Positions 1-64,000 of a DNA stretch of 64,000 bases are shown here, one piece after another. The position numbers were made by a program, and so were the translations under genes. How positions within the stretch are numbered: position 1 is the stretch's first letter; every line of letters starts with the position of its first letter. Location of the stretch: NCBI GenBank assembly GCA_014584605.1, contig JACTMO010000039.1:1-64000 (forward strand). Reading direction: 5' to 3'. The notes beneath the pieces were generated by a model. That model saw only the letters and a list, made by a program, of their open reading frames with translations. It was not told the DNA's origin and ran no database searches. This DNA is from Bacteroidota bacterium. Lineage in GTDB: Bacteria > Bacteroidota > Bacteroidia > Flavobacteriales_F > PHOS-HE28.

Positions 1-624
1 CATCCAGCAGGCCTTCCAGAAGGATCGATCAGCAGTAGAACCAGCCAACATCCCGAACCAGTTGATTTTGTTCGACTTTTAACCGGACAGCAATGGGTCG
101 AACACAATGGACTGCTCTACGCAGGTGGGGGCTATTTCTTCGTAGACAGTATGCCTGCCAATGGGCTTGCTACCTGGGATGGCGAACAGTGGTGTGTATT
201 GCCAGGTAACATGACGACCGAAGCCAGTGGCATATGGAGCATGGCTTTCTACCACGACTCACTCTTTGTGGCCACGATCGGCGATACCCTTGAGGGCCAG
301 TTCATCAACAAAGCCGCCAAATCCACCGGAGCACTATCCTCCGACACTTGCGGTTCACCTGTTGGGATCCAAGAAGGAACTCATGAAACATGGGCCTTTG
401 CTCCTTACCCCGATCCATGCTCTACCTATTTGATAGTGCCATATTCTTCTATGGCCGGGTGGATCTCGTTGACAGACGTCATGGGCCGAGAACTTCAGAA
501 GATCACCTTCCACAATAAATCCAACCATACCTTGGCAATGCCTTATCCATCAGGTGTTTACCTGTTGCATTACTTCTCTGACCAGGGTATTTCATTGCAT
601 GTTGAGCGCGTATTGAAAGAATAA
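1..624 (+). CDS. C-terminal part of a T9SS type A sorting-domain secreted protein (5' truncated by window edge)
   Basis: Frame open from base 1 (HPAGLPEGSIS...), ends ...YPSGVYLLHYFSDQGISLHVERVLKE*, typical of a T9SS C-terminal domain. Confidence 0.7.
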   Translation, partial: HPAGLPEGSISSRTSQHPEPVDFVRLLTGQQWVEHNGLLYAGGGYFFVDSMPANGLATWDGEQWCVLPGNMTTEASGIWSMAFYHDSLFVATIGDTLEGQFINKAAKSTGALSSDTCGSPVGIQEGTHETWAFAPYPDPCSTYLIVPYSSMAGWISLTDVMGRELQKITFHNKSNHTLAMPYPSGVYLLHYFSDQGISLHVERVLKE

Positions 625-972
625 GAACGGCTTAGAACAAGGGCTATACGCAACCGCTTCCCACAGCCGAACCGTTGGCGAATATGGGATGAACATCGAA
701 TTCTCCACCTTCGTGATGCCTTGCGATCCCGAGTTGACCACAGCGCACGCCAGGGACTTCAAACGGAGGCTGAAACAAGGCCTGATCCACCCGGAATTGG
801 ACGCGACCCCGTTCGATGATCTGGCCAATGAACGTGATAGGCCCGTTCCGTACGGTATTTTCAGCGGTCTGCGACCTGGGCAATTCCTGCCGGGCCATGA
901 GAAGCGGCGCAGGCGCATCGGCATGGGGGATGAACGAATGGAGCGTCTCAGGTACTTCCGTCCACCGGTGGA

Positions 973-1042
973 ATGAAAGGTCCATGGACCGTGCGGGCTG
1001 CGGACGGATTGATCGCGCTGATCAAGGAAGTCGGGGACCGGG
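973..1042 (+). pseudogene. IspG (GcpE) C-terminal remnant A
   Basis: Translates MKGPWTVRAADGLIALIKEVGDRVEAVEG*; resembles the IspG C-terminus and shares an 18-mer with remnant B. Confidence 0.4.
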
Positions 1043-1108
1043 TTGAGGCGGTGGAGGGCTGATCGGGATAGGCGATGGACTACTGAGCATCAGTCCATTA
1101 TCGTCATT

Positions 1109-1145
1109 TCTTACAATTTTGGATTTCAATTCCAGTTTTGTAAGA
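1109..1145. promoter_or_regulatory. Imperfect dyad TCTTACAA...TTGTAAGA upstream of ATPase fragment
   Basis: TCTTACAA at 1109-1116 and its exact reverse complement at 1138-1145, just before ATG 1152. Confidence 0.4.
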
Positions 1146-1151
1146 CTGTAC

Positions 1152-1326
1152 ATGCTCAAGCGCGAAGCGGAACCCGTCCTGCGCACTTTGGCCACACAGT
1201 TCAAGGCGGTGGCCGTGGTGGGGCCCCGGCGGTCGGGCAAGACCACCTTGGTGCGGGCGGTCTTCGGGAACAAGCCTTATGTGAGCTTGGAGAACCCCGA
1301 TGTCCGGGCGCTGGCCACCAACGACC
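1152..1326 (+). pseudogene. Truncated AAA ATPase (DUF4143-type) N-terminus
   Basis: [59 protein letters not shown]; Walker A GPRRSGKT, then family similarity ends abruptly. Confidence 0.65.
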
Positions 1327-1332
1327 CGGGCC

Positions 1333-1500
1333 CGGACCAGCCACCTCAAGGGGGTCAAGATCGGCATCATGGGCTGCATCGTGAACGGACCGGGGGAAAT
1401 GGCCGACGCGGACTACGGATATGTCGGTACCGGCGATCGCGCTGATCAAGGAGGGCGGGATGTGGGTGGAGCCCCCGGTGCAGCACGGCGGTTCTGCGGT
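1333..1500 (+). pseudogene. IspG internal/C-terminal remnant B with internal deletion and frameshift
   Basis: [31 protein letters not shown] in one frame, followed by [15 protein letters not shown] in another. Confidence 0.7.
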
Positions 1501-1591
1501 TTGATCCCGCTCGCGGCCGCGAACACCAGGGAAGCTCCGCTCCGGCTGCGCCCCCTTGATCTGTTGGTCCCGGGAAGCCGTGCTGATGTCC

Positions 1592-1611
1592 GGAAGGGCC
1601 CGAGCCCTTCC
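1592..1611. terminator. Perfect 8-bp hairpin ggaagggc-ccga-gcccttcc
   Basis: Inverted repeat with 4-nt loop between remnant B and the end of the porP gene. Confidence 0.35.
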
Positions 1612-1712
1612 TTCTTCCGGCGGGCACACGGCCGCCGTCCAACTGAAAGGATCGCCGCCAGGTTTCCGCGTGCCGCCCGGCCCCGGCAACGAGACCGCAG
1701 CCCCCGGGACGT

Positions 1713-2750
1713 TCAGTGCACCTTGCCCTTGGGCAGCACCCGCCGCTGGTCGCTGAACGCACCCACCCACTGCAGGCTGATCTCCATGCCGCCGCGCAGG
1801 TGCGTACTGCTGCGCAACGGGCTCACGTTGATGTCGTAGCTGAGCCCGATGGCCAGCTTGCGACGGTGTTCGAACCGCAGCATCGGCACCACCGCATCAT
1901 TCCAGCGGTAGAACAGCCCCAGGTGGAAGGCGCTCGAGGTCTTGTCGGTGGTGTAGCGCGAGTCCTGGCCGATGCGGCGGTGCATCAAGGTGCCGAAGAT
2001 GACCTCGCGCGCAGCACCCTGTTGCGATACGTACAGCTTGGGCATCCACGTCCAGCGATCGCCCGCGATGCGGAGTTCCGCGTGCGCGGTATAGCGCCGT
2101 AGCAATCGGTCCTCCGACGATCCGAAGAGGGAGATGCCGGGCTGGTTGAGGTGCATCACCGCCAGCCCCGAGCTCCATTGCAGGCCGGCCCGGGTCTCCC
2201 CCCTGCAAAGGAGGCCCGCACCCAGGTCGAGGAACGCGCTGGTGCTGGAGGCCACGGTCTCGCCGCTCTCGAGCGAGGGATCGTGACCCGCCCCGTTGTA
2301 CTGGCTGTCCCAGCGCATGCCGTTCAGCACGGCGCTGCGTTGGCCATAGCCGCCCACAAGCCCCAGGGCGATGAGGGTCCGCTCACCGCTGCGCAAGGCA
2401 TAGGCCAGGCTGAGGTTGCCCTGCGTGTCGCCGAAGCGGGTGCTCCCCGCACGGTCGCTGAAACCATGAACGCCGACACCGAGGTAACGTCCGTGCATTC
2501 GGCTGCGGAACAGCGGCACATCATAGCTCATCGCATAGGTGCGGAAGGGACTGCCGGTGCTCTGCCATTGGGTGCGGTGGAAGAGGGCTGCGCGCTGATC
2601 GTCCTCGATGTCCCCGGCCATGGCGGGGTTGAGCACCAGCGGTGCATCGAAGAACTGGCTGAAGTGCACATCCTGCGCGGTCCCGATGAGCGGGAGCAGC
2701 AGCAGGGCGGCAAGGCCCGGGAGGTGGGGTGTCGTGCGTGTGCGGCTCAT
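1713..2750 (-). CDS. Type IX secretion system membrane protein, PorP/SprF family
   Basis: [22 protein letters not shown]... motif; ATGA overlap with upstream CHU_C gene. Confidence 0.9.
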
Positions 2751-5700
2751 CGGACCAGGGTGATGTTCCCGGTGCGCTCCTCCATCGCCCCATCGTCCAG
2801 GCGGGCGCGCAGCGTGTAGAGGTAGACCCCACTGGGGCTCAGCGCGCCATCGACCGTGCCGTCCCAGCCGTGATGGGGGCTGCTGCTGCGGAACACCTGC
2901 GCCCCCCACCGGTCGTACACGGCGAACGCAAGCTCCAGCGCGGCCGGTGCGCGTGCGAAGAGGACATCGTTGACGCCATCGCCGTTCGGGCTGAAGGCAT
3001 CGGGCACAAAGACCGCCTCGCTGTCGCGGATACAGATGTCCATGCGAAGGCTGTCGGTGCATCCGCCGTCGTTCCAGACCACCAGTTGCACGCTGTAGTG
3101 GCCGGCCGCCCCGTGGTCGTACTGCGGGTCGCTGCCCCAGGCATAGGGCAGCGTGTCGCCGACGATCACCCAGTAGCCGCCGGTGGCGTTGAGGCTCAGG
3201 TCGATGAAGGTGACCTCGCGCTGCTCCCAGGGCACACAGGCCTCATCCGGGTTGGGGCTGAAGAGCGCGGTGACCGCCGGCCAGCTGGGAACCTGCACCA
3301 GGGTGTCATGCGTGCACCCGGTCTGGTCGTTCGTCACCGCCACGTTCACCACGGTGCCCGCAGGCAGTGCGATGCTGTCCCCCGTCTGCACCGGGGAGCT
3401 TCCCCAGGTGAAGGTGTAGGTGCCCTCCCCGGTCACCGTCCCGACGACATGGCCCGGTTCACCGTAGCACTGCAGGGCACTGAACACGAAGGCCTCCTGG
3501 AAGGGCGGATGCACGATGATGGTGATGCTGTCCACCACGGGGTCGCTGCATCCGTCGGTGGTGGCCACGATATAGGTGGTGGTGGTATCGGGTTGCACGT
3601 TCTGCGTGGGTACGGGGAACAGGCCGTCGCTCCACTGGTGCGTGATGAAGCCCCCGGGAAGGCCGCCGCTGGTGTTCACGGTGATGCTGCTGCCGCCATC
3701 CTCGCAGATGGTGCTGTTGCTCACGTCCACCTGCGTGGTGAGCGCGGGATGGTCCGTGAAACTGAAGCTGGCGCTGCTCTGGCAGTTGCCACTGCCGACC
3801 GCGTACACGATGGTGTAGGTGCCGTCCGCAAGCTGGGAGGGGTTGAAGAGCGTGTCGGGCAGGCCGGTGAACACCCCTCCGGGTGGGGAGAGGCCCACAT
3901 CCACCAGCACATCGTTGGAACAGTAGGTGTCCTCCACCCCGCTGATCACCGCCTGTTGGAAGAGCAGTACGGTGACCGTCACGCTGTCCGCGCAACTCGC
4001 CGGTGTGGAGAAGTGCAGCACATGCGTGCCTTCGCCGGCTGCCGCGGGATCGAAGCTGCCGCCGGGGGTGGTCGCGGTGCCGGACCACAGCCCGCCGGGC
4101 GGGACCGGGACCGGCAGGAAGGGTGCATCCGCGCTGCACACCGTGAGCTGGTCCGGCGACAACTGTGCAGGATGCACGATGGCCAGCATCGAGTCGCCGC
4201 AAGTGTTGGCCTCGTAGTGCAACAGGTGCACCCCGATGCCGGCGATGTTCGGGTCGAAGACCGGATCGCCATCGCCGTTGATGCCGATGCCTGTGCCCCA
4301 CCAGGTCCCGTCCCATGGCGTGCGACCGGTGCTCTGCTCGTCCAGGACCAACGCATCGTCACCTGCGCAGAAGAACAAGGTGTCGTCGTTCAGCGCCGTC
4401 CATCCCACCAGAACGCCGATCGTGTCCACGCAGCCGTTCGGCGCGGCATACGTGAGCGCGTCCCAGCCATGGCCCGCCTGCACCGGGTCGTAAGTGCCCG
4501 CCACCGGGTCCGCGATGCCGGCACCGGCCCACAGGCCGCCTGCGGGCATCGGCGCCGGGCTCAAGGTGAACAGGCCCTGGGACGGGCAGGCGCTGCGGTC
4601 TTCCCCGATGTCCACCGGTTTCACGTGGATGCTGAACTGCACCTCGCAACCGTGCAGCACAAGGTCGATGAGGTGGTCACCACCTCCCGCCACATCGGGG
4701 TCGAACACGCCCAGGATGCTGTCCACGATGCCGGGCCCGAACCAACGCCCGCCGAAGGGCTGGGAGGCGATGGCAAAGGGCCAGGTGCTCTGGCACACGG
4801 TGTCCAGCTGGGTTTGTGCAGTGATGTCGCCCACGTTCACGGTGACGGTGTCGCTGCATGCGCCGGCCGTGTAGGTGAGCAGGAAGGACCCCGCCACGGC
4901 CGGATCGAACAGGCCGTTGGGCTGCACGTACGGACCGCTCCAGGTGCCGCCGAGGGGCGTGGCGTCGGGCAGCATGAACGGTGCCGTGCCCGGGCACGCA
5001 GCGTGGGTGAAGCTGGCGTCCATGCTGTCCACCACCAGGCTGATGGCGTCGCTGCAACCACCGGGCAGGGTGTAGGTGAGCACGTGGGTGCCAGGGCCTG
5101 CGGTGTCCGGCTCGAACGTGCCGGTCAGGCTGTCCAGCACACCGGCGCCCGTCCACCATCCGCCGGGGGGCGCGGCCTGAAGGGCGAACGGAGCTGCGGA
5201 CTGGCACACGCTCGCCGGCAGGGTTGCGATCTGCGGATCGTCCACCACCACCGTCACCGAACCGGTCGCGGTCTGGCCCGTCCCGTTCTCGGTGACCTGA
5301 ACGGTGTAGGTCGTGGTGCTGGTGGGGCAGATGCTGTGCGGTCCGGGCCCACCGGTCACCCCCTGGTCCCAGTTTAAGGTGTAGGTGAGGCATCCCTGCA
5401 CCTCGGCCAGAAGCATGGTACAGGCGCCCGCGCACAGCGTATCGTCCGCCACCTCCAGCAGGACACCGAGCGGACAGGTCGTGACCTGTGTTGCGGCGGT
5501 GAGGGTGAAGTACCACAGCGAATCGCAACGGTCCTTCAGACCGAGGGTGAACGCCACCGAGTACGGGCAGTTGCGGTCGAAGGGCGGATCGACGCCCAGC
5601 AGCACCGTGGAGGTCTCGCCTGCGTTGCAGTTCAGCGGGGTGGCCCCGGTGACCTGAGGTGCACCGTTCCCGCTCACCACGAAGGCGCCCGGGTCGATCG

Positions 5701-6214
5701 AATCGCAGGGGATGGGATGGCTGAACTGCAGGGTGATGCCCGCGGCGGTGCACAAGGGTGCGATGGGCACGCTCATCACCGGCGGCACAGGGGGCTCGGC
5801 CACGCTGGTCCATTGGGCCTCGAAGCCGCAGTAGGCCACGTTCTCATCGCTCACGAAATGGATGGTGAGCTGCCCGCTGGTGGCCACGGTCGGGGGTGGG
5901 GCCACGATGCCCGAGTACGCCGGCCCGATCTGTGGGCTGGCGATAGACGGCCCATCATGGAAGGTGAGCAGGTCCAGCCCTTGTTCCAGGCAGAAGGTGG
6001 GCTCGAACACGAGCGTGATCGTGCTGCCCGCATCGATGGTGAAGACCAGGTCCTCGTTGTTGCCGTAGATGTTGCCCCCGGGACCCTCCTCACTGTCCAG
6101 CAGGATGCCCTTGCAGAGCGTCACGGTGGTGTCCGCCATGTTGAATTCCGGCAGCAGCTGTGCGTGCAGCGGCAGCAGGCCCGGGACGGCGATCGCGACG
6201 AGGAGCTGCCGCAT
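2747..6214 (-). CDS. Gliding motility-associated C-terminal domain (CHU_C) surface protein with CUB-like N-terminus and Ig-like repeats
   Basis: C-terminus FVPDAFSPNGDGVNDVLFARAPAALELAFAVYDRWGAQVF...; repeated PPGGxWxGxG...FDPxxAGxGxHxLxY units. Confidence 0.9.
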   Translation of the reverse strand: MRQLLVAIAVPGLLPLHAQLLPEFNMADTTVTLCKGILLDSEEGPGGNIYGNNEDLVFTIDAGSTITLVFEPTFCLEQGLDLLTFHDGPSIASPQIGPAYSGIVAPPPTVATSGQLTIHFVSDENVAYCGFEAQWTSVAEPPVPPVMSVPIAPLCTAAGITLQFSHPIPCDSIDPGAFVVSGNGAPQVTGATPLNCNAGETSTVLLGVDPPFDRNCPYSVAFTLGLKDRCDSLWYFTLTAATQVTTCPLGVLLEVADDTLCAGACTMLLAEVQGCLTYTLNWDQGVTGGPGPHSICPTSTTTYTVQVTENGTGQTATGSVTVVVDDPQIATLPASVCQSAAPFALQAAPPGGWWTGAGVLDSLTGTFEPDTAGPGTHVLTYTLPGGCSDAISLVVDSMDASFTHAACPGTAPFMLPDATPLGGTWSGPYVQPNGLFDPAVAGSFLLTYTAGACSDTVTVNVGDITAQTQLDTVCQSTWPFAIASQPFGGRWFGPGIVDSILGVFDPDVAGGGDHLIDLVLHGCEVQFSIHVKPVDIGEDRSACPSQGLFTLSPAPMPAGGLWAGAGIADPVAGTYDPVQAGHGWDALTYAAPNGCVDTIGVLVGWTALNDDTLFFCAGDDALVLDEQSTGRTPWDGTWWGTGIGINGDGDPVFDPNIAGIGVHLLHYEANTCGDSMLAIVHPAQLSPDQLTVCSADAPFLPVPVPPGGLWSGTATTPGGSFDPAAAGEGTHVLHFSTPASCADSVTVTVLLFQQAVISGVEDTYCSNDVLVDVGLSPPGGVFTGLPDTLFNPSQLADGTYTIVYAVGSGNCQSSASFSFTDHPALTTQVDVSNSTICEDGGSSITVNTSGGLPGGFITHQWSDGLFPVPTQNVQPDTTTTYIVATTDGCSDPVVDSITIIVHPPFQEAFVFSALQCYGEPGHVVGTVTGEGTYTFTWGSSPVQTGDSIALPAGTVVNVAVTNDQTGCTHDTLVQVPSWPAVTALFSPNPDEACVPWEQREVTFIDLSLNATGGYWVIVGDTLPYAWGSDPQYDHGAAGHYSVQLVVWNDGGCTDSLRMDICIRDSEAVFVPDAFSPNGDGVNDVLFARAPAALELAFAVYDRWGAQVFRSSSPHHGWDGTVDGALSPSGVYLYTLRARLDDGAMEERTGNITLVR

Positions 6215-6217
6215 GGC

Positions 6218-6667
6218 TCAAGGGACTTGCGCGGTATCCGCCACGACGGTGATCGCAGCGGTGGTGAGCGTATTGCTGCGGTTGCCCGCGCGGTCGGTGA
6301 CGAAGAAGCTGTAGGTCATCACCTCCTGGCCGCTGTTGCCCAGCAGGAAGAGCGAGGTCAGTTCCACCTCCAGCTCGCCCCGGATCGCCACCTGCGCATC
6401 AAGCGGTGCCAGCGGCGGTATGTGGTATCCGTCCGCCGAGCCCAGACGGCTGTCCTTCACCCAGAGGGTGTACGCGTCGGGGTCCTCAGTGCCCAGGTCG
6501 CCATCGCCGTCGGCATAGGTGAACCGCAGCACCACCGGCTCGTCGAAGGCCGTCACCTGCTGCGGACCTGCGCTGACCAGTTCGATCGCGGGCACCGGGT
6601 CCAACGCGGCCTCCTTCCGGCAGGCCGCCAGCAGGAACAAGGACAGGACGGCGAGCGGGGTCCTCAC
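6218..6667 (-). CDS. Hypothetical lipoprotein
   Basis: Signal peptide with lipobox LLAACRKE; operonic spacing. Confidence 0.7.
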   Translation of the reverse strand: MRTPLAVLSLFLLAACRKEAALDPVPAIELVSAGPQQVTAFDEPVVLRFTYADGDGDLGTEDPDAYTLWVKDSRLGSADGYHIPPLAPLDAQVAIRGELEVELTSLFLLGNSGQEVMTYSFFVTDRAGNRSNTLTTAAITVVADTAQVP

Positions 6668-7599
6668 GGGATGCGCAGGGTGAAAAGGGTGACCACCTCG
6701 TTGCTGCTGCCGTCGTTGGGCGCCTCGGTCACCGTGTCGTGATCGCCGTCGTCCACATAGGCGCGAACGAACAGGGTGCTGCCGGAGCTCATGCCGGTGA
6801 GGTCGATCGAGGCCCGGTGCGTGAAGGTGACCGGGGCACCGCTGAAGTCGGTCCCCGCACAGGTGGCGCCGGTGTGCAGGGGCTGCTCCGGCACCGTCGG
6901 GAAGGCCGCGAGCGATGGTGCGACGCGGAAGGTGTTGTGCGTGAACGCGGTGGGCGCCGTGGCGTCATCCGCGAAGGCGAACCACAGGTCCACCGGAGCG
7001 GCGGGCACCTCGATGGGCTGCACACCCACGCCCGGGGCGCGTGGATAGGCGGGGCCGGTGCTGCCTGCGGGCACCGCCCGCAGGCCCACGGCCTGGGGGC
7101 GCTGGTTGCCCACCGTGGGGGGCTGGCCGTACATGTCCAGGGCGCCACCCTCGATCCATGCGGTGATGGCCGCGATGTACGCCTGCGCGTTCGCCGGCCA
7201 GTCGCTGTCCTGCAACAGGTCCAGCGGCATCATGCCGCTGGTGTTGGGCACGAAGGCGGTGAGCCGCTCATGCAGAAAGGAGGCCGGGGCATCGCCCGGC
7301 ACCACGCGGTAGGTGAAGCTCTGCTGCGGGTCGTTGGCCGTCACCGGATGCAGGACGAGCGAGTTGTACGCACCGGCGATGGACCGGAACTCCGGCTCGA
7401 AGGTGCCGTCGTGGCATCCGCTCACCGCGCAGGTGGGCCGGAAGATGCGCTGATGAAGTCCGGCGAAGTTGTCCAGCGGCAGCAGCGGTGCGGCGGGCTC
7501 CTCCGCAGGCCGTTCGAGCGCATCGAACGGGTTCTCCTCCTTGGTGCAGGCGGTGAAGGCCAGTGCGCTGAACAGCAGAACGAGGGTGCGGCCGTCCAT
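6664..7599 (-). CDS. Lipoprotein with CX4CH motif, planctomycete-cytochrome-like
   Basis: Lipobox AFTACTKE; RPTCAVSGCHDGTFEPEF...; ends of module resemble ...MMPLDLL...AITAWIEGGA. Confidence 0.65.
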   Translation of the reverse strand: MDGRTLVLLFSALAFTACTKEENPFDALERPAEEPAAPLLPLDNFAGLHQRIFRPTCAVSGCHDGTFEPEFRSIAGAYNSLVLHPVTANDPQQSFTYRVVPGDAPASFLHERLTAFVPNTSGMMPLDLLQDSDWPANAQAYIAAITAWIEGGALDMYGQPPTVGNQRPQAVGLRAVPAGSTGPAYPRAPGVGVQPIEVPAAPVDLWFAFADDATAPTAFTHNTFRVAPSLAAFPTVPEQPLHTGATCAGTDFSGAPVTFTHRASIDLTGMSSGSTLFVRAYVDDGDHDTVTEAPNDGSSNEVVTLFTLRIP

Positions 7600-7602
7600 G
7601 GT

Positions 7603-8934
7603 TCAGATGCGGTCGAAGAGGCTCATGCTCTGCGGATCGATCAGCCCGGCGGAGAGCACCTCGCTCTTGATGCCAAGGAGGTCGGCGACGGTGGGCACCA
7701 CGTCGGTGACCAGCCCCACGGGCGTACCCTCGGAGCCCACCTGCAGTCCGGCCTGCACACCGGCGCCGACCATCAGGCCGAAGACCCGGTGGGCGTTGGC
7801 ATCGCTGTGGTCGTAGCTGAACCAGTCGTTCTGGTCCTTGATCGCGTTGGGGTCGTCGTTGCGGCCGCATTCGGGCACCGCGATCAAGGTGGTGTTGCCC
7901 GCCATGCCCGGTACCTGCGTCTGGATGAGATCCCAGAGGTGGCCCATGGCGTGATCGGCGCGGTGCAGGCTGGCCAGGTAGCCGGTGAAGTTGCTGTGGC
8001 AGCCGTCCACCCCGCTCAGGTTCACCACGGTGAGCGTGGGCTGGAACCAGCGGATCACCTCGCACGCATAGCCCACGGTGTTGAGGTCGCCGTTGTCGTG
8101 CACCGGCGGGTGGGCGATGGCCCCGTTCTGGGTGCGCTGGTACATCTCGGCCATGAAGGCCTTGATGTCCTGCTTCTCGGCGGCGGTGTTGCCGATGCCG
8201 GAAGGGGCGTCCACCATGTGCTCGAAACTGTTGTCGAGGAACGCCTTCATGGCGTGGACCGGGCCGAGCTGTTCTTCGGGGTGGTACACCTTGGCATTGC
8301 CGAGGTATTGCTGGCCCAGGGGGCCGAACGTGACGTTCGGTGCGAAGAAGTTGGCCCCGTAGCGCGCCCCGTAGGTGGGGTGCTCGCTGTAGTTGAGCAG
8401 GGGAACGCTGCCCCCGATGCTGTTGCCCACGAACCAGCACTTGCTGGCCGGCACGCCGGCATGACGGCGGAGGTACTCGAAGATCGTCGGGTTCAAGGGT
8501 TTCTGCTGAAGGCCTTGCGTGGCGGCCGTGTTGCCCTGCAACAGCGAGTTGAGCCCGCCGTAGTGGCCGGTGCTCACCGCGTGCATCTCCCGGAAGAGGG
8601 TGCCCTGCTGCTGCAACGACTGTCCCAGGATGGTCGGGATGGGGTTGATGCCCCCCGGCCCGGTGCCGTACACGATCTTCATCTCCGGTGGCGCACCGGT
8701 GAGCATGTTGTAGAGCACGTTGCCCTCGTAGGGCTCGCCCTGGCTGTCGGCCAGGTACCGTTGCAGCACGCTCTCCTGCTGGCGGACACCTCCGGCGAAG
8801 AGCACGAGCACCACATGCTGCGCCATGCCCCCGCCGCTGGCGGCGAACAACCGCCCGCTGGGCAGGAGGTATGGTGCGGCGAACGCAGCCGCCGCAGCGG
8901 CCCCGGCCTTCCGGATGAAACGGCGACGGTCCAT
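7603..8934 (-). CDS. DUF1501 domain-containing secreted protein (Tat-like signal)
   Basis: MDRRRFIRKAGAAAAAAFAAPYLLPSGRLFAA; VVLVLFAGGVRQQ...; DUF1501-type sequence. Confidence 0.8.
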   Translation of the reverse strand: MDRRRFIRKAGAAAAAAFAAPYLLPSGRLFAASGGGMAQHVVLVLFAGGVRQQESVLQRYLADSQGEPYEGNVLYNMLTGAPPEMKIVYGTGPGGINPIPTILGQSLQQQGTLFREMHAVSTGHYGGLNSLLQGNTAATQGLQQKPLNPTIFEYLRRHAGVPASKCWFVGNSIGGSVPLLNYSEHPTYGARYGANFFAPNVTFGPLGQQYLGNAKVYHPEEQLGPVHAMKAFLDNSFEHMVDAPSGIGNTAAEKQDIKAFMAEMYQRTQNGAIAHPPVHDNGDLNTVGYACEVIRWFQPTLTVVNLSGVDGCHSNFTGYLASLHRADHAMGHLWDLIQTQVPGMAGNTTLIAVPECGRNDDPNAIKDQNDWFSYDHSDANAHRVFGLMVGAGVQAGLQVGSEGTPVGLVTDVVPTVADLLGIKSEVLSAGLIDPQSMSLFDRI

Positions 8935-8937
8935 GGT

Positions 8938-9417
8938 TCAGTAGTACAGGTGTTCGTTGCTCAGGGCGAAGGCGTAGTACACCAGTTCGGGGGTGATTTT
9001 GGGGTCCGCCTCGATCAGGTTGCGGAACCAGGTGCGCTCCGCCTCCGAGGGGTCACGCACCAGGAACCGGCGGTAGGTGTCCGTGATGAACGCGTCCAGG
9101 TCGGCGCGCATCGCGGTGTCCGAGGGCAGGATCACCCCGGGTTCGTTCATGAAGTTGCTGATCAACACCTCCCGCGCCAGCTCCTTGTCCCCGATGCTCT
9201 CGATGCACTGCCCCAGTTCGAAGAGCGCGTTGGCCGAGAGGCCGGTCTGGAAGAGGTTGGCATACAGGATGGCCGCATACTCCTCGTTGGTCTTGAGCTG
9301 GTCCTTGTCCGGGCTGGGCGGACGGAGGTCCACCTGCTCCAGCTCGTAGATGGGCTCCTTGCGGCAGCCCGTGGCCACCAGCAGCAGCGTCAGCGCGAGC
9401 AGCAGGGAGCGGTGCAT
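8938..9417 (-). CDS. Small lipoprotein with DUF4214/DUF1549-like C-terminal helix pair
   Basis: Lipobox LVATGCRKE; FITDTYRRFLVRDPSEAERTWFRNLI...ALSNEHLYY. Confidence 0.65.
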   Translation of the reverse strand: MHRSLLLALTLLLVATGCRKEPIYELEQVDLRPPSPDKDQLKTNEEYAAILYANLFQTGLSANALFELGQCIESIGDKELAREVLISNFMNEPGVILPSDTAMRADLDAFITDTYRRFLVRDPSEAERTWFRNLIEADPKITPELVYYAFALSNEHLYY

Positions 9418-9428
9418 GGCCGTGTGCT

Positions 9429-9563
9429 TCAGCGTGCCATCGCGGTGGTCTGCGGGCCCGGTCCGTCGGCGGGGCGTTCCGCGGGTCGGCGTGCGAGCAC
9501 GATGGCGGTGATGATCAGCGCGATCAGCGCGGCTTGAACGAGGGTGCGGGTCTTCGGTTCCAT
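9429..9563 (-). CDS. 44-aa single-TM peptide, hypothetical
   Basis: MEPKTRTLVQAALIALIITAIVLARRPAERPADGPGPQTTAMAR*; fits the gap between two operon genes; below the ORF-track length cutoff. Confidence 0.55.
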   Translation of the reverse strand: MEPKTRTLVQAALIALIITAIVLARRPAERPADGPGPQTTAMAR

Positions 9564-9575
9564 GGTTCGGATGGT

Positions 9576-10529
9576 TCAGTTGAGGTTGGCGTATTCATCG
9601 GTGGTGAGGACCTGCAGGAGCAGCGCCTCGATGTCGGTGGAGGGCCCCAGGGCATCCAGGCCGGACACGGTCTCCCCGGTGTCCGGTAGGCGACCCATGA
9701 AGGTTGCGTAGCTCCAGCGCACCAGGCCCTCCCGCGCCTCGGCGCTGGCGCTCAGCAGGGCCGCGTACTCGCCCTTGTTCTGTGCGCTCTGGCCGAACAG
9801 CACCCCGGCGGTGTTGTGCTCCACCATGCCATAGGCGATGGCGAACTCCGCATCCGTGGGATAGCGCAACAGCAGGTTGTCGAACGTGGCGTTGACGTAG
9901 TTGAAGCTGTTCATGTTGATCTCGTCGTACACCGCGTTCAGCACCATGCGCCGCATCATCTCGGTGATGCCGATGAGCCCGTCGCGCAGGTCGGTGCGGC
10001 TGCGCTTCAGCGCGACCAGACGGCCCAGCTCGGTGTTGGCGGCATTGAGGCCGCTGGTGTTGCCGTCCAGGGAGTCGGCCAGGGCCTGCTGTTGTGCGTT
10101 GCCGATGTAGCCGTCGATGACCGCATCGCTCACCCCTTCCAGGAAGCGCGCCTTGCACAGCTCATAGAGCCGGGTGCAGAACTTGTTGCGGTAGCTGCTG
10201 TCGTCCGCCAGGAAGGCCGTGCTGGTCATCACCTTCTGCACCAGGGCCGTGCGCGAGGCCATCGAGAGGCCGGCGGATTCCAGGGCCCCCACCTCGGCGC
10301 TCATCTCCGCGTCCAGCGGCTCACGCCCCAGCAGGTCGATGAACAGCCGGTGCACATAGTTCTCCACCAGCACCGTGGGCACGCCCTCGTAGGTCGGGGC
10401 CTGATTGCCCCCGATCACCTCGGGCTCCTTGCGGCAGGCGGCCAGGGCCAGCACGGTGCCCATCAGCAGCCACCAACCGGTGGCGCGCAAGGTGGCGCAG
10501 TGCTCCCAGTGCTCCGTGCGGCAGAACAT
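9576..10529 (-). CDS. Lipoprotein with DUF1549-like N-terminal motif
   Basis: Lipobox LALAACRKEPE; YVHRLFIDLLGREPLDAEMS. Confidence 0.7.
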   Translation of the reverse strand: MFCRTEHWEHCATLRATGWWLLMGTVLALAACRKEPEVIGGNQAPTYEGVPTVLVENYVHRLFIDLLGREPLDAEMSAEVGALESAGLSMASRTALVQKVMTSTAFLADDSSYRNKFCTRLYELCKARFLEGVSDAVIDGYIGNAQQQALADSLDGNTSGLNAANTELGRLVALKRSRTDLRDGLIGITEMMRRMVLNAVYDEINMNSFNYVNATFDNLLLRYPTDAEFAIAYGMVEHNTAGVLFGQSAQNKGEYAALLSASAEAREGLVRWSYATFMGRLPDTGETVSGLDALGPSTDIEALLLQVLTTDEYANLN

Positions 10530-10604
10530 GGCCGGTTGAACGGGCGCTGCCGCCCACGGATGCGCTGCTTCGACGAACAGGGCCTGCCCGTCGACGACCC
10601 CGCC

Positions 10605-10895
10605 TCAACCCCGGCCCAGGTACCCCCGGATCGCCTGTACGTAAACCTCGAAGGCGTGAAGCCCCTCAGCCGTCAAGCGGCATTTCGTGTTGGGATACTT
10701 GCCGCGCATGCCCTTGGTTACGAGGATATAGCCGGCGTCCTTGAGCTTGCCGATCTGCACGCTGAGGTTGCCGCGTGTGGCCCCCGTGTGCGTCAGGAGG
10801 TGGTTGAAGTCGGCCTCCTCCACACCGACCAGCAGGCTCACGATGGCAAGCCTCAACTGGTTGTGCAGCACCGGGTCAAGCGGGGCGAAGGCCAT
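10605..10895 (-). CDS. Winged-helix transcriptional regulator
   Basis: LRLAIVSLLVGVEEADFNHLLTHTGATRGNLSVQIGKLKDAGYILVTKG...RLTAEG. Confidence 0.85.
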   Translation of the reverse strand: MAFAPLDPVLHNQLRLAIVSLLVGVEEADFNHLLTHTGATRGNLSVQIGKLKDAGYILVTKGMRGKYPNTKCRLTAEGLHAFEVYVQAIRGYLGRG

Positions 10896-11463
10896 TCTCC
10901 TTGCGCATGAGCAGGATCCCGGGCACGATGTAGCCGAGCATCATGGCCGCGCAGTACACCGCCGCCCGCGTACCGGGGTCGGGGGCCAGTTGCATGGCCA
11001 CGCCCGCCGCCCAGAACAACATGCCGCCCCACACCAACGGCCTGAAGCGCATGATCTGCCCGGTGAGGAAGGTGGGGATGCCCGTCATCAACGTGATCGG
11101 AACAGCCGGGTCGCCGCCTGCCAGCAGGGTGGTGAACAGGACCAGCAGCAGCGCGATCACAAAGCTGGCCCAGAGCCAGTGGATGATCCGGTCCATGGGG
11201 TTCAGCACCTGCTCCTTCCGGGACTGCCGCGAGCCGTACCACGAGCTCAGCGCTCCGCCCAGCAGGCCGGCCACGGCCCAGGGTGCTCCGTACCGCAGCG
11301 CTTGCGCTTCATCGGCCAGGACGTGCGTGGCCGTCATGGCCAGCGTCAACAATACCCCCCATAAAAGGAAGTAGAAGCTCAAGCGGCTGAAGCTCTGCTT
11401 GGCCTGGTCGATCATGCGCTCGATCACACGCAGGCTCTGTTCCGGGGTCATCGGGGCGTCCAT
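10876..11463 (-). CDS. Multi-pass membrane protein, hypothetical
   Basis: MDAPMTPEQSLRVIERMI... with several hydrophobic segments; overlaps the wHTH gene by 20 nt. Confidence 0.8.
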   Translation of the reverse strand: MDAPMTPEQSLRVIERMIDQAKQSFSRLSFYFLLWGVLLTLAMTATHVLADEAQALRYGAPWAVAGLLGGALSSWYGSRQSRKEQVLNPMDRIIHWLWASFVIALLLVLFTTLLAGGDPAVPITLMTGIPTFLTGQIMRFRPLVWGGMLFWAAGVAMQLAPDPGTRAAVYCAAMMLGYIVPGILLMRKENGLRPA

Positions 11464-11470
11464 GCGATTG

Positions 11471-11499
11471 ATGTTTATGGCGCAAACATAATCATGTTT
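11471..11499. promoter_or_regulatory. ATGTTT/AAACAT repeat cluster in a divergent intergenic region
   Basis: ATGTTT 11471-11476, AAACAT 11484-11489, ATGTTT 11494-11499. Confidence 0.4.
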
Positions 11500-11504
11500 A
11501 CAAT

Positions 11505-12194
11505 ATGAACCAAATGATCCGCTCTCTTTGTGGTATGCCAACGCTCTTGGTCGTGGGTGCCACGGGGCTTGTGGGTTCGGCCGTGTTGGACCTGGCCCTG
11601 GCCGGCGGTCGGCAGGACCGTGTGGTGGCCCTGGTGCGCAAGCTCCTGGCCCCGCGCCCCGGACTGGAGGTCTGGACAGGGAGCCCGGAGCTGCTCGACG
11701 GCCTGCGTGCCGAGCGGGTGGATGCGGTGGTGATCGCCCTGGGCACCACCATGCGGCAGGTGCGGGGCGACCGCAGCCGGTTCCGCCATGTGGACCACGA
11801 CCTGGTGCTTGGCGTGGGGAAATGGGCCCGGACGCAGGGTGTACCGGTCTGTTGCGTGGTCAGTTCGGTGGGGGCCGATCCGCGTTCGGTCTTTTTCTAT
11901 AGCCGGGTGAAAGGTGAGATGGAGGCGGGTCTGGTGGCCCTTGGCTTCCCGTCGCTCCACCTGTTCCGCCCCTCGGTCCTTGCCGGTCCGCGGGTGGTGC
12001 CGCGGCTGGGCGAGCGCATGGCCTTGGCCTGTGCATCGGTGGTGGCCCCAATGCTGCCCGATCGATACAGGCCTATGCCGCACGAGGTGCTGGCCGCCGC
12101 GCTGCTGTATGCCGCCCGCCGACCCGGCACGGGCGTGCAGGTGCATCACCACGCCGCGATCCGCCGGATGGCCGCTCAGAACACCACGGGCTGA
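11505..12194 (+). CDS. NAD(P)-binding Rossmann-fold protein (NAD(P)H-binding/epimerase-like)
   Basis: TLLVVGATGLVGSAVLDLAL; CCVVSSVGADPRSVFFYSRVKGEME. Confidence 0.85.
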   Translation: MNQMIRSLCGMPTLLVVGATGLVGSAVLDLALAGGRQDRVVALVRKLLAPRPGLEVWTGSPELLDGLRAERVDAVVIALGTTMRQVRGDRSRFRHVDHDLVLGVGKWARTQGVPVCCVVSSVGADPRSVFFYSRVKGEMEAGLVALGFPSLHLFRPSVLAGPRVVPRLGERMALACASVVAPMLPDRYRPMPHEVLAAALLYAARRPGTGVQVHHHAAIRRMAAQNTTG

Positions 12195-13474
12195 ACCTCG
12201 CGGCCTGCGGCCTGGGACAGCGCCAGCATCAGGCGGTCGCGCTCGTGTGCGAAGGCGGCGCGATGAGGGGCCGGCACGGGTTCGGCGCTCGGGAACTCCT
12301 CCTTCCGATGGTCCACCTGCCTGCCGTTCTTCCAAAAGCGGAAGCACACGTGCGGCCCGGTGGCCAGGCCGGTGCTTCCCACCTGACCGATGGTCTCGCC
12401 CTGTTGCACCCGCTGGCCGGCCCGCACCAGGACCTTGCGCATGTGCAGGTACTGGGTACTGTAGGTCCCGTTGTGGCGGATCTTCACGTAGTTCCCGTTG
12501 CCCGCCGTGTAGCCCGCCTTCTCCACCACGCCATCACCCACCGCAAGGATGGGCGTGCCGTAGGGCGCGGCGTAGTCGGTGCCCAGATGCGCTTTGAACC
12601 GCTTCTGCACGGGATGGAAGCGCCGCATGCTGAAGCCTGAACTGATCCGACTGTACTTCAGGGGCGCCTTCAGGAAGGCCTTGCGCAGGCTGTTGCCCTC
12701 CCCATCGTAGTACGCACCCTTGCCGCCCTCCGCCGTGAAGAGGAAGGCGTCCCGTTCCTGGCCTCCGCTGTTGTACCGTGCGGCCAGCACCTGCGGTGCG
12801 CCGTACGGGGCACCGTCCACGCTGTGCTCCAGGAACACCACGGTGAAGCGGTCGCCCTTCTGGATGCGATAGAAGTCCACCGTCCAGGCGAAGACCTCGG
12901 CCAGTTGCAGGCTCAGCAACGGGTCCACGCCGGCCCGTTCCAGGTCGTTGTACAGCGCAGCGGTGACCTCCACCTCCACGGCCCGTTCGGCGGTGGAGAT
13001 GGGCCGGCGGTGCACATGCACCCCCAGCGGCAGGGTGGTGGTGAAGACCACGTGCTCCACGGCATCGGCCTCGTACACGAAGTAGCGCAACTGGCGGTGG
13101 GCGTCGTCCGTGAAGATGAAGGCGATGGGATGGCCCGCGCGCATGCGCCGTACGTCGAAGACGCCGTCGGCCAGGCGCACCAGGCTGTCCACCAGTGGGT
13201 AGGGAACGCCGTGCGCCGCCAGCAGATCGCCGAAGGTGCTGCCGCTGTGCACCTTGGCGCGTTCCACCACGAAGCCGTCCAGGGGGATGCCGTACGCGCT
13301 TGGTGGGTCGGGCAGCGTGTCCTCGACCGCGGCCGTGGCGGGGTCGGGCATGTATTCCACCGGCGGTGCCAGGTCCACGGTCAACACGATGGCGAGCACC
13401 AGCACCAGCATGCCGGCCAGTGTGCCCCACAGGCGGATCCTCCTCATGGCCGGGCAAGAAACAGCATGGTCCAT
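12176..13474 (-). CDS. M23 family metallopeptidase
   Basis: KAHLGTDYAAPYGTPILAVGDGVVEKAGYTAGNGNYVKIRHNGTYSTQYLHM. Confidence 0.9.
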   Translation of the reverse strand: MDHAVSCPAMRRIRLWGTLAGMLVLVLAIVLTVDLAPPVEYMPDPATAAVEDTLPDPPSAYGIPLDGFVVERAKVHSGSTFGDLLAAHGVPYPLVDSLVRLADGVFDVRRMRAGHPIAFIFTDDAHRQLRYFVYEADAVEHVVFTTTLPLGVHVHRRPISTAERAVEVEVTAALYNDLERAGVDPLLSLQLAEVFAWTVDFYRIQKGDRFTVVFLEHSVDGAPYGAPQVLAARYNSGGQERDAFLFTAEGGKGAYYDGEGNSLRKAFLKAPLKYSRISSGFSMRRFHPVQKRFKAHLGTDYAAPYGTPILAVGDGVVEKAGYTAGNGNYVKIRHNGTYSTQYLHMRKVLVRAGQRVQQGETIGQVGSTGLATGPHVCFRFWKNGRQVDHRKEEFPSAEPVPAPHRAAFAHERDRLMLALSQAAGREVQPVVF

Positions 13475-13530
13475 GTTCGGAACGGCCGGGGCGCCCCGAT
13501 CATTTCAACGGTGCGCTGGGGATAGCGTGC

Positions 13531-14346
13531 CTACTTCTCGCGGGCGATGGGGTGGGCCAGCCCTTCGTGGGCGCGGAGCTCCATCTTGATGGAGCCCACC
13601 AGCACCTTGGCCTGCGCCAGCACCGGGATGCGGTTGCCGTCGTCCGTGATCCACACGTTGAGGTCCTCGTTGCTGGCGAAGATGCGGCCCTCTTGCACCA
13701 CGGGCTGGAACTTCAGGCAGCGGTACCGGCCGCTGCGGATCTTGATCGTTTCGCGGCCCACGTAGCGCATGCGCAGCGGCCACAGCTCATCATCCAGGAA
13801 ACACGGAATGGTGAACTCCTGTCCGGGCGCGATGTCCGAGAGGTCCAGGGTGCGGGCGTAGTAGAAGGCGCTGAGCATGTCCTGCACGTGCATCGGCACG
13901 GCATGGGTGCGCTGCTTCTGGGTGGTCACCACCTGCATGTGCTGCAGGTACACGTAGTCCTGCGTGAAGTTGTAGCCGCCCTCGCTCACGCTGCGCTTGA
14001 AGATCCACGGGAACACGCCGTCGCGGTCGAACCAGGTGTCGTAACGGTCGTCCACCTTGTAGAACAGGTTGAAGGCCCCGAGGCTGCGTCCCACGCCCTT
14101 GGCATGCAGCAGCGGGCGGCCCTCCATGCGCAGGTCGCTTTCGTGCAGCTCCAGCACGGCCTCGCCGGCATCCATCAGGCCGTAGTGCACTACATAGGTG
14201 AGCTTCTCCCCGGGCTGGAAGGCATTGTGCCGGATGCTGCGCAGCGCGTCGCTCCCCACCGTGGTCGCCACGGGCACGGGAGCTTGCGCACGACCCGGAC
14301 CGAGGCCCAGCATCAGTGTTCCGATCAACAGTCCGTTGCGGATCAT
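13531..14346 (-). CDS. DUF3108 domain-containing protein
   Basis: FQPGEKLTYVVHYGLMDAGEAVLEL...; start placed at MIRNGLL. Confidence 0.85.
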   Translation of the reverse strand: MIRNGLLIGTLMLGLGPGRAQAPVPVATTVGSDALRSIRHNAFQPGEKLTYVVHYGLMDAGEAVLELHESDLRMEGRPLLHAKGVGRSLGAFNLFYKVDDRYDTWFDRDGVFPWIFKRSVSEGGYNFTQDYVYLQHMQVVTTQKQRTHAVPMHVQDMLSAFYYARTLDLSDIAPGQEFTIPCFLDDELWPLRMRYVGRETIKIRSGRYRCLKFQPVVQEGRIFASNEDLNVWITDDGNRIPVLAQAKVLVGSIKMELRAHEGLAHPIAREK

Positions 14347-14503
14347 GGCCCTTGTTACGCAAAGGTGGTGCCGATCGGTGCTTCCCCGGTCAGCCGGCTC
14401 GCCGCCGCCTGGTGGGCCGGGGTGTGGGTCGGCGGGTCGCATGCCGCAGGCGGTCCCACCGGTCGCGCGACGCGTCAGGCGCCGCGCAGCCACACCGGAC
14501 CCC

Positions 14504-17500
14504 TCAGAGCACGATGTTCACGATGCGCTTGGGCACCACGATCACCTTCTTGGGCGCCTTGCCTTCCAGGCGGGCCTGCACTTCGGGGTTGGCCAGCACC
14601 TGCTCCTCCACGCTCTTGGGGTCCAGTGCGATGGGGAACTCCAGCTGCAGGCGGGTCTTGCCGTTGAAGCTGATGGGATAGCTGAAGCTGTCCTCCACCA
14701 GGTGCTCGGCGCTCCACTGCGGCCAGGGGGCGGTGGTGACGCTGGCGCTGTGGCCCAGTTTCTCCCACAGCTCCTCGGCGATGTGTGGCGCGAAGGGTGC
14801 CAGCGCGATCACCAGCGGCTCCAGCACTGCGCGCTTGCCGCATTTCAGCGCGCCCAGTTCGTTCACGGCGATCATGAACTGCGCCACGCTGGTGTTGAAG
14901 CTCATCTTCTCGATATCCTCGGTCACCTTCTTCAGGGTGGCGTGCAGGACCTTCAGTTCGGCCTTGGTGGGGGCATCGTCGCTGACGTTGGGTCGGTCGA
15001 CCCCGTGGGTCGACGCCACACCGTCTCCGCTGTAGAACAAGTTCCAGAACTTCCGCAGGAAGCGGAAGGTGCCCTCGATGCCGTTGGTGTCCCAGGGCTT
15101 GCTCTGCTCGACGGGGCCGAGGAACATCTCGTACAACCGCAGCGTGTCGGCGCCATACTTGGCAATGATGTCGTCCGGGTTCACCACGTTGTACTTGGAC
15201 TTGGACATCTTCTCGACCACGGGTTTCAGCTCGATGACCGGAGCGTCCAGGTAATAGTCGCGGAAAGCGGAAATGGAACGCGTTCTATTCGCTCCCTCTT
15301 CGTTGATCCAATATCTGCCATCGCGGAAGGTGACATGGTCCACCGGATAGTTGCGCTCGAAGGCTCCTTCCACTTTATTGTTCAGTGCCAGAAGGCGATA
15401 ATGTTCCTCGCCGTTCCTGGAAGAAGCCAGAACGTTCGCCATCATGCTCATCCCCTGGACCATCCCCTGGTTCACCAGCTTTTTGGCGGGTTCATCAAAG
15501 GGAACTAGGCCGAGGTCGTGGAGGAACTTGGTCCAGAAGCGGAAGTAGAGCAGGTGGCCGGTGGCGTGCTCGCTGCCGCCCACGTACAGGTCCACCTGGC
15601 CCCAATGGTCGATGGCTTCCTTGGCCGCGAAGCGCCCCGCGTTCTTCGGGTCCATGTAGCGCAGGAAGTACCAGCTGCTGCCGGCCCAGCCGGGCATGGT
15701 GGTGGTCTCCAGCGGGTATGCCCTCACCCCCGACCCCTCTCCGGGGGAGAGGGGAGTGCCCTCACCCCCTGGCCCCCTCTCCGAGGGAGAGGGGGGAGTG
15801 CCTTCACCCCCTGGCCCCTCTCCGGGGGAGAGGGGAGGGGTATAGGTCCAGTTCTTGGCGCGGGCCAGGGGTGGCTCGCCGCTTTCGGTGGGCAGGAATT
15901 TATCCACCTCCGGCAGCACCAGCGGCAGTGCGCTTTCCGGCAGCGGGTAGGGAATGTCGTCCTTGTAGTAGATGGGGATGGGTTCGCCCCAGTAGCGCTG
16001 GCGGCCGAATGCGGCATCGCGCAGGCGGAAGTTCACCTTGCCCGTGCCGGCACCGATCCGCTCCAACTCTTCAATGGCGCGGGTGATCGCCTGCGGCACC
16101 TTCAGGCCCTTCAGGAAGCCTTCGCTGCAAATGGTGGCGTCCTTGCGCTCGTCGGCCTCCTTCTCGATGTCGGCGCCTTCGGTCACCGCGATGATGGGCA
16201 GGCCGAAGTGCTTGGCGAAGCGCCAGTCGCGCTGGTCGCCGCCGGGCACGGCCATCACCGCACCGGTGCCGTAGCCGCCCAGCACGTAATCGCCCACCCA
16301 CACGGGCACATCAGCCCCGGTGAAGGGGTGCTTCGCGTAGCTGCCGGTGAACACGCCGCTCACCTTGTCCACCTCGGCCTGGCGCTCGCGCTCGCTGCGG
16401 TTCCTGGCCTTTTCCACGTAGGCCTCCACCTCGGCGCGCCTGTCTTCCGTGGTGAGCATGCCGACCAGTTCATGTTCCGGTGCGAGGGTCAGGAACGAGA
16501 CCCCGAATAGAGTATCCGGGCGGGTGGTGAAGACTTCGATGCTCAATGTGCCCTCACCCCCTGGCCCCCTCTCCGAGGGAGAGGGGGAATGACCCTTACC
16601 CCCGGCCCCTCTCCGAGGGAGAGGGGAGGAATGCCATTCTCCGTCCGAGCCTTCAACGTCTTCGGCCACGTTGCGACGGTTGGCGAGCACTTCCTTGATC
16701 CGATCTCGCACCTTGTAAGGATCTTGGATCACTTCCTCATTGGCGAAGCGGATCACCTCAAATCCCAACTCCTGTAACCGTGCGGTCCGTGCTGCGTCTT
16801 CTTGCTTTTGGTGGTCGTGGATATCACCATCCACCTCGATGACCAGTCGCTTGGGCAAGCACACGAAATCAACGATGAAGCGGTCGATGATGTGTTGCCT
16901 GCGGATCTTGTCCCCGGTACCTGCTCCCCGTATCACTTGCCACAAGCGGTCCTCGGCCTCCGCGGGGTTTTTGCGCATGGTATTGGCATGCGCCATCAGT
17001 TTGCCAGCGACCTCGGGGTCCGCGGTCAGGTATCCTGGGCGTGTCCCCCTCTCCTCCGGAGAGAGGTTAGGGGTGAGGGCAAACTTCACACTGGCCCCCT
17101 CGCTGCGGCCGATCCAGTTGCGCTGGGCCTCCTTGATGCTCTCGCTCCAGTCCAGGCCGTCCAGCCCATCGAGCAGGCGCTGCGCGTAGGCGGTGATGCG
17201 CAGGCTCCACTGCTTCATGCGCTTGCGCTCCACGGGGTGGCCGCCACGTTCGCTCACGCCGTCCTTCACCTCGTCGTTGGCCAGCACCGTCCCCAGGGCG
17301 GGGCACCAGTTCACCCAGGCGTCGCTGAGGTAGGCCAGCCGGAAGTGCTGCAGCACCAGCTGCTTGGTGCGCTCATCGAAGGCGTTCCATTCCGCTGCGG
17401 TGAAGCCGCCCACGTATTGCTCGATGTCGCCGGTGAGCACGCTGGCGTCCTGGCCGCTGCACCCCTGTATGGCGAAGCGTTCCAGCAGTTCGCTGATGGG

Positions 17501-17965
17501 GCGCGCCTTGTCCGCCTTGGCGTCGTACCAGCTGTCGAAGAGCTGGAGGAAGATCCACTGGGTCCATTTGTAGAAGGACGGATCGCTGGTGCGCACCTCG
17601 CGGTCCCAGTCGAAGCTGAATCCGATGGCATCGAGCTGTAGGCGGTAGCGTGCGGCGTTCTCCTCGGTGGTCTTGGCGGGATGCTGTCCCGTTTGGATGG
17701 CGTACTGCTCGGCGGGCAGGCCGAAGCTGTCGTAGCCCATGGGGTGCAGCACGTTGAAGCCGCAATGGCGCTTGTAGCGGGCCACGATGTCGCTGGCGAT
17801 GTAGCCCAGCGGGTGGCCCACATGAAGACCTGCGCCACTGGGGTAGGGGAACATGTCGAGCACGTAGTACTTGGGCCGGGAGGGGTCGGGCGCCACGCGG
17901 TAGGTACCCCGCGCACGCCATTGTTCCCGCCACTTCGCTTCGATGTCCTGGTGCTCGTAGGCCAT
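14504..17965 (-). CDS. leuS: Leucyl-tRNA synthetase carrying two in-frame repeat/DUF559 insertions
   Basis: HVGH and KMSKS signatures, [12 protein letters not shown] editing domain; 1153 aa, open throughout. Confidence 0.95.
15721..15840. repeat. Three tandem copies of a ~42-bp palindromic repeat inside leuS
   Basis: CCCTCACCCCC(T)G(G)CCCCTCTCCGRGGGAGAGGGGAGTGC repeated; core CCCCTCTCC-GGG-GGAGAGGGG; translates [36 protein letters not shown]. Confidence 0.9.
16549..17079 (-). mobile_element. 531-bp in-frame insertion in leuS: DUF559 nuclease-like domain flanked by inverted copies of the 42-bp repeat
   Basis: [84 protein letters not shown]; repeats at 16549-16633 and, in opposite orientation, 17042-17079. 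Confidence 0.75.
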
Positions 17966-18002
17966 TGCTTTCGATCGCCGTGGCCATGGGCCCGGGCGAC
18001 CG

Positions 18003-18010
18003 CGAAAGTA
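18003..18010 (-). promoter_or_regulatory. -7-like element TACTTTCG for leuS
   Basis: Matches the Bacteroidota TAnnTTTG-type element upstream of leuS. Confidence 0.45.
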
Positions 18011-18029
18011 GCGGACCGGCGCGGGCGGG

Positions 18030-18037
18030 TATCTTCG
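18030..18037 (+). promoter_or_regulatory. -7-like element TATCTTCG for ftsX
   Basis: 5 nt before ATG 18043. Confidence 0.45.
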
Positions 18038-18042
18038 CGGCC

Positions 18043-18918
18043 ATGTCGATGGAGCGACCCTACCGGCGCCGTACGCGCACGGCCACGGTGGGTACCGTGG
18101 TGGGCATCGCGCTGGTGCTGTTCATGCTCGGCGTGCTGGGTTTCTTGGTGCTGAACGCCCGCGCGCTGGACCGCTATTTCCGGGAGCATGTGCGGGTGGA
18201 CGTGTTCCTGAAGCGGGGCCTGAAGGAGACCGACCTGATGCAGTTCCGCAAGGCGCTGGACACCGAGCCGTGGGTGCTGGAGACTCGGTACGTGACGGCG
18301 GACGAGGCGGCCGAGCAGTTGAAGCAGGACCTGGGCGAGGACTTCCTGGGCGTGCTGGGCAGCAACCCGTTGCTGGCGAGCATCGAGCTGCGGCTGGCGG
18401 CCACCCATGCCCACCCGGACAGCGTGCAGTGGGTGGTGGAGCGGCTGCAGCAGGACCCGCGCACGCACGAGGTGGCGTACAACGCCGCAGTGGTGCGCAA
18501 CATCCAGGAGAACATGGGCAAGTTGGGGCTGGCCGTGCTGGGTTTCAGCGTGCTGCTGCTCATCATCGCCGTGGCGCTGATCAACAACACCATCCGGCTG
18601 GCGGTGTACAGCCAGCGTTTCCTGATCCGCACCATGCACCTGGTGGGGGCCACGCGGTGGTTCATCCAGCGGCCCTTCCTGGGGCAGAGCCTCTGGCAGG
18701 GCGTGCTCAGCGCCGTGCTGGCCGTGGGCCTGCTGGTGCTCACCCTGCGGCTGGCCCTGCGTGCGGTGCCCGACCTACTGGCCTTCACCGATGCCCGCAC
18801 GCTGGCGTTGCTCTTCGCCGCCGTGCTGTTGCTGGGCATGCTGATCTCGCTGGCCAGCACCTGGTTCGCCGTACGGCGCTACCTTCGCATGTCCGCCGAG
18901 GACGTCCACTGGAGCTGA
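18043..18918 (+). CDS. ftsX: Cell division protein FtsX
   Basis: FtsX-type permease: [21 protein letters not shown]...; [38 protein letters not shown]. Confidence 0.9.
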
Positions 18919-18932
18919 ACCCCCCGACCCGC

Positions 18933-19172
18933 ATGGCCGCGCACGACGACAACGAGATGCCCTTCACCCGTGTGAACTACCGCCTGCTGGTGATAGGCCT
19001 GGCCATCGTGGTGCTGGGCTTCATCCTGATGGCCGGCGGCGGCACCGGTGACCCCGAGGCGTTCGATGCCGCAGCCATCTTCAGCCTGCGGCGCATCACG
19101 GTAGCTCCCCTGGTGGCCCTGGCCGGCTACCTCTTCATCTTCTACGCCATCCTGAAGCGCCCGGCGCGGTAG
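18933..19172 (+). CDS. DUF3098 domain-containing protein
   Basis: [27 protein letters not shown]...; located between ftsX and uppP as is common in Bacteroidota. Confidence 0.85.
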
Positions 19173-19180
19173 TACGCGGC

Positions 19181-19975
19181 ATGGGCATCCTGGAGGCCAT
19201 TGTCCTGGCCATCATCGAGGGCCTCACGGAGTTCCTGCCCGTGAGCAGCACCGGCCACATGATCATCGGCTCCACGCTGATGGGCATTGCGCAGGACGAC
19301 TTCGTGAAGCTCTTCACCGTGGCCATTCAGTTCGGCGCCATCCTCAGCGTGGTGGTGCTGTACTGGAAGCGTTTTCTCCTCGGCATCGACCTGTACCTGA
19401 AGCTGTTGGCGGGCTTTCTTCCGGCCGTGGTGATGGGCCTGCTGTTCAAGGACCACATCGACGCCCTGCTGGAGAACGTCACCGTGGTGGCCCTGGCGCT
19501 GCTGGCGGGCGGGGTGGTCTTCCTGTTCATCGACCGTTGGGCGCCCGGGGGCAGGGATGGCGGATCTTCGACCGTGACCTACCGCCAGGCCCTGCTGATC
19601 GGGTGCTTTCAATGCCTGGCCATGGTGCCGGGCGTGAGCCGGTCGGCGGCGACCCTCATCGGCGGCATGTCCCAAGGCCTCACGCGCGCCCATGCCGCGG
19701 AGTTCAGCTTCCTGCTGGCCGTGCCCACCATGTTCGCCGCGACCGTCAAGAGCCTCTACGACTATCTGGGCGATGGCGGCGCCTTCACCGATGCGCACCT
19801 GCGTCTGTTCGCCATCGGCAACGCCGTGGCCTTCGTGGTGGCCCTGCTGGCCATCAAGGCCTTCATCGCCTACCTGCAACGTCGCGGGCTGGCCGCCTTC
19901 GGTTGGTACCGGATCGTGCTGGGCGGCCTGCTGCTGCTGCTGCTGGCCCTGGGCGTGCCCTTGCAGCTGGTGTGA
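19181..19975 (+). CDS. uppP: Undecaprenyl-diphosphatase
   Basis: [30 protein letters not shown]. Confidence 0.95.
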
Positions 19976-19979
19976 GCCC

Positions 19980-20678
19980 ATGGCCGGCACGGACCCCATC
20001 GATCTGGAGGGCGGCGGCCTGCTGCTGGTGGACAAACCCGTGGGCTGGACCAGCTTCGATGTGGTGGGCAAGCTGCGCGGGGCGCTCAACGCCCTGGCTG
20101 GCCGCCGGGTGAAGGTGGGCCATGCCGGCACCCTGGACCCCCTGGCCAGCGGCCTACTCGTGCTGGCCTATGGGCGGCGGACCAAGGACCTGCCCGGCCT
20201 CACCGGCCTGGACAAGACCTACGTGGGCACCCTCACCCTGGGCGAGGTGACCCCATCGCAGGACGGGGAGACCCCGGCGGTGGGCCAGGGTCCTTGGGCG
20301 CACCTGGACCGCAGGGCCGTGGAGGCCGTGCTGCCGCGCTTCACCGGCGAGCTGCTCCAGCGCCCGCCCCTGTACAGCGCCAAGCACCACCAGGGCGAAC
20401 GGGCCTACTTCCTGGCCCGCGACGGCCGGGAGGTGGAGATGGAGCCCGTTCGGGTGGTCGTGCATCACCTGGCGGTGCTGGCCATGGAGGGGCCGCAGGT
20501 GACCTTCACGGCCACCGTGGGCAAGGGCACCTACATCCGCACCCTGGCGCACGATATCGGGCAGGCCCTGGGCTGTGGTGCCTGGCTCAGCGCCCTGCGC
20601 CGCACGCGCATCGCCGACCTGGACGTGGCGGACGCCCTGCCGCCCGTGGAACTGGCCCAGCGCATCGCGCCCCGGTGA
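19980..20678 (+). CDS. truB: tRNA pseudouridine(55) synthase
   Basis: LLVDKPVGWTSFDVV; KVGHAGTLDPLASGLLVLAYG. Confidence 0.95.
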   Translation: MAGTDPIDLEGGGLLLVDKPVGWTSFDVVGKLRGALNALAGRRVKVGHAGTLDPLASGLLVLAYGRRTKDLPGLTGLDKTYVGTLTLGEVTPSQDGETPAVGQGPWAHLDRRAVEAVLPRFTGELLQRPPLYSAKHHQGERAYFLARDGREVEMEPVRVVVHHLAVLAMEGPQVTFTATVGKGTYIRTLAHDIGQALGCGAWLSALRRTRIADLDVADALPPVELAQRIAPR

Positions 20679-20803
20679 GGCTCGGAACAGGGTTATCAAC
20701 AGCTTAACTTACGCAGGCTCAGGGATTTTCACATTTCCTTAACGATCGCATTATCTTCGCCGCCCCTTCCGCCAAAAGACGGGCCCGTAAGCCACGCCAG
20801 ACC

Positions 20804-21853
20804 ATGAAGCTCACCGCATTCAAGTTCAACCTGCCCAAGGAGCAGGTCGCCCTCTACCCCACCAAGGACCGCGACGGCAGCAAGCTGATGGTGCTGCATC
20901 GCAAGGACGGCAAGATCGAGCACAAGAAGTTCAAGGACATCATCAACTACTTCGACGAGGGCGACACCTTCATCCTGAACGACACCAAGGTGTTCCCCGC
21001 GCGCATGTGGGGCAACAAGGAGAAGACCGGGGCCAAGATCGAGGTGTTCATGCTGCGCGAGCTGAACCGCGACAGCCTGCTGTGGGACGTGATCGTGGAC
21101 CCCGCCCGCAAGATCCGCATCGGCAACAAGCTCTACTTCGGCAAGGACGATGAACTGGTGGCCGAGGTGATCGACAACACCACCAGCCGGGGCCGCACGC
21201 TGCGTTTCCTGTTCGACGGCACCTACGAGGAGTTCAAGCAGGCCATCACCGAGATGGGGGAGACGCCCCTGCCCCGCTACATCAAGCGCGACACCGAGCC
21301 CAGCGATGCCGAACGCTACCAGACCATCTTCGCCCGGCACGAGGGCGCCGTGGCCGCCCCCACCGCCGGGCTGCATTTCAGCCGCGAGCTGATGAAGCGC
21401 ATGGAGCTCAAGGGCATCCACTTCGCGCATGTCACCCTGCACGTGGGCCTGGGCACCTTCCGCCCCGTGGAGGTCGAGGACCTCACCAAGCACAAAATGG
21501 ACAGCGAGCAGGCCATCATCACCCGTGAGGCCTGCGACGTGGTGAACCGCGCCAAGGACGCGCGCAAGAAGGTGTGCTGCGTGGGCACCACCACCATGCG
21601 CGCCATCGAGAGCAGCGTCAGTACCCAGAACCACCTGAAGCCCTTCAACGGCTGGACCAACAAGTTCATCTTCCCGCCGTACGACTTCAGCATTGCCGAC
21701 CGCATGATCACCAACTTCCACATGCCCGAGAGCACCCTGCTGATGCAGGTGGCCGCCTTCGGAGGGTACGACCACGTGTGGAACGCCTACAAGGTGGCCC
21801 TGAAGGAGAAGTACCGCTTCCTCAGCTACGGGGACGCGATGTTGATCATCTGA
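20804..21853 (+). CDS. queA: S-adenosylmethionine:tRNA ribosyltransferase-isomerase
   Basis: [56 protein letters not shown]. Confidence 0.95.
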
Positions 21854-21998
21854 GGAGCGCGACCACCGCACCGGCGGAACGAACGTGGGGAGGACGCAAC
21901 GTATCGGTTGTGGCTTCTCCTCCCCGGGCCATCCTTGCCCAAGCGCTGCCTCCTCCCGTCAAGCCTGGATGCGACCTTTGTGGTGTTGCGCTTGAGCC

Positions 21999-22661
21999 AT
22001 GCCGTGTAGTGCCATCCTCGTCGCCGGCGGTTCCGGCAAACGCCTGGGCGGCCCCGTGCCCAAGCAGTTCCAGAGCTTGAAGGGCCGGCCGTTGCTGATG
22101 TGGACCATCGAGGCCTTCCACCGCCACGACAGGGACATGCCGCTGATCGTGGTGCTGCCCCAGGCGCACTTCGACATCTGGAAGGCCCTGTGCACCGGCC
22201 ATCGGTTCTCCGTGCCCCATGCGGTGGTGGCCGGCGGTGAGCAACGCTGGCACAGCGTAAAGGCGGGTCTGGAGCGGGTGAAGGGGGATGGACTGGTCGC
22301 CGTGCACGACGGCGTACGCCCCTTGGTGAGCACCGACCTGATCGGTCGCTGCTTTTCCGCGGCGGACAGGCACGGTGCGGCCATCCCCGTGGTGCCCGTG
22401 GCGCCCAGCATCCGGGAGACCACTGCCGAGGGCTCACGCGCGCTCGACCGCTCGCGCCTGCTGGCGGTGCAGACGCCGCAATGCTTCCACACGGACCTGT
22501 TGCGCAAGGCCTTCGAGCAGCCCTACGACAGCGCCTTCACCGATGAAGCCACCCTGGTGGAGCGCCTGGGTGTGGAAGTGCATCTGGTGGAAGGGGAGGA
22601 GCACAACATCAAGGTGACCACGAGCGTGGATATGCGGGTGGCGGAGCTGCTGTTGGCCTGA
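21999..22661 (+). CDS. ispD: 2-C-methyl-D-erythritol 4-phosphate cytidylyltransferase
   Basis: AILVAGGSGKRLGGPVPKQFQ; VHDGVRPLVS; DEATLVERLGVEVHLVEGEEHNIKVTT. Confidence 0.93.
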   Translation: MPCSAILVAGGSGKRLGGPVPKQFQSLKGRPLLMWTIEAFHRHDRDMPLIVVLPQAHFDIWKALCTGHRFSVPHAVVAGGEQRWHSVKAGLERVKGDGLVAVHDGVRPLVSTDLIGRCFSAADRHGAAIPVVPVAPSIRETTAEGSRALDRSRLLAVQTPQCFHTDLLRKAFEQPYDSAFTDEATLVERLGVEVHLVEGEEHNIKVTTSVDMRVAELLLA

Positions 22662-22809
22662 GCGGCTGCGGTGTACACGCTCCCGTCCCGGTCGGGTCGA
22701 TCGGATGGCCTGGGCGGAAGAGGAAAGCCTGGGCCACACACCGCCGGATCGGGGTCGGCTTGCCGACCTTTGCATGCCGTCCACGACCGGACAGCATCGC
22801 AAGCCGCAC

Positions 22810-23889
22810 ATGAGCCCGAAGCCCCCGGACATCCGCGCGTTCTCCCTGGAGGAGATGCAGGCCCTGGTGGCGGACCTCGGCGAAAAGCCCTACCGGGCCA
22901 AGCAGCTCTGGGAATGGCTCTGGAGGAAGAAGGCACGATCGTTCGACGATATGAGCGACCTGCCAAAGACCTTCCGGGCACGGCTTGCGGAGCGTACGGT
23001 GCTGCGGCCGCTGGTGCTGGTGGAGGAACAGCGCAGCAACGACGGCACCGTGAAATGCGCCTTCAGGACCTGGGACGGCCACGTGGTGGAAGGGGTGTTG
23101 ATCCCCACGCCCACACGGCTCACGGCATGCATCAGCTCGCAGATCGGCTGCAGCCTCTCCTGCTCGTTCTGCGCCACGGGCCGGCTCAAGCGCATCCGCA
23201 ACCTGGATGCACAGGAGATCTACGACCAGGTGGTGCTCATCGACGGGCTGGCGCACAAGTACTACCGGGAAGGGCTCACGAACATCGTGTACATGGGCAT
23301 GGGCGAGCCGCTGCTCAACTATGCCAACACGCTGCGCAGCGCCGAGCGCATCACCGCCGAGGATGGGCTGGGCATGAGCCCGCGCCGCATCACCGTGAGC
23401 ACGGCGGGCATCGCCAGGATGATCCGCAGGCTGGCCGACGATGGCGCCCGCTTCAACCTGGCGCTCTCGCTGCATGCCGCCAACGATGCCAAGCGCGACC
23501 GCATCATGCCCATCAACGAGCAGAACTCGTTGGCCGAGCTGAAGGACGCCCTGCGCTACTACACCCGCACCGCACGCAGGGAGGTCACCTTCGAGTACAT
23601 CCTGCTGCGCGGCTTCAACGACTCGCTCGCCGATGCGCAGGAGCTGGTGAGATACGCCAGCGACGTGCACGCCAAGGTGAACCTGATCGAGTACAACCCG
23701 ATCGACGAGGGCGGGTTCGGCCGGACCGACACCAAGGAGGCAGAGGTCTTCCAGCAATACCTGGACAGGAAGGGCATCATCGCGCGCATCCGCCGCAGCC
23801 GGGGTCGGGACATCGATGCGGCCTGCGGCCAGCTGGCCAACAAGAACGCACCGGCGTTGAAGGACGGGGAGCGGGTGCTGAAGACCTGA
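22810..23889 (+). CDS. rlmN: 23S rRNA (adenine(2503)-C(2))-methyltransferase
   Basis: CSFCATG radical-SAM motif; VYMGMGEPLLNY. Confidence 0.95.
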   Translation: MSPKPPDIRAFSLEEMQALVADLGEKPYRAKQLWEWLWRKKARSFDDMSDLPKTFRARLAERTVLRPLVLVEEQRSNDGTVKCAFRTWDGHVVEGVLIPTPTRLTACISSQIGCSLSCSFCATGRLKRIRNLDAQEIYDQVVLIDGLAHKYYREGLTNIVYMGMGEPLLNYANTLRSAERITAEDGLGMSPRRITVSTAGIARMIRRLADDGARFNLALSLHAANDAKRDRIMPINEQNSLAELKDALRYYTRTARREVTFEYILLRGFNDSLADAQELVRYASDVHAKVNLIEYNPIDEGGFGRTDTKEAEVFQQYLDRKGIIARIRRSRGRDIDAACGQLANKNAPALKDGERVLKT

Positions 23890-23942
23890 GGCCCTGCTCC
23901 GGCGGACCGCTGCGGTCGGATCCGTCCGGTCCGGACGCCCCG

Positions 23943-24704
23943 TCAGAACCCAAGGCCCACCTTCACGCCCAGGAAGAAGGCCGGTACCAGGTCGTTGCTC
24001 GCTTCCTCGGTGTACCGGTAAATGGGCGACTCATTGGTGGAGTTGGGGTCGGGGTCGAGCACCAGCGTTTCTTTCACAAGGTTCAGGCCCCGGTTCCGGA
24101 GCGCTACACCGCCGTACACGTCGAACAACCAGTTGCTGCTGGCGCTCAACAACTGGTAGCCGCACAGCAGCCGGATGTCGTTGTAGATGCGCTCGTCGCG
24201 ATGCTTCACGGTGCTGAACGAGCCGTCGAGGTTCCGCTCCTTGATGTCCTTGACATACTCCACGTGGGCGAATCCGAGCTGGGTGTACCAGCCTTGCGGC
24301 TCGATGTCGTCCGTATGATACCAACGCAAGCCCAGGTGGTAGGTGGGTTTGGCGATGAGGTTGGTGCCCGCTCCGTAGTCGTCCGCATCCCCGCCGCCTC
24401 CGCTGAAGTTCAGGTTGAGGTAATCCCGCCAGGTGAAGCCCACGCCCAGTTCCAGGCTGAGGCGGTGCGTCAGCGCTCGTTCGTACAACAACGGGATCTC
24501 CCCACGGAAAAAGAGCAGCGGATTGAGCTTCAGGGCGTTCTTCACGCACTTCACCGTGTCCCACTTGGCCGCCACCATGTCGCGGTACAGCAGCACACCG
24601 GTCTTCTTCTTGTCCGGTTTGCCCTGGGCCATCGCCGGGGCGGTCAGCAGCAAGGCCGCCGCGCAGGTGAGCAGCAGCAGGGTACGGGGCCGGTCGCCGT
24701 GCAT
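23943..24704 (-). CDS. Outer-membrane beta-barrel-like secreted protein, hypothetical
   Basis: Signal peptide; alternating barrel-like strands; C-terminal ...FFLGVKVGLGF. Confidence 0.7.
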   Translation of the reverse strand: MHGDRPRTLLLLTCAAALLLTAPAMAQGKPDKKKTGVLLYRDMVAAKWDTVKCVKNALKLNPLLFFRGEIPLLYERALTHRLSLELGVGFTWRDYLNLNFSGGGGDADDYGAGTNLIAKPTYHLGLRWYHTDDIEPQGWYTQLGFAHVEYVKDIKERNLDGSFSTVKHRDERIYNDIRLLCGYQLLSASSNWLFDVYGGVALRNRGLNLVKETLVLDPDPNSTNESPIYRYTEEASNDLVPAFFLGVKVGLGF

Positions 24705-24878
24705 GTGCACGAAAGTACGCAGCGTCCTGCGACCACCCGGGGAGCGGTGGCCTCGAGCACAAGGGTCGCGGGGTGCGCTCCGGCGGAACGGGCCATTTCG
24801 GCAGCGGCGACGGCTCTGCCCCCACGCCACGCGCGGTCTGGCACATGCGGCACCCCTATCTTCGCGCTCCCAACACCT

Positions 24879-24960
24879 ACCCAGGTGGCGGAATCGGTAG
24901 ACGCGCTGGTCTCAAACACCAGTGAAGCAATTCGTGCGGGTTCGAGTCCCGCCCTGGGTA
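24879..24960 (+). tRNA. tRNA-Leu (anticodon CAA)
   Basis: ACCCAGG-TG-GCGGAATCGGTAGACGCGC-TGGTCTCAAACACCA-variable arm-GCGGGTTCGAGTCCCGC-CCTGGGT-A; loop CTCAAAC. Confidence 0.95.
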
Positions 24961-24990
24961 CCGTATCCACGGGCACATGCCGCTCGTCGC

Positions 24991-25446
24991 ATGCAGCAGG
25001 ACGCACTGGTCTATCCCGACCCCGCCAAGCAGGAACGCTACGACCGTGCCTACATGCGCATGGCGCTCGAATGGGCCAAGCTGAGCCATTGCCGGCGCAA
25101 GCAGGTGGGCGCGCTGATCGTGAAGGAGGGCATGCTGATCAGCGACGGCTACAACGGCACGCCCACCGGGTTCCCCAACGACTGCGAGGATGAGGACGGC
25201 CTGACGCTGTGGTACGTGCTGCACGCCGAGGCCAATGCCATCATGAAGGTGGCGCGCAGCACCAATGATGCACGGGGCGCCACCCTGTACCTGACGCACT
25301 CCCCCTGCAAGGAGTGCAGCAAGCTGATCCTGCAGGCCGGCATCCGGCGACTGGTCTACCTCAATGCGTACAAGGACCCCTCGGGCCTTGAGCTGCTGGC
25401 GCGCGGAGGGGTGGTCCTGCTCCACCTGGACCTGGAACCCGCATGA
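24991..25446 (+). CDS. dCMP/cytidine deaminase family protein
   Basis: HAEANAIMKVA; SPCKECSKLILQAGIRRLVY. Confidence 0.9.
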   Translation: MQQDALVYPDPAKQERYDRAYMRMALEWAKLSHCRRKQVGALIVKEGMLISDGYNGTPTGFPNDCEDEDGLTLWYVLHAEANAIMKVARSTNDARGATLYLTHSPCKECSKLILQAGIRRLVYLNAYKDPSGLELLARGGVVLLHLDLEPA

Positions 25447-27059
25447 AGGAGCCGCGCATCATCCATCCCGTGGTGCCGTTGTTGCTGAGCCTGGCGCTGG
25501 TGGCGGGCCTCTTCATCGGACATGGCGGACGGGGTGGCGACATGCCCCTGCCGGCCCTGTTCACAGCCCGCGGCGTCGGCCCCTCGGACAAGGTGGAGCA
25601 GGTGCTGGACCTGATCGACCGGCAATACGTGGACACCGTGGCCAAGGCCCGCTTGGTGGAGGAGGTGATCCAGGACCTGCTGCAGCGCCTGGACCCGCAC
25701 AGCTACTACATCAGTGCGGAAGAGCTGCGGGCGGCCCAGGAGCCCCTGGAGGGCAGCTTCGAGGGCATCGGGGTGGAGTTCGCCATCCAGCATGACACCG
25801 TGGTGGTGATCGCCCCGGTGGAGGGCGGCCCCAGCGCGGCGCTCGGCATCCGCGCCGGCGATCGCATCGTGGCGGCCGATGGTCACGCGCTGACCGGCAA
25901 GGAGGTCACCAATGAACAGGTGATGGAGCGGTTGCGCGGTCCCGGCGGAAGCACAGTTGCCGTCACCATCGTGCGCAGGGGCCAGGCGGCGCCATTTCAG
26001 GTCACCATCCGGCGCGGCAAGATCCCCATCACCAGCGTGGCGGTGAGCTTGTTGCGCTCCGGCGGCACCGGCTACATCAAGCTCGTGCGTTTCGCGCGCA
26101 CCACCCACCAGGAGTTCGTAGAGGCTGCCGAGGCCTTGCAGAAGGCGGGCATGCAGCGGCTGGTGCTCGACCTGCGGGGCAATGGCGGGGGCTATCTCAA
26201 CGCCGCCATCGAGCTGGCCGACGAGTTCCTGCCCGAGGGCCGCATGATCGTCTACACCCAGGGTCGTGCCCATCCGCGGCAGGACTATCGGGCCACGCGC
26301 AACGGGTTGCTGGAGTCCGTGCCCCTGGCCGTGCTGATCGATGAGGGCAGCGCCAGCGCCAGCGAGATCCTGGCCGGTGCCGTGCAGGACAACGACCGCG
26401 GACTGATCGTAGGCCGACGCAGCTTCGGCAAGGGGCTGGTGCAGGAGCATCTGGACCTGCCCGACCACAGCGCGGTACGCCTCACCACCGCGCGCTATTA
26501 CACCCCGAGCGGCCGGAGCATCCAGCGGCCCTATGGAGAGGGGATCGACTATGCGGACGACCTGGAAGCGCGCTATGACCATGGTGAGATGCTCCATGCC
26601 GACAGCGCCTCGGTCGATTCGTCCCAGGTTTACCGGACGGTCGGGGGGCGGGAGGTGTTCGGTGGTGGTGGCATCACGCCGGACCTCTTCGTGGCGGCCG
26701 ACACCGCGGGCACCACCCGTTTCCTGAACGAACTCTTCTTCAGCGGTTCGCTCAATCAGTTCGCCTTCGACATCGTGGACCGGGACCGGGATCGTTTCGA
26801 GGCCTTTGGTGCCCCCCTGGTCTTCCGCGACCGCTTCCGGATGGACGACAAGCTATGGGCCGACCTGCTGGCCCACGCCGCCCGGGAAGGCATTGCGGAC
26901 CGACCGGCGGAGCGGGCCCGCAGCGCACGGGTCATCGAACAGCGGCTCAAGGCCGGGATCGCGCGCAACGTGTGGGGCAACGACGGGTTCTACCGCATCC
27001 TGCTCGACACGGACAGCATCTTCCTCAAAGCGGACGAACGGCTGCGTACCGGCGGCTGA
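25443..27059 (+). CDS. S41 carboxyl-terminal processing protease
   Basis: LDLRGNGGGYLNAAIELADEFLP; DEGSASASEILAGAVQDNDRGLIVGRRSFGKGLVQ. Confidence 0.93.
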   Translation: MKEPRIIHPVVPLLLSLALVAGLFIGHGGRGGDMPLPALFTARGVGPSDKVEQVLDLIDRQYVDTVAKARLVEEVIQDLLQRLDPHSYYISAEELRAAQEPLEGSFEGIGVEFAIQHDTVVVIAPVEGGPSAALGIRAGDRIVAADGHALTGKEVTNEQVMERLRGPGGSTVAVTIVRRGQAAPFQVTIRRGKIPITSVAVSLLRSGGTGYIKLVRFARTTHQEFVEAAEALQKAGMQRLVLDLRGNGGGYLNAAIELADEFLPEGRMIVYTQGRAHPRQDYRATRNGLLESVPLAVLIDEGSASASEILAGAVQDNDRGLIVGRRSFGKGLVQEHLDLPDHSAVRLTTARYYTPSGRSIQRPYGEGIDYADDLEARYDHGEMLHADSASVDSSQVYRTVGGREVFGGGGITPDLFVAADTAGTTRFLNELFFSGSLNQFAFDIVDRDRDRFEAFGAPLVFRDRFRMDDKLWADLLAHAAREGIADRPAERARSARVIEQRLKAGIARNVWGNDGFYRILLDTDSIFLKADERLRTGG

Positions 27060-27082
27060 AGAGGAGGGAGAAAAGGGCGGGA

Positions 27083-27114
27083 ACGGGAAAGGGGCCTTGC
27101 GGCCCCCTTCCCGT
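27083..27114. terminator. Bidirectional hairpin between convergent genes
   Basis: ACGGGAA-A-GGGGCC ttgc GGCCCC-C-TTCCCGT, 13 paired bases with one mismatch. Confidence 0.55.
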
Positions 27115-27132
27115 GTGATCTTGAAAAAACGC

Positions 27133-27405
27133 TTAGTGGCCCACGGCCTTCTTGGCGGCGTCCACGGCGCCTTCCACCTTGGCGGCGGCGCTGTCGACCA
27201 TGGCACCGGCGGTGCTGTCCACAGCGGCAGCGGCGGCGGCGGCGGCAGCAGCGGCCTCAGCGGCCTTGATGCTGTCCATGCGCAGCACGTTGGCGATGCT
27301 GTCGGCGGTGGCTTTGGCCTTGGCCTCCAGTTCTTCGGCGCTCGGACCGCCGCAGGCGACGAGCAGTGCGGCCATGGCGGCCAGCACAGCGAACTTCTTG
27401 TTCAT
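27133..27405 (-). CDS. Small Ala-rich helical lipoprotein
   Basis: MNKKFAVLAAMAALLVACGGPSAEELEAKAKATADSIANVLRMDSIKAAEAAAAAAAAAAAVDS...; lipobox LVAC. Confidence 0.75.
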   Translation of the reverse strand: MNKKFAVLAAMAALLVACGGPSAEELEAKAKATADSIANVLRMDSIKAAEAAAAAAAAAAAVDSTAGAMVDSAAAKVEGAVDAAKKAVGH

Positions 27406-27436
27406 TGACGTGGTGGTGTTTGGGTGAAAGTGGCGG

Positions 27437-27444
27437 CAAAGGTA
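27437..27444 (-). promoter_or_regulatory. -7-like element TACCTTTG
   Basis: Upstream of the Ala-rich lipoprotein. Confidence 0.45.
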
Positions 27445-27489
27445 ATGAGCTTCAGCAGATTCCAAAGTTTCTTCGACCTGTGCCGTGGC

Positions 27490-27497
27490 TATCTTTG
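27490..27497 (+). promoter_or_regulatory. -7-like element TATCTTTG
   Basis: Upstream of sodB. Confidence 0.5.
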
Positions 27498-27538
27498 TCC
27501 CGGAGGCTTTTCTGGAACCATATAACTCGCTGAAGACC

Positions 27539-28147
27539 ATGGCATTTCAACTTCCCGAACTTCCTTACGCGCACGCTGCGCTCGAGCCGGTGATCGACAC
27601 GCTCACCATGCAGATCCACCATGGCAAGCACCACCAGGCCTACGTGACGAACCTGAACAAGGCGATCGAAGGCACGGCCCTCGACGGCCGGTCCATCGAG
27701 GACCTGCTCAAGGGTCTGGACATGTCCAACATGGCCGTGCGTAACAACGGCGGTGGCCACTATAACCACAGCCTGTTCTGGACCATCATGGCGCCCAGCG
27801 CCGGCGGCGCCCCGGGTGGTGAACTTGCCGCCGCCATCGATGCCGCCTTCGGTTCATTCGAGGCCTTCAAGGAGAAGTTCGCCGCGGCAGGGGCAACCCG
27901 CTTCGGCAGTGGCTGGGCCTGGCTGTGCGCGCATCCGGGCGGCAAGGTCGAGGTCTGTTCCACGCCCAACCAGGACAACCCGCTGATGCCCAATACCGGT
28001 TGCGGGGGTACGCCGATCCTGGGCCTCGACGTGTGGGAGCATGCCTATTACTTGCATTACCAGAACCGCCGGCCGGATTACATCGCCGCCTGGTGGAACG
28101 TGGTGAACTGGAAGGAGGTGGAGCGGCGTTACGCCGCCGCCCGGTAG
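27539..28147 (+). CDS. Superoxide dismutase (Fe/Mn)
   Basis: [56 protein letters not shown]. Confidence 0.95.
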
Positions 28148-28168
28148 TTCCCGGCGGTGTCGGTCTGA

Positions 28169-28176
28169 TACCTTTG
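28169..28176 (+). promoter_or_regulatory. -7-like element TACCTTTG, 5 nt before ATG
   Basis: TACCTTTGGTCGCATG. Confidence 0.5.
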
Positions 28177-28181
28177 GTCGC

Positions 28182-28547
28182 ATGGGCCGGGCGGCATGCG
28201 CGCTGTTGGCCGCGGTGGTCCTGTGCACCTCTGCGGCCGCATCCGGCGCAGGGCCATGGACCCCGCTGTGCCCCGCCGTCCCTGCGGCCGACAGCCTGCG
28301 CAAGGAGCCCGAACGCTTGATCGCCTGTGTGCTGGCCGTGGGGCTGGGCACCTTTGGCGCTCACCGCATCTACCTCGGCACCCGTCCGGGCGTTCCCATC
28401 CTGTACGGGGTCACCTTCGGTGGCTTCGGTATCCTGCCCCTGTTGGACCTGGGGCACCTGCTCTTCACCCGGGACCTGGCGCCCTATCGTGGGAACAGGC
28501 AGGTGTTCATGTGGGCCAGGCCCCGACCTCCCGGAACGGCGCCCTGA
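28182..28547 (+). CDS. TM2 domain-containing protein
   Basis: ACVLAVGLGTFGAHRIYLGTRPGVPILYGVTFGGFGILPLLDLGHLL. Confidence 0.75.
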   Translation: MGRAACALLAAVVLCTSAAASGAGPWTPLCPAVPAADSLRKEPERLIACVLAVGLGTFGAHRIYLGTRPGVPILYGVTFGGFGILPLLDLGHLLFTRDLAPYRGNRQVFMWARPRPPGTAP

Positions 28548-28576
28548 GCCCCGGAACTGGCGCGAAGGCGTTCGCC

Positions 28577-30421
<1,845 letters not shown>

Positions 30422-30427
30422 GGCCGA

Positions 30428-31786
30428 TCAATAGGTGGTAAAAGTAAGGATGAGCCGCATGGGGTCCTCGGTGTCCGCAGGCCCGCGCAAAATGGTGCGG
30501 TCCACGGCCACACCGCCGTTACCCGGCACGATGGAGAGGCCTGTGTTGGCGTATTCGCCGTTGAGCAGCTTCTGCATGTAGCGGGTGATGGTGAAGCGGT
30601 ACACACGATCATCCGCGTCCAGCTCCCCGCCGATGGACAGTCCCGCGCTCAGTTGGTCGGGGAGCAGCAGGTCCTCGCCGTCCTCGTTGCTGCGGAACAC
30701 GAAGAGCGTGGTCGAGGGGGGCAGGGCATCGGGCCAGTCGCCGCGAACGGGCAGCACCAGTTCGGCCTTGGCCAGGGCGTGCAGGCTGCGGTCCGGATAG
30801 TCCAGGAGGTGCGGCATCGCCAGCCGCGTGCGCAGGCCGCCGAGGGATTGCAGGTAGCAGGTGGTGCCCAGGGCGGTGTCGGCGAGCGCCTCCGGAAGGT
30901 CCGGTTCCACGGCAGCTCCGTGGCCATGTTCCATCAGGGTGTACCGTACGCAGTTCTCGTTGATGAGCAGGTCGAAGCTCAGGGTGTCCTCCGCGCCGGG
31001 CAGGGTGTTGCGGTAGTACAGGGTGAGCTTGCTTTCGGCCAACAGCAGGTTGAGGTAGAGGATCCCGCCCTGGCCCGGCATCTGGCCGGGGTTGTCCACT
31101 CCGATCAACAGGCCCTTGAGGTGGTTCAGGAAGGCGGCGTTGTCCACCATGTCCGCGGTGCCGAAGCGCCCCAGCAACCGCTGGCCTAACGCGGGGTCGA
31201 GGGGTATGCGCAATTGGGTCCCGAGGGTATCCCCGCCCACCACGGGGCGCACGTCGGGACGGGGGGTGATCAGGCCGCTGTGCGCCCGCACCAGGTCGTC
31301 CGGGAGCGTGCCGGGCACATCGTCCACCCGGTAGGTGCTGTCCAGGGAAAGGGCATCGGTGATCTCGTGCACCGTGAAGCGTTGCGTGCTCAGGTCGCCA
31401 TAGGCCGGTGTGCTGGGCTCAAAGCGCAGGGCCAGCACCGCCGAGTCGATCACCAGTCCGCTGTTGTCCTGCCCGGCGCCCACGTTGTTGGTGCTCAGGC
31501 GGACCTGGGTGACGATCCGGGCACGCACCGTGCCGAAACGCGGGTCCACATAGCTGCCCAGTGCATTGCGGCTTAGCCCGTTGGTCTTGACCGGCTCCTC
31601 GAGCACGGTCCAGGCCAGCAGGGTGCTGCTGTCGGACACCACCACGCCCAGGGTGTCGGCCGGGCCGATCAGGTCACGGCCCAGTTCGGCCTCGGGCCGC
31701 TTGCAAGCGGCCAGTGCCAGCAGGACCAGGGAGCCCAGCAGGAGACGTTCGCTGCGGAAGGAACGGGGCGCGGCCAAGGCGATCAC
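30428..31786 (-). CDS. DUF4270 domain-containing lipoprotein
   Basis: LAACKRPEAELGRDLIGPADTLGVVV...; position between glmS and glycogen synthase. Confidence 0.85.
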   Translation of the reverse strand: MIALAAPRSFRSERLLLGSLVLLALAACKRPEAELGRDLIGPADTLGVVVSDSSTLLAWTVLEEPVKTNGLSRNALGSYVDPRFGTVRARIVTQVRLSTNNVGAGQDNSGLVIDSAVLALRFEPSTPAYGDLSTQRFTVHEITDALSLDSTYRVDDVPGTLPDDLVRAHSGLITPRPDVRPVVGGDTLGTQLRIPLDPALGQRLLGRFGTADMVDNAAFLNHLKGLLIGVDNPGQMPGQGGILYLNLLLAESKLTLYYRNTLPGAEDTLSFDLLINENCVRYTLMEHGHGAAVEPDLPEALADTALGTTCYLQSLGGLRTRLAMPHLLDYPDRSLHALAKAELVLPVRGDWPDALPPSTTLFVFRSNEDGEDLLLPDQLSAGLSIGGELDADDRVYRFTITRYMQKLLNGEYANTGLSIVPGNGGVAVDRTILRGPADTEDPMRLILTFTTY

Positions 31787-32604
31787 ACCAGGGCTTCCTC
31801 CAACACGCTCTGATAGAACTCGGCGTGGGCCGTGACCAGTTCGTCAGCCCCCGGGCAGGCCATCACCGGCTTCCCACCTGCCTTGATGGCGGTCTCCAGA
31901 CCCTTGCCCAGTTTGCCGCTTCCCTTCACCACGGCATCGCTCAGTTCGATGCCGAACTTGTACAGGTCGTCCGTGGTGGGCTTGGCCAGACCCTTGAACA
32001 GGTCCTTGGAAAAGCCCTCCAGCTCCAGCTTGCGCGCCAGCCCCTTGTCCAGCGCCTCGGCCTTCTCGTCGTACACGCTGAACACCAGCTTGGCGTTCTC
32101 GAAATGGGGGTCGTCGTTGAAGTGATGTTTCACGTACAGGGGAACGAAGGCCGTCATCCAGCCGTGGCAGTGGATGATGTCGGGCACCCAGCCCAGCTTG
32201 CGCACGGTCTCCAGCACGCCCCGGCAGAAGAACAGCGCCCGTTCGTCGTTGTCGGTGTGGAAGACGCCCTCGCTGTCGTTCCAGGTGCACTTGCGTTTGA
32301 AGTACTCCTCGTTGTCGATGAAGTACACCTGCATGCGCGCGCTGGGCACGCTCGCCACCTTGATGAGCAGGGCGTGGTCGGTGTCGTTGATGATCAGGTT
32401 CATCCCGCTGAGGCGGATGACCTCGTGCAACTGGTGTCGGCGTTCGTTGATGCAGCCGAACTTGGGCATGAAGACCCGGATCTCATTACCGCACTCCAGG
32501 ATGCCCTGGGGCAGCTGCCGGGTGGTTGGGGCCATCTGATGGTCCTCCAGGAACGGGTGGATCGACTGGGCAATGGTCAGGACTTTCACGTTCTTGAGGC
32601 TCAT
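31783..32604 (-). CDS. Glycogen/starch synthase catalytic-domain protein
   Basis: VPDIIHCHGWMTAFVPLYVKHHFNDDP; VFSVYDEKAEALDKG. Confidence 0.85.
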   Translation of the reverse strand: MSLKNVKVLTIAQSIHPFLEDHQMAPTTRQLPQGILECGNEIRVFMPKFGCINERRHQLHEVIRLSGMNLIINDTDHALLIKVASVPSARMQVYFIDNEEYFKRKCTWNDSEGVFHTDNDERALFFCRGVLETVRKLGWVPDIIHCHGWMTAFVPLYVKHHFNDDPHFENAKLVFSVYDEKAEALDKGLARKLELEGFSKDLFKGLAKPTTDDLYKFGIELSDAVVKGSGKLGKGLETAIKAGGKPVMACPGADELVTAHAEFYQSVLEEALV

Positions 32605-32729
32605 CGGCAGAGGGTAAGGGAAAACGGGTACAAAAATATAGACTTTTCAGCGGACCTTCAACGGCAACGCCTAGCTTGCCGCCCCTTCGGACCGTCGTTA
32701 TCCCCTGCCGGACAGGGGTTTCTGCAACC

Positions 32730-33575
32730 ATGGACCATTGTTTCGACCCCTTCGAGGTGGCCGCCTGGCAGGCCGATCGCCGACGCCAGGGCGAGCGCAT
32801 CGGGCTGGTACCCACCATGGGCGCGCTCCATGCCGGTCATCTGGCCCTGCTGCACGAGGCCCGGCGGCGATGCGACCGGGTGGTGGTGAGCATCTTCGTG
32901 AACCCCCTGCAGTTCAACAACCCCGAGGACCTGGCGCGGTACCCCCGGCAACCCGTGGCCGACGCCGGGCTGTTGCGCGCGGCGGGTTGCGACCTGCTCT
33001 TCGAGCCGGTGGCCGAGGGGATCTTCCGGGACCACAGCCCCCGGGAGTATGACCTGGGCGGCCTGGACCTGTATTGGGAGGGCCCCGACCGTCCGGGGCA
33101 TTTCCAGGGTGTGGTGAACGTGGTGGAGCGGCTCTTCCACTATGTGCGGCCCGATGTGGCCGTCTTCGGCGAGAAGGACCGGCAGCAGCTCACCATCATC
33201 CGTCACGTGGCACGCAGCCTGCACTGGCCGGTGGAGGTGGTGGCCTGTCCCACCCTGCGCGAAGCCGACGGGCTGGCCATGAGCAGCCGCAACCAGCGCC
33301 TGGACCCGGCGGACCGGGCCAGGGCGCCGCTGTTGTATCGGGCCTTGCAGGCCGTGGCCCAGGCCGCCTTCTACCGCACGGTCGAACAGGTGCGCCAGGC
33401 AGGGCTGGACCTGCTGGCCTCCGATCCGGCCATCCGGCCGGACCATCTGGGCATTGCCCATCCGGACACTCTGGCCCCGATCGACCGGTGGGACGGGCTC
33501 CAGGAGGCCATCGCCCTGGTGGCCGCCCACGTGGGGCCGGTACGGTTGATCGACAACCTGGTGTTGCGTCGCTGA
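32730..33575 (+). CDS. panC: Pantoate--beta-alanine ligase
   Basis: GLVPTMGALHAGHLALLHEARRRCDRVVVSIFVNPLQFNNPEDL; VFGEKDRQQLTII. Confidence 0.95.
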   Translation: MDHCFDPFEVAAWQADRRRQGERIGLVPTMGALHAGHLALLHEARRRCDRVVVSIFVNPLQFNNPEDLARYPRQPVADAGLLRAAGCDLLFEPVAEGIFRDHSPREYDLGGLDLYWEGPDRPGHFQGVVNVVERLFHYVRPDVAVFGEKDRQQLTIIRHVARSLHWPVEVVACPTLREADGLAMSSRNQRLDPADRARAPLLYRALQAVAQAAFYRTVEQVRQAGLDLLASDPAIRPDHLGIAHPDTLAPIDRWDGLQEAIALVAAHVGPVRLIDNLVLRR

Positions 33576-33589
33576 AGGCCGGGTGGCGA

Positions 33590-33597
33590 TACCTTTG
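33590..33597 (+). promoter_or_regulatory. -7-like element TACCTTTG upstream of panD
   Basis: TACCTTTG 24 nt before ATG 33621. Confidence 0.5.
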
Positions 33598-33620
33598 CCG
33601 CCCGCCATCCGCGGCACCCC

Positions 33621-33974
33621 ATGACCATCGAAGTTCTTCGCGCCAAGATCCACCGCGTTCGCGTCACCGAGGCCGAGATCAATTACATCGGCAGCATCAC
33701 CCTGGACGAGGACCTGATCGATGCCGCCGGCCTGGTGGAGGGCGAGAAGGTGCAGGTGCTCAACGTCAACAACGGCGACCGCCTGTACACGTACGTCATC
33801 AAAGGGGAGCGTGGCAGCGGCGTGGTCTGCCTCAACGGCCCGGCCGCGCGGCGTGTGACCGTGGGCGACATCGTCATCGTGGTAGCCTATGCGCACATGA
33901 CCCTCGAGGAGGCCCGCAGCCACCGCCCCACGGTGATCTTCCCGGACGAGCGCACCAACAAGCTCGTTCCATAG
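33621..33974 (+). CDS. panD: Aspartate 1-decarboxylase
   Basis: [33 protein letters not shown]. Confidence 0.97.
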
Positions 33975-33977
33975 GGC

Positions 33978-34988
33978 ATGCGCAAGGCGGTGGTGGGCAC
34001 CCTGAAGGTGGCGGTGCCCGTCGCCTTGGGCATCGGGCTGGTGCTCCACTTCTACCGGCAATTGGACCAGGGGCAGCGGGCGGCGCTCTTCGATGCCTTC
34101 GGACGTGCCTCGGTGCCCTGGCTGCTGGTGAGCAACCTGCTGGGCTGGCTCAGCCATGTGAGCCGTGCCTGGCGCTGGCGTTATCTGCTGCGCCACCTGG
34201 GCCATGCCCCCGGCTTCTGGCCGTGCTACCACGCCGTGATGGGGGGCTACTTCATGAACATGCTGCTGCCCCGCGCCGGGGAGGCCAGTCGCGCGGCCAT
34301 GCTGTACCGGGCCGAAGGCGTGCCTTTCGAAAAAGGCTTCGGGACCATCCTGGCCGAGCGCGCCGTGGACATGGTGATGCTGCTGGGCCTCGCGGGCCTC
34401 ACCCTCTTGATGCAGGTCGACAAGCTGGACCTGTTCCGGCAACGGATCGCCCTGTTCCGCGCCCAACAGGGCCCAGCGGAAGGCGACAGCGGTGCGGGCT
34501 TGTGGCCCTGGCTGCTGCTGGTCCTGGCGGTCCTGGTCGTGGCCTACGTGCTGTTCACCCGCCCGCTGGTGCGTGCCCGGGTGATGGACGGTGTACGGGG
34601 CTTCGCCGAGGGCGTGCGTTCCATCCTGCGCACTCCGGACAAGGGGCCCTTCCTGTTCCATACCCTCCTCATCTGGCTGCTGTACGTGGCCATGTTCGCG
34701 GTGGGCTTCCTGGCCCTTCCCGAGACCCGCACGGTGCCGGCCGCCGGGGTGATGGCCGGCTTCATTGCCGGCTCGGTGGGCATTGTCCTGGTGCAGGGCG
34801 GCATCGGGGTATACCCGGCGTTCGTGGCCTTGATCGTCAGCGTGTACATGGTCGGGGCCGATGACGTGCTGATCCGCCCGGAGGCCCTGGCCATGGGATG
34901 GCTGTTGTGGGTGGCGCAAACGCTCATGATCATCAGCCTGGGAGGCCTCTCGCTACTTTTGGCAGCCCGCAAGAGACCCAGCCCATGA
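33978..34988 (+). CDS. Flippase-like integral membrane protein (lysylphosphatidylglycerol synthase TM region family)
   Basis: [46 protein letters not shown]. Confidence 0.85.
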
Positions 34989-35491
34989 CCGCCGAAGCCG
35001 CCGCCGCCCCCGTCCACCCCCACCTGACGGATCGCGCCGGTGCGGTGCGCCTGGCCCATGTGTGGCGCGTGAAGGGCGACCGCATCGTGTTCACCAACGG
35101 CTGCTTCGACCTGCTGCACCCGGGCCACGTGGCCTACCTGGAGGAAGCTGCCACCCTGGGCGACCGGCTGGTGGTGGGCATCAACAGCGACGCCAGTGTG
35201 CGCCGCCTGGGCAAGGGTGCCGATCGACCGTTGAACAACGAGATGAGCCGGGCCCTGGTGGTGGCCGCCCTGCGCTGTGTGGACGCCGTGGTCCTTTTCG
35301 AGGAGGACACCCCGCTGGAGCTGATCACCGCCATCCGGCCCGACGTGCTGGCCAAGGGCGGCGACTGGAAGCCCGAGCAGATCGTGGGCGCCGATGTGGT
35401 GCAGGCGCACGGCGGAAGTGTGCACAGCCTGAAGTTCGTGGAGGGCTTTTCCACCACCGCCCTGGTCGAGCGGGTCCGTAATGGCCGCTAA
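34985..35491 (+). CDS. rfaE2: D-glycero-beta-D-manno-heptose 1-phosphate adenylyltransferase
   Basis: [50 protein letters not shown]. Confidence 0.93.
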
Positions 35492-36884
35492 GGTCCGGTC
35501 CCAGTTCGTCTGCCAGAACTGCGGTTCGGCCTTTCCGCAGTGGTTAGGCCAGTGCACCGGCTGCAAGCAGTGGAACACGCTGGTGGAGGAGGTGCGCGAT
35601 CGCGTGGAGGAGAAGCGGGGAACACCGGCCAGCGTGAAAGGCCGTGCGCCCAAGCCCGTGGCCATCGGCGACATTCCCGTACAGGACGGCCCGCGGATCC
35701 CGCTCAGCGACGGCGAGCTGGCCCGGGTGCTGGGCGGCGGCCTGGTGCCGGGGAGCATCACCCTCATCGGCGGTGAACCCGGCATTGGAAAGAGCACCCT
35801 CCTGCTGCAGACGGCGCTGCGGGACCCGCACCTGCGCACCCTTTACATCTCTGGCGAGGAGAGTGAGCACCAGGTGAAGATGCGGGCGGACCGTTTGCAG
35901 GCCGGACCCGGGACCGCAGGCCGCGCGGCACAGGGGCCGGGCCCGACCGATACCTGCCATGTGCTCACCGAGACCAACACGCAGAACATCTTCCGGCACA
36001 TCGAGGCGCTGAAGCCGGGGCTGGTGGTGATCGACAGCGTACAGACCCTGCACACCGCCGCTCTGGATGCCAGTCCGGGCAGCGTGGGGCAGGTGCGGGA
36101 GTGCACGGCCGAGGTCATGCGCTTCGCCAAGACCGCCGACGTGCCGTTCGTCCTCATCGGCCACATCACCAAGGACGGCTATATCGCCGGGCCGAAAGTG
36201 CTGGAGCACATGGTGGACTGCGTCCTGCAGTTCGAGGGCGACCGCGACCATGCGTACAGGCTGCTGCGGCCCTTGAAGAACCGCTTCGGAAGCACCAACG
36301 AGCTGGGCATCTATGAGATGCACGGCACGGGCCTGGCCGCCGTGGAGGACACGGGCCGGCTGTTGCTCGGTGAGCGGGAGGACAGCCCCAGCGGGGTGGC
36401 CGTGTGCGCCACGCTGGAAGGGCAGCGCCCCCTGTTGGTGGAGGTGCAGGCACTGGTGAGCAGCGCGGTGTACGGCACCCCACAACGCAGCGCCACCGGT
36501 TTCGACCTGCGGCGCTTGAACATGCTGCTCGCCGTGCTCGAGAAGCGTTGCGGCTTCCGCCTGGGGCAGAAGGATGTGTTCCTGAACCTGGCCGGCGGCC
36601 TGCGCGTGGAGGAACCGGCGATCGACCTGGCCGTGGCCTGTGCCGTGCTCAGCAGCAACGTGGACATCCCCATCCCCATGGACACCGTGTTCTGCGGCGA
36701 GGTGGGGCTCACCGGTGAAGTGCGCCCGGTGGCGCGCACCGATCAGCGCATCGCCGAGGCCCGCAAGCTCGGGTTCCGGCGCATCATCGTGCCGCATGGC
36801 GGCAAGGGCGCGGTGTCCGCCGAGGGCATCACGGTGATACCGGTCGCCCGGGTGAGCGAGGTGCCTGCGCTCCTGTTCGGCTGA
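35481..36884 (+). CDS. radA: DNA repair protein RadA
   Basis: [54 protein letters not shown]. Confidence 0.97.
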
Positions 36885-36890
36885 TCCTGG

Positions 36891-36912
36891 CGGCGGTCCG
36901 AGGACCGTGCCG
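36891..36912. terminator. Hairpin between convergent radA and delta-60 repeat gene
   Basis: CGGCGGTCC-GA-GGACCGTGCCG. Confidence 0.4.
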
Positions 36913-36920
36913 CAGGGGCG

Positions 36921-39371
36921 TCAGTACTTCACCAGTCGGCGACCCCACATCCGGTCCGACGTGCCCACCCGCAGCAGGTAGACCCCTGCCGGAAGTCCAT
37001 CGGGCAGGTTGATGGCCACCGGGGCGGTGGTGTGGGCGATACGTTGTGTGAGCAGTACGCCGCCGCGCAGGTCCAGCACCTCGAGGTCCAGGAGCGGTTG
37101 CTCGGTCACGGGCAGTTGCACCCAGCAGGTGTTGTCCAGCAGGGGTTGCGGCCAGACGCGGAGGTCGTCCGCCGCCAGGGCGTCGCCCTCCGCAGCGCGC
37201 GGCTGTGCCGCCGGCGGGTTGTCTATCGTCACCTGGCAGCTCTCGCCGAAGGGGCAATAGGTGCTGCCCCCGTCGAAGCTGGCCTGCACCGTCACGTTGT
37301 AGGTGTCGCCATCCACCAGGGGCAGGGTGTACCAGCTCAGCACCAGCGAGGCCGAGGTGGCCACCACCTGGCGCACGAAGCCGCCGCCGTCCCGCTCGAA
37401 CCGGAAGCGGTAGTGCGTGGCCCCGGCGAGCGGGTAACAGTGCACTTTGTCCGAGGCACCGAAGCTGCGCACCACCCCGCAGGAATAGTTGGGGTGGTAG
37501 GGCGCGTCGATGAGCTTGGTGTCCGGGCAGCTCTCGGGCACGGAGAGCACTTGCAGGCGACAGGCCGCACCGAAGGGGCCGTACACACCGTTCACCAGGG
37601 TCCGCACGCGCACGTTGAGCAGCAGGTCCAGGGGCAGGGGGTTGGTGACGATGCTGGCCAGGGCCAGGCGGCAGGCGCGCGTGGCCACGGCGGGTCCGAA
37701 ACCGCCGCTGGTGGCGTGCGTGCGCAGGATCCGGCGCGAGTAGCTGCCGTTGGGGTCGAAGAACCAGAACTGGTAACCGTCGTCGGTCTGGTCACCCACG
37801 CCCCATTCGGCGCTCACGGCCGGGTCGGGGTCGCATTCGATGGCATCGCCGATAAGCAGGTCCTCCTTGTCGCAATTGCGGAAGGTGAGGTCCACCGTCC
37901 CGTTCGGCAGGCAGAAGCCCTGTTGGCTGTAGAGGGCGCTCTCGGTGGTGAAGCCACCCCCGTTGCCTGTGTTGTCGATGATGCGTGCGCCGGAGGTGTC
38001 GCGCAGCACGTAGCCGCCCCCGGTGATGCCGTTGCCGCCCGCGTCGAGCACACGCAGCCTGAAGCAGCCCGTGGGCAGGCAGGCGCTCACGGTCAGCGTG
38101 GCGTTGTCGGGGTAGCCGCTGCCGCTGAGGATGGCGTAGGAGAAGCCGATGGGGATGATCTCCCAGCTGGTCTCGGCCCCGTTGCCGTCGGTGCTGAGCT
38201 CCAGTTCCACCGGGTTGTCGCACCCCAGCAGCACGCCCGCCAGCTTGGAGCGTGCGGTGCCGTTGTAGGTGCTTAACGCGCCACCGATCAGCAAACGACC
38301 GTCGGGCTGCGCGTTCATGCTGTACACCCAGTTGTTCGCACCGCCCGTGGGGGCGAAACCCGTGTCCAGCGAGCCATCGGCATTGAGCCGGGCCAGTCGG
38401 TTGCGCGTGCTTCCGGCCACGCTGGTGAAGTCGCCTCCAAGGAGGACTTTGCCGTCCGCCTGGATGTCCGAGCAGTACACCCAGCTGTTGCAGCCCGTGC
38501 CCGGGTTGAAGCCCGTGTCCAGCGTACCGTCGCTGTTCAGGCGCGCCACGCGGTTGCGGCCGGTGCCGTTGTAGCTGGTGAAGTTGCCGCCGATCACACA
38601 CCTGCCGTCGGGCTGCACCGTGATGGTGGCCACCCAGCTGCTGGCTCCGGTGCCGGGGTCGAAGCCCGTGTCCAGGGTGCCGTCGGTGTTGAGCCGGGCG
38701 ATGCCGTTGCGGCCCGTGCCGTCGTAGCTGGTGAAGCTGCCGCCCACCAGCACCTTGCCGTCGGCCTGCACGGCCAGGCAGTACACGTCGCCGTTGAAGC
38801 CGGTACCCGGGTTGAAGCCCGTGTCCAGCGTTCCGTCGTCGTTCAGGCGGGCGATGTGGGAGCGGCCCGTGCCGGCATAGCTGGTGAAGGCGCCGCCCAC
38901 ATAGGTCTTGTCGTCATCGACCGCCACGGCAAAGGCCACCGCATTGAGGCCGGTGCCCGTGGTGAAGCCCGCATCCAGCGTACCGTCGCTGTTCAAACGC
39001 GCCACCCGCCCGCGTCCGGTCCCGTCGTACAGGCTGAAGTTGCCCACGGCCACGATGTCGCCGTCGCTGCGCAGCGCGATCCCAAGCACGTAGCTGTTGA
39101 AGCCCGTGCCGATGCCCAGTCCCGCGTCCACCGTGCCGTCCAGGTTCACCCGGGCGATGCGGTTGAGGGCCGTGCCGCGGTAGTTGGTGAAGTAGCCTGC
39201 GATGACGCTCTTGCCATCGGGCTGCTGGGCGATGGCCATCACGCGTTCGTTCGCGCCGGTGCCCACGGTGAATCCCGGATCGAGCGCGCCGGGCTGTGCG
39301 AGGACGGGAAGGGCCAGGGCGGTGGCGATGCTGGCGATGGCGGAACGGTGGACCTGCGATGTTGTGCTCAT
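36921..39371 (-). CDS. Delta-60 repeat protein with T9SS sorting domain
   Basis: Seven ~51-aa GTGxN...QPDGK...GGxFTSYxGTGRNRIARLNxDGTLDxGF units; C-terminal LPDGLPAGVYLLRVGTSDRMWGRRLVKY. Confidence 0.9.
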   Translation of the reverse strand: MSTTSQVHRSAIASIATALALPVLAQPGALDPGFTVGTGANERVMAIAQQPDGKSVIAGYFTNYRGTALNRIARVNLDGTVDAGLGIGTGFNSYVLGIALRSDGDIVAVGNFSLYDGTGRGRVARLNSDGTLDAGFTTGTGLNAVAFAVAVDDDKTYVGGAFTSYAGTGRSHIARLNDDGTLDTGFNPGTGFNGDVYCLAVQADGKVLVGGSFTSYDGTGRNGIARLNTDGTLDTGFDPGTGASSWVATITVQPDGRCVIGGNFTSYNGTGRNRVARLNSDGTLDTGFNPGTGCNSWVYCSDIQADGKVLLGGDFTSVAGSTRNRLARLNADGSLDTGFAPTGGANNWVYSMNAQPDGRLLIGGALSTYNGTARSKLAGVLLGCDNPVELELSTDGNGAETSWEIIPIGFSYAILSGSGYPDNATLTVSACLPTGCFRLRVLDAGGNGITGGGYVLRDTSGARIIDNTGNGGGFTTESALYSQQGFCLPNGTVDLTFRNCDKEDLLIGDAIECDPDPAVSAEWGVGDQTDDGYQFWFFDPNGSYSRRILRTHATSGGFGPAVATRACRLALASIVTNPLPLDLLLNVRVRTLVNGVYGPFGAACRLQVLSVPESCPDTKLIDAPYHPNYSCGVVRSFGASDKVHCYPLAGATHYRFRFERDGGGFVRQVVATSASLVLSWYTLPLVDGDTYNVTVQASFDGGSTYCPFGESCQVTIDNPPAAQPRAAEGDALAADDLRVWPQPLLDNTCWVQLPVTEQPLLDLEVLDLRGGVLLTQRIAHTTAPVAINLPDGLPAGVYLLRVGTSDRMWGRRLVKY
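38226..39263 (-). repeat. Seven tandem ~153-bp coding repeats (delta-60)
   Basis: Periodicity of 50-51 aa visible in the translation. Confidence 0.85.
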
Positions 39372-39579
39372 GGTACGGGCGGATTACCTGACAAATATCA
39401 GACGGATGCGACCACGAGCAGTTGCTTGTGCGGCATCCGAGGGACAGGCGTTCCGACATCCGACCGCAGGGAGGTGGAACGGGTTGGAACTTCGTCGCCG
39501 CTTCAGTTAACCAACTTGGGGGCCACCACGATCTCTTTTGAAGGACCTGCGGCTCCGGTTCGTATGCACGCATACGGAA

Positions 39580-39587
39580 TACCTTTG
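39580..39587 (+). promoter_or_regulatory. -7-like element TACCTTTG, 4 nt before ATG
   Basis: TACCTTTGCGGCATG. Confidence 0.5.
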
Positions 39588-39591
39588 CGGC

Positions 39592-40002
39592 ATGCAAGGA
39601 CATCCCACCCTGATCGACACGGCGATGGCCACCGTGGAGCGCGTCTCCCCGGAGCTCATCGAAGTGCGGTTCAAGCCGGATGTGAAGTTGGATGTGCGGG
39701 GGCTCGGCGAGATCGTGAACGCGAAACGCGCGCTGTGTGGAGCGGACAGCCCGGACGTGCTGGCGGTGACGCCACCGGAGCTGGACTTCGACTTGAACGT
39801 GTTGAGCGTGGACCACGGCAAGGCCCATGGCGGGTGCCCCACACGTCGGCTGGCCTTCGCGGGCCAGAGCGCGTTGAACGAGCGGCTCGCCGGATTGTAC
39901 TTCAGCTATTTCCCGCGGCAGCACGAAACGCGTGTGTTCCTCGCGGAGGAGGAGGCGCGCCACTGGCTCGATCGGCGGGCGGTGGAAGCGAACGTGCCCT
40001 GA
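39592..40002 (+). CDS. Small STAS/DUF7793-like protein, copy 1
   Basis: PELDFDLNVLSVDHG...LNERLAGLYFSYFPRQHETRVFLAEEEARHWL; similar to copy 2 at 59017-59439. Confidence 0.6.
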   Translation: MQGHPTLIDTAMATVERVSPELIEVRFKPDVKLDVRGLGEIVNAKRALCGADSPDVLAVTPPELDFDLNVLSVDHGKAHGGCPTRRLAFAGQSALNERLAGLYFSYFPRQHETRVFLAEEEARHWLDRRAVEANVP

Positions 40003-40007
40003 GCAGG

Positions 40008-41030
40008 TCAGGGCCAGGCCAGGGCCACCTTGCCCATGGTGGCTCCTGAGCCCAGCAGGGCCAGAGCCTCGGGCAGCTGTCCGGCGGGCAGCACGGCATG
40101 TACGTGCGGATGCAGACGACCTGCAGCACCTTCCCGCACCGCCTGTTGAAGGCATTCGGACAGCAGTTCCGGCCAATGGTCGCCGATGCGGAGCATGTTG
40201 ATGCCGATGAGGCCCTTGCTGCGCATCATCAACTGGATGGGCACCAGGAGGCCCATGTCCCACACGAAGCGCAGGGTGGCCAGGGGGCCGTTGCCGCTTG
40301 CGCGTTGGGCCCCGCCGAAGAGCACCACGGTGCCGCCTGCACCGATCAGCGCCATGTCCGTGCGGAAGCTGCGCCCGGCAACGGCGTTGAAGCACACATC
40401 GATCCGGGCCCCGTTCAACGCGGCGTGTACGGCATGGTGGTAGGCGCCCTGGTGGCGGTCGATGGCATGTTGGACGCCCATGGCGCGCAGGTGGGCCACC
40501 TTGCCGGGGCCTCCGGCCACGGCGAACACGGTGCAGCCGCTGCTCAGGGCCAGTTGTACCAGCAGCTGGCCCACGCCACCGGCGGCGCTGTGCACCACCA
40601 CCCGCATGCCGGGGCGGAGCTGCACGACCATGCGGGCGGCGTACCAGGCCGTGCACCCCTGGGTGGCCAGGGCGGCGGCCACCCCCAGGGGCATGTCGTC
40701 GGGTACCGGTGCGCAGGCGCGTGCATCGGCCAGGGCCAGTTGTGCATATCCACCGAAGCGGGTCAGGGCCACCACGCGTCGGCCGTTCAGCGCTGCCGGC
40801 ACACCGGCCCCGATGGCCACCACGCGGCCGACCACCTCGTACCCCAATACGCTGGGAAGCGGCGGAGCCTCGCGGTACAGGCCGCGAACGGCCATCACGT
40901 CGGCGAAGTTGAGGCCGTAGCCCTCGCAGCGGATGAGCACCTGCTGTGCTCCGGGGCGCGGGTCAGGAAGCTGCACCATCCGCAACCCGCGGTGGGGATC
41001 GCCATGTTGATGGAGCTGCCAGGCCTGCAC
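40008..41030 (-). CDS. Medium-chain dehydrogenase/reductase (quinone oxidoreductase-like)
   Basis: GYGLNFADVMAVRGLYREAPPLPSVLGYEVVGRVVAIGAGV; VVVHSAAGGVGQLLVQLAL. Confidence 0.9.
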   Translation of the reverse strand: MQAWQLHQHGDPHRGLRMVQLPDPRPGAQQVLIRCEGYGLNFADVMAVRGLYREAPPLPSVLGYEVVGRVVAIGAGVPAALNGRRVVALTRFGGYAQLALADARACAPVPDDMPLGVAAALATQGCTAWYAARMVVQLRPGMRVVVHSAAGGVGQLLVQLALSSGCTVFAVAGGPGKVAHLRAMGVQHAIDRHQGAYHHAVHAALNGARIDVCFNAVAGRSFRTDMALIGAGGTVVLFGGAQRASGNGPLATLRFVWDMGLLVPIQLMMRSKGLIGINMLRIGDHWPELLSECLQQAVREGAAGRLHPHVHAVLPAGQLPEALALLGSGATMGKVALAWP

Positions 41031-41062
41031 GTGGAGCGGTGGTGTCCGGAGATCGGTGCGTC

Positions 41063-41650
41063 CTATTCCCCCTCCAGCATCACTTCAAAGTCCACCACGC
41101 ACTGGCGGATGCGGTCCAGGTCGTCGTCGGCACCGATGCAGGGGTAAAGCGGGGCATATTGCGGGTGCTCCTTGCGGAAGCGGCCGCTGGCCGAGCGTTC
41201 GTCGCCTTCACGGAACACGGCCGGCACGATGGGCCCCTGGAGGTCCTTGCTCACGTAGGACCGATGGCCCTGGCCTTCGGCGAACATGACCTGTTCCACC
41301 CGTTCGTGCTGCATGCGCAGGTGGGCGAACCCGTTCTCATAGTAGCAGATGCCGCCCTGGGTCCACAGCCGCAGCGGGGCATACCGTTCATCGGGGTTGA
41401 TGCGGTAGGTCACGTCGCCGTAGCGGAAACCCCAGAGGGTGGAACACGGGACCTCGCGTCGCTCGCCGTTCTTCTCCACGGTAAGCACGTGGTCGCGTCG
41501 GGCCGGGGTGAGCCCGACGTAAGCGCCCACGGCCTCGCCGGTGTGGGTGCGGTAGGCCTCGAGCGTGGGGTAGAGCAGCACCTGGGCCGTGGCGGCAGGG
41601 CCGCCCAACAGCAGCACGAACAGGCCGTACAGAGGCATTCCCGTTCTCAC
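41063..41650 (-). CDS. Hypothetical secreted protein
   Basis: Signal peptide, no recognised family. Confidence 0.6.
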   Translation of the reverse strand: MRTGMPLYGLFVLLLGGPAATAQVLLYPTLEAYRTHTGEAVGAYVGLTPARRDHVLTVEKNGERREVPCSTLWGFRYGDVTYRINPDERYAPLRLWTQGGICYYENGFAHLRMQHERVEQVMFAEGQGHRSYVSKDLQGPIVPAVFREGDERSASGRFRKEHPQYAPLYPCIGADDDLDRIRQCVVDFEVMLEGE

Positions 41651-41729
41651 CGGGGCAAGGTAGCCTCCGGATGCGTCGGCGGCGTTGGGTGGGCGCGCTG
41701 CGCATCAACAGGGTCCGGTGCGCAACGGA

Positions 41730-42404
41730 TCAGGGAGCGCCGCCGACGCACACCACGAACTCGCCGCGCGGGGCCTGGGCCTTGAAGTGGGCCTGCAGTT
41801 CCTCGAGGGCGCCGCGCACATGTTCCTCGTGCAACTTGCTGATCTCGCGACTGGCGCAGGCCGGACGCTCCGGGCCGAGCACTTCGACCAGTTCGTCCAG
41901 CAGGCGCAGCAGGCGATGGGGGCTCTCGTAGAGCACGATGGTGCGGGGTTCCTCACGGAGGTTCTCCAGGCGGGTGCGGCGGCCCTTGCGTTGCGGCAGG
42001 AACCCCTCGAACACGAAACGTTCGCAGGGCAGGCCGCTGCACACCAGCGCGGGCACGAAGGCGGTGGCACCGGGCAGGCATTCCACGGCCGCACCGGCCC
42101 GCAATGCGGCGCGCACCAGCAGATAGCCCGGGTCGCTGATGGCCGGGGTGCCCGCATCGCTCACCAGGGCCAGGTGCTGGCCTTGCAGCAGGCGCTCGGC
42201 GAGCCGTTCCACCAGGCGGTGCTCGTTCGCGGTGTGGAAGCTCAGCAGCGGGCGGCTGAGGCCCAGGTACTGCAGCAGGCGCCCGCTCACACGCGTGTCC
42301 TCGGCCACCACGGCATCCACCTCGGCCAGCACACGCTGTGCGCGCAGGGTGATGTCCTGCAGGTTGCCGATCGGCGTCGGCACCACGGTCAGTCGCCCGT
42401 TCAC
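41730..42404 (-). CDS. rsmI: 16S rRNA (cytidine(1402)-2'-O)-methyltransferase, GTG start
   Basis: GRLTVVPTPIGNLQDITLRAQRVLAEVDAVVAEDTR; LVSDAGTPAISDPG. Confidence 0.93.
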   Translation of the reverse strand: MNGRLTVVPTPIGNLQDITLRAQRVLAEVDAVVAEDTRVSGRLLQYLGLSRPLLSFHTANEHRLVERLAERLLQGQHLALVSDAGTPAISDPGYLLVRAALRAGAAVECLPGATAFVPALVCSGLPCERFVFEGFLPQRKGRRTRLENLREEPRTIVLYESPHRLLRLLDELVEVLGPERPACASREISKLHEEHVRGALEELQAHFKAQAPRGEFVVCVGGAP

Positions 42405-43681
42405 TTCAGCCCGTTGATCAGGTCCACCAGGGTCAGGTAAACGTCGTGGTAGTCGGTGAGCGGCAGGGTCTCGGCGCGGTCCATCACGTCGTGGTAAGCC
42501 GCGATGCCGCCCATGGTGTAGATGAAGATCGCCGGGATGCCGCGTTCCGCGAAGGGGCAATGGTCGCTGTTGCACGCCGGGCCGCGCGGTTTCACCTGGG
42601 CCAGGCGGCCCGTGGCGGCGTTGCTGGCCACGATGGCCTCGAACACCTCCTGCTGTGCCGTGGCGTTGACCACGGTGATGCCCTCTTCGCCGGTGCCGAG
42701 CAGGTCCAGGTTGATGAGCAGCTTCACGGCGCCCAGGTCGAAGGCGCGGTCCACGGCGCACCACCGGCTGCCCATCAGCCCGGCCTCTTCGCCGGCGAAG
42801 GCGATGAAGAGCATGTCGTACCTCGGTTTCTCCCGTGCATAGCGCGCAGCGAGGTTGATCAGCATGCTGACCCCGCTGGCGTTGTCGTTGGCTCCGGGGA
42901 AGAGCACATCGGGACCCATGCGGCCCAGATGGTCGTAGTGGGCGGTCAGCACCACGAGCTGTTTGGAACTGCGTCCCTTCACCAGGCCCCATACGTTGCG
43001 CGCGTTGTGGTTGCGCAGGCGGTTCCTCACGCGCAGGTCGATGGCGGTCGCGCTGTCGTTCCATGCCTCCCGGGCGATCTCCAGCAACGGGAAGGGGGTG
43101 GCCTGACGGGCCACGCCCCAGGTGAGCTTGCCGGAGGCCATCTGCAGCACGGGTCCGTGGTGGAGCAGGTCTTCCTGCAGGTCGTGCAACAGGGCCAGGG
43201 TGTCGGCGTTGCGCGTGGCCGGCACGTGCAGGGCGATGGCCTTCCCGGTGGCCACGCCCATCGTCATGGCGCGGCGTTCGGGGGTGGCCAGGTCCGTCAG
43301 GGAGAGATGGACCAGTTCGTAGTGGCCCGAAGCGCTGCCCGAAGCGGGGTCCACCAGGAAGTCGACACCGGGGCGCAGCGACCGGCCGTCCACGGCCAGT
43401 TTCACGCTGTCCGGGAAAGTGTTGACCGTAAAGGAGAAGGGCTCGAAGCGGCTGCCGCGTACCGGGAGCAGGCCCAGGCGGTCGAACTCGGCGGCGATGA
43501 GCTCGGCGGCCAGGCTGTCGCCCCCGCTGATGTAGCCCCGGCCGTGCAGGGCCGGAGAGGCCAGGGTGTCCACCCATCGCCGGGCATTGGCCAGCACGGC
43601 GTCGGGGTCCTGGGCCTGAACGGTGGAAAGAAGGAGCGGGACGGTGGCGAGGGCCAGCAGCGGGGTCGGGGCGATGCGCAT
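42401..43681 (-). CDS. M28 family peptidase
   Basis: VVLTAHYDHLG; PGANDNASGVSMLINLAARYA; FIAFAGEEAGLMGSR. Confidence 0.93.
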   Translation of the reverse strand: MRIAPTPLLALATVPLLLSTVQAQDPDAVLANARRWVDTLASPALHGRGYISGGDSLAAELIAAEFDRLGLLPVRGSRFEPFSFTVNTFPDSVKLAVDGRSLRPGVDFLVDPASGSASGHYELVHLSLTDLATPERRAMTMGVATGKAIALHVPATRNADTLALLHDLQEDLLHHGPVLQMASGKLTWGVARQATPFPLLEIAREAWNDSATAIDLRVRNRLRNHNARNVWGLVKGRSSKQLVVLTAHYDHLGRMGPDVLFPGANDNASGVSMLINLAARYAREKPRYDMLFIAFAGEEAGLMGSRWCAVDRAFDLGAVKLLINLDLLGTGEEGITVVNATAQQEVFEAIVASNAATGRLAQVKPRGPACNSDHCPFAERGIPAIFIYTMGGIAAYHDVMDRAETLPLTDYHDVYLTLVDLINGLK

Positions 43682-44388
43682 CAGCGGTGGCGGCGTTCCA
43701 CGAGGGTCAGGAAGGCTTGCAGCGCTTCGGGGTCCGGAGCTTTCTTGAGCCGGGCGGTCATCTCGTTCACCAGGCGGCGCGCCTCATCCAGGCTCCTTGC
43801 GGCGTTGATGGACTCCACCCCTTGTTCGAAGGCCACGCGGTCGCCGCCGAAGAGCTCGGCCACGAACAGGAACTTCTGGCTGAGGGTGATGGCCTTGGCC
43901 AGATCTGGGACGGGGGCCGCCCCCAGCTTGTCGGCCAGGCTCCTGGGGCGTCCGGCCGGTGCCGCTCCGGGCTTGTCGGCCGGTTCCTGGGGCGGTACGT
44001 TCTCCGTTTCGGCGATGGCGTCGATCAAGGAGGTCTGCCGCACGTCGGGCCGGGTGTCCAGGCGGATCACCGGGGTCCGGTCGGGTTCCGGGGTGCCGGT
44101 GGTCGATGGGGCCGTGGCCTTGGTCGGGGGCGCATCCGTTGGTCTCGTGGTCGGCCGGGGTGGTTCGGCGGCCAGGGCCATGGCGGCGGCAGGGGGATGG
44201 GGGCGGTCCCCTTCGCGGGCCTTGTGGCGGAGCACCACGAGCCGCTCGTACAGTTCGCGTGCATCGTCGCAGGCCTGCTCCAGGCCGGCCACGTTGAGGG
44301 CCCCGCCACCCAGTGCGCGCTCGGCCTCGTTCAGCGCTTTCAGCAGGTCCTGGACCCGCTTGTACGGCTTGTCGCCCACCTTCTGCAT
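43681..44388 (-). CDS. Hypothetical protein with Pro-rich linker
   Basis: N-terminal coiled region, low-complexity P/A/T linker, C-terminal [41 protein letters not shown]. Confidence 0.7.
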
Positions 44389-44471
44389 GGCCTCTGCTCC
44401 AACGCGAAGATGCCTATTTTCGTGCCGGGGCGCAAAATCGATGCCGCCCCGCCCCCCAAGGCACCGCCGCG

Positions 44472-45086
44472 ATGTTCCTGGAGCGCGTTCGCAGCCAAGC
44501 CCCCGGCAAGGGCTGGATCGAGGTGATCTGCGGTTCGATGTTCAGCGGCAAGACCGAGGAGCTGATCCGCAGGTTGCGGCGGGCGGAGTTCGCCCGCCAG
44601 AAGGTGGAGATCTTCAAGCCCGCGGTGGACACGCGCTATGCGGAGCATGAAGTGGTGAGCCATGACGCCACCAGCATCCGCAGCACCCCCGTGCCCGGCA
44701 GCAGCAACCTGCTGTTGCTCGCGGCCGATATCGATGTGGTGGGCATCGACGAAGCGCAGTTCTTCGACGAGGGCCTGGTGCAGGTGTGCGCCCAGCTGGC
44801 CGACGGCGGGGTGCGGGTGATCGCCGCCGGGTTGGACATGGACTTCCAAGGGCGGCCCTTCGGCCCGATGCCGCACCTGATGGCGATCGCCGAGCACGTC
44901 ACCAAGGTGCACGCCATCTGCGTGCATTGCGGCCAGTTGGCCTCCTTCAGCCACCGCACGCACGCCAGCACGGACCTGATCCATCTGGGGGAGACCGACA
45001 GCTACGTGCCGCTGTGCCGGGGCTGCTTCGGGGCGGCCCGGCAGGAGCAGGGCGCCGCTGCCCGCGATGCGGCCATGCACCGATGA
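44472..45086 (+). CDS. tdk: Thymidine kinase
   Basis: [59 protein letters not shown]. Confidence 0.95.
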
Positions 45087-47554
45087 ACGCCCCGTACCTG
45101 CTGAGCCGCATCGCCGAGGTCGTGGGCGGTGTGCTCCATGCACCGCTCGGCGATGGGCCCGTGGTGGACCTGCTGCTGGATTCGCGCAGGTCCCAGGTGC
45201 AGCCGGACACGCTGTTCGTGGCCCTGCGCGGTGAACGGCACGACGGACATCGTTTCCTGCACGACATGGCGGCCCGCGGTGTGCGCCACGCGCTGGTGAG
45301 CGAGGCTCCGCCCGCCGGGCTGCGCGACCGCCTGAACACGATCGTGGTGCCCGACACCCTGGACGCCTTGCAACGCCTGGCCGCCTGGCACCGCGGTCAT
45401 TTCCAGGTGCCGGTGGTGGGGATCACCGGCAGCAACGGCAAGACCGTGGTGAAGGAATGGCTTACCCAACTCCTGGGCCGGGACGAGCATATCGCGCGAA
45501 GCCCGGGCAGCTGGAACAGCCAGGTGGGCGTACCGCTCAGCGTCTGGGGCCTGCACCGGGGCCACACGATGGGGATCTTCGAGGCCGGCATCAGCCGGCC
45601 GGGGGAGATGGCGCGGCTGCGCCCGATCATCCGGCCCACGATCGGGGTGTTCACCAGCCTCGGTCCGGCCCACGGCGAGAACTTCCCCGATGAGGGGACC
45701 AAGGCCCGCGAGAAGCTCGAGCTGTTCCGCGATGCCCAGGTCCTGGTGTATCCCGGGGACATCGCTCCGCTGCAGGCTGCGGTGCAGGCCGTGGGGCTGG
45801 ACCGGCATTTGTTGACGCGCACCTGGTCGCGGGAGGGGTCGGCCTTCGTGCATCTGCTGCGCGAGGAGCGTGCCGAGGGCGGACTGCGGCTCACCATCGC
45901 CCATGGCGGAGGGGAATTCACCGTGCATCTGCCCTTCGACGACCACGCGAGCGTGGCCAACGCGATGACCTGCCTGACGCTGCTGCTCCACCTGGGATAC
46001 ACGCCGGACCGCCTGCGGGAGCGCCTGCCGCACCTGCATCCGGTGGCCATGCGCTTGGAGCTGCTGGACGGGGTGAACGGCAGCCTGCTGATCAACGACG
46101 CGTACAGCAACGACACGGCATCACTGGCCATCGCGCTGGACCACCTGGCGGCCCACGGCACCGACCACGAACGCATCGTGGTGCTCGGCGACATCCACGA
46201 CAGCGGCGAGGTGCAGGAGCTTCTGTACGACCGGGTGGCCGCACTGCTGCGGCGGGCGCGGGTGGAGCGCGTGCTGGGGGTAGGGCCGCAGCTCCAGGCC
46301 CATGCGGCGCACTTCGCGGCCCGGGCACGCTTCTTCCCCGATGCGGAAGCCCTGCTTCGCGGGGTGGACACGGAGGAGCTGCGCGACGCGGCCGTACTGG
46401 TGAAGGGCGCGCGCAGCCTCGGCCTGGAGCGGGTGGTGGAACGCTGGCAGCGGCAGGTGCACGGCACCGTACTGGAGATCGATCTGGAGGCCGTGCGCCA
46501 CAACCTGAACCACTTCCGCGGCCGGTTGCGTCCGGGCACCGGGGTGCTCGCCATGGTGAAGGCCTTCGGTTATGGCAGCGGCGCCACCGAGCTCGCACGC
46601 CTGTTCGCCTACGAGCGGGTGGACATGTTGGGCGTGGCCTATGCCGACGAGGGCATCGCGCTGCGCCAGGAGGGCATCGCCCTGCCGATCCTTGTGATGA
46701 ACCCCGAGCCGGTCCCCCAGGAGGTGATGCATCGCTTCCGCCTGGAGGCCGTGGTGTACGATCTGCGCTCGTTGCAGGCGGCCATCGACCACGCCAGGTC
46801 CCATGCCGACGCCCCCCCCGTACACCTGAAGATCGACACCGGGATGCACCGCCTCGGCTTCGATCCGGACCACCTGGGTCCGTTGCTTGAGGCGCTCGGC
46901 CGGGCACCCTTCGTGCAGGTGTCCACCGTGTTCAGTCATCTGGCCGCCAGCGAGGATCCCGCGCATGACGCCTTCACACGGGAGCAGTTGCACCGGTTCA
47001 ACCAGGCGGCGGACCGGTTGGAGGCCGTGCTTGGCCACCGGCCCCGGCGGCACATCGCCAACTCGGCGGCGATCAGCCGGTTCCCGGAGGCCCACCTGGA
47101 CCTGGTGCGTCCGGGCATCGGGCTGCATGGGGTCGGGTACGATGCTGAGGAGTCCGACCTGCTGCGCCCCGCCGCCCACCTGCGCACGGCCATCGCGCAG
47201 GTGAAGGAGGTGCCGCCCGGCGACTCGGTGGGCTACGGGCGGCGTCACCACGTGCAGGCCGCACAACGGATCGCGGTGCTGCCCATCGGCTATGCCGACG
47301 GGCTGTTCCGGAGCATGGGGCATGGGGCGGGCCATGTGCTCCTCCACGGTCGTCCCGCCCCTTTCGTCGGCAGCATCTGCATGGACATGTGCATGGTGGA
47401 CGTCACGGGCATCCCTTGTGCACCGGGCGATAGGGTCACGGTGTTCGGGCCCGGGCGACCGCTCCAGGACCATGCGCGGGACATGGGCACCATCCCGTAC
47501 GAGGCGCTCACGGCCATCAGCCAGCGGGTGAAGCGCGTGTTCATCCACGGGTGA
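45083..47554 (+). CDS. Bifunctional MurF / alanine racemase fusion
   Basis: [17 protein letters not shown] (MurF) and [19 protein letters not shown]...[12 protein letters not shown] (Alr). Confidence 0.95.
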
Positions 47555-47631
47555 CGGCAGGCTTCCAAGGTAGAGGGCCAGCATGCCCGGCGAAGGGGCA
47601 GCACGAGGGTGGGGGACAAGCGTCCCTGGGA

Positions 47632-47639
47632 TACCTTTG
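47632..47639 (+). promoter_or_regulatory. -7-like element TACCTTTG upstream of subtilase
   Basis: TACCTTTG 26 nt before ATG 47665. Confidence 0.5.
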
Positions 47640-47664
47640 CGGCCCGAAAACAAGTCCTTTGATC

Positions 47665-50295
47665 ATGAAGCACCTGCTGCCCTTCGTCCTGGCGTTGTTG
47701 ACCCCGGCCCTGCTGTCGGCCCAGAGCGGGCAGCCCGCATTCCTCGCTGGCGACGTGTTGGTGATGCTGCAACCGGGCGCCGACGTGGCGGCCATCACCG
47801 GGGACCTGCGTGTGGTGAACGGTCTGCCCACCGGGCTGCGCGCCGTGGAGGAGGTGAGCGCACCGCTGCGCACCTGGTTGTTGCACTACGACCAGCCGGC
47901 CCTTCCCCAGGGGGTGATGCTGCGCGCCGTGCAGCGCCATCCGGCCGCACAGCTCGCCCAGAACAACCATGTGGTCACCGACCGTACGGTACCCAACGAC
48001 CCGCAGTTCGGGCAGCAATGGCACCACGTGAACCCCAACGACGCCGACATCGACAGCGACCTGGCCTGGGACCTCACCACCGGCGGCGTGACGGCCGCGG
48101 GCGACACCATCGTGGTGTGCATCATCGAGAATGCCGACCTGCCGCACCCGGACCTGATCGGCAACGCCTGGTACAACCACCTGGAGATCCCCAACGACGG
48201 GTTGGACAACGACGCCAACGGGTACGTGGACGATCACCGCGGCTGGAACCCGGCCGGCAACGACGACAACGTTTACGGCGGTGGGCACGGCACCCAGGTG
48301 GCGGGTATGATCGGGGCCAAGGGCAACAACGGCACCGGTGTGGCCGGCGCCAACTGGAACGTGAAGATGATGGTGGTGACGCGGCAGGGCGTGAGCGAGG
48401 CCCAGGTCCTGGCCAGCTACACCTACCCCCTGGTGATGCGCCGCCAGTACAACCAGACCGGCGGCAACAAGGGGGCCTTCGTGGTCGCCACGAACGCCAG
48501 TTGGGGCATCGACTACGGCGATCCGGCCGATGCGCCGTTGTGGTGTGCGATGTACGACACGCTGGGTGCGGCAGGGGTGCTGAACTGCGGGGCCACGGCC
48601 AACCTCAACATCGACATCGATGTGGAAGGTGACCTGCCGACGGCCTGCCCGAGCCCCTTCATGGTGAGCGTGACAGCGACCAACGACAACGACATGCGGA
48701 CCTTCAGCGGGTACGGCGCCACCACCATCGACGTGGGCGCTCCCGGCGAGGACGTGGTGACCACGAGCATGGGCGGGGGTACGGGCAGCACCAGCGGGAC
48801 CAGTTTCGCCAGCCCGCTCACCGCCGGGGTCATCGGGCTGTTGTACAGCGCGCCCTGTGCCACGCTCGGCGCGATGGCCCTGGCCGATCCGGAGGGGGCC
48901 GCCCTGTTCGTGCGCGACAAGCTCTTCGAGGGCGTGGACCAGGTGGGCAACCTGCCGGGCAACACGGTCACCGGTGGGCGCATCAACGCCTATAACAGCC
49001 TGCAGGCCATCATGTCCAGCTGCGGTCCCTGCCCCCCGCCGTACGATCTGGACGCGGAGAACACGGCCATCGGCGAGGTGCAGTTCGCCTGGGAGAGCAC
49101 GGCCGCTGGGCCCTTCACCCTGCTGTACCGCCCGGTGGGCACCAGCACCTGGACCACCCAAGGCGGCCTGGTGAACATGATGTTCATGGCCACGGGGCTC
49201 ACCCCCTGCACCCCGTACGAGTTCCTGGTCATGGCCACCTGCGACACCCTCACCAGCGACTCGAGCGCGGTGTTCACCTGGACCACCGAGGGCTGCTGTG
49301 GGCCGCCGGACAGCCTCGAGGTGGTGACCGTGGGGGCCAACGAGGCCACCCTGGCCTGGAGCGCCGTGCTCGCCGCCTCGTCCTACGAGGTGGAGGTGAG
49401 CCCTGATGGGGCGGGCACCTGGACGGCCTACACGGGCATCGTGGGCACCGGCTTCGTGCTTCCGGGTCTGGCGGCCTGCTCGGACTACGATGTGCGGGTG
49501 CGCTCCATGTGCAACGGGGCTCCCACCGCCTGGGGGGACACCATCGACGTGCATACCACGGGGTGCGGGGCGTGCCTGGACCACAGTTACTGCAGTTCGA
49601 TGTCGGACGACGCCAGCGAGGAGTGGATCGCCAACGTGACGCTCGCAACGTTGAACAACAGCACCGGTTCGGATGGCGGCTACGGCGACCACACGGGCCA
49701 GAGCACGGTGCTGAGCCTGGGTGGCAGCTACCCCATCGCCCTCACCCCGGGCTATGCGGGCACGGCCTACGAGGAGTACTTCACGGTCTGGGTGGACCTG
49801 GACCAGGACGGCACCTTCGGCACCACGGGTGAACTGCTGTACACTTCCCCAGCGGCCACCGCCACGGTGAACGGCAACATCACGATACCCACCTGGGCAA
49901 CCGTGGGAAGCACCCGGATGCGGGTGATCATGGTGTATGACCAGGCCGCCGGTTCGGGCTGCGAGGACGGCTATAACTTCGGAGAGACCGAGGACTATTG
50001 TGTGACCCTGGAGGATCCGAACACGGGCATCGCGGAAGTGCGTACCGGGGTACGCGTGGAGCACTTTCCGGACCCGGCCGACCGCGATGTGTTCTTCAAC
50101 ATCCATGGGACCAGCGGACAAGGACCTGTGACGGTGGACTTGATGGACAACGCCGGGCAGGTGATCGAACGGCGCAGCTCCGGAAACGGTCGCATCACGC
50201 TCACCACGGCCTGGTTGGCGGATGGTCTGTACTTCTACCGGGTCGTGCAGAACGGTCAGGAGCTCGGCCGAGGCAAGTTGATCGTGGCCCACTGA
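47665..50295 (+). CDS. S8 family (subtilisin-like) secreted protein with Fn3-like and GEVED domains and T9SS sorting domain
   Basis: GGGHGTQVAGMIGA; GTSFASPLTAGVIGLL; EEYFTVWVDLDQDGTF (GEVED); T9SS C-terminus. Confidence 0.9.
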   Translation: MKHLLPFVLALLTPALLSAQSGQPAFLAGDVLVMLQPGADVAAITGDLRVVNGLPTGLRAVEEVSAPLRTWLLHYDQPALPQGVMLRAVQRHPAAQLAQNNHVVTDRTVPNDPQFGQQWHHVNPNDADIDSDLAWDLTTGGVTAAGDTIVVCIIENADLPHPDLIGNAWYNHLEIPNDGLDNDANGYVDDHRGWNPAGNDDNVYGGGHGTQVAGMIGAKGNNGTGVAGANWNVKMMVVTRQGVSEAQVLASYTYPLVMRRQYNQTGGNKGAFVVATNASWGIDYGDPADAPLWCAMYDTLGAAGVLNCGATANLNIDIDVEGDLPTACPSPFMVSVTATNDNDMRTFSGYGATTIDVGAPGEDVVTTSMGGGTGSTSGTSFASPLTAGVIGLLYSAPCATLGAMALADPEGAALFVRDKLFEGVDQVGNLPGNTVTGGRINAYNSLQAIMSSCGPCPPPYDLDAENTAIGEVQFAWESTAAGPFTLLYRPVGTSTWTTQGGLVNMMFMATGLTPCTPYEFLVMATCDTLTSDSSAVFTWTTEGCCGPPDSLEVVTVGANEATLAWSAVLAASSYEVEVSPDGAGTWTAYTGIVGTGFVLPGLAACSDYDVRVRSMCNGAPTAWGDTIDVHTTGCGACLDHSYCSSMSDDASEEWIANVTLATLNNSTGSDGGYGDHTGQSTVLSLGGSYPIALTPGYAGTAYEEYFTVWVDLDQDGTFGTTGELLYTSPAATATVNGNITIPTWATVGSTRMRVIMVYDQAAGSGCEDGYNFGETEDYCVTLEDPNTGIAEVRTGVRVEHFPDPADRDVFFNIHGTSGQGPVTVDLMDNAGQVIERRSSGNGRITLTTAWLADGLYFYRVVQNGQELGRGKLIVAH

Positions 50296-50331
50296 GGGCG
50301 GCCCGACGACCTGCCGACCAACTTCGGACCG

Positions 50332-51084
50332 ATGGGCATCTCGGCGGTCATCATCACGCGCAACGAGGAGGCCAACATGGCCCGCTGCCTGGCGGGCTTG
50401 AGCGGGTTGGTGCAGGAGGTGGTGGTGGTGGACTCCGGGAGCACCGACGACACCCGTCGCATCGCCGAAGCGCTTGGTGCACGCGTGGTGGAGCGGGCCT
50501 GGACCAACTACAGCGACCAGAAGAACTTCGCCAACGGGCTGGCCACGCACGACCATATCCTGAGCGTGGATGCCGACGAGGTCCCCTCCGAGGCACTGGC
50601 CCGGTCCATCCGGGAGGCGACGGCTGACGGCCTCAAGGGCGCCTACCGCATGCACCGCCTCACCAACTACTGCGGTCGTTGGGTGCGCCACGGAGGATGG
50701 TATCCGGACACCAAGACGCGGTTGTTCCCCAAGGCACGCGCGCGCTGGGTCGGGGACCATGTGCATGAAGTGCTCGAGCTGACCCCGGGCCTGCCGGTGA
50801 CCTTGCTCCAGGGCGACCTGCTGCACTACAGCTACAGGTCCCTGGACGACCACCGGGAGCGGATCGAGCGGTACAGCGACCTGCATGCACAGGCCATGCA
50901 CAAGGCCGGGCGGCGGGCGGGCCTCCTCAAGCGGTGGCTCTCACCCGTGGCCAAGTTCCTGAAGGGCTATCTGTTGCAGGCGGGCTTCCTGGACGGGAAG
51001 GCCGGATGGCACATCGCCGTGCTCAGCGCCCGTGCGGTGGGGATGAAGTATGCCAAGCTGCGCGCGCTCCACCATGGCGCATAG
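50332..51084 (+). CDS. Glycosyltransferase family 2
   Basis: ISAVIITRNEEANMARCLAGLSGLVQEVVVVDSGSTDDTRRIA. Confidence 0.93.
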   Translation: MGISAVIITRNEEANMARCLAGLSGLVQEVVVVDSGSTDDTRRIAEALGARVVERAWTNYSDQKNFANGLATHDHILSVDADEVPSEALARSIREATADGLKGAYRMHRLTNYCGRWVRHGGWYPDTKTRLFPKARARWVGDHVHEVLELTPGLPVTLLQGDLLHYSYRSLDDHRERIERYSDLHAQAMHKAGRRAGLLKRWLSPVAKFLKGYLLQAGFLDGKAGWHIAVLSARAVGMKYAKLRALHHGA

Positions 51085-52081
51085 GCCGGGACACATCATC
51101 CTCAGCCGTCCGGACAGCATCGGCGATGTGATGCTCACCCTGCCCATGGCGGGGTTGCTCAAGGAACGGGTCCCCGGTGTGCGCATCACCTTGCTGTGCC
51201 GCCGATACACCGCACCGGTGGTGGAGCGCTGCATCCATGTGGACCGCGTGCTCACCTTGGAGGAGCTGGCCGCTGGTGATGCGCCGGCGATGCTGCGTGC
51301 CCTGGATGCGGATGCGCTTGTGCACGTCTTCCCGCATCGTGAGGTCGCACGCTGGGCCCGCTCGGCCGGGGTGCCGATGCGGATCGGCACCTCGCATCGC
51401 TGGTGGCATTGGACCACGTGTACGCACCGGGTGCCCTTCAGCAGGCAGCGCAGCGACCTGCACGAGGCGCAACTGAACACGATGCTGCTGCGCCCCCTGG
51501 GGCTGGGGAGCCCTCCGACCCTGTCCCACCTGGCGTCGCTGACGGGTTTCCAGGTGCCGCCGGTGTCGGTGCTGCCCGCGGACCTTGTGCCCCCCCCGGG
51601 ACGCACCGTGGTGCTTCATCCCGGCTCGCAGGGCAGCGCGGTGGAGTGGGGCATGGACAACTTCGCGGCGCTGATGCGTGCGCTGCACGCCGGAGGCGTG
51701 CGCACGGTGGTCACGGGCACGGCCACCGAGGCCGACCGGTACCGGCCGCACCTTCCGCTGGACCACGCGCTGGCGATGGACACCGGGGGGCGGCTCTCGC
51801 TGGAGCAGTTGATGGCGCTGATCGGGAGCGCCGATGCCTTGGTGGCCGCCAGCACCGGTCCGTTGCACATCGCTGCCGCCATGGGTGTTCGTGCCGTAGG
51901 CCTTTACGCTCCCCGACGGCCCATCCATCCGGGGCGATGGGCCCCGTTGGGGCGCGATGCGCACGCCCTGGTGTTCGACCCGGCCTGTGTCGCCTGCGTG
52001 GCGGGCCGACCATGCGACTGCATCACCCGGATCGCGCCGGAACGTGTGGCGGCCCTGTTGGCAGCCCGGCCTGGGCATTGA
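51074..52081 (+). CDS. Glycosyltransferase family 9
   Basis: HIILSRPDSIGDVMLTLPMAGLLKERVPG; GSADALVAASTGPLHIAAAMG. Confidence 0.93.
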   Translation: MAHRPGHIILSRPDSIGDVMLTLPMAGLLKERVPGVRITLLCRRYTAPVVERCIHVDRVLTLEELAAGDAPAMLRALDADALVHVFPHREVARWARSAGVPMRIGTSHRWWHWTTCTHRVPFSRQRSDLHEAQLNTMLLRPLGLGSPPTLSHLASLTGFQVPPVSVLPADLVPPPGRTVVLHPGSQGSAVEWGMDNFAALMRALHAGGVRTVVTGTATEADRYRPHLPLDHALAMDTGGRLSLEQLMALIGSADALVAASTGPLHIAAAMGVRAVGLYAPRRPIHPGRWAPLGRDAHALVFDPACVACVAGRPCDCITRIAPERVAALLAARPGH

Positions 52082-53642
52082 GCCAGCGGCCGCCGAACAC
52101 GAACAACGCGTAGTACAGCGCGAAGAAGGTGGCGCCGGTCTGGGTCTCCAGGGTGTCCTCGGTAATGCAGGACACGACGAAGAGCACGGCCCAGGCGAGG
52201 AACACCGGATGGCGCCAGGCGCGGTAGGCCACCATCGGGGCCACCCAACAGGCCAGCACCAGGAGCAGGCCCGGTATGCCGAAGCTGATGAGCAGCGTGA
52301 GGTACTCGTTGTGGGCACGGTTGCGCCAGCGCGGTTCGAGGGAGCTGCGCAGTTCGGCATAGGCGTGGGCGAAGGCCGGTCGTGTGTCCCCGGTGCCCAC
52401 GCCGGTCCACAGGTGCCGACGGGCGATCCACCATCCCGTCCGCCAGTAGGTGAAGCGCATGGCCAGGCTGTGCCCGTTGGCGTCTCCGGTGCTGCAATAG
52501 CGGTCCAGTTCCATGCGCACCTGGTCCAGACGGGCCGCCAGCAGCGGCTGGCGACCGGTGCGCACGCTGGGCATTCCTTGTTCGATGCGGCGAACATCCT
52601 CGGGTGTGAGGGCCATCAGGCCGACGGAGTCCTTGCGCAGGCCCATGCTGGCCATATAGCGGACCAAGGTGCCGCGGAGCGCCTGGCCCCGTGTGTCGCT
52701 GCCGTGGAGGTCGAGGCGGCTCCTTCGGGCCCACCCCCGCCGCAATTCCTCGTCGGCCACATGGACCCACACGGAGTTCCCGTTCTCCCATTGGGGGTCG
52801 GCCAGGTCATGGTAGTACGGTTCGCCCCCGGCGCTGTGCGTGGCCAGGTCCTGTGCCCGGACCGTGGCGGGACGGGGCCGAAGCAGGCCCGCGAGGCCGA
52901 CCAGGGCAAGTCCGGGCAGGAGCAGCAAGGCCGCCCGCAACGACCACCGCAGCGCGGGACGGGCCGCCCCCAGACCTCGCCAGGCCAGGGCCAGCAGCGC
53001 CACGGCCAGGGCGGCCAGCCCGCTCAGGCTGCCGATGCCCATCAGGAAGGCCATCGCCCAGGCAGCGGCCACCCCATGGGCCCAGCGTAACCCGCGCTGA
53101 GCGGGCCGGTCCAGCAGGAACACGCAGGCCGCCAGTGCCAGCAGCAGGCCGAGGCGCACGTGGCTGATGAAAATGCTCAGGGCCCGGTGGTCGCCCTGCT
53201 GGAGCTGCCCGCCGGCCAGCAGCAGGCAGGCCACCGTGCTGGCCACCACGCTCCAGGCGCCGGTGCGCAGCACGTCGCGGATGGCCCTTTCGCCCAGCGG
53301 GGGAGCGGTGGACAGCACCACGCCGAACACGGGGACCGGCAGCAGGATCCGCGTGAGGTCCGTGGCCCAGGCGAGGTCCTCGGACCAGGCGATGCCGGCG
53401 GCGTGCAGCAGGAAGGGGGCGATGAAGGCCGGGGCCCAAGGACCGGTGAACGCGCGCCGCAGGTCGGACAGCAAGGTGCGTGCGGCCAGGCCTTCGCCCA
53501 GCCACCCGATCAGCATCAGGATCTGGGCGTTGCTGAGCACGACGTTGTTCCACGGCAATGCCGCCGCCGCGATGAACAGGCCAGCCATGCGCAGCTGACC
53601 GAAGCGGCGGGCCCAGCTACCGACCGGGCGTTCGGCGGCCAT
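52023..53642 (-). CDS. O-antigen ligase family protein
   Basis: Polytopic; GVGTGDTRPAFAHAYAELRSSLEPRWRNRAHNEYLTLLISFGIPGLLLVLA. Confidence 0.88.
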   Translation of the reverse strand: MAAERPVGSWARRFGQLRMAGLFIAAAALPWNNVVLSNAQILMLIGWLGEGLAARTLLSDLRRAFTGPWAPAFIAPFLLHAAGIAWSEDLAWATDLTRILLPVPVFGVVLSTAPPLGERAIRDVLRTGAWSVVASTVACLLLAGGQLQQGDHRALSIFISHVRLGLLLALAACVFLLDRPAQRGLRWAHGVAAAWAMAFLMGIGSLSGLAALAVALLALAWRGLGAARPALRWSLRAALLLLPGLALVGLAGLLRPRPATVRAQDLATHSAGGEPYYHDLADPQWENGNSVWVHVADEELRRGWARRSRLDLHGSDTRGQALRGTLVRYMASMGLRKDSVGLMALTPEDVRRIEQGMPSVRTGRQPLLAARLDQVRMELDRYCSTGDANGHSLAMRFTYWRTGWWIARRHLWTGVGTGDTRPAFAHAYAELRSSLEPRWRNRAHNEYLTLLISFGIPGLLLVLACWVAPMVAYRAWRHPVFLAWAVLFVVSCITEDTLETQTGATFFALYYALFVFGGRWLNAQAGLPTGPPHVPARSG

Positions 53643-53654
53643 CTGCCGGGTGGC

Positions 53655-55322
53655 TCAGGGCTTGGTCCCGGACAGGAGGCCCGGATAGCCTCCATCGGTG
53701 AGCGCCTTCACCGCCGCCTGCACGAAGGGGTCGGTGACGAGCGCCGCTTTGGCCCTGCCGGTCTGCAGGTCGTAGCGGGACACGATCTCGTTGCGCAGCA
53801 TCTCCTCCACGTCACTACGGAACAGGTCGAGCTCTTCGGCGGGGTCGGGCGCCAGCTCTTTGCGGAGCTCCTCGAAGGCCTTCTGCGCATGGTCGTAGTA
53901 CCGCTCCTTGCGGGCCACTTCCTCCAGCTTGGCATAAACCTCCATGCTCTCGGTGTCGTAGCTGAAACCGCGCTCGCGGGCGAAGGCGGTGAATTCGTGG
54001 TAGAGCTCATCGTCGATCCGGAACCGTTCGGGCGGCCCGATGCTGTCGTGGGTGCGTCGGTAGTTGGTGGCGAAATCGAACAGGATGTCCTCGGCGTACA
54101 GGCCGCCCACCACCTTGGCCAGCTCGGGCTCCACGACGGCCACATCGGGCAGGATGCCCCGGCCATCGTACACCGTACGGCCGTTGCGGGTCTTGAAGGC
54201 CACCAGGCCCGTATCGGTGCGCACGGTGGCCTTGCCACTGCTGTCGCGGTGCGCGTAGTCCAGCTTCTGGATGCAGCGCCCGCTGGGGATGTAGTACTTG
54301 GCCACGGTGACCTTGAGCTTGCTGTTGTAGAACAGGTCGCGGGTCTGCTGCACGAGCCCCTTGCCGAAGGTGCGCTCCCCGACGATGACCGCGCGGTCCA
54401 GGTCCTGGAGCGCACCGCTGACGATCTCGCTGGCGCTGGCCGAGCCACCGTCCACCAGCACCACCAGCGGAATGGTGGCGTCCTCCGGGTCGCTGAGGGT
54501 ACGGTAGCTCTTGTCCCACTCGGGGATCCTCCCCTTGGTCTCCACCACGGGTTCGTTCTTGGGCACGAAGAGGTTGACGATGTTCACCGCCTCGCGCAGC
54601 AGCCCGCCGCCGTTGCCGCGCAGGTCGAGCACCAGGTGGCGCGCGCCCTCCTGTTTGAGCTGCTTCATGGCGTTGCGCACATCGGTGCTGGCCGTCTGGG
54701 TGAAGCTGTTGAGCTTGATGTAGCCCACCATGTGGGTGGCGTCCACGATGCCTTTGTAGGGCACGTCGGGGATCTTGATCTCCTCGCGGGTGAGCAGTTT
54801 TTCCTGGGGTTCGGTCTCACCGCGTTTCAGCAGCACGCGCACCGGCGTGCCGGCCTGGCCCTTGAGCAGCTTGCTCACCTCCTCGGTGTCCAGGCCCTGC
54901 ACCTTGCGGCCGTCCACCTCCACGATCTCATCGCCCGCCCAGATACCGGCCTTGGCCGCCGGGAAACCTTCGTAGGGCTCGCTGATGAACATGCGCTCGT
55001 CCTTGCGCTTGATCAGCGCGCCGATGCCCCCGTACTGCCCGGTGGTCTGAAAACGATACTCCTCGATGTCGCTCTCGGGGATGTATTGCGTGTAGGGGTC
55101 CAGCGAGGTGAGCATCGCGTCGATCCCCGTCTTCATCAACGTGCCGGGCTTGGTGTCCTCGACGTAGTACACGTTGAGCTCCTTGTAGAGCTCGGTGAAG
55201 ATCTCCAGGTTCTTGGAGATCTCGAAGTAGTTGTCGCCCGCCGCGAGGGTGAGGGCGCCGGAGACGGCCAGGGCGCCACCGATGATCCAGGTGCGCAGGC
55301 GGGGGGAGCGAGGAGCTTGCAT
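53655..55322 (-). CDS. S41 carboxyl-terminal processing protease, second copy
   Basis: LDLRGNGGGLLREAVNIVNLFVP; DGGSASASEIVSGALQDLDRAVIVGERTFGKGLVQ. Confidence 0.93.
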   Translation of the reverse strand: MQAPRSPRLRTWIIGGALAVSGALTLAAGDNYFEISKNLEIFTELYKELNVYYVEDTKPGTLMKTGIDAMLTSLDPYTQYIPESDIEEYRFQTTGQYGGIGALIKRKDERMFISEPYEGFPAAKAGIWAGDEIVEVDGRKVQGLDTEEVSKLLKGQAGTPVRVLLKRGETEPQEKLLTREEIKIPDVPYKGIVDATHMVGYIKLNSFTQTASTDVRNAMKQLKQEGARHLVLDLRGNGGGLLREAVNIVNLFVPKNEPVVETKGRIPEWDKSYRTLSDPEDATIPLVVLVDGGSASASEIVSGALQDLDRAVIVGERTFGKGLVQQTRDLFYNSKLKVTVAKYYIPSGRCIQKLDYAHRDSSGKATVRTDTGLVAFKTRNGRTVYDGRGILPDVAVVEPELAKVVGGLYAEDILFDFATNYRRTHDSIGPPERFRIDDELYHEFTAFARERGFSYDTESMEVYAKLEEVARKERYYDHAQKAFEELRKELAPDPAEELDLFRSDVEEMLRNEIVSRYDLQTGRAKAALVTDPFVQAAVKALTDGGYPGLLSGTKP

Positions 55323-55335
55323 GGCGGAGGAAGGG

Positions 55336-55557
55336 CTATGGGACGGGGTCGTGGCCGTGGCCGCCCCAAGGATGACAAGATAGGAAGCGCTTGAGGGTGA
55401 GCAGGCCACCGCGCCAGGGGCCGTGCCGATGGAGCGCCTCCACACCGTAGGCGCTGCAGCTGGGCGTGTAGCGGCAGGCGCCCGGCAGCAGCGGGGAGAT
55501 GGCGTGCTGGTAGAGGCGGACCAGGCCGATCAGGGCGGCGGTGAGGGGCCTACGCAT
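55336..55557 (-). CDS. yidD: Membrane protein insertion efficiency factor
   Basis: [31 protein letters not shown]. Confidence 0.95.
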
Positions 55558-55933
55558 GTTCCTTGAACCAACGGTCGAGGGCGCGGATCATTTTGCTTTC
55601 CACCTCCTGGAAGCCGGGCACGGTGCGGCCCTGGAGCACGAAGAGCCAGGCGCATTGGCGGCCCAGGCCCAGCAGCAAGGGGTGGTAGCTGTGCTTGTTC
55701 AGCCGGTAGGCCTCGCGCATGCGGCGGCGTGCGCGGTTGCGGTCCACGGCCCGGGGTAGGTTGCGCTTGGGCACGGCGAAGGCCACCTGGGCGGGTACGG
55801 GCTGGTCGAGCTCCATGAACAGGCCGGTGAGGCGGAACGGGGGCACATGCACCGAGCGCCCCTGGTCGATGAGCCGCTGTAGGCGCGGACGACCGCGGAG
55901 GCGCTCCTGCTTGGGGAAGGTATGGCGCTCCAT
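55550..55933 (-). CDS. rnpA: Ribonuclease P protein component
   Basis: [29 protein letters not shown]. Confidence 0.93.
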
Positions 55934-55986
55934 TCCTGCCGGTGGGGCCCGGAGGGCCGGGATGTTGGTCCCGTGATGCGCGGGGC

Positions 55987-56736
55987 CTACTTCTTCTTGC
56001 CGAGCTTCTTGATGTACAGTTCGATGGCGCCCGTCATGCTGGGCGCCTCCGGCAGCGGGGCCTCGATGTCCAGCCGCAGGCCGGCATCGCGTGCGGCTTT
56101 GCTGGTGGTGGGGCCGAAGGCGGCGATCACCGTGCCGTTCTGGTCGTACTTGGGGAAGTTGCGGAAGAGGCTCTCGATGCCCGCCGGGCTGAAGAACACC
56201 AGCATGTCGTACTTGAGGTCCTTCAGGTCGCTGAGGTCGCTGGCCACCGTGCGGTAGAAGACCGCGTTGGTGTACTTCACGCCGGCCTTGTCCAGCAGGG
56301 CGGGGATCTCGGCCTTCTGGATGTCGCTGCAGGGCACCAGGTAGGTTTCCTCCTTGTGCTTCTTGATCACATCGAGCAGGTCCTGGAAGGTGTTCTTGCC
56401 GATGAACACCTTGCGCTTGCGGTACACGATGTACTTCTGCACGTAGTAGGCCACGCTCTCGCTGACGCAGAAGTACTTCATGGACTCCGGCACGGTGAGC
56501 CGCAGCTCCTTGCACATGCGGAAGAAGTGGTCCACCGCATTGCGGCTGGTGAGGACGATGGCCGTGTGGTCCAGGATGTTGATGCGCTCCTGGCGGAAGT
56601 CCTGTGCCGGCACGGACTCCACCTTGATGAAGGCCTTGAAGTCGATCCTCAGGCCGTACTTGCGGCCCAGCTCGTGGTAGGGGGACTTGACGTCCGTGGG
56701 CTCCGGTTGCGAAACGAGGATGGTCTTGATCTTCAA
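55987..56736 (-). CDS. hemD: Uroporphyrinogen-III synthase
   Basis: Family-typical NAVDHFF...SVAYYVQKY...FFSPAGIESLFRNFP...AFGPTTSKAARDAGLRLDIEAP. Confidence 0.85.
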   Translation of the reverse strand: MKIKTILVSQPEPTDVKSPYHELGRKYGLRIDFKAFIKVESVPAQDFRQERINILDHTAIVLTSRNAVDHFFRMCKELRLTVPESMKYFCVSESVAYYVQKYIVYRKRKVFIGKNTFQDLLDVIKKHKEETYLVPCSDIQKAEIPALLDKAGVKYTNAVFYRTVASDLSDLKDLKYDMLVFFSPAGIESLFRNFPKYDQNGTVIAAFGPTTSKAARDAGLRLDIEAPLPEAPSMTGAIELYIKKLGKKK

Positions 56737-56746
56737 GGCCGCTCGG

Positions 56747-57427
56747 TTAGGGAAGGTGGAACGCGGTTGAGCCGGGGTGCTGCAAGGTGCGGAGGGCCAT
56801 GAGCACCGGCAGGATCTCGGCGGCGCAAAGGTACAGGAAAATGTGCCTGAAGGGCATCCCCGAGGAACGGCCGATGAAGACCGCCCGCCCCCAGCGCAGC
56901 ACGACGATCAGCGCGGCGAGCACCGCCCCGGTCGGTAACAGCACGGGCCGCAGCGCAGGGCGATAGGCCATGAGCACGGCCAGGGGAAGGAGGGCGGCAC
57001 CCAGCACAAGGTGGTTGAGGACCAGCGCATAGGCGTACTCCTGCAGGCCGCCATCGCCCTGGAAGAACCAGCCCAGGGCGCGCAGCAACAGGACCTGAAG
57101 CACCAGCAGGGCCAGCAGGGCCAGGGCCACCATGGCGTAGGCCCCGGGTCCTGCGTTCAGGTCGCCGTGCAGCACCAGGGCCTGCTGGACGAAAAGCGCC
57201 ATCCCCGCCAGCAAGGCCAGCAGCAGGCCCAGCATCGAGCGGGCCTGCAGGTCGATGTCCTCCCGCAGGCTGCGCTGGCTCAGGCGGGTGCGGAAGACGC
57301 CATCGAGCACCAGGCTCCATTTGCGCGGTGCGGCCACGTTGGTCCAGGCCAGGATCGCCACCACGGCGAGCAGCAGCACCACCACCCAGTCCGGGTTCAG
57401 GGGGTCGATGGTCCGGGGTTCGCCCAT
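56747..57427 (-). CDS. DUF4271 domain-containing membrane protein
   Basis: Polytopic, adjacent to hemD as typical in Bacteroidota. Confidence 0.85.
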   Translation of the reverse strand: MGEPRTIDPLNPDWVVVLLLAVVAILAWTNVAAPRKWSLVLDGVFRTRLSQRSLREDIDLQARSMLGLLLALLAGMALFVQQALVLHGDLNAGPGAYAMVALALLALLVLQVLLLRALGWFFQGDGGLQEYAYALVLNHLVLGAALLPLAVLMAYRPALRPVLLPTGAVLAALIVVLRWGRAVFIGRSSGMPFRHIFLYLCAAEILPVLMALRTLQHPGSTAFHLP

Positions 57428-57436
57428 GGTGGTGGG

Positions 57437-57444
57437 CAAAGGTA
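57437..57444 (-). promoter_or_regulatory. -7-like element TACCTTTG, 9 nt before the DUF4271 gene ATG
   Basis: CAAAGGTA on + strand. Confidence 0.5.
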
Positions 57445-57471
57445 TCGGGGGCGGCGCCGGAGAGGCCGTGT

Positions 57472-57479
57472 TACTTTTG
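57472..57479 (+). promoter_or_regulatory. -7-like element TACTTTTG for acyl-CoA dehydrogenase
   Basis: Divergent to the DUF4271 promoter. Confidence 0.5.
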
Positions 57480-57524
57480 CCGCCCCGGTGCGCGGCAGCG
57501 CCGCCCCGGCGAGAAACCCACCGC

Positions 57525-58742
57525 ATGTCCACCACCACCACCACCGGCAGGACCAAGGCCGCCACCGACCTCTTTCAGCATCACGACCACTACCTGGTGG
57601 ACGAGCTCTTCACCGAGGAGCAGAAGCTGATCCGCGATACGGCGCGCAAGCACGTCAGCAAGCACCTCAAGCCCATCATCGAGGAGCGTTTCGAGAAGGC
57701 CGAGTTCAGCAAGGACATCATCCCCGGGCTGGCGGAGATCGGCGCGTTCGGCCCCTTCGTGCCCGAGCAGTACGGCGGCCCCGGTCTGGACCAGATGAGC
57801 TACGGTCTCATCATGCAGGAGATCGAGCGCTGCGACAGCGGCCTGCGCAGCCTGTGCAGCGTGCAGGGCTCCCTGGCCATGTACCCCATCTGGAAGTACG
57901 GCAGCGAGGAGCAGAAGATGAAGTGGCTGCCGGACATGGTGCAGGGGAAGAAGATCGGTTGCTTCGGCCTCACCGAGCCCGACTTCGGCAGCAACCCCGG
58001 CGGCATGGTCACCACCTTCAAGGACATGGGCGACCACTACCTGCTGAACGGCGCCAAGATGTGGATCAGCAACGCCCCCTTCGCCGACCTGGCCATCGTG
58101 TGGGCCAAGGCGGAGAACACCGAGGGCCGCATCCATGGCCTCATCGTGGAGCGCGGCATGGAGGGCTTCACCACGCCCACCACGCACGGCAAGCTGAGCC
58201 TGCGCGCCAGCCCCACCGGCGAGCTGGTGTTCGACAACGTGAAGGTGCCCAAGGGCAACCTGCTGCCGGGCAAGAACGGACTGGGTGCCCCCATGGGCTG
58301 CCTGGACAGTGCGCGCTACGGCATCGCCTGGGGCACGCTGGGCGTGGCCATGGAGTGCTACGACACGGCCCTGCGCTACAGCAAGGAGCGCATCCAGTTC
58401 GGCAGGCCCATCGGCGGCTTCCAGCTCACGCAGAAGAAGCTGGCGGAGATGATCACCGAGATCACCAAGGCACAGCTGCTCACCTGGCGCCTGGGCACCC
58501 TGCGCAACGAGGGCCGGGCCACCACCCAGCAGATCAGCATGGCCAAGCGCAACAACGTGCACCTCGCACTCACCGTGGCCCGCGAAGCACGCCAGATCCT
58601 TGGCGGCATGGGCATCACCAACGAGTACCCCATCATGCGCCACATGATGAACCTGGAGAGCGTGGTGACCTATGAAGGCACGCACGACATCCACCTGCTG
58701 ATCACGGGTGCCGAGGTCACCGGGATCCAGGCGTTCAAGTAA
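57525..58742 (+). CDS. Acyl-CoA dehydrogenase (glutaryl-CoA dehydrogenase-like)
   Basis: CFGLTEPDFGSNPGGMVTTFKDMGDHYLLNGAKMWISNAPFADLAIVWAK; SVVTYEGTHDIHLLI. Confidence 0.92.
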   Translation: MSTTTTTGRTKAATDLFQHHDHYLVDELFTEEQKLIRDTARKHVSKHLKPIIEERFEKAEFSKDIIPGLAEIGAFGPFVPEQYGGPGLDQMSYGLIMQEIERCDSGLRSLCSVQGSLAMYPIWKYGSEEQKMKWLPDMVQGKKIGCFGLTEPDFGSNPGGMVTTFKDMGDHYLLNGAKMWISNAPFADLAIVWAKAENTEGRIHGLIVERGMEGFTTPTTHGKLSLRASPTGELVFDNVKVPKGNLLPGKNGLGAPMGCLDSARYGIAWGTLGVAMECYDTALRYSKERIQFGRPIGGFQLTQKKLAEMITEITKAQLLTWRLGTLRNEGRATTQQISMAKRNNVHLALTVAREARQILGGMGITNEYPIMRHMMNLESVVTYEGTHDIHLLITGAEVTGIQAFK

Positions 58743-58778
58743 CGGCGACGCTCCCGTCGAGCCAGGGAACGAGCTCAT

Positions 58779-58812
58779 GCAGGGTCTCCCATCGGGGGCC
58801 CTGCGTTTTTTC
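58779..58812 (+). terminator. Rho-independent terminator downstream of acyl-CoA dehydrogenase
   Basis: GCAGGG-t-CTCCC-atc-GGGGG-CCCTGC followed by GTTTTTTC. Confidence 0.8.
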
Positions 58813-59016
58813 GGGAGGCACCGACCGCCCGCCCAACGACCTGCGCATGAGCGGCAAGACCTGCCGGTCCACGAAGCGGAGCCCGTGCGAGCTTTCCGGT
58901 ATGGACCCGTTGCGCCGAACAACGACCCAGTTGAGCCGGTGCATCTTCCTGGGGAGAGGCATATCGGCCGCCCGCACCTCGGCGCCGCCGGTGCATGGCG
59001 TCAGGGACGCCCCCGG

Positions 59017-59439
59017 CTACGCTTCCGCCTGCCGGCCCACCTCGGCCAGCTGCTGTTGCAGCCAACGGCGCGCCTCGGCCTCCTCGCCGAACACCCGCGC
59101 CCGGAACACCGTTGGAAAGTAGGTGAAGAACAACTTGGTGACCATCTCCGCCATGCTGTCGTGCACCACCACCGCCAGCGCACGCAAGCTGTCCTGGTCG
59201 CGCTCGGGGCCGAAATGGTCCACCCCGGTGACGTTCATGTCGAAGTCCATGTCACTGGGGATGATGCTGAGCATGACGCACGGCCTGCCTTCGGCCAGTG
59301 CGAAGCGTGCGCGCTTGTTCTCCGCGAAGCCTGCGAGGTCGATGCGTTCTCCAGGGTGATAGCGCTGTTCGAGGAAGCCCGGGGCCACCAGGGTGATGGT
59401 GGCGATGCGGGTCTCGATGCTTCGCGCCGTGAAGGGCAT
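59017..59439 (-). CDS. Small STAS/DUF7793-like protein, copy 2
   Basis: PSDMDFDMNVTGVDHFG...VTKLFFTYFPTVFRARVFGEEAEARRWL. Confidence 0.6.
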   Translation of the reverse strand: MPFTARSIETRIATITLVAPGFLEQRYHPGERIDLAGFAENKRARFALAEGRPCVMLSIIPSDMDFDMNVTGVDHFGPERDQDSLRALAVVVHDSMAEMVTKLFFTYFPTVFRARVFGEEAEARRWLQQQLAEVGRQAEA

Positions 59440-59562
59440 GACCAGCGAAAGGTAATGCCGTGATCGCGGCGGCGGCGGGTAGCTTTGGCCCGAATCAACC
59501 GGTGCCGCCGACCGTCCGAACCCGGGGTGGGACCGGCCCGTAGAAGGCATTTCGCGCGCCGC

Positions 59563-61011
59563 ATGCTGTTCAACTCGATCGATTTCGCGGTCTTCCTGCC
59601 GATCGTATTCCTCCTCTATTGGGGGCTTTTCCGCCGTTCGGTGCCCTGGCGCAACGCCTTCCTGATCCTGGCGGGCTGCGTGTTCTACGGCTGGTGGGAC
59701 TGGCGCTTCCTGGGGCTGTGGCTGTTCACGGCAGGCGTGGACTACCTGGTGGCCCTGGCGCTGGCCCGCACCGAAACCCCCTCGCGCCGCAAGCTGCTGA
59801 TGGGGCTGAGCCTGACGGCCAACCTGGGGCTCCTGGGCTTCTTCAAGTACTACGACTTCTTCCTGCAGAGCTTCGTGGACGCCTTCACCCTGCTGGGTCG
59901 GCCCATCGATGCACGACCGCTGGGCCTGGTGCTGCCCGTGGGCATCAGTTTCTACACCTTCCAGAGCCTGAGCTACACCTTCGATGTGTACCGCAGGCAG
60001 CTGCCCGCCGTGCGCGAGGCCACCACCTTCTTCGCCTTCGTGAGCTTTTTCCCGCAGTTGCTGGCCGGCCCCATCGAGCGCGCCCGCCACATGCTGCCGC
60101 AGTTCGGCAGTGCGCGTCGTTTCGACGAGGCCGCAGCATACGACGGGGTGCGGCAGATGCTGTGGGGCCTCTTCAAGAAGGTGGTGGTGGCCGACAACTG
60201 TGCCACCTTCGTGAACCCGGTCTTCGGTGCTCACGCAGAGCACGACGGCAGCACCCTCGCCCTTGCCGTGCTGTTGTTCGCCTTCCAGATCTACGGCGAC
60301 TTCAGCGGCTACAGCGACATCGCCATTGGCTGTGCGCGCCTCTTCGGCTTCGAGCTGATGCGCAACTTCGCCTATCCGTACTTCAGCCGGGACATCGCCG
60401 AGTTCTGGCGCCGCTGGCACATCAGCCTCAGCACCTGGTTCCGCGACTACCTGTACATCCCGCTGGGCGGGAGCCGCGGCGGCAGGGCCCGCACCGTGCG
60501 CAACGTGCTCATCATCTTCCTGGTGAGCGGCTTCTGGCATGGTGCCAACTGGACCTTCGTGGCCTGGGGCGCGGTGAACGGCCTGCTCTTCCTGCCGCTG
60601 CTGCTGCGCGACACGCACCATGCCATGAGCGATACGGTCGCCGCCGGCCGCGTGCTGCCCAGCGCCCGCGAGGCCCTGCAACTGCTCGCCACCTTCCTAC
60701 TGGCCTGCTTCGCCTGGACCTTCTTCCGTGCCGCGAGCATGGGCCAGGCCTACGACATCCTTGGCGCCATCGCCTCGCCCACGCTGCTGCACGCACCGGC
60801 GATCGCCGACAAAAAGGTCCTGGCCTTCGCCATGCTGGGCATCGGCATCACCCTGGCGCTGGAGTGGCTGGCGCGCGAGCGGCAGTACGGTCTGCAGCTC
60901 GATGGCCTGCTGCCCATGCCCGTGCGGCGCCTGGTGTACTACGGCCTCATCGTCGTGCTGACCCTCACCGCACCGCTGGGGGGCGGTGAATTCATCTACT
61001 TCCAGTTCTGA
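59563..61011 (+). CDS. MBOAT family O-acyltransferase (alginate O-acetyltransferase AlgI-like), copy 1
   Basis: LPVGISFYTFQSLSYTFDVYRR; FPQLLAGPIERARHMLPQ; FWRRWHISLSTWFRDYLYIPLGG. Confidence 0.95.
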   Translation: MLFNSIDFAVFLPIVFLLYWGLFRRSVPWRNAFLILAGCVFYGWWDWRFLGLWLFTAGVDYLVALALARTETPSRRKLLMGLSLTANLGLLGFFKYYDFFLQSFVDAFTLLGRPIDARPLGLVLPVGISFYTFQSLSYTFDVYRRQLPAVREATTFFAFVSFFPQLLAGPIERARHMLPQFGSARRFDEAAAYDGVRQMLWGLFKKVVVADNCATFVNPVFGAHAEHDGSTLALAVLLFAFQIYGDFSGYSDIAIGCARLFGFELMRNFAYPYFSRDIAEFWRRWHISLSTWFRDYLYIPLGGSRGGRARTVRNVLIIFLVSGFWHGANWTFVAWGAVNGLLFLPLLLRDTHHAMSDTVAAGRVLPSAREALQLLATFLLACFAWTFFRAASMGQAYDILGAIASPTLLHAPAIADKKVLAFAMLGIGITLALEWLARERQYGLQLDGLLPMPVRRLVYYGLIVVLTLTAPLGGGEFIYFQF

Positions 61012-61946
61012 TGGTGGGCCGTTTCATGCTCCGCTGCCTGCGGCTTGGCCTGCCCGCCCTGGCGATCCCCGGTGCCTACCTGCTGCTGCTGGGCGACACG
61101 GTACCCGCGCCGCGCATCACCAACAACATCGCCCTCAACGAAAAGCTCGCCTTCGTGCGGAGCCGTTATCCGGACGGGGTGGACGTGCTGGCCGTGGGTT
61201 CGTCGATGACGCTGAACAACCTGGCGAGTGCGGGCGTGGTGGCGCACTTCGGCACCGGGCGGTACGTGAACGCCGCCGCCTGGGGTCTGGGCGCTGCGGA
61301 ACTGCCCGTGCTGGGCGCCCTGCTCACCGACAGGCTGCGGCCGCATACGGTGCTGGTGGCCACCAACCTCATGGACTTCCGCAGTGCCGGCCGTCAGCTG
61401 GGCACCGACAGTACGGCCATGGCGCGGTTCATGGGAGGCGCTCCCCTGTGGCTGAGCCATCTGCGCCATTGGGACACGCCGTACCTGCTGCGCCAGGCCG
61501 AGGCCAACCGCATCCGCTTCCACGACCCCGGCAACTACGAGTACCTCGGTTTCGATGCGCATGGAGGGGCCACGCTCGAGGTGCCGGGGGACCGCATCGA
61601 CCGCAGGCGCTTCAACGAAGCGCCTCCCTCGGCCGGACAGCTGGACGAGGCCCGATACGAGGCCTTCGCACGGTTCGCCGGATGGCTGCGGCAGCGCGAT
61701 GTCCGCATGGTGGTGGTGCTGTGCGCCTACCGTGACGGCCTGCGGTCCCCGGGGCACGACGCGCTGCAGCGGGCGCACGCCGACCGGTTGCGCGGGCTGC
61801 TGGAGCCCTTGGGCCACACGGTGATCGACGGCAACATGCACCGCTGGCCGGACAGCCTGTATGTGGACGGGAGCCACCTGGGGCGTGCCGGTGCGGCGCG
61901 CTTCACCGACATTTGCCTCCCACCGCGCGACGCGGGGGGCCGATGA
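61011..61946 (+). CDS. SGNH-like secreted/membrane-anchored protein (acetylation partner)
   Basis: VDVLAVGSSMTLNNL; C-terminal YVDGSHLGRAGAARF. Confidence 0.7.
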   Translation: MVGRFMLRCLRLGLPALAIPGAYLLLLGDTVPAPRITNNIALNEKLAFVRSRYPDGVDVLAVGSSMTLNNLASAGVVAHFGTGRYVNAAAWGLGAAELPVLGALLTDRLRPHTVLVATNLMDFRSAGRQLGTDSTAMARFMGGAPLWLSHLRHWDTPYLLRQAEANRIRFHDPGNYEYLGFDAHGGATLEVPGDRIDRRRFNEAPPSAGQLDEARYEAFARFAGWLRQRDVRMVVVLCAYRDGLRSPGHDALQRAHADRLRGLLEPLGHTVIDGNMHRWPDSLYVDGSHLGRAGAARFTDICLPPRDAGGR

Positions 61947-63412
61947 TCTTCAACTCGATCGCCTTCCTGGTGTTCTTCGTGGTGGTCACCACCGCGTACC
62001 ACCTGCTGCCGCACCGCTGGCGCTGGCCCATGTTGCTGGCGGCCAGCTGCTGGTTCTACATGGCCTTTGTGCCGGTGTACATCCTGATCCTGGCCTTCAC
62101 CATCGCGGTGGACTACGGGGCGGGCCTGCTGATCGAGCGCAGCGGGGGCGCGGTGCGCCGGCGCTGGCTGGTGGCCAGCATCGTGGCGAACACGGGCGTG
62201 CTGGCCATCTTCAAGTATTATGGCTTCCTCACCGAGAACATCGAGGCGGCGGTGCATGCGGCGGGCTGGACCGGGTACAGCATCCCCGACCTGGGCATCA
62301 TCCTGCCCATCGGCCTCAGCTTCCACACCTTCCAGAGCCTGAGCTACACCATTGAAGTGTACTACGGCCGCCAGCGCGCCGAGCGGCACCTGGGCATCTT
62401 CAGCCTCTACGTGATGTTCTATCCCCAGCTGGTGGCCGGCCCCATTGAGCGCCCCGGCAACCTGTTGCGGCAGCTGCACCTGCCCATGCCCTTCAACCCG
62501 GGCCTGCTGGCCAGTGGACTGCGCCTCATGGCCTGGGGCTTCTTCAAGAAGATCATGATCGCCGACCGGGTGGGCGCCATGGTGGACCACGTGTACGACG
62601 CGCCCCACCTGCACCAGGGCCCGGGGCTCATCCTGGCCTCCCTGCTCTTCGCCGTGCAGATCTACTGCGATTTCAGCGGGTACAGCGACATCGCCCTCGG
62701 TGCCGCGCGCTGCCTGGGCATCGACCTGATGCGCAACTTCCGCACGCCGTACGCCAGCACCAGCATCAGCGAGTTCTGGCGGCGCTGGCACATCAGCCTC
62801 AGCACCTGGTTCCGCGACTATGTGTACATCCCGTTGGGCGGCAACCGGGTGCTGACCTGGCGCCGCTATTACAACCTGCTGATCACCTTCCTGCTGAGCG
62901 GTCTCTGGCATGGTGCGGCATGGACCTACATCATCTGGGGTGGGTTGCACGGCCTGTTCCTCATCGGCGCCATCGTGACCGAGGGTGGGCGGGGGCGGCT
63001 TGGACGGGCCCTCGGCCTGCACCGCTGGCCACGGCTCCAGCTGGCCCAGCAGACCCTGACCACCTTCCTGCTGGTGGACCTGGCCTGGATCTTCTTTCGC
63101 GCGAACAACGTGCAGGACGCCTTCCACATCACCGGCAACCTGTTCACCGGCCTGGACGGCTTCCTCACGGCGGACGCCTTCAGCCTGTGGGCGCCGCTGG
63201 TGGGCGCGGGGCGCAGCGACATGTTCCTGGCCGTGGCCGGCATCGCCGTCATGGAGGCGGTGCAGTGGCTTGACCGCCGCAGGGGCGCCATGGCCTGGCT
63301 GGCCGAGCGCAGCGCCTGGCAGCGGTGGGCGTTGTACAGCGGCCTCCTCGCCAGCATCATCTTCCTGGGCAGTTATTACCACACCTCGCCCTTCATCTAC
63401 TTCCAGTTCTGA
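61943..63412 (+). CDS. MBOAT family O-acyltransferase, copy 2
   Basis: LPIGLSFHTFQSLSYTIEVYYGRQ; YPQLVAGPIERPGNLL; FWRRWHISLSTWFRDYVYIPLGG. Confidence 0.95.
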   Translation: MIFNSIAFLVFFVVVTTAYHLLPHRWRWPMLLAASCWFYMAFVPVYILILAFTIAVDYGAGLLIERSGGAVRRRWLVASIVANTGVLAIFKYYGFLTENIEAAVHAAGWTGYSIPDLGIILPIGLSFHTFQSLSYTIEVYYGRQRAERHLGIFSLYVMFYPQLVAGPIERPGNLLRQLHLPMPFNPGLLASGLRLMAWGFFKKIMIADRVGAMVDHVYDAPHLHQGPGLILASLLFAVQIYCDFSGYSDIALGAARCLGIDLMRNFRTPYASTSISEFWRRWHISLSTWFRDYVYIPLGGNRVLTWRRYYNLLITFLLSGLWHGAAWTYIIWGGLHGLFLIGAIVTEGGRGRLGRALGLHRWPRLQLAQQTLTTFLLVDLAWIFFRANNVQDAFHITGNLFTGLDGFLTADAFSLWAPLVGAGRSDMFLAVAGIAVMEAVQWLDRRRGAMAWLAERSAWQRWALYSGLLASIIFLGSYYHTSPFIYFQF

Positions 63413-64000
63413 ATGGGCTCCCGCCAACTCTTCCGCTGGATCGCCGCGCTGACCCTGCCCTTCGCGCTGGTCTTCGGCACCGTGCTGGTGGTGGACCCCT
63501 ACAACTACTTCAACCTGTTCCACGCCATCCCCGATGCGCTCAAGCGGAAGAACCTGTACCACGACGGCCGCACGATGCCCTTCAGCAATCTGTTGTGGAA
63601 GCTCATCGAGCTGCGGAGGGTGCCGCAGGACAGGGTCCTGCTGGGCGACTCACGCCTGTCGCACTTCGACCTGGACCACCTGGAGCGGGTGAGCGGCCAA
63701 CGCTGGTACAACCTGGGCGTGCCCGGTGGCAACACGCGCAGCATGGCGGACCTGTTCACGTACGCCGCACAGGCCCCGCTGAAGGAGGTGCTGGCGCAGG
63801 TGTCCTTCCGCGGCATGAACCACGGCATGGACTGGGACCTGTACGCGGAGCCGCGCCTGTTGATGGACCAGCCCTTCCTATACCTGAGCAACCGGCGCGT
63901 ACTGGAGGCCACCCTGCTGAACCTGCGCAGCGCCTGGCTGCCTTCCACCGTGCACTACGACGTGCTCCCGCCCGACCAATGGCAGCGGGTGCTCGCCATG
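63413..64000 (+). CDS. Probable SGNH-like acetylation partner, 3' truncated by window edge
   Basis: N-terminal membrane anchor; QDRVLLGDSRLSHFDLDHLERVSGQRWYNLGVPGGNTRSM. Confidence 0.65.
   Translation, partial: MGSRQLFRWIAALTLPFALVFGTVLVVDPYNYFNLFHAIPDALKRKNLYHDGRTMPFSNLLWKLIELRRVPQDRVLLGDSRLSHFDLDHLERVSGQRWYNLGVPGGNTRSMADLFTYAAQAPLKEVLAQVSFRGMNHGMDWDLYAEPRLLMDQPFLYLSNRRVLEATLLNLRSAWLPSTVHYDVLPPDQWQRVLAM

Follow-up and report, generated by a model that had tools for sequence, protein, structure and literature searches.

A homing endonuclease that lives inside an essential gene is generally assumed to depend on a self-splicing intron or an intein. The leucyl-tRNA synthetase (LeuRS) gene of a Bacteroidota bacterium of the PHOS-HE28 lineage raises the question of how a nuclease came to lie within the reading frame of an essential enzyme, and in what form it is carried there. 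The window analyzed here is the whole stretch of 64,000 nucleotides at positions 1 to 64,000 of contig JACTMO010000039.1, which belongs to the assembly GCA_014584605.1 (G000; 3.7 Mb in 89 contigs). A sequence-only reading of this DNA had proposed that a compact mobile element occupies leuS. The features of the locus are as follows.

14504..17965, minus strand: leuS, leucyl-tRNA synthetase, the host gene with two in-frame insertions (1153 aa, uninterrupted frame)
16550..17080, minus strand: full element at site 1, in the leuS frame, composed of a hairpin terminal inverted repeat (TIR), a DUF559 nuclease and a second hairpin TIR
17042..17080, unstranded: upstream TIR unit (5' in leuS), encoding 12 residues
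16685..16999, minus strand: DUF559 (PF04480) Vsr/EDxHD-like nuclease domain, chimera residues 323-427, with conserved active-site residues
16593..16628, unstranded: downstream repeat, inner copy, encoding 12 residues
16550..16588, unstranded: downstream TIR, outer copy, encoding 13 residues
15714..15840, unstranded: site 2, three tandem repeat units in the leuS frame, with no nuclease

The frame of leuS was uninterrupted on the minus strand between 17965 and 14504, through all of the 1153 residues that the sequence-only reading had given it, and the HVGH and KMSKS motifs of G000 LeuRS were intact, as had also been stated. A Pfam profile search, which had been proposed as a check of the DUF559-like nuclease, placed this domain at residues 323-427 with an E value of 5.8e-30 and 103.8 bits against a gathering score of 20.6. 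The domain follows the N-terminal catalytic part and precedes the editing domain (residues 475-633), and the anticodon domain was detected as well. Site 1 is a beta-hairpin turn at the base of the CP1 editing domain. The block reported at 16549-17079 was thus an in-frame insert, but the boundaries quoted for it were not codon-phased. A second functional leuS was sought in G000 and none was found; a single leuS locus exceeded the cut-off in this genome and in each of 10 carriers tested, two of which are single-contig. It is therefore apparent that the chimera must provide LeuRS activity, unless it is processed. Separately, a fragment of the 3' end of leuS (52 codons, 88% identical) was observed at 186-341 of L265 on C43, a 3-kb contig of G000, where it follows unrelated sequence.

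The repeat unit consists of a tail, CCTCACCCC, and a hairpin, CCTCTCC-nnn-GGAGAGG, whose stems are 9-10 bp in most copies. The expected arrangement, with one GC-rich repeat on one side of the nuclease and two copies in the opposite orientation on the other, was found at site 1, but the three further in-frame units at site 2 had been missed. The outer ends of the site-1 element are GCCCTCACCCC and its reverse complement. The copy at 17042 has decayed, and its folding was no better than that of shuffled sequences. When repeat copies were counted by pattern search in the 3.7-Mb G000 genome, the exact palindrome CCTCTCCNNNGGAGAGG occurred 9 times, compared with 0 for a reversed control pattern. 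Outside leuS, lone in-frame repeats were found in the genes of MetH, the copper P-type ATPase CopA and a protein taken to be urocanate hydratase; the positions of the lone repeats are C25 (L124, about 2730), C62 (L267, 1906 and 1948) and C64 (L123, 2579), and one further copy lies at a contig end. The lone MetH repeat is located at exactly the site that holds a whole DUF559 element in L159, L172 and L175. At LeuRS site 2, a complete DUF559 element is present in G035 and in roughly 10 further genomes, and one or two repeat units are present in G015, G020 and G050. A genome-wide search of G000, which had been suggested for finding the repeat-DUF559-repeat unit again, yielded no such unit; the only other DUF559 (on C65) belongs to a different, mostly free-standing clade. 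The nuclease unit is therefore not repeated within G000, and it is common in relatives.

Most of these elements had inverted repeats. Inverted repeats above 99% of the null were found for 63 of 82 in-frame elements and 18 of 23 free-standing copies, with arms perfect over 32-42 bp in some elements; the other 19 in-frame elements had no TIR above the threshold. In addition, among the members of the genus, the 9 that have a related in-frame element contained more copies of the palindrome than the remaining 36 (p = 1.8e-5, with relatedness ignored).

A clean empty site, which had been expected in related LeuRS, was seen in 18 leuS genes of the same genus, and site 1 was filled in 6 (G000 included). 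In the 18 empty genomes, NWIG(R/K)S and the FTTRPDT strand are separated at site 1 by a short turn 16-18 residues long, for which VRFPIGEDFIEV is an example, and in the filled genomes (G000, G003, G020, G041, G050, and G054) site 1 comprises about 190-207 residues. In all cases, nucleotide comparison placed the insertion inside the turn, and the TIR ends were mostly CCTC(A/T)CCCC. No target-site duplication was apparent by eye around LeuRS site 1, where the sequences are strongly diverged and the empty turns vary in length. Site 1 was also filled in G027 and G034, which belong to other families, and G035 was filled at site 2 instead. Site 1 of G017 was empty, yet this genome groups with the filled G041 and G003, and it retains GGGAGAGGGGA there (L052), which is probably the scar of a lost element. 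Since G017 is nested among filled genomes and keeps the 9-mer GGAGAGGGG, which in the 212 kb scanned was otherwise present only in repeat units, one loss looks direct. The site-1 turns of L059, L168, L196, and L202 contain short AT-rich repeats, such as TTCAAGATTCAAGATT, that are unrelated to the palindromes.

In order to describe the distribution of these elements, PF04480 was searched at 1e-20 over 395 genomes of the class, and 149 of them had a match. Among the 150 best matches listed, 69 were in open frames of at least 600 aa and 70 in frames shorter than 250 aa. In the fetched loci, 81 open frames with 350 aa or more contained DUF559, 33 of LeuRS and 48 of other proteins, namely MetH (9), Acs (7), IcmF (5), IleRS (4), RecG (4), RecJ (3), HsdR (3), MutS (2), and others. 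Among GTDB representatives, a scan identified 80 nearest relatives, named isolates included, of which 73 lay in open frames with 300 aa or more; it added guanylate kinase (Gmk), Lhr helicase, CoA transferase, GH31, adenine deaminase, and aminotransferase to the hosts. The domain is terminal rather than internal in a few copies (L169 and L177). In IMG/VR the DUF559s were mostly short and distant, and the sole strong match, L348, was a ValRS chimera. A LeuRS in a Paceibacterota record carried the element at site 1, a case that is provisional because the record is a metagenome bin; this LeuRS was 36% identical to the nearest Bacteroidota LeuRS, and its nuclease was 56-64% identical to Bacteroidota ones. 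These results indicate that, across Bacteroidota, elements of this one kind have entered many housekeeping genes, time and again at the same positions. Extra insertions had been suspected from long open frames in the ValRS of G000 and the IleRS of G020, and no insert was present in either.

Phylogenetic analyses were performed with a tree of 57 LeuRS proteins from which the insertion columns had been removed. The occupancy of site 1 required 16 changes on this tree, gains and losses pooled, and at least 11 of these changes were forced by well supported branches. On the nuclease tree, a single clade of LeuRS site-1 nucleases was rejected (p-AU 9.8e-5), a single clade of site-2 nucleases was not (p-AU 0.24), and a single clade of the two together was rejected (p-AU 1.3e-60). 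One supported clade within the genus holds nucleases of LeuRS, IcmF, and a restriction-type (RM) methylase, which indicates that the element moved between genes. The nearest nuclease from another family was at the same site in 25 of 82 cases, compared with 8.2 expected. Nucleases clustered by host family as well as by site; their site fidelity thus appears partial, and part of it may reflect shared family ancestry that was incompletely removed.

The residues E22, D50, E61, D63, and H67 were invariant in 31 in-frame DUF559 members. Profile comparison matched the nuclease to 3hrl (DUF559; 2.6e-31) and to the homing endonuclease I-Bth0305I (3r3p; 3.6e-6). The model of the nuclease (pLDDT 90) matched, in this order, 3hrl, I-Bth0305I, and, more weakly, Vsr, with target-normalised TM scores of 0.86 to 3hrl and 0.78 to I-Bth0305I and a Foldseek value of 1.6e-4 for the latter. 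No NUMOD-like DNA-binding extension was detected by Pfam, and only repeat-encoded linkers follow the nuclease. The pairwise dN/dS of the nuclease domain was 0.02-0.16 where computable, several synonymous distances being saturated, and by this measure the nuclease is under purifying selection.

We regard the anatomy of the element, its in-frame state, the empty sites, the repeated independent occupation of the same sites, the purifying selection on the nuclease, and the similarity of its fold as established, and one loss scar as probable. It is probable that these features reflect a selfish mobile element, consisting of hairpin TIRs and one DUF559 nuclease, that is carried unspliced and in frame and spreads in a homing-like manner. 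The compact mobile element in an essential enzyme with the frame kept, as proposed by the sequence-only reading, gains support from the empty sites, the independent occupations, the other host genes, and the TIRs; neither a lack of gaps in relatives, nor an absence of DUF559, nor misassembly, any of which that reading had named as speaking against it, was found. The element, which lacks both a start and a stop codon, is read straight through, so that it would be expressed as part of the host protein. Its persistence in essential genes may be due to landing in surface turns and to the flexible linkers encoded by the repeats, which would let host and nuclease fold separately. A model of the whole chimera had a mean pLDDT of 72 (moderate), with a folded nuclease at 317-428 (pLDDT about 76-90) between low-confidence linkers at 301-311 and 435-472 (pLDDT 24-58); the host hairpin strands at 287-298 and 475-480 flank the insert, and the model still matched E. 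coli LeuRS-tRNA structures with a target TM of up to 0.86. In the proposed cycle, the host-nuclease chimera would be made, the nuclease would cut DNA, its likeliest targets being the empty site allele, the hairpin repeats or both, and recombinational repair would copy the element in. Repeat units without a nuclease would be remnants or non-autonomous copies. The nuclease presumably drives mobility. Homing to a cognate empty site is favored by the fold, by the repeated use of the same sites, and by the partial site fidelity, the last being a phylogenetic hint.

The same mobile element might, on the other hand, spread without homing and insert almost anywhere, whether its own nuclease or some other machinery is responsible, so that the sites seen would merely be those at which an in-frame insert of 500 bp is tolerated. 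This explanation is somewhat unlikely, and it has to be weighed seriously: both LeuRS sites are variable surface turns that are filled elsewhere by unrelated short repeats, the nucleases group both by taxon and by site, and different sites within one genus share one nuclease clade. However, nearly all LeuRS insertions seen are at two sites, although other loops exist, and nucleases from different families that share a site resemble one another more closely than expected by chance. Structural tolerance of the turns accounts for part of the recurrence, and this part is inseparable from homing in these data.

If the 177 residues were removed by an unrecognised intein-like, intron-like or proteolytic process, the mature LeuRS would be free of the insert. 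The hosts are essential enzymes, as are the hosts of inteins, and the inverted repeats could pair in RNA. However, no intein (Hint) domain was found in G000 LeuRS by Pfam, and in 22 LeuRS cases the residue after the insert was I, V or L instead of C, S or T and there was no preceding HN, in agreement with the previous statement that the insert is not an intein. Nor was there any group I or II intron RNA over the Rfam gathering score at 14300-18200. Furthermore, the frame was open through both repeats in every case used, which removal at the RNA level would not need. Removal is very unlikely in our estimation, even though a protease might conceivably excise the insert, and the insert probably stays in the mature protein.

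Accretion of a functional domain, in which the nuclease would serve the host, for example in defence or repair, would agree with the purifying selection on the nuclease. It is hardly to be expected from an insertion that is patchy within one genus, is found at two sites of LeuRS and in unrelated enzymes, and had no match in a defence library, and we consider it just as improbable as removal. An assembly artefact, which the 89 contigs of G000 and the many relatives that are metagenome bins might suggest, deserves practically no credence and is already refuted by cultured isolates carrying the chimera, including Cellulophaga baltica DSM 24729, Gillisia mitskevichiae DSM 19839, and Leeuwenhoekiella marinoflava DSM 3653, as well as by the six species of the genus with the insert and by the single-contig genomes G348 and G174, in which the chimera is the only leuS.

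The DUF559 elements resemble several known systems. Rickettsia palindromic elements (RPEs) are likewise palindromic mobile DNA that lies within the reading frame of protein genes and seems to remain in the product; according to these sources they are about 100-150 bp and have no nuclease (PMC10969869; in-frame example, PMC5656822). The DUF559 elements, which share these features, differ in their length of about 450-700 bp, their conserved nuclease, and their recurrence at the same sites of the same genes. With I-Bth0305I they share the catalytic fold and recurrence at fixed sites of conserved genes. Known EDxHD homing enzymes are either free-standing or housed in self-splicing elements, and their DNA-binding tails are long (PMC3943268), whereas neither a splicing element nor such a tail was detected in the DUF559 elements; one DUF559 gene has been assigned to the EDxHD homing family (PMC9403480). 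REP/REPIN sequences with RAYTs also show tailed hairpins, in inverted pairs around an enzyme gene, together with lone copies (PMC3116915, PMC8266576). The inverted pair is present in the DUF559 elements, but these have a DUF559 nuclease instead of an HUH/Y1 transposase, a low copy number (9 in G000), and repeats inside coding genes. In Thiomargarita, a PD-(D/E)XK_2 (YhgA-like) nuclease has been suggested as the source of inverted-repeat MITEs (PMC4853749). Inverted repeats linked to a PD-(D/E)XK-type nuclease are the common feature, but the nuclease family is another one, and the hupL MITE lies in a gene described as disrupted and incomplete, and is not in frame (PMC4853749). Inteins are also in-frame, nuclease-bearing insertions at conserved spots of essential genes, but the DUF559 elements lack the splicing domain and junction residues. 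None of the RPEs, EDxHD enzymes, REPIN/RAYT systems, and Thiomargarita MITEs combines all these features.

A search of open-access literature turned up no earlier account of in-frame DUF559 elements. It is tentatively proposed, with the chances not quite even, that they constitute an undescribed class of mobile element, in which a homing nuclease with hairpin ends, no longer possessing a start and stop codon, passes from allele to allele and from species to species in conserved genes, its insertion being rendered harmless to the protein by repeat-encoded linkers and not by splicing. The elements suggest a third way for a homing nuclease, which is to remain in the protein, at a surface turn and between flexible linkers. 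They are common across Bacteroidota, cultured type strains included, and they imply that an unrecognised nuclease is present in many of the annotated housekeeping enzymes of this phylum. How selfish DNA becomes a protein domain is testable with the LeuRS, IleRS, MetH, and MutS chimeras.

Two observations concern free-standing DUF559 genes. Those of L225 and L233 also have long inverted repeats (up to 66 bp), which belong to other sequence families. In G099, a genome with 11 matches, two free-standing DUF559 genes were located in tandem at 2788352-2789239 of C1.
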